Below, in pieces: positions 1 through 41,052 of a stretch of 41,052 bases of DNA. Within the stretch, counting starts at the first letter, position 1; the number at the start of each line of letters is the position of its first letter. The notes under the pieces were generated by a model. That model saw nothing but the letters and a program-made list of their open reading frames with translations. It had not been told where the DNA came from and ran no database searches. A program made the position numbers and the translations under genes. The stretch comes from Erysipelotrichaceae bacterium. Its GTDB lineage: Bacteria; Bacillota_I; Bacilli_A; Erysipelotrichales; Coprobacillaceae. The stretch spans positions 1 to 41,052 of the forward strand of contig JAJQFG010000044.1 in NCBI GenBank assembly GCA_021201315.1. The letters run 5' to 3'.

Positions 1-139
1 ATGCGTAGCTATACATGTTCTTAGAACTTACGGTTACGTTGTACGTTGAAGCAGCTTCAACCCTAGAATGATCACTACTTATATATAAAAGTGAAAAACA
101 CATAATTAAACTTATAATCATTTTAAATATTTTCTTCAT
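1..139 (-). CDS. Secreted protein, N-terminal fragment (cut by window edge)
   Basis: An open frame starts at an ATG at 139 and runs off the window's left edge (46 codons). It is preceded by an AGAGG ribosome site. The translation begins MKKIFKMIISLIMCFSLLYI, a typical signal peptide with a lysine-rich n-region and a hydrophobic core. A plausible signal peptidase I site follows VEA, and the visible mature part starts ASTYNVTVSS. Too little is visible to name a family. It is separated from the gene upstream on the same strand by a terminator at 227-249, so it is probably transcribed separately. Confidence 0.6.
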   Translation of the reverse strand, partial: MKKIFKMIISLIMCFSLLYISSDHSRVEAASTYNVTVSSKNMYSYA

Positions 140-226
140 TAATTACCTCTCTTTCTTGCAAGAGTATATATGAATTTATATGTGTAATCGCTATTTTTTC
201 ATATTATGAAAATCTATCAACATAAT

Positions 227-249
227 AAAAGAATCTCATATGAGATTCT
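227..249 (-). terminator. Rho-independent terminator after the frameshifted gene at 250-1033
   Basis: A perfect 20-bp palindrome (AGAATCTCAT/ATGAGATTCT, 230-249) is followed on the minus strand by TTTT. It sits directly after the stop codon at 250. Confidence 0.75.
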
Positions 250-1033
250 CTACTTTGACAAGGTCTTATCATTAAAGAACATTTCAGGATTATGATTGGC
301 TATATAATTTGTATTCATAAAACGTTTGATATATCTAAAATAACCATCAACTCCAAATTCCTTATCCCAAAGCTGAATACTTTCTAATATTCTGTTAAGA
401 CATAAGAATACATTTTTAAAGATATAATCATAATTACCATGATCATTAATATTAACATATGGTTGGATTATTTTAGCTACTTCTTCGTTTTTATAAGGAT
501 TCAAAATATATTCTAAGCCATCAGCCATATATAATAAATCTTCAGTTGCGTAATCACTATAATCAGAAGTTGTTTGGTCTTTTACATCTAGTAAACGATT
601 GATAACTATTTGAATAATTTTCATAGCTTCTCTGCTAGATAATTGATATTGTTCATGAAGTATAATCAAACGACTTTCAATAGCATATAATTCTGGTTCA
701 AGTGAACGCATATTATCCTTAAGATTTCCATAATGTTTTGTGATATAACGACTGTTCTTTCTAGCATCATTCACATCAAAACTATATTCACCCTCATGAT
801 TTGTGAGCGGTACTTCTAACATAAAATTATGCCAAGATGTTTCATTATAATTATCTAAATGTTCACGAAAATAGATTTCATAAAAATAAGCAATTGCTTG
901 AATAGTACGTTCTTCATCTAGTCCTAATTCTAATAATCTTTGATATGTTTGATGCGTAGTTACATTAACATCATCTTTTAATTGATTTTCTATTCTTTTT
1001 ATAAAAGCTTCTCTTGTATTTTTTTCTTGCCAT
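250..1033 (-). pseudogene. Protein of unknown function, frameshifted in an A7 tract near its start
   Basis: I do not recognise the family. The longest ATG frame (190 aa from 822) stays open upstream to about 1032 but has no start codon there. The natural start is the ATG at 1033: AGGAGG lies 1041-1046, inside the last codons of the upstream GTPase gene, whose TAA ends at 1037. That ATG is in a different frame. The two frames join if the run of seven A residues (1019-1025, T on plus) is read as six, giving about 260 aa beginning MARKNTREAFIKRIEN. The product looks soluble and helical, without signal peptide or membrane segment. It is evidently co-transcribed with, and perhaps translationally coupled to, the GTPase gene. 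The A7 could be a sequencing error, a phase-variable tract or a slippage site. Confidence 0.7.
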
Positions 1034-1036
1034 ATA

Positions 1037-3580
1037 TTATTCCTCCTTTTTCCATTTTTTCATATCTTCTTCCAATACAAAATCATGAGCTTTAGGCTGT
1101 TTATTCATAAATTCCATATGATTATCGTTAATCATTTTAACTTCTAACTCCAATTCCCTAGTTGATTTACGTAAAGCACCATGACCTAAAACAATGACTT
1201 GTTCTGCATTATCTGATGTTGCCACCACAATCCTATAGTCTTTAGCTAACTGATGTGTTGCTCTCTCTATATAAGCATCTGCAGTTTGTGCCTCTTTGGT
1301 ATATACAATATATAAGTTGTGATATTGTTGCATACTACCTGGATTATCTTTAACTTTATAGGCATCAAAAACTATAATCATCATACATTGTTTATAACCC
1401 TGATAATTGCTTAATATATCAATAAGCTTATCTCTAGCAGCCCCTAAATCTACTTGTGCTAATTTTGCTAACTCTTCCCAGCCAAAAATAATATTATAAC
1501 CATCAATTAACATACATTCAGGTTTTAATTCTTGTGTTTTCATAGCTGTTTCTTCTTTTTTTCGATAATAATCACTAGCTAAGGTATGTTTAATAGGTCC
1601 ATATGTTTTTTCAAAAATAGCATCTAATGCTTCATCACTATCATCAAAATGATAAGTTTCTAATGATTTATTTTGATTCGTTTTTAATACTTGGTAAGGT
1701 ATATGCATATGATCTTTTACTTCATTATAAGGTACATAATAGCCAGCTCCATGTTTACAGAATATTGATCCTGTAGGATGATTAACATCTTTTTCACTAT
1801 CATAACCTATTGAAGTAATGACTTCATCAGCATTGATACATGGTTGATATCCTGACATATGACATTGTAATTTGCCTTTACCTTTGGTATAGGATATGAC
1901 CGTTTGCTGATAATTTTGCATTTGTGATATTGGAGCTTCGCCTTCTATTATATTTAATCCATTATTAATGGATGATACTTGAGCAGTTGCATGCATCATT
2001 TCTAAATCATATAGCGCTCTAGAAATATAATTATCTTCTAATTCTAATTGATAATGATAATAAGGTTCTAATAAAATGGATTTGCCTATTTTTAATCCTT
2101 GACGTATTGCTCGATAAGTTGCTTCTCTAAAGTCTCCACCTTCGGTATGTTTTGGATGATATTTACCAATTAATAATGATATTTTGATATCTGTTATAGG
2201 TGAACCAGTCAATACACCTATGTGTTCTATTTCTTGTATATGTGAAAGAATCAATCTTTGAAAATGTCTTGGTAAGTCGTCTTCTTTACATTTGGATTCC
2301 ACTTGGATACCACTTCCTGATGGTAATGGTTCTAGTAGTATATGTACTTCAGCGTAATGTCTTAATGGTTCAAAATGTCCAACACCTTCAATAGGTTCAG
2401 TAATTGTTTCTTTATATAGGATACGACCTTGATCAAAAGATATATCTTCATGAAACCTTTCTTTGACCATTGTTTTAAGTATTTCTGTTTGAACTTCACC
2501 CATGAGTTGAACATAAATATCACCATTATCTATGGATAAATGAAGTTGTGGATCTTCTTTAGCTAATAATGACAAGTTTTGATACATTTTATGAGTATCA
2601 GTTTTTTCGTTTAAAACAATACGATATGTCATATAAGGTGATAAAATAGGTTGTATAGTATTTTGTGATATTCCTATGCTTTGTCCTGCTTCTAAGGATG
2701 TAGGTCCTTTTAAAACAACTACATTGCCTGCTTTAGCCTCATTAACCAATTGATATTTTAAGCCTGAATATACTCTTATTTCATCAATTTTCTCATCATT
2801 AATGAGTTCTTTAGTTTTAATACTTCCACCTGTTACTTTTATATGTATCAATCTTACATTACCTTCATGAGTTATTTTAAAGATTTGTGCAGAGAATGTA
2901 TCATGATATTGAGGTTGTAATGTATAATTATTTAACCCATCTAATAATTCTTCAACACCATCGTTTTTTAATGCTGATCCAAAATAGATGGGAAAGATAC
3001 GTCTATCGTTAATAAGTTTTGCAATACTTTGATTGTCTATTATACCTTGATTTAAATAATCATCTAATAAACGATCATCACACAAAGCTATATTTTCATA
3101 TGTATCATCATCATTAAAAATAATACATTGATCTCCTATTTTATGAATTACATCTTCAAATAATTCAGCTTTACTTAAATGTGTCAAATCCATCTTATTC
3201 ACAAATATAAAAACTGGTACATGATAATGTTCTAACAACTGGAAAATAGTTTCACTATGTGATTGGATTCCATCCAATCCACTAATAACCACAATTGCAT
3301 AATCTAATATCTGCAAAGTTCTTTCCATTTCACTAGAAAAATCAACATGACCTGGTGTATCTACTAAAATAAATTCCGTATCTTTATATGTAAAATTAGC
3401 TTGTTTAGAAAATATCGTAATACCACGATTTCTTTCTTGTTTATCATAATCTAAAAAAGCATCTTGATGATCCACTCTACCCAACCGTCTAATTTGACCT
3501 GTTAAATAAAGTAAACTTTCTGATAAAGTTGTTTTACCTGCATCAACATGAGCAAGTATACCAATAACTATCTTCTTCAT
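1037..3580 (-). CDS. TetM-like ribosomal GTPase fused to a C-terminal Rae1/YacP-type NYN nuclease domain
   Basis: 847 aa. Residues 1 to about 640 are an EF-G/TetM-type translational GTPase: AHVDAGKTT (G1, 10-18), RGIT switch region, DTPGHVDF (G3), NKMD (G4) and GSA (G5), then domains II-V. Classical TetM is about 640 aa. The extra C-terminus (about 690-830) matches YacP/Rae1: IDGYN, VFDAY, KEAQTADAYIE, ATSD and GALRKSTREL, with acidic residues D693, D739, D768 and D790. B. subtilis Rae1 is known to cut mRNA in the ribosomal A site, and TetM-type GTPases also bind there, so a ribosome-targeted nuclease is a coherent inference. Tetracycline resistance cannot be inferred, because this looks like a chromosomal housekeeping relative. 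The start was moved from TTG 3628 to ATG 3580: TTG 3628 lies in the -35 box, and AGAAGG precedes 3580. Confidence 0.88.
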   Translation of the reverse strand: MKKIVIGILAHVDAGKTTLSESLLYLTGQIRRLGRVDHQDAFLDYDKQERNRGITIFSKQANFTYKDTEFILVDTPGHVDFSSEMERTLQILDYAIVVISGLDGIQSHSETIFQLLEHYHVPVFIFVNKMDLTHLSKAELFEDVIHKIGDQCIIFNDDDTYENIALCDDRLLDDYLNQGIIDNQSIAKLINDRRIFPIYFGSALKNDGVEELLDGLNNYTLQPQYHDTFSAQIFKITHEGNVRLIHIKVTGGSIKTKELINDEKIDEIRVYSGLKYQLVNEAKAGNVVVLKGPTSLEAGQSIGISQNTIQPILSPYMTYRIVLNEKTDTHKMYQNLSLLAKEDPQLHLSIDNGDIYVQLMGEVQTEILKTMVKERFHEDISFDQGRILYKETITEPIEGVGHFEPLRHYAEVHILLEPLPSGSGIQVESKCKEDDLPRHFQRLILSHIQEIEHIGVLTGSPITDIKISLLIGKYHPKHTEGGDFREATYRAIRQGLKIGKSILLEPYYHYQLELEDNYISRALYDLEMMHATAQVSSINNGLNIIEGEAPISQMQNYQQTVISYTKGKGKLQCHMSGYQPCINADEVITSIGYDSEKDVNHPTGSIFCKHGAGYYVPYNEVKDHMHIPYQVLKTNQNKSLETYHFDDSDEALDAIFEKTYGPIKHTLASDYYRKKEETAMKTQELKPECMLIDGYNIIFGWEELAKLAQVDLGAARDKLIDILSNYQGYKQCMMIIVFDAYKVKDNPGSMQQYHNLYIVYTKEAQTADAYIERATHQLAKDYRIVVATSDNAEQVIVLGHGALRKSTRELELEVKMINDNHMEFMNKQPKAHDFVLEEDMKKWKKEE

Positions 3581-3603
3581 CTTATCAACTACCTTCTTCG
3601 CAT

Positions 3604-3632
3604 ATTTTAACACGATTCTATTTTTCAAACAA
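3604..3632 (-). promoter_or_regulatory. Sigma-A promoter for the TetM-Rae1 fusion gene
   Basis: -35 TTGTTT (3627-3632), 17-bp spacer, -10 TAAAAT (3604-3609) with an extended TGT in front. Transcription would start near 3598, leaving a leader of about 18 nt. This rules out the longer TTG-start reading. Confidence 0.55.
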
Positions 3633-3665
3633 TGAATATGGTTATTTATATGTTATTTATAAAAT

Positions 3666-3695
3666 ATAAAAAAAGAACCTGTTTTCACAGGTTCT
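3666..3695 (-). terminator. Rho-independent terminator after the aldolase gene
   Basis: Stem AGAACCTG/CAGGTTCT (3674-3681 with 3688-3695), followed on the minus strand by a run of T residues (3668-3674). Confidence 0.85.
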
Positions 3696-3705
3696 AATGT
3701 CTTAA

Positions 3706-4572
3706 TTAAGCTTTTCCAACGCTTCCGAATAATTCCATTTTTTCTTTAACGCATTGTTGAATTGCAGCAGCTCCAGGAGCTAATAATTTACGAGGGTCAT
3801 AACCTTTACCTTGTAAATCTTTACCTTCTTCGATGTACTTACGAGTAGCTTCTTGGAAGTATAATTGACATTCAGTGTTAACGTTAACTTTAGAAACACC
3901 TAAAGTGATAGCTTTCTTAACCATATCTTCAGGAATACCAGTACCACCATGTAATACTAAAGGCATAGTTCCTGTTTCTTGTTGAATAGCATCTAAGGCA
4001 TCAAAGTCTAAACCTTCCCAGTTATCTGGATATTTACCATGGATATTTCCAATACCAGCTGCTAAGAAGTCAATACCTAAATCAGCAATCATTTTACATT
4101 CTTTAGGATCTGCAACTTCACCTTTACCAATAACACCATCTTCTTCTCCACCAATTGAACCAACTTCTGCTTCAACTGATACACCTTTTTCATGACATAA
4201 AGCTACAATTTCTTTAGTTTTTTCAATATTTTCTTCGATTCCATAATGAGAACCATCAAACATGATTGAAGAGAAACCAGCAGCTAATGCAGCTTTTGCA
4301 CCTTCATAACTACCATGATCTAAGTGTAAAGCAACTGGTACAGTAATTCCTAATGAATCTACCATTGCATTTACCATTGCGCTAACTGTTGTATAACCAG
4401 TCATATATTTAGCAGCTCCTTCAGAAACTCCTAAGATAACTGGTGATTTTAATTCTTCTGCAGTTAACAAGATTGATTTTGTCCATTCTAAGTTGTTGAT
4501 GTTGAATTGACCAACAGCATAGTGACCTGCTTTTGCTTTATCAAGCATTTCTTTAGCTGAAACTAATCCCAT
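3706..4572 (-). CDS. fba: Class II fructose-1,6-bisphosphate aldolase
   Basis: Cleaves fructose-1,6-bisphosphate to dihydroxyacetone phosphate and glyceraldehyde-3-phosphate in cytosolic glycolysis and gluconeogenesis. 288 aa, close to the roughly 285-290 aa of Gram-positive FbaA. Visible motifs are LHLDHG (H83, D85, H86; metal and catalytic region), EAEVGSIGG, GNIHG with a zinc-ligand histidine, LHGGTG with the next zinc histidine, and KVNVNTE at the phosphate site. The start was moved from TTG 4593 to ATG 4572, which is preceded by AAGGAGAG. It is a single-gene unit with its own promoter and terminator. Codon choice looks more optimised (frequent GCT, GGT, CCA), as expected for a highly expressed glycolytic gene. 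Confidence 0.95.
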   Translation of the reverse strand: MGLVSAKEMLDKAKAGHYAVGQFNINNLEWTKSILLTAEELKSPVILGVSEGAAKYMTGYTTVSAMVNAMVDSLGITVPVALHLDHGSYEGAKAALAAGFSSIMFDGSHYGIEENIEKTKEIVALCHEKGVSVEAEVGSIGGEEDGVIGKGEVADPKECKMIADLGIDFLAAGIGNIHGKYPDNWEGLDFDALDAIQQETGTMPLVLHGGTGIPEDMVKKAITLGVSKVNVNTECQLYFQEATRKYIEEGKDLQGKGYDPRKLLAPGAAAIQQCVKEKMELFGSVGKA

Positions 4573-4609
4573 TTTTAATACTCTCCTTTTCAAATTTTCT
4601 TATATGTAT

Positions 4610-4638
4610 ATCATACACCGTTTTTTAAAAAATTTCCA
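4610..4638 (-). promoter_or_regulatory. Promoter for fba
   Basis: -35 TGGAAA (4633-4638), 17-bp spacer, -10 TATGAT (4610-4615). It lies in the gap between the aminotransferase stop and the aldolase start. Confidence 0.5.
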
Positions 4639-4660
4639 TAGATATTCACTTTTTTAATAC

Positions 4661-4681
4661 AAAAGTTACATTACAGTAACT
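4661..4681 (-). terminator. Weak hairpin terminator across the aminotransferase stop codon
   Basis: Stem AGTTAC/GTAACT (6 bp) with a six-base loop containing the TAA stop, followed by TTTT on the minus strand. The stem is short, so readthrough into fba is possible. Confidence 0.4.
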
Positions 4682-5849
4682 GATTTTCTTTAATTCCTTT
4701 TTCAATAGCTTCTAAAGCTTGTTTTAAGGTACTGCGAGGACAAGCTACATTAAATCTTTCAAAACCTTCGCCACCAGTTCCAAAAATATAACCTTCATCC
4801 AACCATAATTTAGCCTTATGAAGCATAAAATCTTCTAATTCTTTTGGTTTTAAATTTAATGCTCTAAAATCAACCCAAATCAAATATAAACCTTCAGGTT
4901 TAATCACTTTAATTTCAGGTAATCTTGTTTCAAAGAAATTAATCATATAATCAATATTACCTTGCAAATATTCTAATAACTCATCAACCCACTTATCACC
5001 ATAAGTATAAGCAGCTTGACATGCATCCATACCAAAGATATTTGGATCTGTTACCCCAGAAGCCTGTTTTTCTGCTTTATATAGTTTTCTTAATGTCTCA
5101 TTAGGAATAATAATATTAGATGTTTGAAGTGCTGCTAAGTTAAATGTTTTAGAAGGTGCACTACATATAATCGTAAAGTCTTTATAACTTTCATCAACCT
5201 CAATAAATGGTACATGTATATGTCCTTCATATACAAAATCCATATGAATTTCATCACTTACTACAATAACATGATGTTTTTTACATATATCACCTATTTG
5301 TTTTAATTCTTCTTTTGTCCATACTTTACCAATTGGATTATGTGGATTACAAAGAATAAACATTTTGACGTCATTATCAATAATCTTTTGTTCAAATAAG
5401 TTAAAATCACATTCATAATGATCATCTTTTAATACTAATGGACATTCGATAACATTTCTATTTCTACCTTTAATAGAAAAATCAAATGGATAATATACTG
5501 GTTTCATAATTAAGATATTATCATTCTCTTTTGTATAAGTACTGACTGCTAATCTTAAAGCTGTCACAACACCTGTTGTAGTAACAATCCAATCCTTTTC
5601 AATGTGGAATTGATGACGTCTATCCATCCAATCAATTACAGCTTGTAAATAATCATCAGTAACACCTGCATAACCAAAAATACCATGTTGTGCTCTTTTA
5701 ACTAGTGCATCTTTAACTTCTGGAAGTGTTTCAAAGTCCATGTCAGCGACCCACATTGGTAATACTTCTGGATCATTTTGACAATGATCACCATCCCATT
5801 TAACACTATTTGTGTTTCTTCTTTCAATTACTTTATCAAAATCATACAT
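4671..5849 (-). CDS. PLP-dependent C-S lyase / aminotransferase of the PatB-MalY type
   Basis: 392 aa, fold-type I PLP enzyme. The opening (YDFDKVIERRNTNSVKWD, then LPMWVADMDF) is diagnostic of the PatB/MalY branch, whose members cleave the C-S bond of cystathionine or cysteine conjugates. Visible landmarks are CNPHNPIGKVW (168 onward), SDEIHMDF (D199) contacting the PLP ring, and SAPSKTFNLA with Schiff-base lysine K234. The length is normal for the family. It is the last gene of a four-gene minus-strand operon, and its start overlaps the end of the SpoU methyltransferase by 8 bases. Exact substrate (cystathionine, cysteine or a transaminase reaction) cannot be read from sequence. Confidence 0.9.
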   Translation of the reverse strand: MYDFDKVIERRNTNSVKWDGDHCQNDPEVLPMWVADMDFETLPEVKDALVKRAQHGIFGYAGVTDDYLQAVIDWMDRRHQFHIEKDWIVTTTGVVTALRLAVSTYTKENDNILIMKPVYYPFDFSIKGRNRNVIECPLVLKDDHYECDFNLFEQKIIDNDVKMFILCNPHNPIGKVWTKEELKQIGDICKKHHVIVVSDEIHMDFVYEGHIHVPFIEVDESYKDFTIICSAPSKTFNLAALQTSNIIIPNETLRKLYKAEKQASGVTDPNIFGMDACQAAYTYGDKWVDELLEYLQGNIDYMINFFETRLPEIKVIKPEGLYLIWVDFRALNLKPKELEDFMLHKAKLWLDEGYIFGTGGEGFERFNVACPRSTLKQALEAIEKGIKENQLL

Positions 5850-6582
5850 TTCCCCTCAATACCTTCCTTTCTTTAAACTCCTGTTTAGAAAAATGAAACA
5901 ACGTTAAACCTAACGCCATTGATAAATTCAATGAATCTATTTGTTCACTATGGGGTATAAATACACTCTTCCCATAGTTTAAATAACTATCATCCAAACC
6001 ACTGCTTTCATTACCAAATATTAATGTATGTATATTTTCTGTTTGTACATGATGAATATTGGTAGCTCCTTTTAACATAAGTGGATATATTTCGTGATGC
6101 TTATATAACTGATAATAACTTTCAAAATTATCAAAATATTGAACATTCAAATGAAATAGTGCTCCCATAGAAGCTCTTATCACCTTAGGATCATAAATAT
6201 CTACAGCTGGTCTAATAATTGCTAAGTTAACATAATCAAAGCCAAGCATTGTACGCATAATTGTCCCCATATTACCCATATCCATAGGATTAACCAATAC
6301 TACATGATTACCTTCATTCAAACTACTTTCATAAGTATCAAATACACCTATCGCAAAACAATTATTTTTAGGTGATAACTTGTCTATTGTCTTGTCATGA
6401 ATATCTATAGGAATATGATGTATTTTACATAATTGTTGTATTTTAGGATAACCTCTATTTTTTTCAATACTTGAATGTACAACAATTCTTTTTACATAAT
6501 TGGGTTTATTTTCCAACGATTCTATTGTTGGAAAAACACCTAATGTATAAGATTGACTGTCTCCTTTTTTATAAATCTTCAT
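5842..6582 (-). CDS. SpoU/TrmH-family RNA 2'-O-methyltransferase
   Basis: 246 aa SPOUT-fold enzyme using S-adenosylmethionine to methylate a ribose 2'-OH in tRNA or rRNA. The three SpoU motifs are present: NPMDMGNMGTIMRTMLGF (motif 1, with N and R), LIFGNESSGL (motif 2) and IPHSEQIDSLNLSMALGL (motif 3, knot region). An N-terminal extension of about 90 aa may aid RNA binding. The ATG at 6582 is preferred over 6588 because GGAG lies 7 bases before it but only 1 base before the upstream ATG. It overlaps the end of the Sel1-repeat gene by 14 bases, so translation is probably coupled. The target nucleotide is unknown. Confidence 0.9.
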   Translation of the reverse strand: MKIYKKGDSQSYTLGVFPTIESLENKPNYVKRIVVHSSIEKNRGYPKIQQLCKIHHIPIDIHDKTIDKLSPKNNCFAIGVFDTYESSLNEGNHVVLVNPMDMGNMGTIMRTMLGFDYVNLAIIRPAVDIYDPKVIRASMGALFHLNVQYFDNFESYYQLYKHHEIYPLMLKGATNIHHVQTENIHTLIFGNESSGLDDSYLNYGKSVFIPHSEQIDSLNLSMALGLTLFHFSKQEFKERKVLRGNV

Positions 6583-7702
6583 GGCCATACTCCTTTAATA
6601 TTCTTTGATTTTCACTTTCTATTTCATGTGCTTTTTTCAAATAATATTCAACCTTTTGTATGTCAGCATCAACATATTGTCCAAAACGATAAAACTGAGC
6701 TAAAGTAATACAAGCCACTTGACAATGCATATCCACAGCTTGATTCAAATAATGAATACCCACGTTCTTTTCTTTTTCTAATAAACCATGTTCCAATTGT
6801 AGTAATGCTAATTCATAAGTACAATCACCATCAAATAAATAATAACCATATTCAAAATACTTTTGAGCAAGATTTTCATCTTTATCAACACCCAAACCTG
6901 TTTTTAAATAAGTAGCTGTTTTATATAAACAATGACTATCAAACATCCTGGCTCCTTGATAAAAAGCTTTAAATGCTCCAGAATAATCTCTATAATATTC
7001 TAATATATAACCACTATAAAAATACGCTTCAGCTTCATGACTCTTTTGAAGATATGCTAATGCCTTATCAAAATCTTTCTTATCTTTAGATCCAAACAAA
7101 TACATCATACCTAATCTCAAACATGTTTTATCATCATCATTAGACTCATAATAAAGTATCGCTTTTTCAACATTTTTTTCAATTCCCCAACCATGTTCAT
7201 ACATTTGCCCTAAATAATAAGCACAATCATGATAACCCAAACTATAAAGATACGAATAAATCTTAAACGCTTCTTCATAATCCTGAGCAACACCAAATCC
7301 ATCATAATAACATTTAGCTACCATCGCAAGATGACCTGTATCACCATGTTCATAACTTTGTTGAGCTAACTCATCCATATTAGCTACTGTAAAATAATAA
7401 CCAATCTCATTCAACAACCTCACAAAAACAGCTACCATAAAGACAGCTTCTTTTTCACTTAATTGAAATTGCTTAATCAAATATTCTACATAACCCTTTA
7501 TATCAATATTTTGATCAAAAATCATCACATCAAAGATGCCAGCCTTCATACCTAAAACAACCAAATAACACTCATCCATCAATGATGTTGCTTCATCATT
7601 TAAAGCTTCCTCAAAACGATCATAATCATAGCGAATACCATCACCATATTCATCCATGACATTCATAACCGCTTTCACTATATCAATATCTAAAATAGCC
7701 AT
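6569..7702 (-). CDS. Sel1-like tetratricopeptide repeat protein
   Basis: 377 aa. From about residue 115 onward it has Sel1-type repeats, e.g. HLAMVAKCYYDGFGVAQDYEEAF and CAYYLGQMYEHGWGIEKNVEKAI, with the A-x2-LG-x2-Y-x2-G-x-G pattern. These form helical hairpins that scaffold protein interactions. The first 110 residues are helical and acidic and belong to no family I recognise. No signal peptide or membrane segment, so probably cytosolic. The start codon shares its A with the stop of the upstream gene (TAATG), so coupled translation is expected. Whether it acts with the neighbouring methyltransferase is unknown. Confidence 0.85.
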   Translation of the reverse strand: MAILDIDIVKAVMNVMDEYGDGIRYDYDRFEEALNDEATSLMDECYLVVLGMKAGIFDVMIFDQNIDIKGYVEYLIKQFQLSEKEAVFMVAVFVRLLNEIGYYFTVANMDELAQQSYEHGDTGHLAMVAKCYYDGFGVAQDYEEAFKIYSYLYSLGYHDCAYYLGQMYEHGWGIEKNVEKAILYYESNDDDKTCLRLGMMYLFGSKDKKDFDKALAYLQKSHEAEAYFYSGYILEYYRDYSGAFKAFYQGARMFDSHCLYKTATYLKTGLGVDKDENLAQKYFEYGYYLFDGDCTYELALLQLEHGLLEKEKNVGIHYLNQAVDMHCQVACITLAQFYRFGQYVDADIQKVEYYLKKAHEIESENQRILKEYGHEDL

Positions 7703-7974
7703 TATAATCCTTTATTAATCGCTTGAACATCTTCTAATTGTTTTTGCGCATTATTTTTTAAAGCTATAAAATGATTTTTGTCAAAATTCGCACCCTGATC
7801 AATTAGTTCAATAAGTTCATTATATTTTTCTACAACTAAAGCTAAGATAGATTCTTTAATTACAAAATCCATTTCATTATTGGCTTGTTGTAATAATTGG
7901 TTCACTGATTTATATTGTTCTTTAAAGATAGCATCATAATCAACTTTTTGTTTCTTTTTAGAAAATAATCCCAT
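7702..7974 (-). CDS. Small helical protein of unknown function, first gene of the operon
   Basis: 90 aa from ATG 7974 (MGLFSKKKQKVDYDAIFKEQ). MGLFSKKK-type basic starts often precede small helical, membrane-peripheral proteins, but nothing more specific is recognisable. The rest is predicted helical and rich in Q, N, E and L. The open frame extends to an ATG at 8028, but the likely promoter -10 (7997-8002) falls inside that extension. ATG 7974 follows GAGGAG at a good distance, so the short form was chosen. Confidence 0.65.
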   Translation of the reverse strand: MGLFSKKKQKVDYDAIFKEQYKSVNQLLQQANNEMDFVIKESILALVVEKYNELIELIDQGANFDKNHFIALKNNAQKQLEDVQAINKGL

Positions 7975-7996
7975 ATACCTCAACTCCTCGCATACC

Positions 7997-8005
7997 ATTA
8001 TAACA
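7997..8005 (-). promoter_or_regulatory. Extended -10 promoter for the 7974-4671 operon
   Basis: On the minus strand TGTTATAAT is a consensus extended -10 (hexamer 7997-8002). No good -35 is visible. Transcription would start near 7990, just upstream of the ATG at 7974. Confidence 0.5.
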
Positions 8006-8056
8006 AGTAATTTCCTAAAAATAAACATTTAAAATAATGATTTCAACTTCCTTTTT

Positions 8057-8091
8057 CTTATGGATGAATTATGATATAATTCATCCATAAG
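8057..8091 (+). promoter_or_regulatory. Promoter embedded in a perfect 35-bp palindrome (candidate operator)
   Basis: Two perfect 16-bp arms, CTTATGGATGAATTAT and ATAATTCATCCATAAG, are separated by GAT. The right half contains the extended -10 TGATATAAT (hexamer 8075-8080), and the palindrome ends in the ribosome site AAGGAG. There is no clear -35. Transcription would begin near 8087, so the palindrome acts mainly as DNA, probably a repressor or activator operator for the 8101-12594 operon. The regulator is not evident in the window. Confidence 0.65.
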
Positions 8092-8100
8092 GAGAACGTT

Positions 8101-8733
8101 ATGGATAAAAAACAACTGTATGAATTATTTGGGATTGAAACAACTAATGAATTAATAAAAAACTTGCAAAATGAAAATAGTCATTATAATAAACATAAAA
8201 AATACGAAGGAGAAACCTCCATTGAACAATATTGTTTAGATTTAAAAAAACGTGGTATTGATTTTAGTGAAGAAGCTGTTTTATCATTATATGAAATGGT
8301 ACAGGATGTGCAGACGCTTTGGGATTATTATTATCAAAAAGATGAAAGGAAATGGATAAATATTGATGATCAACCTAATCTTCCTTTTAATTCTGATTCA
8401 TTATTTACTTATATTAAGAGGATTGTTGAAAAACATTACAATATTTATGATTCCATGGATATTTATTATATTAAACAAAATTTTATTAATTTAGAGAATT
8501 ATCCAAAAAAAGAATTCCAACAAACATTTATGCATCATCTAATCATACTTACAAATTATGCCAATATCCATGATATTCATAACTTATATGAACTTATCCC
8601 AGACTTTGATATGAACGAATTAATAAAGCAATATATTAAACGATGCCATAATCGTAACTATCAATTTAAAGAAATGATGAAAAGATTTTATGCAACATTC
8701 AATGATGCTGATACATCAATATATAAAATATAA
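8101..8733 (+). CDS. Protein of unknown function, first gene of the GH13-GNAT operon
   Basis: 210 aa, unrecognised. It is soluble, without signal peptide or membrane segments, rich in N, Y, D and K, and probably mostly helical. The ATG at 8101 follows AAGGAG (8089-8094) and lies just behind the palindromic promoter, so the start is secure. The next gene begins 10 bases after its stop, so the two are co-transcribed. It could be a regulator or partner of the downstream glucosidase, but no DNA-binding motif is recognisable. Confidence 0.7.
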   Translation: MDKKQLYELFGIETTNELIKNLQNENSHYNKHKKYEGETSIEQYCLDLKKRGIDFSEEAVLSLYEMVQDVQTLWDYYYQKDERKWINIDDQPNLPFNSDSLFTYIKRIVEKHYNIYDSMDIYYIKQNFINLENYPKKEFQQTFMHHLIILTNYANIHDIHNLYELIPDFDMNELIKQYIKRCHNRNYQFKEMMKRFYATFNDADTSIYKI

Positions 8734-8743
8734 GGAGGAAACA

Positions 8744-10909
8744 ATGAACGACTGGTGGAAAAAAGAAATAGTTTATCAAATATATCCTAGAAGTTTCTAT
8801 GATAGTAATAATGATGGTATTGGTGATATTCAAGGAATTATTCAAAAGTTAGATTATTTAAGTGATTTAGGAGTAACTATGCTTTGGATATGTCCTATAT
8901 ATCAATCACCAATGGATGATAATGGTTATGATATATCTGATTATTATGATATTAATCCTGAATTTGGAACAATGGATGATGTTGATGAGCTTATTAGTGA
9001 AGCAAACAAAAGAAATATAAAGATTATTATGGATTTGGTTATTAATCATACTTCTGATGAGCATCCTTGGTTTCAAGAAGCAATAAAGGATCCTCAAAGC
9101 CCTAAACATGATTATTATATTTTTAAGCATTCCAAGGAAAGACCTAACAATTGGCGTAGTGTTTTTGGTGGATCTGTTTGGCAAAAGGTTGATGGTAGAG
9201 ATGAATATTATTTTCATTCATTTTCTAAGAAACAGCCTGATTTAAATTGGGAAAATGAAGAATTAAGAAAAGAATTATATAAAATGATTAATTGGTGGTT
9301 GGATAAGGGTATTAGTGGATTTAGAGTTGATGCAATTAATTTTATTAAAAAGGATCAAAGTTACCAAGATGGTATCGTTGATGGACATGATGGTTTAAGT
9401 GCATGTTTCCCTTATACAAGAAATCAGCCAGGCATTGAAGTATTCTTTAAGGAATTAAGAGAAGAAACATTTGATAAATATCATTGTATGACAGTTGCTG
9501 AAGCGGTTGGTGTAAAGTATTCTGATTTAGGTATATTTATTGGCGAAGATGGTTGTTTTTCTATGATGTTTGATTTTAATTATTGTAATTTTGATATTAA
9601 TGAAGATGAAGAATGGTTTAGAAGACAAAATTGGACAATCAAAGAATTTAGAGATTTGTTGTTTACAAGTCAAAAAGAAGTACAAAAGTTAGGATGGATT
9701 GCATCATTTTTAGAAAATCATGATCAACCACGCTCTATTGATAAATTTATTGATAAAAAAGATCATAATTATTATTCAAAGACATTATTAGCAGGGATGT
9801 TTTTTAATCTAAGAGGTACGCCTTTTATTTATCAAGGTGAAGAAATAGGTATGGAAAATTTTAATCGAGATAGCTTAAATGATTTTGATGATATTAGTTC
9901 ACATAGTCAGTATCAGCGTGCTATAGAAGAAGGATTTAGTCATGAAGAAGCAATGATATTTTTAAATCAAAGAAGTCGTGATAATACACGTGTACCAATG
10001 CAATGGGATGATACAAAATATGGAGGTTTCAGTAAACATAAGCCTTGGTTAAAGATGTGTGGTAATCAAGACACTATTAATGTAGAAAGTCAAATTAATG
10101 ATCCACATTCTATTTATAGTTTTTATAAAGCAATGATTCAAATACGTAAAAATGAAGAAACATTAATTTATGGTGATTTTAAGGCTATTGAAAATATCAA
10201 TGATAATATCATTGCTTATCAACGTATATATAACAATGAAATCATTACATGTTTATGTAACTTTTCTAATGAAATCATTAAAATACCTTATATATCAGGT
10301 AATGTATTACTTAATAACTATGATAAATATACGTTAAAACAATTACAACCTTATCAGTTTGTGATGATTAAAGGAATCAAAACACATGATTACTTTATGA
10401 CTAGTTATAGATTGGGGTTTTCTTTATGGAATAATAATGATATTAATTTAATGTTTTCATTATACGGACAAAAGGATGTAACACAATTTATTAGTGCTAA
10501 TGGTATTTTTACCAATGATGAAATTAAAGATAGATTAAAAAATGAAATCAATAATTATAATCAGTATCATATTCAATATTATCCATTATTTTCATTATTA
10601 GATCATAGTTTTATAGGTTGTTGTGGCTTAAGGCCTACTGATGAAAAGAATGTCTATGAAATAGGTTTTCATTTAAAAAAAGAATCTAGACATCAAGGTT
10701 TTGCAGCAGAAGCTGCAAAACAAGTTATTGATTACGCTTTTACATCACTACATGCTACAAAGATTATTGCAGGGCATCATCCAGAGAACATAGCTTCAAA
10801 AGCGCTTATATCAAACCTAGGTTTTAAATATATTCAGGATAACTATTATGAACCTACTGGATTAATGCATCCAACTTATGAAATAAGAAAGGAAAAATTT
10901 TATGCATAA
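8744..10909 (+). CDS. GH13 alpha-glucosidase fused to a C-terminal GNAT acetyltransferase
   Basis: 721 aa. Residues 1-550 are a full-length GH13 alpha-glucosidase of the oligo-1,6-glucosidase/MalL type (starts WWKKEIVYQIYPRSFYDSN), cytosolic, acting on short malto- or isomalto-oligosaccharides. GFRVDAINF gives nucleophile D196, TVAEAVG gives acid/base E253, and LENHDQPR gives D327; QPDLNWEN is the family marker. The residue after the nucleophile is alanine. Valine there marks alpha-1,6 specificity in this family, so alpha-1,4 activity is more likely. Residues 552-721 are a complete GNAT domain (MTSYRLGFSLWNNNDINLMF..., acetyl-CoA loop RHQGFAAEA). The frame is uninterrupted at the junction. 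ATG 8744 follows AAGGAGG; the longer frame to 8690 was rejected. Its stop overlaps rlmA by 8 bases. Confidence 0.9.
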   Translation: MNDWWKKEIVYQIYPRSFYDSNNDGIGDIQGIIQKLDYLSDLGVTMLWICPIYQSPMDDNGYDISDYYDINPEFGTMDDVDELISEANKRNIKIIMDLVINHTSDEHPWFQEAIKDPQSPKHDYYIFKHSKERPNNWRSVFGGSVWQKVDGRDEYYFHSFSKKQPDLNWENEELRKELYKMINWWLDKGISGFRVDAINFIKKDQSYQDGIVDGHDGLSACFPYTRNQPGIEVFFKELREETFDKYHCMTVAEAVGVKYSDLGIFIGEDGCFSMMFDFNYCNFDINEDEEWFRRQNWTIKEFRDLLFTSQKEVQKLGWIASFLENHDQPRSIDKFIDKKDHNYYSKTLLAGMFFNLRGTPFIYQGEEIGMENFNRDSLNDFDDISSHSQYQRAIEEGFSHEEAMIFLNQRSRDNTRVPMQWDDTKYGGFSKHKPWLKMCGNQDTINVESQINDPHSIYSFYKAMIQIRKNEETLIYGDFKAIENINDNIIAYQRIYNNEIITCLCNFSNEIIKIPYISGNVLLNNYDKYTLKQLQPYQFVMIKGIKTHDYFMTSYRLGFSLWNNNDINLMFSLYGQKDVTQFISANGIFTNDEIKDRLKNEINNYNQYHIQYYPLFSLLDHSFIGCCGLRPTDEKNVYEIGFHLKKESRHQGFAAEAAKQVIDYAFTSLHATKIIAGHHPENIASKALISNLGFKYIQDNYYEPTGLMHPTYEIRKEKFYA

Positions 10910-11705
10910 ACTGGCTTGTCCTAAATGCCATGAAGCTTTATATTTAGATGGCAAAACTTATAAATGTATCAATCGACATAGTTATGATATTGCCAAAAGT
11001 CAATATATTAATCTCTTGTTAAATCCTGACAAGGCCACCAATTTACCTGGTGATAATAAAGATAGTTTATTATGTCGTAAAGCTCATTTAAATAAAGGTT
11101 ATTATGATGGGATTATTAATGAAGTTATTACTTATATCAAAAATCATTCTAAAGATGCTATGCATATATTGGATTTAGGTTGTGGTGAAGGTTATTATAC
11201 AAATAAGATTAAAGAAAGTTTTGAAGATGCTACTGTTTATGGTTTGGATATATCAAAAGTTGGTATTCAACTTGCGACAAAGTATCGTAAGGATATATAT
11301 TGGTTAGTAGCTAATAGTAAGAATATTCCTATATGTGATCATTCTTTAGATGTCATTACTGCTTTATTTACAGTAGTGAATGCTGATGAAATCAAAAGAT
11401 GTTTAAAAGAAGATGGTTATATGATTCATGTAACTGCTAATAACAAGCATCTTATAGAATTTAAAGAATTGATTTATGATGAAGTTAAAGTAAAATCAGA
11501 TGAACATATTCGTTTACCTTTTAATGTTATTGATAGTTATGATTATAAAGAAAAGATTCATTTAGAAAATAGAGAAGATACTTTAAATTTATTAAAGATG
11601 ACACCTCATTATTATCATATTAAAAAGGAGAAACGTTATATTTTAGATACTTTAGAAGATTTTGATGTATCTATAGATATACGTATAACTATCTATGCAA
11701 TATAA
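10902..11705 (+). CDS. rlmA: RlmA-type 23S rRNA guanine-N1 methyltransferase
   Basis: 267 aa, SAM-dependent. An N-terminal zinc ribbon has C6, C9, C22 and H26 (CPKC ... CINRH), the ligand spacing known from E. coli RlmA. It is followed by the family signature YDIAKSQYINLLL and by the Rossmann SAM motif ILDLGCGEGYYT. Family members methylate N1 of G745 (RlmA-I) or G748 (RlmA-II/TlrB) in 23S rRNA at the exit tunnel. Gram-positive enzymes are usually the G748 type, which can affect susceptibility to some macrolides; that is inference here. The start overlaps the GH13-GNAT stop by 8 bases and its end overlaps the pseudouridine synthase by 11, indicating tight operon coupling. Confidence 0.85.
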   Translation: MHKLACPKCHEALYLDGKTYKCINRHSYDIAKSQYINLLLNPDKATNLPGDNKDSLLCRKAHLNKGYYDGIINEVITYIKNHSKDAMHILDLGCGEGYYTNKIKESFEDATVYGLDISKVGIQLATKYRKDIYWLVANSKNIPICDHSLDVITALFTVVNADEIKRCLKEDGYMIHVTANNKHLIEFKELIYDEVKVKSDEHIRLPFNVIDSYDYKEKIHLENREDTLNLLKMTPHYYHIKKEKRYILDTLEDFDVSIDIRITIYAI

Positions 11706-12594
11706 TGTTCATTATCCTTATTTAACATTGACTATAGATAAACCACAATCTATTGAAGATTTCTTTAAAGAATTTCATTTATCAAGAAAAACAATTCATT
11801 TATTAAAACAAAATAAAGACTATACACTCAATAATCACTATGTATCAGCATCTAGTATTATGCTTAAAGGTGATCAATTAACACTATTAGCTTATCAAAA
11901 AGATGATGGTATGTATCCACCTTTATATGAAGATTTAGATATTATTTACGAAGATGAATTCTTATTGATTGTAAATAAACCTGCTTTTATACAAGTATTT
12001 CCTTCGTCTAAGGATGAAGTGAATTCATTATCTAACATAGTATCAGCATACTATCAGCAATGTGGACTCAATATTCCTGTAAGATTTATTCATCGATTAG
12101 ACTATGAAACAAGTGGTTTAGTGATTTATTGTAAGTGTAACTTTATACAACCTTTACTTGATTATCAATTATCTATTAAAGAGATTCAAAGAAATTATTT
12201 AGCTATTGTTGAAGGTAGTATTGATGATTATAAGGAGCACAAGATTGATAAACCAATAGGTAGAAATAGACATCATAATAAAAAAATGGTGATATCTTCT
12301 TCTGGTAAAGATGCTATTACTTATTATCAATGTGTTTCTTCTAACAATGGCTTATCATTAGTGAATTGTCGCTTAGATAGTGGCAGAAAACATCAAATCC
12401 GTGTTCATTTAGCATCTCTTGGTTTACCACTATTAGGTGATACTCTATATGGAAAACCTTCAACGCTTATTAATAGACAAGCATTACATGCTTATCAATT
12501 ACAATTTATCCATCCTATCACAAAAGAAAAGATGACTATTGTTAGTCATTTGCCTGATGATATGAAACAAATAATAGATGATTCTACTTTGTAG
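11695..12594 (+). CDS. RluA-family pseudouridine synthase
   Basis: 299 aa. Isomerises uridine to pseudouridine in rRNA or tRNA. The catalytic motif HRLDYETSG carries D136. LIVNKP, YLAIVEG and the C-terminal GRKHQIRVHLASLGLPLLGD complete the RluA/RluD pattern. The N-terminal 75 residues resemble a divergent S4-like RNA-binding segment (LSRKTIHLLKQ...). It begins within the last codons of rlmA without a clear ribosome site of its own, so translational coupling is likely. It is one of two RluA paralogues in the window, the other at 17445-18263. Its stop codon lies inside the bidirectional terminator hairpin, where it overlaps the convergent gene by 11 bases. Confidence 0.9.
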   Translation: MQYNVHYPYLTLTIDKPQSIEDFFKEFHLSRKTIHLLKQNKDYTLNNHYVSASSIMLKGDQLTLLAYQKDDGMYPPLYEDLDIIYEDEFLLIVNKPAFIQVFPSSKDEVNSLSNIVSAYYQQCGLNIPVRFIHRLDYETSGLVIYCKCNFIQPLLDYQLSIKEIQRNYLAIVEGSIDDYKEHKIDKPIGRNRHHNKKMVISSSGKDAITYYQCVSSNNGLSLVNCRLDSGRKHQIRVHLASLGLPLLGDTLYGKPSTLINRQALHAYQLQFIHPITKEKMTIVSHLPDDMKQIIDDSTL

Positions 12595-12602
12595 AATCAT
12601 CT
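12576..12602. terminator. Bidirectional hairpin shared by two convergent genes
   Basis: Perfect 12-bp stem AGATGATTCTAC/GTAGAATCATCT with loop TTT. Both convergent genes stop inside it. The T tracts are short on each side (TTTC on plus, TATTAT on minus), so termination may be partial. Confidence 0.6.
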
Positions 12603-13156
12603 TTCATTCTAACCATTTTAAAAACATTATAAGAACAAACATCAAACAACACACGAGCCTCAATAACTCTTCTTTCACCACAATCGGAAAAAATAATCGT
12701 ATCCTCATTATAACCAGTAATACATATCCAATGCCAGTTATCATCTTCCAATTCTTTAGCTCTATGATGCAATATCAACATTCCTACAGGATGCCCTTCA
12801 TCAATGCTATTCTTTACAAATGTCATAGCATGCTTAAAGTTTTTAGATTTCTTTTGATATATGGGTTTTAATGATATATGATCATCGTTCATTCTTTTAG
12901 AAAAAGTATTACCAAACTTCTTTAAATAAGGATAGCCCATATTTCCAGGCTTCATTAACGAAAACATTTCTTCCATAATAGGCAAGAATTCCTCTAACTC
13001 ATAATGATTATGATGATGATAGTAACCATAAAGATTACTTCCTAGCACACTCGCACAACCAGCTCTTTGAGCCCAAATATTATCAAACCAATCCTGATTA
13101 CCACCATAGCCTATAACTTCATCATGATCATAAATAATTGGTATATCTAATTCCAT
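12584..13156 (-). CDS. C39-like (papain-fold) cysteine peptidase domain protein
   Basis: 190 aa. The sequence shows a papain-like triad pattern: WAQRAGCAS with oxyanion Q30 and nucleophile C34, NWHWICITGY with H142, and FSDCGE with D158. This resembles peptidase C39-like domain proteins. There is no signal peptide or membrane segment, so it may act in the cytosol. Substrate unknown; peptide, isopeptide or amide bonds are all possible. It begins ELDIPIIYDHDEVIGYGGNQDW. The ribosome site GAGG is only a few bases downstream of the terminator hairpin of the EIIB-like gene, so it may depend on readthrough. Its C-terminus (KDDSTK) is encoded by the shared terminator. Confidence 0.65.
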   Translation of the reverse strand: MELDIPIIYDHDEVIGYGGNQDWFDNIWAQRAGCASVLGSNLYGYYHHHNHYELEEFLPIMEEMFSLMKPGNMGYPYLKKFGNTFSKRMNDDHISLKPIYQKKSKNFKHAMTFVKNSIDEGHPVGMLILHHRAKELEDDNWHWICITGYNEDTIIFSDCGERRVIEARVLFDVCSYNVFKMVRMKDDSTK

Positions 13157-13168
13157 ATTACTTCCTCA

Positions 13169-13198
13169 CAAAAAAGCAATACTTACAAGTATTGCTTC
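13169..13198 (-). terminator. Terminator after the EIIB-like gene, directly before the C39-like gene
   Basis: On the minus strand AAGCAATACTT and AAGTATTGCTT pair around a short loop and are followed by TTTTTT. The stem includes the end of the upstream coding region. The next start codon lies only about 13 bases beyond. Confidence 0.75.
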
Positions 13199-13527
13199 AA
13201 ATCTTTCTCAATAAATGGTGATTGTTGACCAAATATCATTGATAGATTATCCTTTCCTTCAACAATACCACTAGCTCCTAACGCTTGAATAGTTTCAATA
13301 TCTACTATATTATGATCAATAAGTCCAACTGTTACCTTTGAAGGTGAACTTTTTACATAAGTAATATTTTCTTTATTACCCAAAGCTTTTAACAAGCTTT
13401 GAATATCTATTGTTGAAGAAACATTTTCTTTAAAATTCTTATTTTTAATAAAACGTGTAAAGCCAAAATAAATCAAACATAAGGCTAAAATAATGCCAAC
13501 AGCAATCAATATGTATTGAAAATCCAT
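13183..13527 (-). CDS. Membrane-anchored glucose-type EIIB-like protein lacking the phosphocysteine
   Basis: 114 aa. Residues 3-25 form one transmembrane helix (FQYILIAVGIILALCLIYFG), followed by a basic stop-transfer (RFIKNKN). Residues 38-114 match the EIIB domain of glucose/GlcNAc PTS transporters: LLKALGNKENIT, then QALGASGIVEGKDNLSMIFG. In true EIIB the loop after NIT ends in the phosphorylated cysteine (pattern DACITRLRV). Here it reads VKSSPSKVTVGL, with serine at the cysteine position, so phosphotransfer chemistry should be lost. A regulatory or binding role is inferred. No EIIC partner lies nearby. It is divergent from the SEDS gene and has its own terminator. Confidence 0.75.
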   Translation of the reverse strand: MDFQYILIAVGIILALCLIYFGFTRFIKNKNFKENVSSTIDIQSLLKALGNKENITYVKSSPSKVTVGLIDHNIVDIETIQALGASGIVEGKDNLSMIFGQQSPFIEKDLKQYL

Positions 13528-13547
13528 AAATTCACATCCTTTTTTAA

Positions 13548-13579
13548 TTGAAGTATTTCTGTTTTATAGTATACTATAA
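13548..13579 (+). promoter_or_regulatory. Promoter for the SEDS gene, with symmetrical -10 region
   Basis: -35 TTGAAG (13548-13553), 16-bp spacer, -10 TATACT (13570-13575). The -10 lies in a perfect 16-bp palindrome TTATAGTATACTATAA (13564-13579), which reads TATAGT/TATACT on both strands. It could serve the divergent EIIB-like gene as well or act as an operator. Confidence 0.5.
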
Positions 13580-13607
13580 GAGTGAAAAAAAAGAAAGGAG
13601 CAATGCC

Positions 13608-14816
13608 ATGGAAAAGTTAAAAAAATTGATAACCGATCAGCCTTTAATTCCTGTAGTATTTGTTTTGGCATGTATAAGTTGCTTTGCAATATGGAATGCT
13701 GCTCCATTGATTTCTTCAAAAGTAACAAGTAGTCCTAATACCTTATGGATTAAACAAGCTGTATTTTATATATTATCAGCTATAGTTGTTTATATAGTAT
13801 ATAGAATAGGCAATGAAGCTATTTATGATAATATATGGATTATATATGGTATTTTAATTGGATTATTAGTAATATTAGCTTTAGATCATTTTTTATATAA
13901 TTATGTATTTTACAAAGATGTGATTCCTTTAGTTCATACTTCCAATGGTGCAACATCCTGGATTAATTTACCAGGATTTAGTTTACAACCTTCAGAATTT
14001 ATGAAAATAGCTATGATTATTGCGTTAGCTAGAGTAACTAAAGAACATAATGATTATTATTTGATTAAATCTTTAGAAACAGAATTAAGATATATTGGTA
14101 AATGTTTAGCAGTGGTTTTACCACCAACAATTCTAGTTTATTTACAAAATGATTCTGGAGTTGCGATGATTTTATTGGTTGGTTTTGTATTTGTGATGTT
14201 TGCTAGTGGTTTAAGAGGTCAATGGTTTGCTTTTGGTATTAGTGCATTGGTTATTATTATAGGTGCTGGTGCATATCTCTATGTTTATCAGCCAGATATT
14301 TTTGCTAGTTTGATGAGTGCTCATCAAGTTAAAAGATTTGCAGGATGGTTGGATCCTGAAGGAACGATTGCTGATGAAGGTTATCAATTATTTTATTCGT
14401 TATTATCATATGGTACAGCAGGATGGTTTGGTCATGGATTCCAATCAGTTATTAAGTCTTTCCCAGAAGCACAAACAGATTTTATCTTTGCAGTTATTTT
14501 AACTGATTTTGGTTATATTGGTGGTATTATTACTGTTTTAGCCATTGTTGCTTTAGATGTGACTATTTTAAGGATTGGTTTTGAATCTACCAATGATCGA
14601 GATAAATATATGACAATGGGTATTATTGGAATGATGATGTTTCAGCAGATTTGGAATATGGGTATGATATTAGGATTGTTACCTATTACTGGTATTACAT
14701 TACCGTTTATATCCTATGGAGGATCTTCACTATTATCTTATATGATTTCTATTGGTATGTTTTTAGATGTTAATTCACAAAATAATATTGTTAAAAATAG
14801 AAATATTGTAGTTTAA
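13608..14816 (+). CDS. SEDS-family peptidoglycan glycosyltransferase (FtsW/RodA)
   Basis: 402 aa polytopic membrane protein with about ten hydrophobic helices. SEDS proteins polymerise lipid II into glycan strands together with a class B penicillin-binding protein, in elongation (RodA), division (FtsW) or sporulation (SpoVE). Visible signatures are the LQPSEFMKIAMI motif, the loop PEAQTDFIFAVI carrying the conserved aspartate (D291) taken as catalytic, and the C-terminal GITLPFISYGGSS. ATG 13608 follows AAAGGAG; the frame's longer start at 13548 is the promoter -35. No cognate PBP is adjacent, so RodA versus FtsW cannot be settled. The lack of division-cluster neighbours leans to RodA. Confidence 0.9.
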   Translation: MEKLKKLITDQPLIPVVFVLACISCFAIWNAAPLISSKVTSSPNTLWIKQAVFYILSAIVVYIVYRIGNEAIYDNIWIIYGILIGLLVILALDHFLYNYVFYKDVIPLVHTSNGATSWINLPGFSLQPSEFMKIAMIIALARVTKEHNDYYLIKSLETELRYIGKCLAVVLPPTILVYLQNDSGVAMILLVGFVFVMFASGLRGQWFAFGISALVIIIGAGAYLYVYQPDIFASLMSAHQVKRFAGWLDPEGTIADEGYQLFYSLLSYGTAGWFGHGFQSVIKSFPEAQTDFIFAVILTDFGYIGGIITVLAIVALDVTILRIGFESTNDRDKYMTMGIIGMMMFQQIWNMGMILGLLPITGITLPFISYGGSSLLSYMISIGMFLDVNSQNNIVKNRNIVV

Positions 14817-14841
14817 GAACTATCATTGATAGTTCTTTTTT
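14815..14841 (+). terminator. Rho-independent terminator after the SEDS gene
   Basis: Stem AAGAACTATC/GATAGTTCTT with loop ATT, followed by TTTT; it begins at the stop codon. Confidence 0.85.
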
Positions 14842-14929
14842 GATAAAAAAGTATCATCAATTCATCATTTTACCATATAAATTCAAAAAGAAAATTGCAA
14901 CAGTTTACGAAAACCTTACTTTTATAAAA

Positions 14930-14958
14930 TCCTTTGTTAAAATACCACTAACAAAGGA
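14930..14958 (+). promoter_or_regulatory. Inverted repeat that overlaps the ribosome site of the EIIB-ROK gene
   Basis: Perfect 10-bp arms TCCTTTGTTA (14930-14939) and TAACAAAGGA (14949-14958) flank a 9-base spacer. The right arm contains the start of the Shine-Dalgarno AAAGGAGG (14953-14960). If transcribed it would sequester the ribosome site; as DNA it could be an operator. The nearest -10-like sequence is an AT-rich stretch around 14921-14929, without a convincing -35. Confidence 0.5.
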
Positions 14959-14964
14959 GGTTTC

Positions 14965-16371
14965 ATGATGGATGAATTTTTAAGTGATATTTATGTAAGT
15001 GTCTTTAGAAGATGGATTGTACTACAAGGAACTGATTTAGGACTTGTAGAAGATGAAAATAAAATATCATTAAATACTGATAGTACTGAAAGTTATATTA
15101 CTTTCAACAATAATAATATTATTGAATTATGTGTCTATAATAAGGTTAAGGATAATACTGAATTTTATCTTCATTTTCAAATGAAGAACCTCAAACATGC
15201 TGTAAATTTATTTGAAGAAATGAAAGCAACCATTGATAAAATTAGTACTAAACCATACATTAATGTGATGCTGTGTTGTTCAGGTGGCCTAACAACAAGT
15301 TTCTTTGCCCAAAAGATTAATGAAACTGTTGAATTGTTGGATCTCAATATTCATGTATCAGCAGTAGGTTATCAAAAATTATATCAAATTAAAGATGATT
15401 ACGATATTGTATTATTAGCGCCTCAAATATCTTATGAACTTGCTCAAGCTAAAGCTTTATTGAAAGATAAAATTGTTAAAGAAATACCAGCTGGTGTATT
15501 TGCAACATACGATGTTCATACAATATTGGATATCATTGAAGATAGTATGAAAGAATACCAAAATGATGAAAATAATCATCATAAAGAACGTATTTCTTTT
15601 CAAAGAAATACGGAAATCAAAGAAACAGTATTATGTCTATCAATATATAATAATAATCAACACAACTATATTAATTATCGTGTTTATCATCATCAACATA
15701 TAAAATTAGAAAAAGAAATAGTCAAAAATACTATTTCTTTAAACGATATTTATAGCGTTATTGATATTTGTTTATTAGATTTCCCTAAAATTAAAAAAAT
15801 AGCTATTTCAATACCTGGTATTGTCAATAATGGTCAAGTACTATCTACATTTGTAGAAAATGGTAATTGTCATTTAAAGGATATTTTAGAAAAAAAATAT
15901 AAGATTCAAGCTATTATTTCTAATGATGTTAATAGTGCAGCTTTAGGATATTATGCTTCTCAAAATCAATATGATTCATTTTGTTTTCTGTTTCAACCTA
16001 TTGGTATTGATGCAGGTTTAGGTACAGTTATTGATGGTAAGCTTATTACTGGAAATTCTAGTATTGCAGGAGAAGTAAAATTTTTACCTTTAGATTTATC
16101 ACAGCCAAAAGAAGAACTATATATAACACCAAAAGGAATATTAGAAGTTGTTTATAAACTTATATTAACGACTATATGTATCCTATCACCAACAGTTATC
16201 GTATTATACTGTGATTTGATTGATGATCCACAAATAGTTGAAGATAAGTTGAAAGAGAGTTTAAATGGACATGTAGAAAACTATCATATTAATATCATAA
16301 AGATAGATAATCTACAACAATATATATTATTAGGCTTATTTAATTTATGTATTGAAGATAGTTTCGATTAA
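14965..16371 (+). CDS. PTS EIIB (lactose/cellobiose type) fused to a divergent ROK domain
   Basis: 468 aa with three parts. Residues 1-95 are unrecognised. Residues 98-195 are an EIIB of the Lac/Cel family: INVMLCCSGGLTTSFFAQKI with phosphocysteine C105, and DIVLLAPQISYELAQAKALL. Residues about 217-468 follow the ROK (sugar kinase/regulator) pattern: IAISIPGIVNNGQVLSTF, SNDVNSAALGYY with the catalytic-type aspartate, and GLGTVIDGKLITGNSSIAGEVKF. The ROK glycine-rich ATP motif and the CxCGxxGC zinc site are not visible, so it may sense rather than phosphorylate sugars. No helix-turn-helix is evident. It could read PTS phosphorylation state; partner EIIA/EIIC genes are absent here. A second ATG at 14968 has slightly better spacing from AAAGGAGG. 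Confidence 0.75.
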   Translation: MMDEFLSDIYVSVFRRWIVLQGTDLGLVEDENKISLNTDSTESYITFNNNNIIELCVYNKVKDNTEFYLHFQMKNLKHAVNLFEEMKATIDKISTKPYINVMLCCSGGLTTSFFAQKINETVELLDLNIHVSAVGYQKLYQIKDDYDIVLLAPQISYELAQAKALLKDKIVKEIPAGVFATYDVHTILDIIEDSMKEYQNDENNHHKERISFQRNTEIKETVLCLSIYNNNQHNYINYRVYHHQHIKLEKEIVKNTISLNDIYSVIDICLLDFPKIKKIAISIPGIVNNGQVLSTFVENGNCHLKDILEKKYKIQAIISNDVNSAALGYYASQNQYDSFCFLFQPIGIDAGLGTVIDGKLITGNSSIAGEVKFLPLDLSQPKEELYITPKGILEVVYKLILTTICILSPTVIVLYCDLIDDPQIVEDKLKESLNGHVENYHINIIKIDNLQQYILLGLFNLCIEDSFD

Positions 16372-16388
16372 TTATTTGATTCTTTTTC

Positions 16389-16417
16389 TTTACTTTTAGA
16401 TATTCTAATCATATACT
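16389..16417 (+). promoter_or_regulatory. Promoter for azlCD with an inverted repeat in the spacer
   Basis: -35 TTTACT (16389-16394), 17-bp spacer, -10 TATACT (16412-16417). An inverted repeat TTAGA-TAT-TCTAA (16396-16408) fills the spacer and may be an operator. Transcription would start near 16424, so the ATG at 16423 cannot be the start. Confidence 0.5.
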
Positions 16418-16434
16418 TTTAAATGGTGAAAGTT

Positions 16435-17142
16435 ATGAAAAAAGAGTTATATTTAAAGGGTGTTAAAGATGCTTTGCCTATTGGCGTGGGTTATTTTACA
16501 GTTTCTTTAACTTTTGGATTACAAGCTAGTATGGGTGGCTTGAGTATATTAGAAGCAACCGTATTTTCTCTAACATGTTTGTCATCTGCAGGTCAATTTG
16601 GTGGTTTGGAATTAATAATCGCACAAGCTAGCTATTTTGAGATTGCACTGACACAATTAATTCTTAATATGCGTTATATTTTAATGTCTACATCATTATC
16701 TCAAAAAATTGATAAAAGTGCATCAACTTTGCAAAGAATGATTGTTTCTTATGCTATTACCGATGAAATATATGGTGTATCTATGATGCAAGATGGTAGA
16801 ATTTCACCGTATTATTCTTATGGATTAATGACAAGTGGCATATTAGGTTGGGGAGCAGGTACATTTATTGGTGCAGCTTTAGGTAATATATTGCCATTAA
16901 GTATATTAAATGCCTTAGGTTTAGCTTTATATGGTATGTTTATAGCGATTATTATTCCTCCTGCTAAACATAATAACCAAATCATGATCATTGTTATTAC
17001 AACGATGATTGTTAGTAGCTTATTTGAAATATTACCACTGATTAATCAAATATCTAGTGGATTTAGAATTATCATTATTACCCTATTACTAGCATCATTA
17101 TTTGCTTATTTATTTCCTATAAAGGAGACTAATAATGAATAA
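16435..17142 (+). CDS. azlC: AzlC-family branched-chain amino acid exporter, large subunit
   Basis: 235 aa integral membrane protein. The opening ELYLKGVKDALPIGVGYFTVSLTFGLQA and the segment SLTCLSSAGQFGGLELI are characteristic of AzlC/YgaZ, which pairs with AzlD/YgaH to export branched-chain amino acids and analogues such as azaleucine. About six or seven hydrophobic segments are visible. ATG 16435 is preferred: GGTGA lies a few bases before it, and the alternative ATG at 16423 coincides with the predicted transcription start. Its stop overlaps azlD by 8 bases, the usual arrangement for the two-subunit transporter. Confidence 0.9.
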   Translation: MKKELYLKGVKDALPIGVGYFTVSLTFGLQASMGGLSILEATVFSLTCLSSAGQFGGLELIIAQASYFEIALTQLILNMRYILMSTSLSQKIDKSASTLQRMIVSYAITDEIYGVSMMQDGRISPYYSYGLMTSGILGWGAGTFIGAALGNILPLSILNALGLALYGMFIAIIIPPAKHNNQIMIIVITTMIVSSLFEILPLINQISSGFRIIIITLLLASLFAYLFPIKETNNE

Positions 17143-17437
17143 GACATATATATACATATTTATAATGGCATTAGTGACTTATCTTATTAGGGCTATTCCG
17201 CTAACATTTATCCATAAAGATATAAAAAATCTATTTATCAAATCATTCTTATATTACGTTCCCTATGTAACTTTATCAGCTATGGTATTCCCTTCAATAT
17301 TATCAAGTACAGGAAATATCTATACAGCTTTAGTTGGTTTTATAGTAGCTTTAGTTTTAGCATATAAAGAATGTAGTTTGACAACCGTTGCTTTTGTCGC
17401 TTGTTTGGCTGCTTTTATTACTGGTTTATGTATATGA
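17135..17437 (+). CDS. azlD: AzlD-family branched-chain amino acid exporter, small subunit
   Basis: 100 aa with four hydrophobic segments, the normal size for AzlD/YgaH. Characteristic features are TYLIRAIPLTF near the N-terminus and YVPYVTLSAMVFPSI in the middle. It should form the exporter with AzlC in the cytoplasmic membrane. ATG 17135 is preceded by AAAGGAG inside azlC, so expression is coupled. The stop codon is immediately followed by a strong hairpin shared with the convergent pseudouridine synthase gene. Confidence 0.9.
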   Translation: MNKTYIYIFIMALVTYLIRAIPLTFIHKDIKNLFIKSFLYYVPYVTLSAMVFPSILSSTGNIYTALVGFIVALVLAYKECSLTTVAFVACLAAFITGLCI

Positions 17438-17464
17438 AAAGTGCTCATTTTGAGCACTTTTTTT
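17437..17464. terminator. Bidirectional terminator between azlD and the convergent pseudouridine synthase gene
   Basis: AAAAGTGCTCA-TTT-TGAGCACTTTT, followed by further T residues on plus and TTTTC on minus. The minus-strand gene's last codons (KKCSK) lie within it. Confidence 0.85.
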
Positions 17465-18263
17465 GTATTGTTATGATTTGTTTTGTGACTGGATGAGTAA
17501 AAGCCACCATCACACTATCCAAATCAAAGTTACCATCGTTTCCATAAAACTCATCGCCCACCAAAGGATGTCCAATAGCTGACATATGCACTCTTATTTG
17601 ATGCGTTCTTCCTGTTTCAAGGCGGAATCGAACAAGTGATATATTATCTTTATAAGATAAACATTGATAATGCGTTATAGCCTTAACTCCACGTTCATCT
17701 ATAATTCTTTTCATTTCATTGTTGTTTTTATATATGGGTAAAGTGATTGTTCCTTTATCCACACAACCTTCTACGTGAGCTTGATAAATACGATAAATGT
17801 GATTAAAATCCTTTATCATCAAATCATGGATTTCACGATATTTCGCAATAATCATTAAACCTGAAGTATCTTTATCTAAACGATTGACAAAGTGAATAGT
17901 TGAATGAAGATTAATTTGGTTATAATAATAAGTGAGGATATTCGCTAAAGAATGGTTATAATGAGCTTTAGTTGGTAAACAAGCAATGCCTTTAGGTTTA
18001 TCAATAATAAGTAGATAATCATCTTCATAGACTATTTTTAAAGGAAATTCATATGGTTCCATATCATTGATTTCATCAGGATAAATGAATGTTAAAACAT
18101 CGCCAAAATGAAGATGATAGCGAACAGTTTGTTCTATATTATTAACTAGTATTTTGCCATTCATCTTCACATTTTTTAAGGCATTATGACTAATATGAAG
18201 TTCATTCCAAGCATAATGATCAATCCTGATATCATCTTTGTCTACAATCCATTGTCTAATCAC
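17445..18263 (-). CDS. RluA-family pseudouridine synthase (YjbO-like)
   Basis: 272 aa. The catalytic motif NRLDKDTSG carries D130. LLIIDKPKG and GRTHQIRVHMSAIGHPLVGDEFYG complete the RluA pattern. It starts with GTG at 18263, overlapping the NAD kinase stop by 8 bases, so the two are co-translated. In B. subtilis, NAD kinase (yjbN) and an RluD-like synthase (yjbO) lie together in the yjbK-yjbO cluster with a CYTH protein. The same trio is here, with the CYTH gene divergent. The RNA target is unknown. Confidence 0.9.
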   Translation of the reverse strand: MIRQWIVDKDDIRIDHYAWNELHISHNALKNVKMNGKILVNNIEQTVRYHLHFGDVLTFIYPDEINDMEPYEFPLKIVYEDDYLLIIDKPKGIACLPTKAHYNHSLANILTYYYNQINLHSTIHFVNRLDKDTSGLMIIAKYREIHDLMIKDFNHIYRIYQAHVEGCVDKGTITLPIYKNNNEMKRIIDERGVKAITHYQCLSYKDNISLVRFRLETGRTHQIRVHMSAIGHPLVGDEFYGNDGNFDLDSVMVAFTHPVTKQIITIQKKCSK

Positions 18264-19032
18264 TTAAATAAGCTCGCTTTAATCTTTGGATATAAGGAAC
18301 ATGACGATATTGAATGAATCTGGCTTTTTTATTCGATAACACTATATCAATATGATCCGCACCTTTTAAATCAAATACCAACTGATCAACACCTAATATA
18401 GCCCCATCAAAGTTATCTGAACGAAGTTCAATCTTATGACTATAATCTAATATTAAAGGCGATCCCAAAGGACGATAGGCATTATGATGAATTCCTGCAA
18501 TTTCACTTAATTGCATTAATCCAGCACTAGAATTAATCACAGCGCCACCTAATGATTTATTATAGGCAGTAGAACCTGAAGCTGTTGAAACACATAAACC
18601 ATTACCTCTAAAAGTTTCAAAAAACTCATGATTAATATAAACATCCATCACTTGAGATCGACGATTATTTTCAACTCTCACTTCATTTAAAGCATAATAA
18701 GTATGTTTATTAACTACCAATTCTAATAAACAACGATGATATATATGATACTTATTATTTTTAACATCCTCAATAAAATCTAAATATTCATCCTTTTGAT
18801 AATCTGTTAAAAAACCCAATGTTCCTGTATGAATACCAATAAAAGATACTGATTCGATTTGATACATATATTTATGAACACTATAAAGCATTGTCCCATC
18901 CCCACCAACACTAATCACAAGTTCAGGATTCTTTTCATCATAATCCATGATGCTATCTAATTCTTGACGAATAGCTTGGGACACCTCTATAGATTTACTA
19001 TCCTGTTTACATACAATAGCATATTTTTTCAT
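18256..19032 (-). CDS. nadK: NAD kinase
   Basis: 258 aa. Phosphorylates NAD to NADP in the cytosol. The signature SVGGDGTMLYS (G43-T47, with D45) and the second motif GNGLCVSTASGSTAYNKSLGGAVI are both intact, and the length is normal for the short Gram-positive form. ATG 19032 follows GAGGTGG. It heads a two-gene minus-strand unit with the pseudouridine synthase. A TATAATATAAT stretch on the minus strand around 19050-19060 is a likely -10. Confidence 0.95.
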   Translation of the reverse strand: MKKYAIVCKQDSKSIEVSQAIRQELDSIMDYDEKNPELVISVGGDGTMLYSVHKYMYQIESVSFIGIHTGTLGFLTDYQKDEYLDFIEDVKNNKYHIYHRCLLELVVNKHTYYALNEVRVENNRRSQVMDVYINHEFFETFRGNGLCVSTASGSTAYNKSLGGAVINSSAGLMQLSEIAGIHHNAYRPLGSPLILDYSHKIELRSDNFDGAILGVDQLVFDLKGADHIDIVLSNKKARFIQYRHVPYIQRLKRAYLSD

Positions 19033-19106
19033 ATAACCACCTCAACAACATTATATTATAATTGAAAATTTATGCAATAAATTATAAAATAAAAAAGGTG
19101 ATAAAA

Positions 19107-19688
19107 ATGAATGAACAAATAGAAATAGAATACAAAATACTTCTAACAAAAGACACTTATCAACAAATTCTCAATGATTATCAAAATCAAATAACAGATG
19201 CCTACTTACAGGTCAATGATTACTTTACACATCCGCTTCTAAACGAATTACATTTCATGTTACGTATACGTTCTAAAAAAGATAAATATGAATTGACATT
19301 AAAAAGACCTTATCAAGGTCATCGTTTAGAAACAAATATCGATATATCTAAAGAAGAAAGAGAAAATTTTATGAATCATAAACCTATGAATAATGAAATT
19401 ATAACCATATTAGAAGAAAATAATATTTCATATAATGATTTACAACAACTCTATTCTTTAAGCACTTATAGAACAGATATATCATTAGAAGAAGGCATGT
19501 TATCATTAGATAAAAATAATTATTTGGATAAAGAAGATTATGAATTAGAATTTGAGGTTAATGATCCTCATACTGGATATAGTAAATTCTTAGATATTAT
19601 TAAACCTTATGGTCTTCAATATACTAAAAATAATACTAATAAGGTTGTCCGTGCTATGACACGTTATAATGAATTACATGTTGATTAA
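19107..19688 (+). CDS. CYTH-domain protein (YjbK-like triphosphate tunnel protein)
   Basis: 193 aa. The N-terminal EIEYKILL is the ExExK motif of the CYTH/triphosphate-tunnel superfamily, and alternating charged strands follow (MLRIRSKKDKYELTLKRP). Family members bind triphosphates with metal and include adenylate cyclases, thiamine triphosphatases and inorganic triphosphatases. B. subtilis YjbK is the nearest equivalent by context. Substrate here is unknown. ATG 19107 follows AAGGTG; the longer frame from TTG 19062 overlaps the promoter region and was rejected. It is divergent from nadK. Confidence 0.85.
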   Translation: MNEQIEIEYKILLTKDTYQQILNDYQNQITDAYLQVNDYFTHPLLNELHFMLRIRSKKDKYELTLKRPYQGHRLETNIDISKEERENFMNHKPMNNEIITILEENNISYNDLQQLYSLSTYRTDISLEEGMLSLDKNNYLDKEDYELEFEVNDPHTGYSKFLDIIKPYGLQYTKNNTNKVVRAMTRYNELHVD

Positions 19689-19708
19689 TTCAATAATTAT
19701 GATATACT
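19681..19708 (+). promoter_or_regulatory. Promoter for the PuuD-like gene
   Basis: -35 TTGATT (19681-19686), 16-bp spacer, extended -10 TATGATATACT (hexamer 19703-19708). It overlaps the end of the CYTH gene. Confidence 0.55.
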
Positions 19709-19713
19709 GATAT

Positions 19714-19736
19714 AAAATTATCAAGATGATAATTTT
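19714..19736 (+). repeat. Leader hairpin before the PuuD-like gene
   Basis: Perfect 9-bp arms AAAATTATC and GATAATTTT with a 5-base loop, ending directly at the ribosome site AAGGAGG. It begins at about the predicted transcription start, so it could stabilise the mRNA 5' end. It could also be a weak terminator of the CYTH gene. Confidence 0.45.
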
Positions 19737-19750
19737 AAGGAGGTATGCTT

Positions 19751-20461
19751 ATGAAAAAGCCAATTATTGGTATTTTACCGATAATGGATTATACAAAAGG
19801 CAATATTTGGATGCTTCCAGGTTATACGGATGGTATTCAAGAAGCTGGTGGTATTCCAATAGTTTTAACATTTACAAATAAAATAGATGAATTAAAAGAT
19901 ATCGTTGATACTTGTGATGGTTTTTTGTTTACAGGTGGCCACGATATTAATCCAGAACTCTATCATGAAGATAAATTAGATGTATGTGGTGAAATATCTA
20001 AAGAAAGAGATGATTTAGAAAGTTTATTGTTTTCTTTAGCCTATCAACAAGATAAGCCTATACTAGGTATTTGTAGAGGTATTCAAATGGTCAATGTATT
20101 ATTAGGTGGTACATTGTATCAAGATCTTAACACACAACATTCTAGTGATATTACACATCGTCAAGGTAGACCATACGATAAACCTATACATGATGTACAC
20201 ATCTATAAAGATACACCTCTTTATGAATTACTACATCAAGAAACAATTGGTGTGAATTCTTTGCATCATCAAGCTATCAAAGATTTATCCAGTCAATTAA
20301 AACCTATGGCTATTTCTCCTGATGATCTTATTGAAGCTGTTTATGATCCTTCTAAGACATTCTTGTGGGCTATTCAATGGCATCCTGAATATCTTCATTT
20401 AGTAGATGAAAATAGTCAACAAATATTTAAAGCATTTGTAGATGCTTCAAAGCAGGATTAA
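19751..20461 (+). CDS. Class I glutamine amidotransferase-like hydrolase (peptidase C26, PuuD-like)
   Basis: 236 aa. The fold and motifs match gamma-glutamyl-GABA hydrolase/PuuD-type class I amidotransferases: nucleophile C108 in LGICRGIQMVN, FTGGHDINP, and the WHPE histidine-glutamate near the C-terminus. Members hydrolyse gamma-glutamyl amides in the cytosol. No polyamine genes are adjacent, so the substrate is open. ATG 19751 is chosen over 19745 because AGGAGG lies 7 bases before it but only 1 base before the first ATG. It is a single-gene unit ending in a strong terminator. Confidence 0.88.
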   Translation: MKKPIIGILPIMDYTKGNIWMLPGYTDGIQEAGGIPIVLTFTNKIDELKDIVDTCDGFLFTGGHDINPELYHEDKLDVCGEISKERDDLESLLFSLAYQQDKPILGICRGIQMVNVLLGGTLYQDLNTQHSSDITHRQGRPYDKPIHDVHIYKDTPLYELLHQETIGVNSLHHQAIKDLSSQLKPMAISPDDLIEAVYDPSKTFLWAIQWHPEYLHLVDENSQQIFKAFVDASKQD

Positions 20462-20477
20462 TCAATCCTGCCTTTTT
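20451..20477 (+). terminator. Terminator after the PuuD-like gene
   Basis: GCAGGATT-AATC-AATCCTGC followed by CTTTTT. It overlaps the end of the convergent helicase gene. Confidence 0.85.
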
Positions 20478-22594
20478 AGTAATAATCATAATAATCATTA
20501 TAATAATGTGTATAACGTTCATTGTGACATTGTTGACACATAGTATATTGATAATTCCATGGTAGTACTTTGCCACAATATTTGCATTTTCTAGGTTGTA
20601 GTTTTGATTTCTCTAATAGTTTAATAATAGCTTGAGATATGTCATTTTTAGTATTCATAATATTTTTTGAGTCAATACCATTAAAGAATTTTTCATCATA
20701 ATAAAATATCATATCACATATCTTATACACTTTTTCCAACGATTCCATATTATTATAATCTATATATTGAAGATATTTATTTTTAAAATCATTAAATTTT
20801 ATATGATTTCCCTGGCAATAATTTGTCAACATATCTAACCATAAGTTTCTTAATAATTCATCATCTTCATCAAAAGGCATAGTTATAAAATCATAAATGA
20901 TAGATTTCACATCAGTTATTTCTTCTGCATATTTAACAAGTCTTAATTCATGATCAATATTAGCTTTTTCATAATCCATATCGATTGAGATATTTTGCCA
21001 GCGTTCTAGGATATCAGATATAGGTGCATCGATACCTATTAATGATTCAGGAAAATTGATATAAACTTTAGATATCGATGAGATTTGACTATCCAATAAT
21101 CTATATATTAATTTACGATTACCATATGAATTCACATAACCTTCATCAAACACACCATAGCGACCAGCTCGACCAGCTATTTGTTTGACCTCAATAGCTG
21201 ATAATGTCTTAACACTTTCACCATTATATTTTTGTTGTTCTAAAAAGACAATACGCTTAATTGGTAGATTCATACCCATACCAATTGCATCAGTAGCCAC
21301 TACAACATCTGTTTCACCATTAGCAAAACGTCTGGCTTCATTTTGTCTAACATCATAAGGTAAGGCACCATAAATAATACTGGCTTTCATATTCTTATTT
21401 TTTAACTCATTAGCAACCCCCATGCACACTTTTACGCGAAAAGACAATGAGGGCATCCCCTTTTTGCACGCTTTTAGGGAAACCAAACGATTTTGTTTCT
21501 TTAATAAGTTGCGTATTTCTTTCATGTCTAACAATTTCATAAGTATCATGACATGCTGAAATCAACTTAATGAGAATATCCTCTGCTTGAGGAGCAGCGC
21601 ATATGTGTATTTCATGAGCTCTTACACCTAGTATAGCTTTTGTCCAAAATCCACCTCTAAATTTATCTTCAAGCATTTGTGCTTCATCAATAATAGCTAT
21701 ATCATACTCTTCTAATATATCTAACATCTCAATAGTCGATGATTGATATTTAGCATGATCAACTATCATACGTTCTTCACCAGTAATAAGACTACATGAA
21801 TAACCTTCATTATTTAATTTATCATATTGCTCATATGCCAATAAACGTAATGGTGCCAAATATATACCTTTATCACATTTCTTTAAAGCTTCAATGGCAT
21901 CATGCGTCTTACCTGAATTCGTTTCACCAATATGTAATACAAAATGACGTTGCATCTTTCTAGTTAACGGATATAAGTCAATTATATTGTTAGGTATTGT
22001 ATGAAGAATGGACTCTTCCATTACCTTTATATATATTTCTTTATTATCTATTTTTTCAAACATATCTTTATAATTTTCATTCAATCTTAAATTATTGACA
22101 ATTTCTTCAACATCAAAATAATTTTCTAAATTACATACCATATCCAAATAAGGATCATCTACCCACATGGTAACTATATCTATAAAAGCATCATGAAAAT
22201 TCCAATTATCATCAGCACACATTTTAAATTCATTAAATTTTTTATCTTTGGATAACATTTCAACTGCAAGAGCGAATGTTTCAACTAAACCTTGTTCTAA
22301 TCCATCCTCAAGCAAATTTTCAATCCAATAATTATCATTAACACATTCTTTAAAATAATCAAAAGTTGTTTCATTAAGTTTATTATCATGCTCATAAAAT
22401 TTATAATGATGATTAAATGGATAATATTGAGTTTGAATAGTATTACTTGTTCTAAGATAATTTATAATATCTTCTTTATATTGTAACTCAATATTATTAT
22501 ATATTTTTTGTAATAATTCGTTAATATCCTTATCATTATCAAGATATTCTTCAAATTCTATTGTTTTTTGTAAAGTTAATAATTCTTCTTCCAT
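20476..22594 (-). pseudogene. Suv3-like DExH RNA helicase with C-terminal zinc ribbon, frameshifted in a G5 tract
   Basis: Two overlapping frames make one protein of about 705 aa if a run of five G residues (21417-21421, C on plus) is read as four, giving KSVHG|VANELK. An N-terminal region of about 215 aa precedes a helicase core resembling mitochondrial and bacterial Suv3: GETNSGKT (Walker A, about residue 221), APLRLLAYEQ, TGEER, IIDEAQM (Walker B), CAAPQAED, VVVATDAIGMGMNLP and QIAGRAGRYG. The C-terminus has four cysteines as CxxC ... CxxC (CKYCGK, MCQQCH) and ends in a tyrosine-rich tail. ATG 22594 follows GGAGGAGG. As written, translation stops at HGGC before the second RecA-like lobe. 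An RNA-unwinding role in RNA turnover is inferred. Confidence 0.82.
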
Positions 22595-22663
22595 GATTTC
22601 ATCCTCCTCCAATACTACTTACTCATTTTATAGACATGTCTCAAATTCTTTGTATACGAATTT

Positions 22664-22672
22664 ATTATAACA
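22664..22672 (-). promoter_or_regulatory. Extended -10 promoter for the helicase gene
   Basis: On the minus strand TGTTATAAT (hexamer 22664-22669), identical to the extended -10 at 7997-8005. No clear -35. Confidence 0.45.
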
Positions 22673-22754
22673 AATAACTAGCACGAATAAAAGGTAGATT
22701 TGGGAATTTCGTAACTAATTGCAAAATTATTTATTATTCATTTCAACAATTAAT

Positions 22755-22765
22755 TATGATATAAT
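22755..22765 (+). promoter_or_regulatory. Extended -10 promoter for pepD
   Basis: TATGATATAAT (hexamer 22760-22765) matches TRTGnTATAAT. A poor -35 (TTCATT) lies 17 bp upstream. Confidence 0.55.
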
Positions 22766-22785
22766 GGGCACATGGAGGAAATAAT

Positions 22786-24222
22786 ATGAGTGTATTAAAT
22801 AAGAATATAGCCATTTATAAATATTTTGAGGAAATTTCAAAGATTCCGAGAGGTTCTTATCGTGAAGAAGGAATAAGTCAATATATTGTAGAGTTTGCAA
22901 AAGAACATCATCTTCAGTATTATCAAGATGATATGTATAATGTCATTATCTATAAGAATGCTAGTAGTGGGTACGAAAATCATGAACCAGTGATGTTACA
23001 AGCACACATGGATATGGTATGGGAAAAAGAGGATGATTGTGATATTGATTTTATGAATGATCCTATTGATTTATATGTTGATAATGGATGGCTTAAGGCT
23101 CATGGTACGACATTAGGTGCAGATGATGGATATGGTGTTGCTTATATGTTAGCTATATTAGATGATGATACATTAGTACATCCACCATTAGATTGTGTAT
23201 TTACTGTACAGGAAGAAATTGGTTTATGTGGTGTAAAGAATTTAAAAGCAGACAATATAAGAGCACATAAGATGATTGGTTTAGATAGTGGTGGTGAAAT
23301 ATCTACATGCGTTTCTTCTTCAGGTGGTTTAAGATGTCAGGTTGATAAATCACTAATACAAAAGGATAATAGTTACAATACATTTAAATTGACTATTTCA
23401 GGACTGTTAGGTGGGCATTCTGGTGCTTTTATTGATAAAGAAAGAGGCAATGCTAATAAGTTAGCATTTCGTATGTTACAGCATTTATCAGATGAAATTG
23501 ATGTGTATTTAGTAGATGTTGTTGGTGGAGCTAAAGAAAATGCTATACCTAGACTTTGTGAAGTGACTTTTGCATGTGATACATCAATTAAATTTATTGA
23601 TTTGATATTTCATCAAATTTATAAAGATATTCAAATAGAATACGAACATAGTGATCCAAATATTATATATCATCTCGAACAAATACCACAGAAATCATCA
23701 TATTCTTATGATTTAACAACTTCTAAAGAAACTATCAATTTGATGTATCTCTTACCAAACGGCTTTAAAGCAAAAAGCATGGTTATTGATAATCTAACTA
23801 CTATATCTCTTAATTTAGGTGTTATAACAATTAAAGATAATATCTTAAAGGCTTGTTATCAAATACGTAGTCCAATGCAATCAGCTAAAGAAGAATTAGC
23901 TTATGAAATAGAAATACTTTCTAAATTATTCAATGCTTCTATTATTAAAGAATCAGACTATCCAGGTTGGAACTATGAAGCTCATTCACCTATGCGCAAA
24001 TTATTTAAACAAGTTATTCAAGAAGAATTACATGAAGAACTGATAGAAGAAGCTACTCACGGTGGCTTAGAAATTGGTGTTCTTAAAGGTTTGATTCCTG
24101 ATTTAGATATTGTAACAATGGGACCAATATCATATGATGCTCATACACCTAATGAAACAATGAATTTAGAATCATTTCAAAAAATGTATCGTGTTTTAAT
24201 AACTTATTTATCTAAACTATAA
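22786..24222 (+). CDS. pepD: Aminoacyl-histidine dipeptidase (M20C, PepD)
   Basis: 478 aa cytosolic zinc dipeptidase that hydrolyses X-His and other dipeptides. Zinc-site motifs are LQAHMDMVWE (H74), TTLGADDGYG (bridging D113) and TVQEEIGLCG (E143/E144). The downstream ATHGGLEIGV and SYDAHTPNE segments supply the remaining ligands. Length and N-terminus (YFEEISKIPRGSYREEGIS) match PepD closely. ATG 22786 follows GGAGG. It probably completes breakdown of peptides imported by the Opp system 3 kb away. Confidence 0.93.
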   Translation: MSVLNKNIAIYKYFEEISKIPRGSYREEGISQYIVEFAKEHHLQYYQDDMYNVIIYKNASSGYENHEPVMLQAHMDMVWEKEDDCDIDFMNDPIDLYVDNGWLKAHGTTLGADDGYGVAYMLAILDDDTLVHPPLDCVFTVQEEIGLCGVKNLKADNIRAHKMIGLDSGGEISTCVSSSGGLRCQVDKSLIQKDNSYNTFKLTISGLLGGHSGAFIDKERGNANKLAFRMLQHLSDEIDVYLVDVVGGAKENAIPRLCEVTFACDTSIKFIDLIFHQIYKDIQIEYEHSDPNIIYHLEQIPQKSSYSYDLTTSKETINLMYLLPNGFKAKSMVIDNLTTISLNLGVITIKDNILKACYQIRSPMQSAKEELAYEIEILSKLFNASIIKESDYPGWNYEAHSPMRKLFKQVIQEELHEELIEEATHGGLEIGVLKGLIPDLDIVTMGPISYDAHTPNETMNLESFQKMYRVLITYLSKL

Positions 24223-24226
24223 TCTT

Positions 24227-24237
24227 TATGATATAAT
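24227..24237 (+). promoter_or_regulatory. Extended -10 promoter for the AAA-ATPase-like gene
   Basis: TATGATATAAT (hexamer 24232-24237) directly after the pepD stop, with no clear -35. The same 11-mer occurs at 8070-8080 and 22755-22765. Confidence 0.5.
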
Positions 24238-24258
24238 GAATAAAAGGAGCTGATTGGA

Positions 24259-25896
24259 ATGAAAAAAAATATACCAATTGGTATTTCAAACTATAGAACA
24301 CTCAAAGAACGTAATCTTTATCACGTTGATAAAACACTTATGATAAAAGATTTTCTAGACGACAATGGTACGTGGATTACTTTAATTACACGACCTCGAA
24401 GATTCGGAAAAACATTGAATATGTCTATGATGGCCGAATTCTTTGACATTACAAAGGACTCAAAAGACATTTTTAGTGGCACAAAGATTATGGAAACTGA
24501 ATACGCAAGTAAAATCAATCAATATCCAACTATCTTCCTGTCCTTTGCAGATGCAAAAGGAACTAAACAGAATACTATCAATAGCATTAAAAATTCCTTA
24601 AGAAAAGCTTATCGTCAATATCGTTATATATTTACAAATATGGATGAAGATGAAGAAGAAGACTATTTAGATCTCAAAGAAGCCATGAAAAAGGGAGCTA
24701 ATCCAACTCTTGATGGTATAGAAACATGTATATTATTTTTAATGGAAATGCTTTATAAGTATTATGGTAAAAAGGTAATGTTATTTATCGATGAATATGA
24801 TACACCTTTTATAGAAGCACATGTTAGTGGTTTTTATGACGATATAAGAAAGCAACTAGCCTCTTTACTTCATAATGCCTTAAAAGATGCTGATCCTTTA
24901 GAGTATGCTATGTTGACTGGTATTCAAAGAGTGGCAAATGAAAATATTTTTAGTGACCTTAATAATATTGAAATTTATGATTTATCTTGTGACGGCTATA
25001 GTCAATATTTTGGTTTTACTGAAAGTGAAACTAAACAAATACTCAAAGACTTTGACTTGAATTTTGATAACAAAGTCAAAGAAATGTATGATGGTTATCA
25101 TATAGGAAATATTGATGTATATAATCCATGGTCTATTCTTAAATATACTAAAAGTAGAGAATTAGGATATTATTGGATTAATACAAGTTCTAATACAATG
25201 ATAAAAAATGCTATAGAAAAATCTGATATATTTTTTAAAAAAGATTTTGAATCCTTGATTCATAATGGTTATCTTAATACTGATATTAATCTTGGAACAA
25301 GCTTTTATGAAACAAATAATACATCTACATTATGGGGATTATTTGTTAATGCTGGATATTTAACAATTGCTGAAAAGCTAGGGTTAGAGGAATATCGTCT
25401 AATAATACCAAACAATGAAGTCATCAGAGAATTCAAATCATTAGTAGCAAGTTATTTAAATGTATCATCTAAATTACTAGATAATATATCAAAGGGCCTT
25501 TTAAATGAAGATCAAGTTATATTCTTTGATTCGTTGCAGGAAATTCTACTTATTCCATCATATCATGATTATAAAAGCGAAAATAGCTATCATATGTTAT
25601 TTTTATCATTATGTATATATATGCAAGCAACACATAAAGCAATATCAAATCGTGAATCTGGTAATGGAAGACCTGATATTATCTTGAAATCTCATACTTC
25701 AAGATATCCATCATATGTCATTGAATTCAAATATAATAAAGAAAACGAAAATACCGATAAACTTGCTGACATAGCCCTAGAACAAATCGAAAGAAAAGGT
25801 TATGGTATTGAATTAACCGGTAGAATTATACATATTGGATTAGGTGTCCATGGTAAAAAGGCAAACATGAAATGGATTATTAAGCAAGAGAAATGA
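24259..25896 (+). CDS. AAA-ATPase-like / PD-(D/E)XK nuclease-superfamily protein (copy 1)
   Basis: 545 aa. The N-terminal half is the AAA-ATPase-like family: IPIGISNYRTLKERNLYHVDKT, the Walker A-type RPRRFGKTLNMSMM, and Walker B LFIDEYDTP. The C-terminal half has the PD-(D/E)XK core as GRPDIIL ... YVIEFKYNKE. These proteins are abundant and multi-copy in gut anaerobes and have no settled function; defence or mobile-element roles have been suggested. ATG 24259 follows AAGGAG. A divergent relative lies at 36474-38042. Both domains look intact, with no sign of decay. Confidence 0.85.
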   Translation: MKKNIPIGISNYRTLKERNLYHVDKTLMIKDFLDDNGTWITLITRPRRFGKTLNMSMMAEFFDITKDSKDIFSGTKIMETEYASKINQYPTIFLSFADAKGTKQNTINSIKNSLRKAYRQYRYIFTNMDEDEEEDYLDLKEAMKKGANPTLDGIETCILFLMEMLYKYYGKKVMLFIDEYDTPFIEAHVSGFYDDIRKQLASLLHNALKDADPLEYAMLTGIQRVANENIFSDLNNIEIYDLSCDGYSQYFGFTESETKQILKDFDLNFDNKVKEMYDGYHIGNIDVYNPWSILKYTKSRELGYYWINTSSNTMIKNAIEKSDIFFKKDFESLIHNGYLNTDINLGTSFYETNNTSTLWGLFVNAGYLTIAEKLGLEEYRLIIPNNEVIREFKSLVASYLNVSSKLLDNISKGLLNEDQVIFFDSLQEILLIPSYHDYKSENSYHMLFLSLCIYMQATHKAISNRESGNGRPDIILKSHTSRYPSYVIEFKYNKENENTDKLADIALEQIERKGYGIELTGRIIHIGLGVHGKKANMKWIIKQEK

Positions 25897-25923
25897 AAAA
25901 CGTCCTTTGAAAGGACGTTTTTT
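25896..25923 (+). terminator. Terminator between the AAA-ATPase-like gene and oppF
   Basis: AAAACGTCCTTT-GA-AAGGACGTTTT followed by TT. It lies between convergent genes and can also act on the minus strand through the AAAA arm. Confidence 0.85.
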
Positions 25924-25927
25924 AGAT

Positions 25928-26875
25928 TTATCTAATGATATCTTGTTGAGCCATCATATTCGCAAATTCATCATCAGTTGCTAAAACATAATGAGTATCA
26001 CTTACATAGTGCTCAGTACCAGCTTCATAATCCAAACCACTAGTAGCATAATCATATGATAAAGAAGTTCTCTTCTTTTCTAATACTGGGTTTGGTTCAG
26101 GAATAGCTGATAATAATGATTTAGTATATGGATGAATAGGATTAGAGAAGATTTCATCTGTTGTACCAGATTCAACCATATGACCTAAGTGTAATACACC
26201 AATATGATCAGAAATATACTTAACCATTGATAAGTCATGGGCAATAAATAAGATTGCACTACCATAATCACGTTGAATATTCTTCATCAAGTTAACAACT
26301 TGTGCTTGAATTGAAACATCCAATGCAGAAATAGCTTCATCAGCAATAATTAAATCTGGATCCATGATCAATGCTCTAGCAATACCAATACGTTGTCTTT
26401 GACCACCAGAAAATTGATGTGGATAACGCATAGCATGTTCTTTAGATAATCCAACTAAGTTAAGCATTTGATAAACCGTTTGTGTTCTTTCTTCTTGAGT
26501 TTCATACAAATGATGAATATCCAAACCTTCACCAATAATATCGATAACTTTCATACGAGGATTCAAACAAGCCATTGGATCCTGGAAAATCATCTGCATC
26601 TTTGTTCTTAAAAGTTTAATATCTTTTTCAGACATTTTCCCTGAAATATCTTGACCATTGAAAATAATCTTACCTGAAGTAGGTTTATATAAACGAATAA
26701 TACTTCTACCAGTAGTAGATTTACCTGAACCTGATTCTCCTACTAATCCATAAGTTTGGCCAGGATAAATTTTAAAAGAAACACCATCAACAGCTTTAAC
26801 AGTAAATCTTCTACTTACTTTAAAATGTTGTTTTAAGTTTTCGACCTCTAAAATAGGTTGTACAGTTTCGCTCAT
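25928..26875 (-). CDS. oppF: Oligopeptide ABC transporter ATPase OppF
   Basis: 315 aa. Walker A GESGSGKST, Q-loop MIFQDPMACLNPR, signature FSGGQRQRIGIARAL, Walker B LIIADEAISALD and switch histidine IAHDLSMVKYISD are all present. Its AVDGVSFKIYPGQTYGLVGESG opening fits OppF/DppF rather than OppD. The residue after the catalytic glutamate is alanine, where proline is usual. It energises peptide import as half of the OppDF heterodimer. It is the last gene of the opp operon, and its start overlaps oppD by 4 bases. Confidence 0.95.
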   Translation of the reverse strand: MSETVQPILEVENLKQHFKVSRRFTVKAVDGVSFKIYPGQTYGLVGESGSGKSTTGRSIIRLYKPTSGKIIFNGQDISGKMSEKDIKLLRTKMQMIFQDPMACLNPRMKVIDIIGEGLDIHHLYETQEERTQTVYQMLNLVGLSKEHAMRYPHQFSGGQRQRIGIARALIMDPDLIIADEAISALDVSIQAQVVNLMKNIQRDYGSAILFIAHDLSMVKYISDHIGVLHLGHMVESGTTDEIFSNPIHPYTKSLLSAIPEPNPVLEKKRTSLSYDYATSGLDYEAGTEHYVSDTHYVLATDDEFANMMAQQDIIR

Positions 26876-27960
26876 TCTATTCCAGCCTCCTTTTTCATAT
26901 TAGCAATACGACGTTGTAATGACTCAGGCATATCAACATGTGGTGCCTTTTCATGCATCAACCAGCTTGCACAGAAGTGAGTATCACTACCTGGTACAGG
27001 GAATAAAGGTGGATCAATTCTCTTATCAATATTTAATGCAAATTGATTACGAGGTGCAAAAGCATCACCTTTAATCTCATATGCTAAGTTTGGTGGTGCA
27101 CCAGGAATTGTATATAATTCTGGATCATTTGTACTTAAATCAGGCATAGCTGATAATAGACCCCAAGTATAAGGGTGACGAGGATCATAGAATACTTCTT
27201 CAATCGTTCCTCTTTCAACAATCTTACCAGCATACATAACATTAACAAAATCCGCTACCTTAGCTACTACTCCTAAGTCATGAGTAATATAAATAACTGA
27301 TAAATCCTTCTTTGATTGAATATCTTTAATCAATTCAAGAATTTTAGCTTGAATAGTAACATCCAATGCAGTTGTAGGTTCATCACAAATCAATACATAT
27401 GGATCACAAGATAAAGCAATTGCTATAACAACTCTTTGTCTCATACCACCAGATAATTGGTGAGGATAGTTATTCATACGATCTTTAGCATTTGTAATAC
27501 CTACTAATTCCAATAATTCTAATGATTTTTCATAAGCTTCTTCCTTAGATTTACCATAATGATAAATCATAGGTTCCATAATTTGTTTTCCAATTGTCAT
27601 TGTTGGATTTAATGAAGTCATTGGATCTTGGAAAACCATCGCAATCTTACGACCACGAATAATTTTACCCATTTCAGATTCGCTCATTTTAGTCAAATCT
27701 CTTTCATTTCTTTCACCAGTATCTTCATCATACCAAACATAATTGATTTCACCAGAATCAATCGTAGCATTACTAGCCATGATACCCATAACAGCTTTAG
27801 TTGTTACAGATTTACCTGACCCAGACTCACCAACAATCGCAATTGTTTCACCTTTATGTAATTCCAAATTAACACCACGAATGGCATTGACTGTTCCATT
27901 TGTAGTCTTAAAAGAAATACGTAAATCTTTTATCTCTAATATTTTTTCTTTCTCTGCCAT
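26872..27960 (-). CDS. oppD: Oligopeptide ABC transporter ATPase OppD
   Basis: 362 aa. Walker A GESGSGKSV, Q-loop MVFQDPMTSLNPTM, signature LSGGMRQRVVIAIAL, Walker B VLICDEPTTALD and switch ITHDLGVVAKVAD. The long insert ahead of the Q-loop and the C-terminal extension (HPYTWGLLSAMPDL onward, with FCASWLMHEKAPHVD) are typical of OppD. It pairs with OppF on the cytoplasmic side of OppBC. It starts 2 bases after oppC and overlaps oppF by 4. Confidence 0.95.
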   Translation of the reverse strand: MAEKEKILEIKDLRISFKTTNGTVNAIRGVNLELHKGETIAIVGESGSGKSVTTKAVMGIMASNATIDSGEINYVWYDEDTGERNERDLTKMSESEMGKIIRGRKIAMVFQDPMTSLNPTMTIGKQIMEPMIYHYGKSKEEAYEKSLELLELVGITNAKDRMNNYPHQLSGGMRQRVVIAIALSCDPYVLICDEPTTALDVTIQAKILELIKDIQSKKDLSVIYITHDLGVVAKVADFVNVMYAGKIVERGTIEEVFYDPRHPYTWGLLSAMPDLSTNDPELYTIPGAPPNLAYEIKGDAFAPRNQFALNIDKRIDPPLFPVPGSDTHFCASWLMHEKAPHVDMPESLQRRIANMKKEAGIE

Positions 27961-27962
27961 AA

Positions 27963-28898
27963 TTACATCTCCTTCATTGTAGGATCTAATGCATCACGTA
28001 AACCATCACCAAATAAGTTAAAGCTTAACATCAATGCACCTAAAACAATAACAGGAATTGCAACCATATGAGGATAAGATAAGAAATATGTAAATCCATC
28101 ATTGATTAAAACCCCTAATGAGGCATTAGGCACAGTCAAACCTAAACCTACGAATGACAAATATGCTTCATAGAAGATAGCATTTGGTATAGACATCATT
28201 GACATAACGATCAATTGTGAATAAATATTAGGTAAGATTTCTTTAAAGATAATAAAGAAACTACTTGCTCCTAATGTACGTGAAGCCAATACAAATTCTT
28301 CTTCTTTAATTTGTAAAACCTGAGCTCTTGTAATACGACTCATACCAATCCATTCAGTAAACATCAATGCAAAGATAATTGTTGTAAGTGACGCTTCCAA
28401 AACAGTCATCAATAATGTTAAAACTACTAATGTTGGGATAGAGTTTAAAATTTCTTGAATACGTTGCATAACTTGGTCAACCATACCACCAAAGTAACCT
28501 GAAATCATACCATAAGTAACACCAACTACAACATCAATCGCAATAGCTGCAAATGCTACAACCAATGATACACGAGTTCCTGTCCAAGTACGAACCCATA
28601 AGTCACGTCCAAAGTTATCAGTTCCAAACCAGTGAGTTGCACTTAATCCCTGATTAGCTTGTGATGAATCAATGGCATCAAATTTATATGAAGACAACAT
28701 TGGCATAAAAATAGCCATAATAATAATGAAAATAATAACAACAGCACCTATAACAGCACCCTTATTCTTTTTAAATCTTCTCCAAACATCTAACCAGAAA
28801 GGAATATCAGGCATGACTTCATCTTTCATAATATCTTGATTATTACCGATAAATTCAAAATCATCAGGTAAAAATTCAATATCTTTTAATTCATCCAT
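27963..28898 (-). CDS. oppC: Oligopeptide ABC transporter permease OppC
   Basis: 311 aa inner-membrane permease. A cytosolic N-terminal stretch of about 50 residues precedes a first helix (KGAVIGAVVIIFIIIMAIFM), then FGTDNFGRDLWVRTWTGTRVSL, the signature of OppC/DppC permeases. Five further helices follow. The ABC-coupling EAA loop is ITRAQVLQIKEEEFVLASRTLGAS. It ends at the DPTM motif. It lies 3 bases after oppB. Confidence 0.95.
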   Translation of the reverse strand: MDELKDIEFLPDDFEFIGNNQDIMKDEVMPDIPFWLDVWRRFKKNKGAVIGAVVIIFIIIMAIFMPMLSSYKFDAIDSSQANQGLSATHWFGTDNFGRDLWVRTWTGTRVSLVVAFAAIAIDVVVGVTYGMISGYFGGMVDQVMQRIQEILNSIPTLVVLTLLMTVLEASLTTIIFALMFTEWIGMSRITRAQVLQIKEEEFVLASRTLGASSFFIIFKEILPNIYSQLIVMSMMSIPNAIFYEAYLSFVGLGLTVPNASLGVLINDGFTYFLSYPHMVAIPVIVLGALMLSFNLFGDGLRDALDPTMKEM

Positions 28899-28901
28899 TG
28901 A

Positions 28902-29846
28902 CTAATCCCCCTTTCCAAGTCTGATTCTTGGATCGATAATTCCATAAAGAACATCAATAACTAATACAATAATAATATACATAACTGCATATAAGAATGA
29001 ACATGCAAGTGTTACATTATAGTCATTTTGTTGAATACTAGAAATCAACAATTTACCTAAACCAGGAATACCACAAATCTTTTCTACAACCATTGTACCA
29101 GTCATAATATTAACCATAATTGGACCCAATATAGTAATAACAGGAATTAATGAGTTACGTAAAGCATGTTTAAAAATCAAAGTTCTTTGATCCAAACCTT
29201 TTGCCTTAGCAAGTGTCATATATTCACTGCCTAATACACTAATCATTTCAGTACGTGTAAAACGTGCAACATTGGCAATAACACTCATTGACAGTGCAAT
29301 AACAGGAATAATAGCTGAAACAAACGGTTTTGAACTACTATATTGTGTCGGGAATATTCTCCATTTAGCACCTAATAAATAAACCAATAACAAAGCAAAT
29401 ACAAATGATGGAATAGATACACCAACAACAGAAATAATTGTTGATACAGTATCAATCCATGTATTTTTATTCAATGCAGCAACAATACCTAATAAAATAC
29501 CTACAACTGTACCCAAAATAGTAGCCATAACACCTAATCTAAATGATATACCCATAGCACTACCTACTAATTGTGAAATATTCATATTTTTGTTGATAAC
29601 ATAAGAAACACCAAAATCACCTGTTAACATATTCTTCAAATAATTCCAAAATTGCACAATAACAGGCTTATCCAAACCATACTTAGCCATCAACACAGCT
29701 AATTGTGCTTCAGTTAATTTCTCATCATTGAAAGGTGTACCAGGCATCAACTTTAACATCAAAAACAAGACAAGAATGATGACGAACAATGTAGCAGCGG
29801 ATATTGCTAATCGCTTACCAATATATTTCATCATACCTTTATTCAT
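28902..29846 (-). CDS. oppB: Oligopeptide ABC transporter permease OppB
   Basis: 314 aa inner-membrane permease with six helices. The opening YIGKRLAISAATLFVIILVLF and the following PGTPF and KYGLDKPVIVQFWNYLKNML..DFG are diagnostic for OppB/DppB. The EAA loop is RTEMISVLGSEYMTLAKAKGL. The C-terminus ends DPRIRLGKGD. GGGGGA lies 6 bases before ATG 29846. It follows oppA1 after a hairpin that could lower its expression relative to the binding protein. Confidence 0.95.
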   Translation of the reverse strand: MNKGMMKYIGKRLAISAATLFVIILVLFLMLKLMPGTPFNDEKLTEAQLAVLMAKYGLDKPVIVQFWNYLKNMLTGDFGVSYVINKNMNISQLVGSAMGISFRLGVMATILGTVVGILLGIVAALNKNTWIDTVSTIISVVGVSIPSFVFALLLVYLLGAKWRIFPTQYSSSKPFVSAIIPVIALSMSVIANVARFTRTEMISVLGSEYMTLAKAKGLDQRTLIFKHALRNSLIPVITILGPIMVNIMTGTMVVEKICGIPGLGKLLISSIQQNDYNVTLACSFLYAVMYIIIVLVIDVLYGIIDPRIRLGKGD

Positions 29847-29876
29847 ATGTCTTCCCCCTTTCGGCTAAAATAAGGA

Positions 29877-29906
29877 AAGCACTTTATGGATTTCCATAAA
29901 GTGCTT
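29877..29906 (-). terminator. Hairpin between oppA1 and oppB (attenuating or mRNA-stabilising)
   Basis: A perfect 14-bp stem AAGCACTTTATGGA/TCCATAAAGTGCTT with a 2-base loop. It is followed on the minus strand by only a broken T tract (TCCTTATTTT). Partial termination or 3'-end protection of the oppA1 mRNA would give the excess of binding protein typical of Opp systems. Confidence 0.65.
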
Positions 29907-29943
29907 CTATACTCATCCATTTTATTTAAATCATTAATTTTTA

Positions 29944-31572
29944 TTATGATTTAGTTACATATTTAAAGATATAAGGTGTACCAACAGCATTGTGTAATAA
30001 ACCACTAAGACTTGGGCTTGTTAATACAGCTTGACCTTGTTCAAAGATAGGAATAATAGCTACATCTTCCATTAAAAGATTATTAGCTTCCATTAAGATA
30101 CTTTCACGAGTTGCAGCATCAGATTCACTACGAGCTTGTGACATTAATGAATCATATTCTTCACTACTATAGCAACCATAGTTGTTGTTACCGATTTGTG
30201 AAGTCTCTAAGTTATTCAAATAAGTTGTTGAATCTGCATAATCAGGACCCCAACGAGTTAATGATAAATCAAAATCTCCTTCTTTTTGATAAGTATTGAT
30301 ACGAGAGTTCTTAGTTGTAGAAACTAATTCTAATTCAATACCATCTAAAGAATTTAAAGCTTGTTGTAAATAAGTAGCTGTAGTATCAACACTTTCATCA
30401 GTACCGTATAATAATCTAAGGCTAATACTATCAACACCTAATTCTTCTAAACCAGCATCAATATAAGCTTGAGCTGCTTCAAGATCATAACTAATACCAT
30501 TAGCTTCTAATAAATCACCACATGCTTCAGCAAAGTCTTGACCATCAGAGTTAGTTGTTAATTCAGCTGGCACGAAACCACTTGCTGGAGATGAACCATC
30601 TTTTAAGATATTTTCACATAAGTCTGCTCTATCAATTGCAGCAGATAAACCTTTACGGATATTTTCATTTGCTAAATATTCATTTTCGAAGTTAACATAT
30701 AAATACCATAAGAAACCATTGTTAATTGTACTATATGTATCTTTATCGCTATAAGTATCAACTAATGATGAAGAAATAATACAATAATCCAATTCACCAC
30801 TGTCGAATTGTAATGCTGCTGCAGATTGATCTTGAGCCAAGTTAATTGTTAATGAATTAATTTGTACAACATCAGCATCATAATAATCTTCATTCTTTGT
30901 CAAGACTACATTACTGTTAACATCCCAAGAAGTTAAAGTAAATGCACCACAATATAATAAATCATTTACTGTTGTTGCATAATCATCGCCTTCTTCTTCA
31001 GCAAATTCTTCATTAATAGGGAAGAATGTTGGGAAAGCTAATAGTTTATCAAAGAAACCACAAGTAGTTGCTAATTCAAATACTAAAGTTTTATCGTCGA
31101 CAGCTGTAACCCCAATTTCACTAACGTCAACATCACCAGCAATTGCTGCTTCAGCATTTACAATATTAGCACCTTGTTCTCCTAATAAGAATGCATATTC
31201 ACTACCTACACTAATACAACGTTGTAATGCATAAACGAAGTCATTAGCTGTAACAGCAGTACCATTAGACCAAGTTGTATCTTTCAATGTGAAAGTATAA
31301 GTTAATTGATCTTCAGAAACTTCAACACTATCTGCTAAACCTAATGTTAATGTTCCATCTTCAGCATAAGTATATAGACCTTCTTTGAAAGCTGAGATAA
31401 TTTCAAATGAAGTTCCATCAGTTGCTTGAGATGAATCCAAAGACATTAAGTCATTTTCGCTCATGATAACTACATCTGCACCAGCACTGTCATCTCCACT
31501 GCTACAAGCAGCTAAAGAAAATGCCATAGCACAACAAAGCATTGCAGATAATACTTTTTTCATTATTTTCAT
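29944..31572 (-). CDS. oppA: Oligopeptide-binding lipoprotein OppA, copy 1
   Basis: 542 aa extracellular lipoprotein of solute-binding family 5. The signal peptide MKIMKKVLSAMLCCAMAFSL ends in lipobox LAAC, so the cysteine is lipidated and anchors the protein. The mature domain has LTYTFTLKDTTWSNGTAVTANDFVYALQR, the SBP5 signature, and the binding fold continues to the C-terminus. It delivers peptides to OppBC. ATG 31572 follows GGAGAGGAG; the longer frame to 31644 contains the promoter and was rejected. It is a tandem paralogue of the gene at 31952-33586, with near-identity in the central part. Confidence 0.93.
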   Translation of the reverse strand: MKIMKKVLSAMLCCAMAFSLAACSSGDDSAGADVVIMSENDLMSLDSSQATDGTSFEIISAFKEGLYTYAEDGTLTLGLADSVEVSEDQLTYTFTLKDTTWSNGTAVTANDFVYALQRCISVGSEYAFLLGEQGANIVNAEAAIAGDVDVSEIGVTAVDDKTLVFELATTCGFFDKLLAFPTFFPINEEFAEEEGDDYATTVNDLLYCGAFTLTSWDVNSNVVLTKNEDYYDADVVQINSLTINLAQDQSAAALQFDSGELDYCIISSSLVDTYSDKDTYSTINNGFLWYLYVNFENEYLANENIRKGLSAAIDRADLCENILKDGSSPASGFVPAELTTNSDGQDFAEACGDLLEANGISYDLEAAQAYIDAGLEELGVDSISLRLLYGTDESVDTTATYLQQALNSLDGIELELVSTTKNSRINTYQKEGDFDLSLTRWGPDYADSTTYLNNLETSQIGNNNYGCYSSEEYDSLMSQARSESDAATRESILMEANNLLMEDVAIIPIFEQGQAVLTSPSLSGLLHNAVGTPYIFKYVTKS

Positions 31573-31601
31573 GTTCTTCTTCTCCTCTCCAAAATAATGG
31601 A

Positions 31602-31616
31602 ATGACATATTGTCAT
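31602..31616 (-). promoter_or_regulatory. Inverted repeat at the oppA1 transcription start (candidate operator)
   Basis: ATGACA-TAT-TGTCAT, beginning at about +1 of the oppA1 transcript. The oppA2 promoter has a related repeat at the same place. Confidence 0.5.
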
Positions 31617-31622
31617 GAGTCA

Positions 31623-31651
31623 AGTATATAACACATTTATCCATATGTCAA
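31623..31651 (-). promoter_or_regulatory. Sigma-A promoter for oppA1
   Basis: -35 TTGACA (31646-31651), 17-bp spacer, -10 TATACT (31623-31628). The predicted leader is about 44 nt. The region is strongly similar to the oppA2 promoter. Confidence 0.8.
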
Positions 31652-31894
31652 ACAAATTTTAACGTTAATAATTATTTTTTAAGTTATTATTTTGTGATTT
31701 TACAAAATTAAATATCTTCAAATTCGTTTTAAAACAAATTGATTGCAAATATTTTCTCTTTTGTATACAATAATGCACACATAATTTGTGATTTATTGTG
31801 AAATATTACCCCAAATATTCATCTAATAACTATATATAATTTTAACGCAAATCCATTATAACACATTTTTATCACGATGCAACATTTTTATTGT

Positions 31895-31944
31895 TTTAAT
31901 AATAAATAAAAGAGGTTCTAACCTTTAATAGTTATAAACCTCTT
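31895..31944 (-). terminator. Terminator after oppA2
   Basis: On the minus strand AAGAGGTT pairs with AACCTCTT across a 19-base loop and is followed by TTATTTATTATT. The loop is long, so it may be leaky and allow some readthrough towards oppA1. Confidence 0.6.
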
Positions 31945-31951
31945 AATGATC

Positions 31952-33586
31952 TTATTCAGATACTTTAATATATTTGTAGATATATGGAGTACCACAAGCA
32001 TTATGGATTAATCCAGTCATTCTAGAGCTTGTTAATACTGCTTGACCTTGACAGAAGATTGAAATAACTGCACATTCTTCAGTTGCTAAAGCATTAGCAT
32101 CCATCAATAATTGTTCACGAGCTTCAGTATCAGTTTCAGTTCTAGCTGCTAATACTAATTCATCGTAATCAGCGTTACTATAACTACCATAGTTATAGTT
32201 ACCAATTTGATCAGAACCTAATAAATCTAAGTAAGTAGATGAATCAGCGTAGTCAGGTCCCCAACGAGTTAATGATAATTCGAATTCGCCATCTTGTTGT
32301 TTTTCGATACGAGATTCTTTTTGAGTTGCTGATAATGAGAATTCAACACCATCTAATGAATTGAAAGCTTGTTCTAAGTATGTTGCAACTGTATCAACGC
32401 CTTCATCAGTACCATATAACATAGAAATACTAATACTATCAACACCTAATTCTGCTAAACCAGCATCAATATATTCTTGTGCTTTTTCCATGTTATAATC
32501 AACTTCATATTCTGCTAATAAATCACCACATGCTTCAGCAAAATCTTGACCATCACTATTAGTACATAATTCAGCAGGTACGAAACCAGTTGTTGGAGAT
32601 GAACCATCTTTTAAGATGTTATCACATAAGTCAACTCTATCAATAGCAGCTGATAAACCTTTACGAATGTTTTCATTTGCTAAATATTCATTTTCAAAAT
32701 TAACATATAAATACCATAAGAAACCATTGTTGATTGTACTATATGTATCCTTTTCGCTATAAGTATCTACTAAAGCTGAAGTAATAATACAATAATCTAA
32801 TTCACCACTGTCAAATTGTAATGCAGCTGCAGATTGATCTTGTGCTAAGTTAATAGTTACTTCATCAACTGTTACTTCATCAGCATCATAGTAATCAGCA
32901 TTCTTAGTTAAAACAACCTTATTACTTGTTTCATAAGTTGTTAAAGTAAATGCACCACATCCAATTAAATTTTCAGCTGTTGTACCATATTGATCCCCAC
33001 ATGACTCAACAAATTCCTGATTTAATGGGAAGAATGTTGGGAATGCCATTAATGCTTCAATATAAGAACATGGAGATTCAAGTTCTAATACTAAAGTAGA
33101 ATCATCTTGAGCTGTAATACCTAATGTATCAATATCAGCACCATCATCCATAATAGCATCAGCATTCTTTAATTTGAAACCTGTACTACCTAATAAGTAA
33201 GCATATTCACTACCTTCAGTAATCAAACGTTTCCATGCATAAACAAAATCATCTGCTGTAACTTGAGTACCATTAGACCAATAAGCTTCTCTTAAAGTAA
33301 TTGTATAAGTTAAGCTATCTTCAGAAATCATAACAGTTTCTGCTAAGTCTTCTGTTAAAGTTCCATCTTCAGCATAGCCATATAACCCATCAGTAAATGC
33401 TTGGATTACTTGTAAAGCTGTACCATCAGTTGCTTGAGATGAATCCAATGTCAATAAATCATTTTCGCTCATCAAAGTAACACTACTAGTAGCTTCAGTA
33501 GTTTCGTTGCTGCTTCCACAAGCTGCTAATGTTAAAGCCATTGCTCCACATAAAACTGCAGAAAATACTTTTTTCATTATCTTCAT
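31952..33586 (-). CDS. oppA: Oligopeptide-binding lipoprotein OppA, copy 2
   Basis: 544 aa extracellular lipoprotein, SBP family 5. Signal peptide MKIMKKVFSAVLCGAMALTL with lipobox LAAC. SBP5 signature LTYTITLREAYWSNGTQVTADDFVYAWKR. It shares full-length similarity with copy 1. The segment QSAAALQFDSGELDYCII through FAEACGDLL is almost identical, while N- and C-terminal lobes differ more. The two probably share OppBCDF and may differ in peptide preference. ATG 33586 follows AGAGAGGAG. It has its own promoter and terminator. Confidence 0.93.
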   Translation of the reverse strand: MKIMKKVFSAVLCGAMALTLAACGSSNETTEATSSVTLMSENDLLTLDSSQATDGTALQVIQAFTDGLYGYAEDGTLTEDLAETVMISEDSLTYTITLREAYWSNGTQVTADDFVYAWKRLITEGSEYAYLLGSTGFKLKNADAIMDDGADIDTLGITAQDDSTLVLELESPCSYIEALMAFPTFFPLNQEFVESCGDQYGTTAENLIGCGAFTLTTYETSNKVVLTKNADYYDADEVTVDEVTINLAQDQSAAALQFDSGELDYCIITSALVDTYSEKDTYSTINNGFLWYLYVNFENEYLANENIRKGLSAAIDRVDLCDNILKDGSSPTTGFVPAELCTNSDGQDFAEACGDLLAEYEVDYNMEKAQEYIDAGLAELGVDSISISMLYGTDEGVDTVATYLEQAFNSLDGVEFSLSATQKESRIEKQQDGEFELSLTRWGPDYADSSTYLDLLGSDQIGNYNYGSYSNADYDELVLAARTETDTEAREQLLMDANALATEECAVISIFCQGQAVLTSSRMTGLIHNACGTPYIYKYIKVSE

Positions 33587-33615
33587 TTTATTATACTCCT
33601 CTCTCTAAAATGAAT

Positions 33616-33633
33616 AAGACAATATAATGTCTT
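33616..33633 (-). promoter_or_regulatory. Inverted repeat at the oppA2 transcription start (candidate operator)
   Basis: AAGACA-6 nt-TGTCTT, at about +1 of the oppA2 transcript. It corresponds to the GACA/TGTC repeat at oppA1. Confidence 0.5.
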
Positions 33634-33639
33634 GAATCA

Positions 33640-33668
33640 AGTATATAACACAATTTAACATACGTCAA
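33640..33668 (-). promoter_or_regulatory. Sigma-A promoter for oppA2
   Basis: -35 TTGACG (33663-33668), 17-bp spacer, -10 TATACT (33640-33645). The -10 region TGTGTTATATACTTGA is identical to the one at oppA1. Confidence 0.8.
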
Positions 33669-33805
33669 ACGATTTTAAACATTGTTACGGTATAAATTTT
33701 GTTATTTTTGCACATTTTTATACAAATAAAATGTATTGTATACACATAAATGAACTAATTTCATATTCAGCTAAAAGTTCATCTAACAAATCCTTGTTAT
33801 ATCTT

Positions 33806-33834
33806 TTGATAATTTCACATAATCAGTGTATAAT
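33806..33834 (+). promoter_or_regulatory. Sigma-A promoter for pepT and the M18 gene
   Basis: -35 TTGATA (33806-33811), 17-bp spacer, -10 TATAAT (33829-33834), leader of about 22 nt before ATG 33862. It is divergent from oppA2. Confidence 0.75.
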
Positions 33835-33861
33835 AAATCATTGTGAAAGCGAGGTTATAAA

Positions 33862-35085
33862 ATGAGTATAGAGAATCGATTTTTAAAGTATGTAAGTTAT
33901 GACACACAATCAGACTCTGCATCTTCTACCGTGCCATCAACTTTAAAACAACTTAATCTAGCTAGACTATTAGTTAAAGAATTACAATCTTATGGTATTA
34001 CAACTGCTAGGTTAGATGAAAATGGTATTGTTTATGCAACTTTACCTTCAAACAATAATCATCAAGGTGATGTTATTGGTTTTATTGCCCATATGGATAC
34101 TTCGCCTGATTGTAGTGGCAAAGATATTCATCCATCTATTGTTAGAGATTATCAAGGTGATGTGATTACATTGAATGCAGAAAAACAGATGTATTTGGAC
34201 CCTGAAGTTTTTCCTGATTTATTAAATGTTGTTCATCATGATTTGATACATACAGATGGTAATACTTTATTAGGTGCTGATGATAAAGCAGGTGTTACAA
34301 TTATTATGGAGCTTGCTCAATATGTCAGTGAACATCCAGAATTTAAGCATAATGATATTCAAATTGCTTTTACAACCGATGAAGAAATAGGTAGAGGCAC
34401 TGATTATTTCAATTTAGATTATTTTAATGCTGATTATGCTTATACTGTTGATGGTGGTACGATTGAAGAGATTGAATATGAGAATTTTAATGCTTATAGT
34501 GCTATAGTAGAAATAACAGGTAAAAGCATTCATCCTGGTAGTGCCAAAAATAAAATGATCAATTCTATTACTATTTCTCAGGAATTCGATCGCTTATTAC
34601 CAACATTTGCTCGTCCTGAATACACTGAAGGCTATGAAGGTTTTAATCACTTACTTCAAATTCAAGGAAACTGTGAAAAAACAGTTATGGAATATATTAT
34701 AAGAAATCATGATCTAGATTTAGTTCATAAACAATGTCAAGATTTCAAAGATATAGAAGCATTCTTAAATAAGAAATATGGTTATCCAATGGTTAAAGTA
34801 ACCATTGAAGAAACATATTTAAATATGAAAGAACATTTATTGGATCATATGTATATTATAGATAACTACAAAGAAGCTCAGAAAGCTTGTGGTATTGAAG
34901 GCTATTCTAATCCTATTAGAGGCGGAACAGATGGTGCTAATTTAACATATATGGGACTTCCTTGTCCTAATATTGGTACAGGTGGATATAATTATCATGG
35001 ACCATATGAATTTGTATCTATTACAATGATGAAAAAGCAAGTTGAAATTATTTTAAAATTATTAGAATTAAATGTGAAGGAGTGA
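33862..35085 (+). CDS. pepT: Peptidase T (tripeptide aminopeptidase)
   Basis: 407 aa, M20B zinc enzyme that removes the N-terminal residue from tripeptides in the cytosol. Metal-site motifs are IAHMDTSPD (H77), TLLGADDKAG (bridging D140), TTDEEIGRGT (E174/E175), YTVDGG (Asp ligand) and the C-terminal YNYHGPYEF (His). Length and the opening RFLKYVSYDTQSD match PepT well. ATG 33862 follows GAGG. It is the first gene of a two-gene operon with the M18 aminopeptidase 4 bases downstream, and is divergent from the opp operon, consistent with processing of imported peptides. Confidence 0.95.
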   Translation: MSIENRFLKYVSYDTQSDSASSTVPSTLKQLNLARLLVKELQSYGITTARLDENGIVYATLPSNNNHQGDVIGFIAHMDTSPDCSGKDIHPSIVRDYQGDVITLNAEKQMYLDPEVFPDLLNVVHHDLIHTDGNTLLGADDKAGVTIIMELAQYVSEHPEFKHNDIQIAFTTDEEIGRGTDYFNLDYFNADYAYTVDGGTIEEIEYENFNAYSAIVEITGKSIHPGSAKNKMINSITISQEFDRLLPTFARPEYTEGYEGFNHLLQIQGNCEKTVMEYIIRNHDLDLVHKQCQDFKDIEAFLNKKYGYPMVKVTIEETYLNMKEHLLDHMYIIDNYKEAQKACGIEGYSNPIRGGTDGANLTYMGLPCPNIGTGGYNYHGPYEFVSITMMKKQVEIILKLLELNVKE

Positions 35086-35089
35086 TGAC

Positions 35090-36452
35090 ATGTACGCTAA
35101 AAATGCATGGAATAAATATAATAATTATGATGATATTTTCTCATTTGGTAATGAATATAAAGAATTCATTACCAAAGGTAAAACAGAAAGAACTTTTATC
35201 AAAAAAACAATAGCATTAGCCAAAGAATATGGTTTTAAAGATATCAAAGAATTTGATATCTTTAAAGCCAGGTGATAAAGTTTATGTCAATAATAGAAAT
35301 AAAAATATGGTTTTATTTGTAGTAGGTAAAAATGATATTACAAAAGGATTAAGAGTATTAGGTGCTCATATTGATTCACCTAGAATCGATATTAAACAAA
35401 ATCCTCTTTATGAAAAAGATGGTTTTGTATTATTAGATACGCATTATTATGGTGGTATCAAAAAATATCAATGGGTAACCATTCCTTTATCAATGATTGG
35501 TGTAGTCATTAAAAAGGATGGAACAGTTATTGATATTAATATTGGTGAAAAAGACGATGATCCTGTATTTGGTGTCAGTGATTTATTACCTCATTTAGCT
35601 GCTGACCAATTAAAGAAAACAGCCAGTGAAGTGATTGCTGGTGAAAATCTTGATTTGACATTTGGTTCTATTCCTTTAAAAGATGAAGAAAAAGATTGTG
35701 TTAAAGCCAATATATTGAGATTACTTAAAGATCAATACGATATTGAAGAAGAAGATTTCTTATCTGCGGAAATTGAAGTTGTTCCTAGTGGTAAAGCTAG
35801 AGATTATGGCTTAGATAAATCTATGATATTAGGCTATGGACATGATGATAAATGCTGTGCATATACTTCTTTAAGAGCTATTTTAGATATGAATGATGTA
35901 GATTATACATCTTGTTGTTTATTAGTTGATAAGGAAGAAATTGGCAGCATGGGTGCCACTGGTGCTCAATCTGTTTTCTTCGAAAACAGTGTGGCTGAAG
36001 TATTGAATTTATGTAATCATACTTCCTATTTAGATTTAAAAAGAACTTTCACAAATAGTAAAGTCCTCTCTAGTGATGTCAGCAATGGTTTTGACCCATT
36101 ATATCCTGAAGTATGTGAAAGAAAGAACTCTGCATTTTTAGGTAATGGTATTGTTTTCAATAAGTATGTTGGTGCTAGAGGCAAGAGCAGTTCTAACGAT
36201 GCCAATGCTGAATATGTAGCTGAAATCAGAAAAATCATGGATGAAAGTGATATCTATTTCCAAACAGCTGAAGTCGGTAAAGTTGATCAAGGTGGCGGAG
36301 GTACTATTTCATGTTATATGGCAAACTATAATATGGATGTTATTGATGCTGGTATCCCAATATTAAATATGCATGCACCTTATGAAGTCTTATCAAAAGT
36401 AGACTTATACGAAGCATATCAAGCTTATAAAGTATTCTTACAAAAAGCATAA
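35090..36452 (+). pseudogene. M18-family aminopeptidase (aminopeptidase I), frameshifted near codon 57
   Basis: About 453 aa if one extra base is removed. The first 57 codons (MYAKNAWNKYNNYDDIFSFG...) are in one frame, which stops at 35275. The rest (LKPGDKVYVNNRNKNMVLFV onward) is in the +1 frame. Conserved M18 sequence continues across the junction if one base is dropped, e.g. KEFD|SLKPGDKVY. Zinc-site motifs AHIDSPR, GHDDK, DKEEIGSMGATG, SSDVSNGFDP and MHAPYEVLSKVD are intact downstream. The junction sits in an inverted repeat at 35231-35269 that the extra base makes perfect. AAGGAG precedes ATG 35090. As written, only a 61-aa peptide is made from this start; whether the rest is expressed is open. 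Confidence 0.85.
35231..35269 (+). repeat. Near-perfect 39-bp inverted repeat at the M18 frameshift
   Basis: Arms TTTAAAGATATCAAA (35234-35248) and TTTGATATCTTTAAA (35252-35266) are perfect and separated by GAA. Outside them a T-G pair and two G-C pairs extend the stem to 18 pairs. Confidence 0.9.
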
Positions 36453-36474
36453 GCGAAGCCCAAAAGGCTTCGCT
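36442..36474 (+). repeat. Direct repeat copy 1: M18 gene 3' end with terminator arm
   Basis: 33 bases covering the M18 stop codon and hairpin (AAAAAGCATAAGCGAAGCCC, then AAAAGGCTTCGCT). It recurs at 38381-38412 with one A fewer, and weaker similarity reaches about 13 bases further upstream. Confidence 0.8.
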
Positions 36475-36482
36475 TATTTTTT
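36450..36482 (+). terminator. Terminator after the M18 gene
   Basis: TAAGCGAAGCC-CAAAA-GGCTTCGCTTA, an 11-bp stem, followed by TTTTTT. The convergent gene's stop lies in its 3' arm. Confidence 0.9.
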
Positions 36483-38042
36483 ATATTCTTCAATTTTTAC
36501 ATGATGTTTCTTATATTCAGCATGTTCACTATTAGAATTATAACTTATACCAACTAATAATATTTCCTTGCAATCTTTGACTTTATCTACATAGTTTTTA
36601 TTAATTATTTGATCAATCGCTTCATGAGGTGTGCCATTCACTTTCAATTCTATAATAATGGCTGGTATATGTGATCTTTGAGGTACAAATATCATATCAC
36701 ATCTACCCTTGCCTGTTGCCTCTTCACGTTTAATTCTGTAATACTTTCTTGCATATATATAACAAACCGTTAACAAGCATGCTAAGCTATTCTCATCATT
36801 GTAATGAAATAAATCGATTTCCTTATCATGAGCTTCTTCAATCATATTAGCCAATAATTCTTCATTTTCTTCTTGTGTAGCCTTTAAGATAAGCTTGCTT
36901 TGTTTGACTATCTCATTGTACTCACCCATATCTTTTCTATTCAATATCTTTTCGAATTTAAGCATAAGCTCATGATTAGGAATATAAAGATATCCATCAC
37001 GATAGGTTAAAAAGCCAAAAATAACCATAGATGACAATATTTCATCTCTTATATCAAGATTATCGTCTTTTTCTAAATATTCCATTAATTCAATCTCAAC
37101 AGGAACACCAGCCACTAATTGTACAATATCGTCTCTAACATCATCCACATTATCTTCAATACAATCAGCTATTTCACTCATAGGACCTGTAGAAGTCCAA
37201 TAATTTCCACAATAGCAACGATCAAAAGCACTCGAAACACTACGAGGATTAAAAAGCTTTTTTCCAGTACTTGTATAATAACCATCATACCAATATTCTA
37301 AATCTTCATATTTTAATTGAGGGTATTGTATACATAAAGATTTGACTTCATCTTCTGTAAATCCAAAAAATTCATCATATCTTCTATCATTTATAAAATT
37401 AAATTCCGAAAAATTATTTAAAGCTGATCCTGATGAATACTTAACGATAGGCAATATTCCAGTCATATAAGCCAAACGAACTGAAAGCTTATCTTTAATA
37501 AGATTTTTTAGAAATTCCATATAACTGATACAATCTTGTTCACTCATAAATGACTTATAAAAAATACTATCGCATTCATCTAAAATAAGCACAAAAGAAT
37601 CCTTTGTTTGTCTAAAAGCTGCACTGATCGGTGCTTCTAAAGATACATCTATATGATATTCCGACTCTAAATCTGATTTAATATTTTGTTTAATATTTGT
37701 GATATATTCATCATATGAAGAACATCTGTCATTCATATCACTAAAATCAATATATAAAACATTATATTTATTAAGATGCTTTAAATAATCATCTGTTTGA
37801 GATATTTTAAGCTTATCAAAAATATTCTTTGTATCATATCCTTTTGTATAATAGGCTGCTAACATATTAGCATTATATGTTTTACCAAAACGACGAGGTC
37901 GAGTTACACATATATAGCTAAAATCACTTTTGTCTATATAACGAGATACAATATCTATCATCATCGTTTTATCAACATAAATATTATTATTGACGTGTCT
38001 TTCAAATCTATAAACAGGATCTTCAATATTCAAATAGTTCAA
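36474..38042 (-). CDS. AAA-ATPase-like / PD-(D/E)XK nuclease-superfamily protein (copy 2)
   Basis: About 522 aa, same architecture as the protein at 24259-25896 but very divergent. It has IYVDKTMMID, VTRPRRFGKTYNANML (Walker A-type), LILDECDSIFY (Walker B-type) and a C-terminal PD-(D/E)XK core GRCDMIF ... AIIIELKVNGT. There is no ATG near the start. GTG at 38051 is only about 3 bases from the predicted transcription start and overlaps the GAGG. TTG at 38042 lies 6 bases after GAGGTG, so it was chosen; the N-terminal boundary is uncertain. The gene lies between two direct repeats of the M18 terminator sequence, suggesting insertion. Confidence 0.78.
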   Translation of the reverse strand: MNYLNIEDPVYRFERHVNNNIYVDKTMMIDIVSRYIDKSDFSYICVTRPRRFGKTYNANMLAAYYTKGYDTKNIFDKLKISQTDDYLKHLNKYNVLYIDFSDMNDRCSSYDEYITNIKQNIKSDLESEYHIDVSLEAPISAAFRQTKDSFVLILDECDSIFYKSFMSEQDCISYMEFLKNLIKDKLSVRLAYMTGILPIVKYSSGSALNNFSEFNFINDRRYDEFFGFTEDEVKSLCIQYPQLKYEDLEYWYDGYYTSTGKKLFNPRSVSSAFDRCYCGNYWTSTGPMSEIADCIEDNVDDVRDDIVQLVAGVPVEIELMEYLEKDDNLDIRDEILSSMVIFGFLTYRDGYLYIPNHELMLKFEKILNRKDMGEYNEIVKQSKLILKATQEENEELLANMIEEAHDKEIDLFHYNDENSLACLLTVCYIYARKYYRIKREEATGKGRCDMIFVPQRSHIPAIIIELKVNGTPHEAIDQIINKNYVDKVKDCKEILLVGISYNSNSEHAEYKKHHVKIEEYKK

Positions 38043-38060
38043 ACTGCTCACCTCGCCATC

Positions 38061-38089
38061 ATTATATAATTAATGAAAATCAAAGTAAA
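38061..38089 (-). promoter_or_regulatory. Promoter for the copy 2 AAA-ATPase-like gene
   Basis: -35 TTTACT (38084-38089), 17-bp spacer, -10 TATAAT (38061-38066). It implies a very short leader. It is back to back with the small RNA promoter 20 bp away. Confidence 0.6.
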
Positions 38090-38109
38090 TCACTAATTGC
38101 AATTTATTA

Positions 38110-38139
38110 TTGACTATTTGTATTAAAAATGTATATAAT
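38110..38139 (+). promoter_or_regulatory. Sigma-A promoter of the candidate small RNA
   Basis: -35 TTGACT (38110-38115), 18-bp spacer, -10 TATAAT (38134-38139), followed only about 60 bp later by a terminator and no real gene. Confidence 0.6.
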
Positions 38140-38145
38140 AGCTTG

Positions 38146-38201
38146 AAGGACAAAAACAAAAGTTTTATGTGCGGCAACGCCTGCGTTGCTTCGCTTTTTT
38201 T
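38146..38201 (+). ncRNA. Candidate small RNA of about 56 nt with its own promoter and terminator
   Basis: Predicted start near 38146 from the promoter at 38110-38139. The end is set by a hairpin at 38171-38201: GCAACGC-CT-GCGTTGC, extended by GCG/CGC across a TT bulge, followed by seven T residues. A smaller AAAAC/GTTTT hairpin precedes it. A 13-codon frame (MCGNACVASLFLI, 38167-38208) starts inside, but its stop lies beyond the T tract, so a translated product is unlikely. The rest of the non-coding gap 38052-38413 is AT-rich without visible genes. Function unknown; a repeated element or IS remnant is possible. Confidence 0.5.
38171..38201 (+). terminator. Terminator of the candidate small RNA
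   Basis: GCAACGC-CT-GCGTTGC (38174-38189), with outer GCG/CGC pairs, then seven T residues. It is unusually GC-rich for its surroundings. Confidence 0.75.
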
Positions 38202-38380
38202 AATTTAAGAATAATTCTAATACATTGAGCTAATATTTTATCATTTTTATTCACTTCTTAACATTTTTAATTATTTTTGATAATACCTTTAATCAAAAAC
38301 ATAAGTTCTTTATTGTGTTCAGTCGATTTGTTGCTTTTTGAATTCAAAAAGAATATTCATAAATATTAAAATATTTTCAG

Positions 38381-38412
38381 AAAAAGCATAAGCGAAGCCC
38401 AAAGGCTTCGCT
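38381..38412 (-). repeat. Direct repeat copy 2, acting as terminator of the lipoprotein gene
   Basis: 32 of 33 bases of the M18 3'-end repeat (36442-36474), lacking one A in the loop. On the minus strand the hairpin AGCGAAGCC-TTTG-GGCTTCGCT is followed by TATGCTTTTT, directly after the lipoprotein stop. It therefore probably terminates that gene. Confidence 0.8.
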
Positions 38413-38413
38413 A

Positions 38414-38902
38414 TTATAATGCTTCATACTTTATAACCATATTCGTTGTTAATTGTACAAGATAAATACCACCATCTTCATCTTGGAATGTTATATAATC
38501 ACCTGTATCATATCCACTTAAATCATTAGTCATTTCTAAAGTTACATCTTTATCTAAAAAAACTTTTGCAAAATTAGTTGCTAATAATTTGGCTTCTCCT
38601 TCACTTATAGGAATATCCATTAATTCATCATCAACGAAGCCATATTCTTTAGAAACATATTGAACAAGTTTATCATCTTCATAAGTAAAATCCAGACGTA
38701 GTGTAGGGTTATCATTATTATTTTTTACTGAAATCGTATTATCATTATTTGTATTTATATTAGCTTCACTTAATTCTTCATATACTCTTATTGGCATAGT
38801 TTCTTTAATATCATTCATTAATGTTTGTTCTGTATTATTGGCTTGATTAGTACATCCACATAGACCTATAACAAGTAATGCCATTATTATTTTTTTCATC
38901 AT
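38414..38902 (-). CDS. Small lipoprotein of unknown function
   Basis: 162 aa. MMKKIIMALLVIGLCGCTNQ is a lipoprotein signal with lipobox LCGC, so the cysteine should be lipidated and the protein anchored outside the membrane. A linker rich in N, T and E (about 20-60) is followed by a domain of roughly 95 residues (LRLDFTYEDDKLVQYVSKEYGF ... YITFQDEDGGIYLVQLTTNMVIKYEAL), faintly reminiscent of PepSY-like modules. I do not assign it. GGAGG precedes ATG 38902. Confidence 0.8.
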   Translation of the reverse strand: MMKKIIMALLVIGLCGCTNQANNTEQTLMNDIKETMPIRVYEELSEANINTNNDNTISVKNNNDNPTLRLDFTYEDDKLVQYVSKEYGFVDDELMDIPISEGEAKLLATNFAKVFLDKDVTLEMTNDLSGYDTGDYITFQDEDGGIYLVQLTTNMVIKYEAL

Positions 38903-38965
38903 GATTTTCCTCCAACTTTATCTTAACAAATTGATATGGAAAAAATATGAAACTCATATAAATTA

Positions 38966-38994
38966 TATATAAAAAGTCACCGATGGTGACTTTT
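38966..38994 (-). terminator. Terminator after the nitroreductase gene
   Basis: AAAAGTCACC-ATC-GGTGACTTTT on the minus strand (38972-38994 region), followed by TATATA after the T arm. Confidence 0.85.
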
Positions 38995-39727
38995 ATTTTA
39001 ACCAAGATTCGATAATAGCACGAGCTGAACGATTCATTTCATATCTAAATTCAGCAAAGAACTTACGTTTAGCGAATGATTCAATATATTGAGCTAATTG
39101 TTCATCATTTTTATTGGCTTGTTTTTTAAACATATTCTTAGTTTCTTCAATTGTTTTTTGATGATAGGCATTCACACTAACCATATCTTCTAGATCAAAA
39201 CGTTTAGGTTTTGTTCTGTTTTTTTGTTGTTCAGTTGGTTTACCATAAACAACCATACCAATAGGTACTGCATATTTTGGTAAATTGAGTAACTCCTGTG
39301 TTTTTTCAAAGTTTTCCAAAATATCACCAATATAACAAGATCCTATGCCTAGAGACTGTGCAGCTACCACACTATTTTGAGCAGCTACCATACAATCTTC
39401 AATAGCTAATATAAGATCAGATTCTTCTAATTTACCTACTGGTAAATCATAATACTTAAACATATCATACCATTTTTGATAATCAGCTAGAAAAACCAAT
39501 ACCATTGATGCTTTAGAAATAAATGGCTGATGATCACATAGAATCGCTAATTGATCTTTAACATCCTGATCTTGTACATCAATAATATGATACAAACCCA
39601 TATTACCTGCACTTGGTGCCTGCAATGCTGATTCTAAGATAAGTTTCTTTTCTTCCTCTGTTATTGGTTCTCCACTATATGCACGAACTGATTTACGATC
39701 GAATAATTCTTGTATTGTTTGATTCAT
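38993..39727 (-). CDS. NfsA-type NADPH-dependent FMN nitroreductase-family protein
   Basis: 244 aa flavoprotein. The opening IQELFDRKSVRAYSGEPITEEEKKLILESALQAPSAGNMGLYHII contains the FMN-binding RxSVRxY and APSAGN motifs of the NfsA branch. SLGIGSCYIGDI and the GMVVYGKPTEQQKNRTKPKRF segment (NADPH-binding type) follow. Members reduce nitro compounds, quinones or flavins in the cytosol; the physiological substrate is not evident. The gene starts 9 bases after the Xaa-Pro peptidase stop, so the two form an operon. The ribosome site ahead of ATG 39727 is weak (AGGAGA). Confidence 0.9.
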   Translation of the reverse strand: MNQTIQELFDRKSVRAYSGEPITEEEKKLILESALQAPSAGNMGLYHIIDVQDQDVKDQLAILCDHQPFISKASMVLVFLADYQKWYDMFKYYDLPVGKLEESDLILAIEDCMVAAQNSVVAAQSLGIGSCYIGDILENFEKTQELLNLPKYAVPIGMVVYGKPTEQQKNRTKPKRFDLEDMVSVNAYHQKTIEETKNMFKKQANKNDEQLAQYIESFAKRKFFAEFRYEMNRSARAIIESWLK

Positions 39728-39736
39728 GGTATTCTC

Positions 39737-40963
39737 CTATTTGATAAAATATATTTGATCACGATTTGGATATAAGAAATTAACACCATCTTTTGTATAA
39801 GATACAGTTTCTTCACTAAAGATTTGATATTTAATACCATCATGAATATATTTGATATTGAGCTCTAAGGCATATACTGTATTTAATGACACTTTGATAT
39901 CACCTTTGATAGGAATAGGATTTTGATCATTCCACAATCCAATTGTAGGACCAGGACCATGACCATACATATTACATGGATGAGAGTATAGACAAGCATC
40001 AATGTTTTCTTCCTTTGCTTGATTTAATGAATCCATCAACACTTCATTACCAGTTTTACCTTCTACCATATGACTTCTAACAATATCCTGAAAACGATTA
40101 TTTACTTTAAACCCTTCTAACATCCATTCAGGAATACTATCTTCATCATCTTTAGCTACATAGGCTAATCTTTGCGTATCACTACACATATTCAAATATT
40201 TAATACCAAAATCACAATGAAGCAAATCACCCTTTTCAATAACACCTTCATAAATAACCCCATCATGACCTTCTCTTTGTAAATCTAATGTTGGTGAAAA
40301 CCAATATTCAAGACCCATTTGTGTTACTTTATCCATCATATAATACTCAAGTTCTTGACATGTTGTTTTACCTGGAGTAATTGTCTCTTTACTAAACATT
40401 GATTCCATCACTGAAAAAGCTAAATTCATCAATTCTGGATATAATGATAATTCTGTAGAGGTTCTTATTTCCATTGTTTTAATGGCTAACAAAGGATCTG
40501 CCATAAATCTATCAGTATATTTTTGTGGTAATTGTTCTATGAATGTTTGATAGAGTCCATAGCTTAACCCATCAGCAAAAGTATAATCTTTAGAAATATT
40601 GATACATATTTGTTTTGGATCATATTCTTCTAGTAAACGTGTTAATGCTACCATTTGATCTTCCTTAGGAAAGTTCCAATATTGTGGATAGAATTGATTC
40701 AATGATTCATCAGGCATACTTAAGGAAAATCTTTTAATTCCATTATTGTCCTTTATAAATACTAACATAGTAATTCGTCTAGCTGTTAAATAACTTGCTG
40801 GAGTTAATGCATCAAAGACAAGATCTTCATGATATTCCTTGCTTGCTATAATCCAGCAATCAGCCTTGCTTTCTTTCATGACAGCAGGAACTATAGTATC
40901 TAATCTTTCTTTTAGACATATGTCTTTGATTTTGTATTGTTCTTGAATAGATTTTATTAACAT
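39737..40963 (-). CDS. M24-family Xaa-Pro aminopeptidase-like metallopeptidase
   Basis: 408 aa. An N-terminal creatinase-like domain (about 1-165) precedes an M24 pita-bread domain. Candidate metal ligands are in LLHCDFGIKYLNMCSDTQR (two aspartates), YGHGPGPTIG (histidine), LELNIKY (glutamate) and IFSEETVSYT (glutamate). Members remove the N-terminal residue before proline, or are related creatinase-like hydrolases. The GHGPG loop is slightly unusual; the usual pattern is GHGIG. ATG 40963 follows GGGAGG; the longer frame to 40993 runs into an upstream hairpin and was rejected. It belongs to the peptide-degrading set of this region. Confidence 0.85.
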   Translation of the reverse strand: MLIKSIQEQYKIKDICLKERLDTIVPAVMKESKADCWIIASKEYHEDLVFDALTPASYLTARRITMLVFIKDNNGIKRFSLSMPDESLNQFYPQYWNFPKEDQMVALTRLLEEYDPKQICINISKDYTFADGLSYGLYQTFIEQLPQKYTDRFMADPLLAIKTMEIRTSTELSLYPELMNLAFSVMESMFSKETITPGKTTCQELEYYMMDKVTQMGLEYWFSPTLDLQREGHDGVIYEGVIEKGDLLHCDFGIKYLNMCSDTQRLAYVAKDDEDSIPEWMLEGFKVNNRFQDIVRSHMVEGKTGNEVLMDSLNQAKEENIDACLYSHPCNMYGHGPGPTIGLWNDQNPIPIKGDIKVSLNTVYALELNIKYIHDGIKYQIFSEETVSYTKDGVNFLYPNRDQIYFIK

Positions 40964-40983
40964 ATAAACCTCCCGTAATATAA

Positions 40984-41001
40984 AAGGAGACATCTGTCTC
41001 C
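40984..41001 (-). terminator. Hairpin upstream of the Xaa-Pro peptidase gene
   Basis: On the minus strand AGGAGACA-GA-TGTCTCCT, followed by TTTATATT. It may end an upstream gene lying beyond the window or act as a leader attenuator. A TTGACA box at 41019-41024 has no matching -10. Confidence 0.5.
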
Positions 41002-41052
41002 TGTTATGAAGTGACCTTTGTCAAGAAAAAATTTCACAATTCATAATATATT

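Follow-up and report, generated by a model that had tools for sequence, protein, structure and literature searches.

Only a few bacterial enzymes are known to cut mRNA within a ribosome during translation, Rae1 being one of them. The Rae1 of Bacillus subtilis is, to our knowledge, the sole characterised relative of the NYN domain considered here; the Rae1 link is said to date from 2017. In B. subtilis, Rae1 cleaves mRNA at the A site of the ribosome (PMC12320835), its entry into stalled ribosomes has been proposed (PMC10100781), and rae1 is co-transcribed with yacO/rlmB (PMC6613710). The combination of such a nuclease with a translational GTPase is also on record, as one passage of Atkinson 2015 (PMC4342817) notes a Tet-NYN(YacP) architecture for ten Clostridiales. 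The preliminary description of the DNA analysed here had suspected that the fusion might already be known and took its function to be uncharacterised; the first is borne out by the 2015 paper, and our literature search found only that mention of the fusion, while a 2018 survey of Rae1 distribution may mention fusions too. The protein described below has in common with the published group a GTPase of the Tet/EF-G type and, behind it, a YacP-like NYN domain, and it is assigned to that group by architecture rather than by comparison with the original ten sequences; the published members are Clostridiales, whereas ours comes from an Erysipelotrichaceae-type genome. A match in Monoglobus (49% identity over 98%) bears the RefSeq name 'translation factor GTPase family protein'. 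In the accessible part of Atkinson 2015 we found neither a replacement of rae1 nor the tip-loop signature described below. Thus the architecture is already known, and what is new here is the evidence that the fusion replaced stand-alone rae1.

The gene lies on the minus strand of the window, by which we mean the whole analysed stretch of 41,052 nucleotides, and forms one uninterrupted frame of 847 codons at 1037-3580, from an ATG at 3580 to a TAA at 1037-1039; the mechanical ORF extends upstream of this ATG to a TTG. In the 847-residue product, the G domain (residues 4-219, window 2924-3571) carries the AHVDAGKTT, DTPGHVDF and NKMD motifs and matches Pfam GTP_EFTU with an E-value of 1e-50, and it is followed in order by EF-G domain III (residues 315-381, 2438-2638, EFG_III), domain IV (residues 385-497, 2090-2428, EFG_IV) and domain V (residues 503-581, 1838-2074, EFG_C), so that the protein belongs to the EF2-type (EF-G/Tet) group with its GTPase motifs intact, the whole EF-G/Tet-type GTPase spanning residues 1-581. 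Then come a C-terminal module of the GTPase (residues 582-628, 1697-1837) with the motif GSIFCxHGAGxxVxxxxVxxxMH, a linker (residues 629-689, 1514-1696), and the NYN_YacP/Rae1 nuclease domain (residues 690-842, 1055-1513), which scores 163 bits (E 6e-48) against the PF05991 cut-off of 24.6. All these Pfam matches lie well outside what chance would give. A model of the whole fusion built from 36 relatives has a mean pLDDT of 80, with values below 50 at residues 634-648 and 661-684, and the linker is accordingly predicted to be disordered. The GTPase-Rae1 fusion that had been read from the letters alone is therefore real as a single frame with both sets of Pfam domains; the YacP/Rae1 motifs named earlier were all found, the GTPase ahead of the nuclease is complete, and no stop or frameshift separates the domains, the relatives showing the same architecture.

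In the nuclease half, the best solved relatives are the B. subtilis Rae1 structures 5MQ8 and 5MQ9. When modelled alone, the NYN domain matches 5MQ9 at Z 20.3 with an rmsd of 1.8 over 135 residues, and the next-best structure after Rae1 reaches only Z 9.2. Asp693, Asp739, Asp768 and Asp790 align with Asp7, Asp53, Asp81 and Asp104 of Rae1, and all of the 123 fused and 27 stand-alone homologues have aspartate at these four positions, so the catalytic centre looks intact. The domain thus shares with B. subtilis Rae1/YacP the NYN fold, about 40% identity and the four aspartates with their surrounding motifs; B. subtilis Rae1, however, is a stand-alone protein of about 170 residues, encoded in an rlmB-sigH operon and free of any GTPase.

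The first part of the protein has TetO/TetM and EF-G as its best solved relatives, and a tree with EF-G as the outgroup places TetM and TetO closest to it among named proteins. Its catalytic centre also looks intact as judged from the alignment, where His78 of DTPGH is invariant in 36 aligned fusions. The earlier label 'TetM-type' holds in part: the domain order, the overall fold (Z 32-33 with TetM), the GTPase motifs and the nearest named family agree, but the identity to Tet(M)/Tet(O) is only 28-30%, and the fusion has an extra C-terminal module besides the nuclease. More specifically, the tip loops of domain IV differ. Loop I (residues 401-412, 2345-2380) reads GHFEPLRHYAEV, including EPLRHYAEV, where TetM has PPNPFWAS; loop III (residues 475-484, 2129-2158) reads HPKHTEGGDF, with the core KHTEGGDF, where TetM has YYSPVSTPADF, with the core SPVSTPADF. 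The tip loops of EF-G differ from those of the fusion as well. The two loops are found again throughout the fusions, diverging somewhat in distant members, and also in an unfused sister GTPase; loop I is specific to this GTPase lineage whether fused or not. On the curated NCBIfam model of tetracycline protection (tet_protect, NF012153) the fusion reaches 409 bits, where the cut-off is 775. We therefore rejected an identity as tetracycline-resistance protein; the label does not extend to tetracycline protection, for which the sequence offers no support.

The distribution of the fusion was followed in 98 relatives and in 391 Clostridia genomes, a domain-architecture search which the preliminary description had also envisaged and which recovered the fusion in both sets. 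In the genome of the window, which is 100% complete, this fusion is the sole NYN_YacP; a separate yacP, whose possible absence had been raised earlier, was not found there, and its usual slot is empty. NYN_YacP is present in 69 of the 98 relatives, always as one copy, and the frame that holds it nearly always has 800-1100 codons; among the shorter frames are some at contig edges and a locus divided between two overlapping frames. By its loop pattern the lineage GTPase was identified in 66 of the 98 relatives, each of them among these 69, and by the same pattern the relatives that lack NYN_YacP lack the GTPase too, so that in these genomes the two halves co-occur or are both missing. As for Clostridia, 249/391 genomes have NYN_YacP, and the fused architecture is seen in 74/80 named loci. 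Because the architecture recurs here and in nearly all domain-bearing relatives, the fusion is not an assembly artefact. Among 148 listed Clostridia genomes, the stand-alone form occurs in 63, the fused form in 77 and both in 1, where about 33 with both would be expected under independence, although these counts take no account of kinship and set aside nine frames of intermediate length; the mutual exclusion comes partly from shared ancestry. Apparent second copies of NYN_YacP in three Clostridia genomes lie below the family cut-off. NYN_YacP is missing altogether from about 30% of the relatives and from 36% of the sampled Clostridia, so the function is dispensable.

Several individual loci depart from the common form. 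One genome (G576) carries two full fusions (L297 and L298) on different contigs and on different branches of the tree. In another (G064), the fusion at 5842-8414 of locus L078 is split into overlapping frames of 712 and 160 residues, and a similar picture is seen at L102 and L125; for all three the alternatives are assembly error, decay and frameshifting.

The gene order cysS-mrnC-rlmB-rae1-sigH-like is found in a Lachnospiraceae genome whose rae1 is stand-alone, and among 27 distinct stand-alone loci the flanks hold rlmB in 22, a sigH-like gene in 26, and either or both in 26. No sigH-like gene was found in the flanking DNA examined of the fused loci. In 6/6 fusion genomes examined, namely that of the window (L324), two members of its family (L327, L328) and three fusion-bearing Clostridia (L325, L326, L330), the sigH-like gene comes directly after rlmB, with no rae1 and nothing else recognisable between the two, the slot neighbours being identified by reading of the sequences. 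In the sole genome having both forms (L329), rae1 sits in its slot. The fusion has thus taken the place of stand-alone rae1. The fusion gene has no conserved operon partner, the commonest neighbour family being found in 10/99 loci; no convincing match to a promoter of its own was seen just upstream, and a terminator-like site lies between the fusion gene and fba.

The unfused sister GTPase of Clostridia (about 650-670 residues, with copies of 645-729) helps to understand how the fusion arose. It has the same domain IV loops and the same C-terminal FCxxGxGF...MH module as the fusion; unlike the fusion, it has no nuclease, and it ends just after this module, exactly where the linker of the fusion begins, which places the junction at the module of residues 582-628. 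All unfused copies (22/22) form a separate clade with a support of 100, and a single clade of fused GTPases is compatible with the data (p-AU 0.67), while the root of the GTPase tree leaves it either way whether the unfused clade precedes the fusion or descends from it. In the nuclease tree, fused and stand-alone copies are separated with two changes. With about one or two changes of label required, the trees are compatible with one fusion event, and one event followed by spread would be the simplest account of these trees. The sister GTPase occurs in 14 listed Clostridia genomes with stand-alone rae1 and in at least 8 without NYN_YacP, and its presence in the latter argues for a separate task of the GTPase. 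A stand-alone NYN of 190 residues (L212 in G686, and L290) lies outside the rlmB-sigH slot and groups with the fused copies, in a genome which also has the unfused GTPase; it is possibly a product of fission.

Taken as a whole, we consider it somewhat probable that the fusion is a chromosomal housekeeping factor which replaced rae1, and in which a GTPase of the EF-G/Tet lineage recruits Rae1 to ribosomes for cleavage of mRNA in the A site. EF-G-type factors put domain IV into the A site. Domain IV and Rae1 should therefore exclude each other from this site, so the GTPase and Rae1 must act in sequence over the linker; moreover, the GTPase cannot be essential to the cleavage chemistry, because in B. 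subtilis Rae1 acts with no GTPase fused to it. We infer, in the following scheme, that the fusion binds ribosomes and cleaves in the A site, as well as the sequence of the steps and any dependence on GTP. The GTPase part in its GTP form would bind ribosomes whose A site is empty or blocked, where the specialised tip of domain IV would probe the decoding centre; after GTP hydrolysis the GTPase would withdraw, and the Rae1 domain, held on about 60 flexible linker residues, would enter the vacated A site and cut the mRNA, by which the ribosome may be freed for rescue and the message destabilised. More tentatively, and as a possibility that we hold to be less likely than not, ribosome-dependent mRNA cleavage may be gated by GTP in most Erysipelotrichales and many of the Clostridia sampled, with the domain IV tip sensing an unproductive A site and GTP hydrolysis swinging the tethered Rae1 in. 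If this is true, it would be a case of a translational GTPase delivering a nuclease in place of tRNA or a release factor. Two points weaken a simple picture of delivery, namely the competition for the A site and the existence of the unfused sister GTPase without NYN_YacP.

The latter point leads to the main rival, in which the fusion is a passive tether: the GTPase would have a separate task, and the fusion would only raise the local amount of Rae1 at ribosomes or fix the ratio of the two activities, with cleavage not gated by GTP. The occurrence of sister GTPases in genomes without any NYN_YacP, the sufficiency of stand-alone Rae1 in other lineages and the predicted disorder of the linker all fit such a tether. 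We nevertheless regard it as rather unlikely, since fused and unfused GTPases are separate lineages in the tree, and since the fusion has been kept across Erysipelotrichales and many Clostridia with only rare apparent splits, which exceeds what a neutral tether would lead us to expect.

A resistance factor, that is, a tetracycline-type ribosomal protection protein joined to an RNase, was suggested in Atkinson 2015 (PMC4342817), and Tet proteins are indeed the nearest named relatives both in the tree and in NCBIfam. However, the score below the curated cut-off and the two tip loops unlike those of TetM make this highly improbable, and the gene is chromosomal, in one copy and with no mobile context seen, and stands in for a housekeeping gene; the plasmid matches listed, except for a 518-kb Monoglobus replicon, are ordinary Tet proteins and elongation factors. 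Highly improbable, too, is a role in ribosome-linked RNA maturation, with the NYN domain processing rRNA or tRNA and the GTPase acting in ribosome assembly or recycling, for the sole characterised relative, B. subtilis Rae1, is an mRNA endonuclease of the A site. EF-G-like proteins can act in recycling, and stand-alone rae1 lies in an operon with rlmB and mrnC, both of which would suit such a role. Such a role had also been proposed early for YacP-like NYN domains, in work that PMC4342817 cites. A defence system was rejected as well, PADLOC giving no match.

Many gut Bacillota have the Rae1 nuclease solely in the form of the fusion, tied to a putative ribosome-binding GTPase. The fusion offers a natural and genetically simple system in which recruitment (by GTPase mutants) is separable from cutting (by Asp mutants), and our result speaks against treating such fusion genes as determinants of tetracycline resistance. 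Carriage by phages was rejected: the two 'phage' records with the fusion (L331 and L332; MT835563 and MT835514) are unverified scaffolds. L332 carries, as judged by eye, feoB/fur/rsmH/gltX/glpK-like neighbours and is probably a mislabelled bacterial contig.

Two further observations concern the window itself. The gene downstream of the fusion (250-1034, minus strand) loses its frame close to the start, where the frame opened by the ATG stops within an A-rich stretch after about 20 codons, and two loci of the same genus (L060 and L092) have an intact copy of 260 residues; no Pfam match was seen. The break is either a sequencing error or real slippage. At 8690-10909 on the plus strand, a single frame of 739 residues holds an alpha-amylase-family catalytic domain (residues 30-495) and, towards its C-terminus, a GNAT acetyltransferase (residues 574-713), which is an odd fusion.

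Follow-up and report, generated by a model that had tools for sequence, protein, structure and literature searches.

The 41,052-nucleotide stretch of DNA analysed here (the window) encodes a protein in which a small N-terminal domain, a Lac/Cel-type EIIB domain of the PTS and a ROK-fold domain follow one another in a single chain. This fusion is a real, conserved architecture and is undescribed within the literature searched; among open-access PMC papers, none describing an EIIB-ROK fusion was found by title or abstract. Because its site residues are conserved, the ATP and zinc motifs of its ROK domain are missing and its dN/dS is low, the fusion is a protein under constraint, whose EIIB loop looks live and whose ROK domain is not expected to use ATP. 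By analogy with Mlc and EIIBGlc, we give about even chances to its being a PTS-controlled, sugar-responsive ROK regulatory protein that would act through protein contact. The features of the locus are as follows.

14815–14837, + strand: terminator-like hairpin in the interval between the ftsW-like gene and the fusion gene (consensus match only)
14965–16371, + strand: EIIB-ROK fusion gene, 468 amino acids, ATG ATG start (ORF translation, Pfam, model)
14968–15255, + strand: N-terminal domain, residues 2–97, predicted alpha-beta5-alpha, TriTu-like fold
15124–15126, + strand: Glu54 codon, invariant in 77/77 N-domain ORFs
15172–15174, + strand: His70 codon, invariant in 77/77 N-domain ORFs, on predicted strand 64–72
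15256–15564, + strand: Lac/Cel-type EIIB domain, residues 98–200 (Pfam and structure match)
15277–15300, + strand: phosphocysteine loop C105–S112, CSGGLTTS (sequence and alignments)
15565–15618, + strand: linker, residues 201–218, with low model confidence at 202–206
15619–16368, + strand: ROK-fold domain, residues 219–468, lacking the ATP (DxGGT) and zinc (CxCG) motifs (Pfam, fold, alignment)
15922–15933, + strand: ROK NDVN motif (N320, D321, N323), 26/26 fused homologues
16072–16074, + strand: Glu370 of AGE, 26/26; the usual ExGH His is Phe or Tyr here
16423–17142, + strand: azlC, possibly co-transcribed with the fusion gene; the next + strand terminator-like site is at 17436
17135–17437, + strand: azlD (Pfam scan)

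Architecture and selection

The earlier note, made from the letters of the sequence, had proposed this three-part architecture, and Pfam and sequence comparison, structure prediction and purifying selection concur on it. The full-length model, built with 26 aligned homologues, had a mean pLDDT of 83.4 and a pTM of 0.58, so that the placing of the domains relative to one another is uncertain. Compared with the corresponding gene of locus L028, dN was 0.054 and dS 0.469 (dN/dS approximately 0.11), and the ratio was well below 1 in each of the three domains. NCBIfam gave sub-cut-off matches only, chiefly to EIIB and ROK models. Conservation was read from alignment A2, which holds 26 full-length fused homologues (of 29 found, the incomplete L029, L042, L043 and L046 were left out), and from 77 ORFs carrying the N-terminal domain (N-domain ORFs), in loci that were mostly picked by matches to the whole protein.

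The EIIB domain

Pfam places PTS_IIB (PF02302) at residues 100–176, with an E value of 8.7e-10 and 39.6 bits against a cut-off of 23.6. In structure comparison, model residues 98–200 match IIBchb (2wy2) with Z 18.2 and an rmsd of 1.1 over 103 aligned residues, and 1iib with Z 17.6. C105 is the EIIB cysteine, and is retained in all 26 fused homologues and all 77 N-domain ORFs; the assignment of a Lac/Cel-type EIIB carrying this cysteine, made in the earlier note, is thus upheld. G108, T110, T111 and A152-P153-Q154 are also conserved in every sequence of A2. The fusion has its EIIB fold and phosphocysteine loop in common with the Lac/Cel EIIB subunits CelA and ChbB (PF02302), but these serve in transport as soluble subunits only some 105 residues long, whereas its EIIB forms the middle of a 468-residue protein. 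It misses the cut-off of TIGR00853 (pts-lac, Lac/Cel transporter subunit IIB), with 56.9 bits against 110. The window's genome contains 20 PTS_IIB domains, two Lac-type EIIA genes (PTS_IIA, PF02255) and HPr; the EIIA genes lie at C22:20471 and C49:1325.

Gene neighbourhoods

In the window the fusion gene is flanked by an ftsW-like (FtsW/RodA) gene upstream and by azlCD downstream. The statement of the earlier note that no HTH, EIIA or EIIC gene is nearby holds for the window, where none was found among ten flanking ORFs scanned with Pfam, the AzlC and FtsW/RodA ORFs that Pfam also identified, and the other ORFs, which were read by eye, but not for the family. Within three genes of the 77 N-domain ORFs we found RpiR regulators (19), HAD-Cof phosphatases (12), maltose-acetyltransferase-like genes (9), GH1 genes (8), orphan EIIB genes (7) and a single EIIC, at L166; ten such neighbour genes were verified with Pfam. 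At L124 the order is EIIB, RbsD, acetyltransferase, fusion, PHP, and at L130 it is EIIB, EIIB, fusion, RpiR. At L166 the PTS_EIIC gene is followed directly by a stand-alone N-domain-EIIB short form and then by HAD.

For comparison with background, the N-domain ORFs were grouped by shared neighbours into 37 synteny groups, and 217 positions from 40 spaced regions of the same family served as controls. One or more of eight sugar families turned up in 19/37 groups and at 34/217 controls, with a p value of 5e-7 that is optimistic, since the families were chosen after looking. With RpiR, EIIB, GH1 and EIIC only, the counts were 11/37 and 26/217 (p 0.003). RpiR by itself was modestly enriched (7/37 groups against 22/217 controls), and EIIC alone was not (1/37 against 6/217).

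The neighbours vary by genus, and an operon partner as the key to function was rejected, no single partner being common to all. L028 and L029, which are near relatives of the window, also have the fusion gene between ftsW-like and azlCD genes, while in L030, L031 and L055 it comes after hprK and lgt, as identified by eye. At six loci it precedes a BrxF-like P-loop gene, the family having been tested on two copies. These small proteins match NF033453 with 79 and 81 bits against 50 (L021 2735–3163 and L037 7530–7958, with further loci); in several genera the gene comes after one of the fused paralogues, and no other BREX gene was noticed nearby. A perfect inverted repeat at 14930–14958 spans the ribosome-binding site of the fusion gene. 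It was dropped as a regulatory hairpin: its folding energy is ordinary (z -0.92), and it is not kept in L028 and only partly in L029. Elsewhere in the window, the + strand gene at 8690–10909 encodes a GH13 alpha-glucosidase-like enzyme with a C-terminal GNAT acetyltransferase (Pfam Alpha-amylase 30–495, Acetyltransf_3 574–713), and a long ORF occupies the corresponding position in L028 and L029.

These neighbourhoods bear on whether the fused EIIB is a working transport subunit, passing phosphate to an EIIC encoded elsewhere, with the ROK part as a regulatory or leftover appendage. Such a role would suit the universal active-site cysteine, the position of the short form right behind the EIIC gene at L166, and the short forms that adjoin GH1 genes at L149, L154, L160 and L162. 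However, none of the 45 fused ORFs has a gene of the EIIC cluster used among its three nearest genes on either side, and a single genome contains four fused copies, one of them interrupted by a stop, along with three short forms, all at scattered places. The ROK-site residues, moreover, are invariant in 26/26 homologues, so that the ROK part is not drifting. We regard a transport role as rather unlikely and favour the regulatory reading.

The ROK domain

Pfam places ROK (PF00480) at residues 242–372 (E 2.9e-16, 60.3 bits against a cut-off of 22.9). ROK kinases and repressors match the model from residue 214 on with Z scores of up to 23.1, the best being the kinase 4htl (residues 220–467, rmsd 2.6 over 236). 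Structure prediction thus returned both of the folds named in the earlier note, EIIB and ROK. That note had also described the ATP and zinc motifs as lost, and the alignment bears this out: none of the 26 fused homologues has the ATP phosphate motif DxGGT, and none has CxC[G/N] of the zinc motif CxCGxxGC. P284-G285, N320, D321, N323, G351, G353, G369 and E370 are conserved in 26/26. D321 retains the NDxN position, which is that of the catalytic base in ROK kinases. The His of the usual ExGH, a sugar-contacting residue, is replaced by Phe or Tyr throughout.

An ATP-dependent sugar kinase was rejected as the main reading: both motifs are absent in 26/26, and the DNA-binding ROK relatives also retain NDxN and GE (8/8). 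NagC/XylR-type ROK repressors share the fold (Lmo0178, 5f7r, Z 21.0; MecR2, 4ija, Z 20.9), but they carry a winged helix where the fusion has the N-domain and EIIB, and the fusion lacks their zinc motif. No winged helix or other HTH was found at its N terminus, either by Pfam or in the N-domain model. By its defining motifs, the protein is a member of neither the ROK kinases nor the ROK repressors.

A kinase of another kind would be driven by PEP, with the EIIB phosphocysteine replacing ATP as donor to a free cytosolic sugar in the ROK pocket. A phosphodonor domain is indeed fused beside the ROK domain, and D321 and the sugar-site Glu E370 are present in all 26 homologues while the ATP motif is missing from all of them. 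The presence of NDxN and GE does not imply catalysis, however, because the DNA-binding relatives have both; the Tyr or Phe in place of the ExGH His also argues against this activity, as do the many short EIIBs that have no ROK domain. We consider a PEP-driven kinase very unlikely.

The N-terminal domain

No Pfam family matched residues 1–98 at E ≤ 1 when the whole protein was scanned, and the N-domain scanned alone gave just two matches, both sub-cut-off (E 0.025 and 0.06). Folded alone with 27 sequences (alignment A3; pLDDT 91.5, pTM 0.81), it is predicted to form a helix, five strands and a helix. The best PDB match in Foldseek was the immunity protein TriTu (7zhm_C, E 1.7e-3; next 0.099), and VIA-align also ranked 7zhm first, with Z 9.6 and an rmsd of 2.0 over 79 of 87 residues. 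Frataxin (Z 8.5) and the secretion chaperone SycT (Z 8.0) came close behind, and identity to TriTu in the structural alignment was 11%. The proposal in the earlier note that the first 95 residues are a new domain stands in that no Pfam family covers them; a new fold was rejected, TriTu topping both programs.

At the sequence level, 0/27 N-domains match Pfam TriTu (PF24689). The same family matches a stand-alone short form with E 3e-5 (24.2 bits against 27) and two split forms with E 0.027 and 0.032, all under the cut-off. Searches of PDB sequences with a profile of 18 N-domains, and with one short form, gave no TriTu chain at E 10. The N-domain is likely to be homologous to TriTu. A passage in PMC10469887 pairs TriTu with the effector TreTu, the PDB title of 7zhm has it binding a type VI effector, and a passage in a viral-fold paper (PMC12487901) reports a broadly TriTu-like fold for the antitoxin KreA. 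Since TriTu and KreA use similar folds, the predicted fold of the N-domain seems to be one used in protein contacts.

The 77 N-domain sequences diverge widely, except that Glu54 and His70 are present in all of them and Y68 in 72, with Phe in the other five. EIIB follows the N-domain in every one of these ORFs. A profile of the N-domain matched 18 of 392 Bacillota genomes, and the matches listed lie in open frames of 198–239 or 433–496 residues, bar two (125 and 44). The 125-residue frame (match G028:C109:52620-52880) is a possible N-domain without EIIB.

Residues 66, 68, 70 and 72 alternate on predicted strand 64–72, and Glu54 is on the neighbouring strand 52–59; from this strand pattern, Glu54 and His70 are probably next to each other on the sheet's open face. 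Because these two residues are invariant on neighbouring strands and no full-length frame was seen to have the N-domain without the EIIB phosphocysteine, the N-domain might be a new phosphate-handling PTS domain, the EIIB and its built-in partner acting as a soluble phosphorelay that would feed the ROK sensor. His70 could then accept phosphate from C105, donate it to C105 or help to hydrolyse it from there. We judge this distinctly improbable.

An immunity or antitoxin-like protein, in which EIIB and ROK would sense when to release a partner of the N-domain, is suggested by TriTu as best fold match and by the likeness to KreA. Frataxin and the secretion chaperones, though, score nearly as high, no N-domain of A3 reaches the TriTu family, and the N-domain is with EIIB in 77/77. 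The ten flanking ORFs of the window, two of which matched nothing, contain no Pfam toxin family. The chances of an immunity role are slim.

A two-gene form of the system

At seven loci (L057–L063), a gene for an N-domain-EIIB protein of 203–230 residues is followed directly, on the same strand, by a ROK gene of 309–337 residues; at L058, for instance, the two genes span 5762–6394 and 6395–7387. The ROK partners of five of the seven were scanned with Pfam, and 5/5 exceeded the ROK cut-off. HTH_24 was over its cut-off in one of them (E 8e-7) and below it in two; one more had a weak DeoR-type match, and one had no HTH. The ROK gene of the split pair, which resembles NagC/XylR-type repressors, is on these motifs a probable repressor (wHTH-ROK). 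The output, left open in the earlier note, is narrowed by these loci, although the fused form itself has no such helix.

In a tree of N-domain-EIIB sequences (quick method, no bootstrap, midpoint root), 45/45 fused copies fall in a clade of 47 (SH-aLRT 99), together with one broken copy and the short form L149. The split copies are the nearest neighbours of this clade (85), and 19 of the 21 plain short forms belong to neither group; EIIB thus often works here without this ROK. At L066, L150 and L151 the short gene is in the same setting, and the ROK gene is absent. This tree is compatible with a single fusion. In the ROK tree, the fused rows do not make one clade and their branching is not resolved; next to them stands a starred clade (99/96) of split and orphan wHTH-ROK proteins. 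The root is far, and this tree does not settle the direction of fusion. The simplest history would be that an N-domain-EIIB protein paired with a wHTH-ROK regulator and was then fused to a helix-less ROK.

Orphan wHTH-ROK genes occur at L074–L076, L092 and L094, with an adjoining PHP-domain-like gene in L075, L076, L092 and L094; the same order of wHTH-ROK and PHP-domain-like gene is seen in L027 of the window's genome. In L027, two tandem EIIB-like genes (about 150 aa; 14058–15012, + strand) also lie just before a ROK kinase gene (15009–15881), with no EIIC seen in the stretch, which makes a further neighbourhood of EIIB and ROK genes in this genome.

Distribution

The fusion is present in 36/43 genomes of the window's bacterial family (rows read by eye; in G023 the match stops short at residue 400 of 468), and was not found in G006, G007, G008, G034, G037, G038 and G042. 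A set of 296 genomes from the class, 11 of them members of this family, contained one carrier outside the family, G158, and the N-domain profile search over Bacillota added G451, with a fused copy of 476 aa. These are the only two genomes found outside the family, and both are of the same order. Named carriers are Thomasclavelia, Massilimicrobiota, Longibaculum, Stoquefichus and Sharpea; some records are labelled Hungatella. Besides the gene in the window, the same genome has three full-length fused copies, of which one contains an in-frame stop, as well as three N-domain-EIIB proteins of the short form. The interrupted paralogue, C122 (L023 8584–10080, - strand), has a TAA near residue 28, which may reflect a pseudogene, strain variation or an assembly error. 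At L064 the gene is broken between EIIB and ROK. That these two copies point to a functionless fusion, in decay or formed by chance, has next to no probability and, for the family as a whole, is refuted by conservation, with the fusion in most family genomes and purifying selection on all three domains.

Proposed function and relation to known systems

Under the regulatory reading, C105 would receive phosphate via EI, HPr and a Lac/Cel-type EIIA while PTS sugars are in short supply, and would lose it once sugar flow drains the phosphate. The ROK pocket would bind a sugar or sugar phosphate, and phosphorylation and ligand together would determine the protein's conformation. For the split form, this predicts a ROK repressor that binds or leaves its DNA according to these signals, much as Mlc responds to EIIBGlc. 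Because the fused form has no DNA-binding helix, it probably acts by protein contact; its partner may be a helix-bearing ROK protein, an RpiR regulator or a PTS protein, met perhaps through the open face of the N-terminal domain. This output is proposed by analogy with Mlc. The sensor suggested in the earlier note, joining PTS state and sugar binding, is consistent with all the evidence, phosphorylation and ligand being putative.

The support for this reading comes from the EIIB and ROK folds (Z 18.2 and 23.1), C105 and NDxN with AGE in 26/26, the loss of the ATP and zinc motifs, the split pairs and their place in the N-domain-EIIB tree, the PTS genes of the genome, the sugar-gene neighbours and the low dN/dS. 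The window's own neighbours, FtsW/RodA and AzlCD, are not sugar genes and weigh against it, as do the change of neighbours between genera, the lack of EIIC enrichment, the scattered fused rows of the ROK tree, the short forms that fall outside the fused and split groups, the missed TIGR00853 cut-off and the different family of EIIBGlc.

The closest known pair is Mlc and EIIBGlc of E. coli, likewise a ROK protein and an EIIB domain that signal together. The Mlc structure 3bp8_A matches residues 215–468 of the fusion (Z 18.8), but Mlc is a separate protein with a DNA-binding helix, whereas here a Lac/Cel-type EIIB is fused to a ROK domain without one. EIIBGlc belongs to another PTS EIIB family than PF02302. 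PRD-type regulators such as MtlR and LicR contain an EIIB-like domain and are controlled by PTS phosphorylation. They and the fusion combine a regulator, putative in the fusion, with an EIIB-like domain; the fusion has a ROK sensor, and no PRD or HTH, Pfam finding PTS_IIB and ROK only. In E. coli, according to a passage in PMC3901232, dephosphorylated EIICBGlc takes Mlc off its operator. TriTu (7zhm, PF24689), the best fold match of the N-domain, differs in binding a type VI effector.

The fused and two-gene forms tie EIIB to a ROK regulator beyond the case of Mlc. The invariant Glu and His of the small, unnamed N-terminal domain, always seen beside the phosphocysteine, are an unexplained feature. 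For a genome with far more Lac-type EIIB domains (20) than EIIAs (two), the family offers a testable reason, namely that some EIIBs may be signalling domains. To our knowledge, sugar choice in gut Erysipelotrichia is little studied, and the fusion looks like an undescribed sugar-sensing route in these bacteria.
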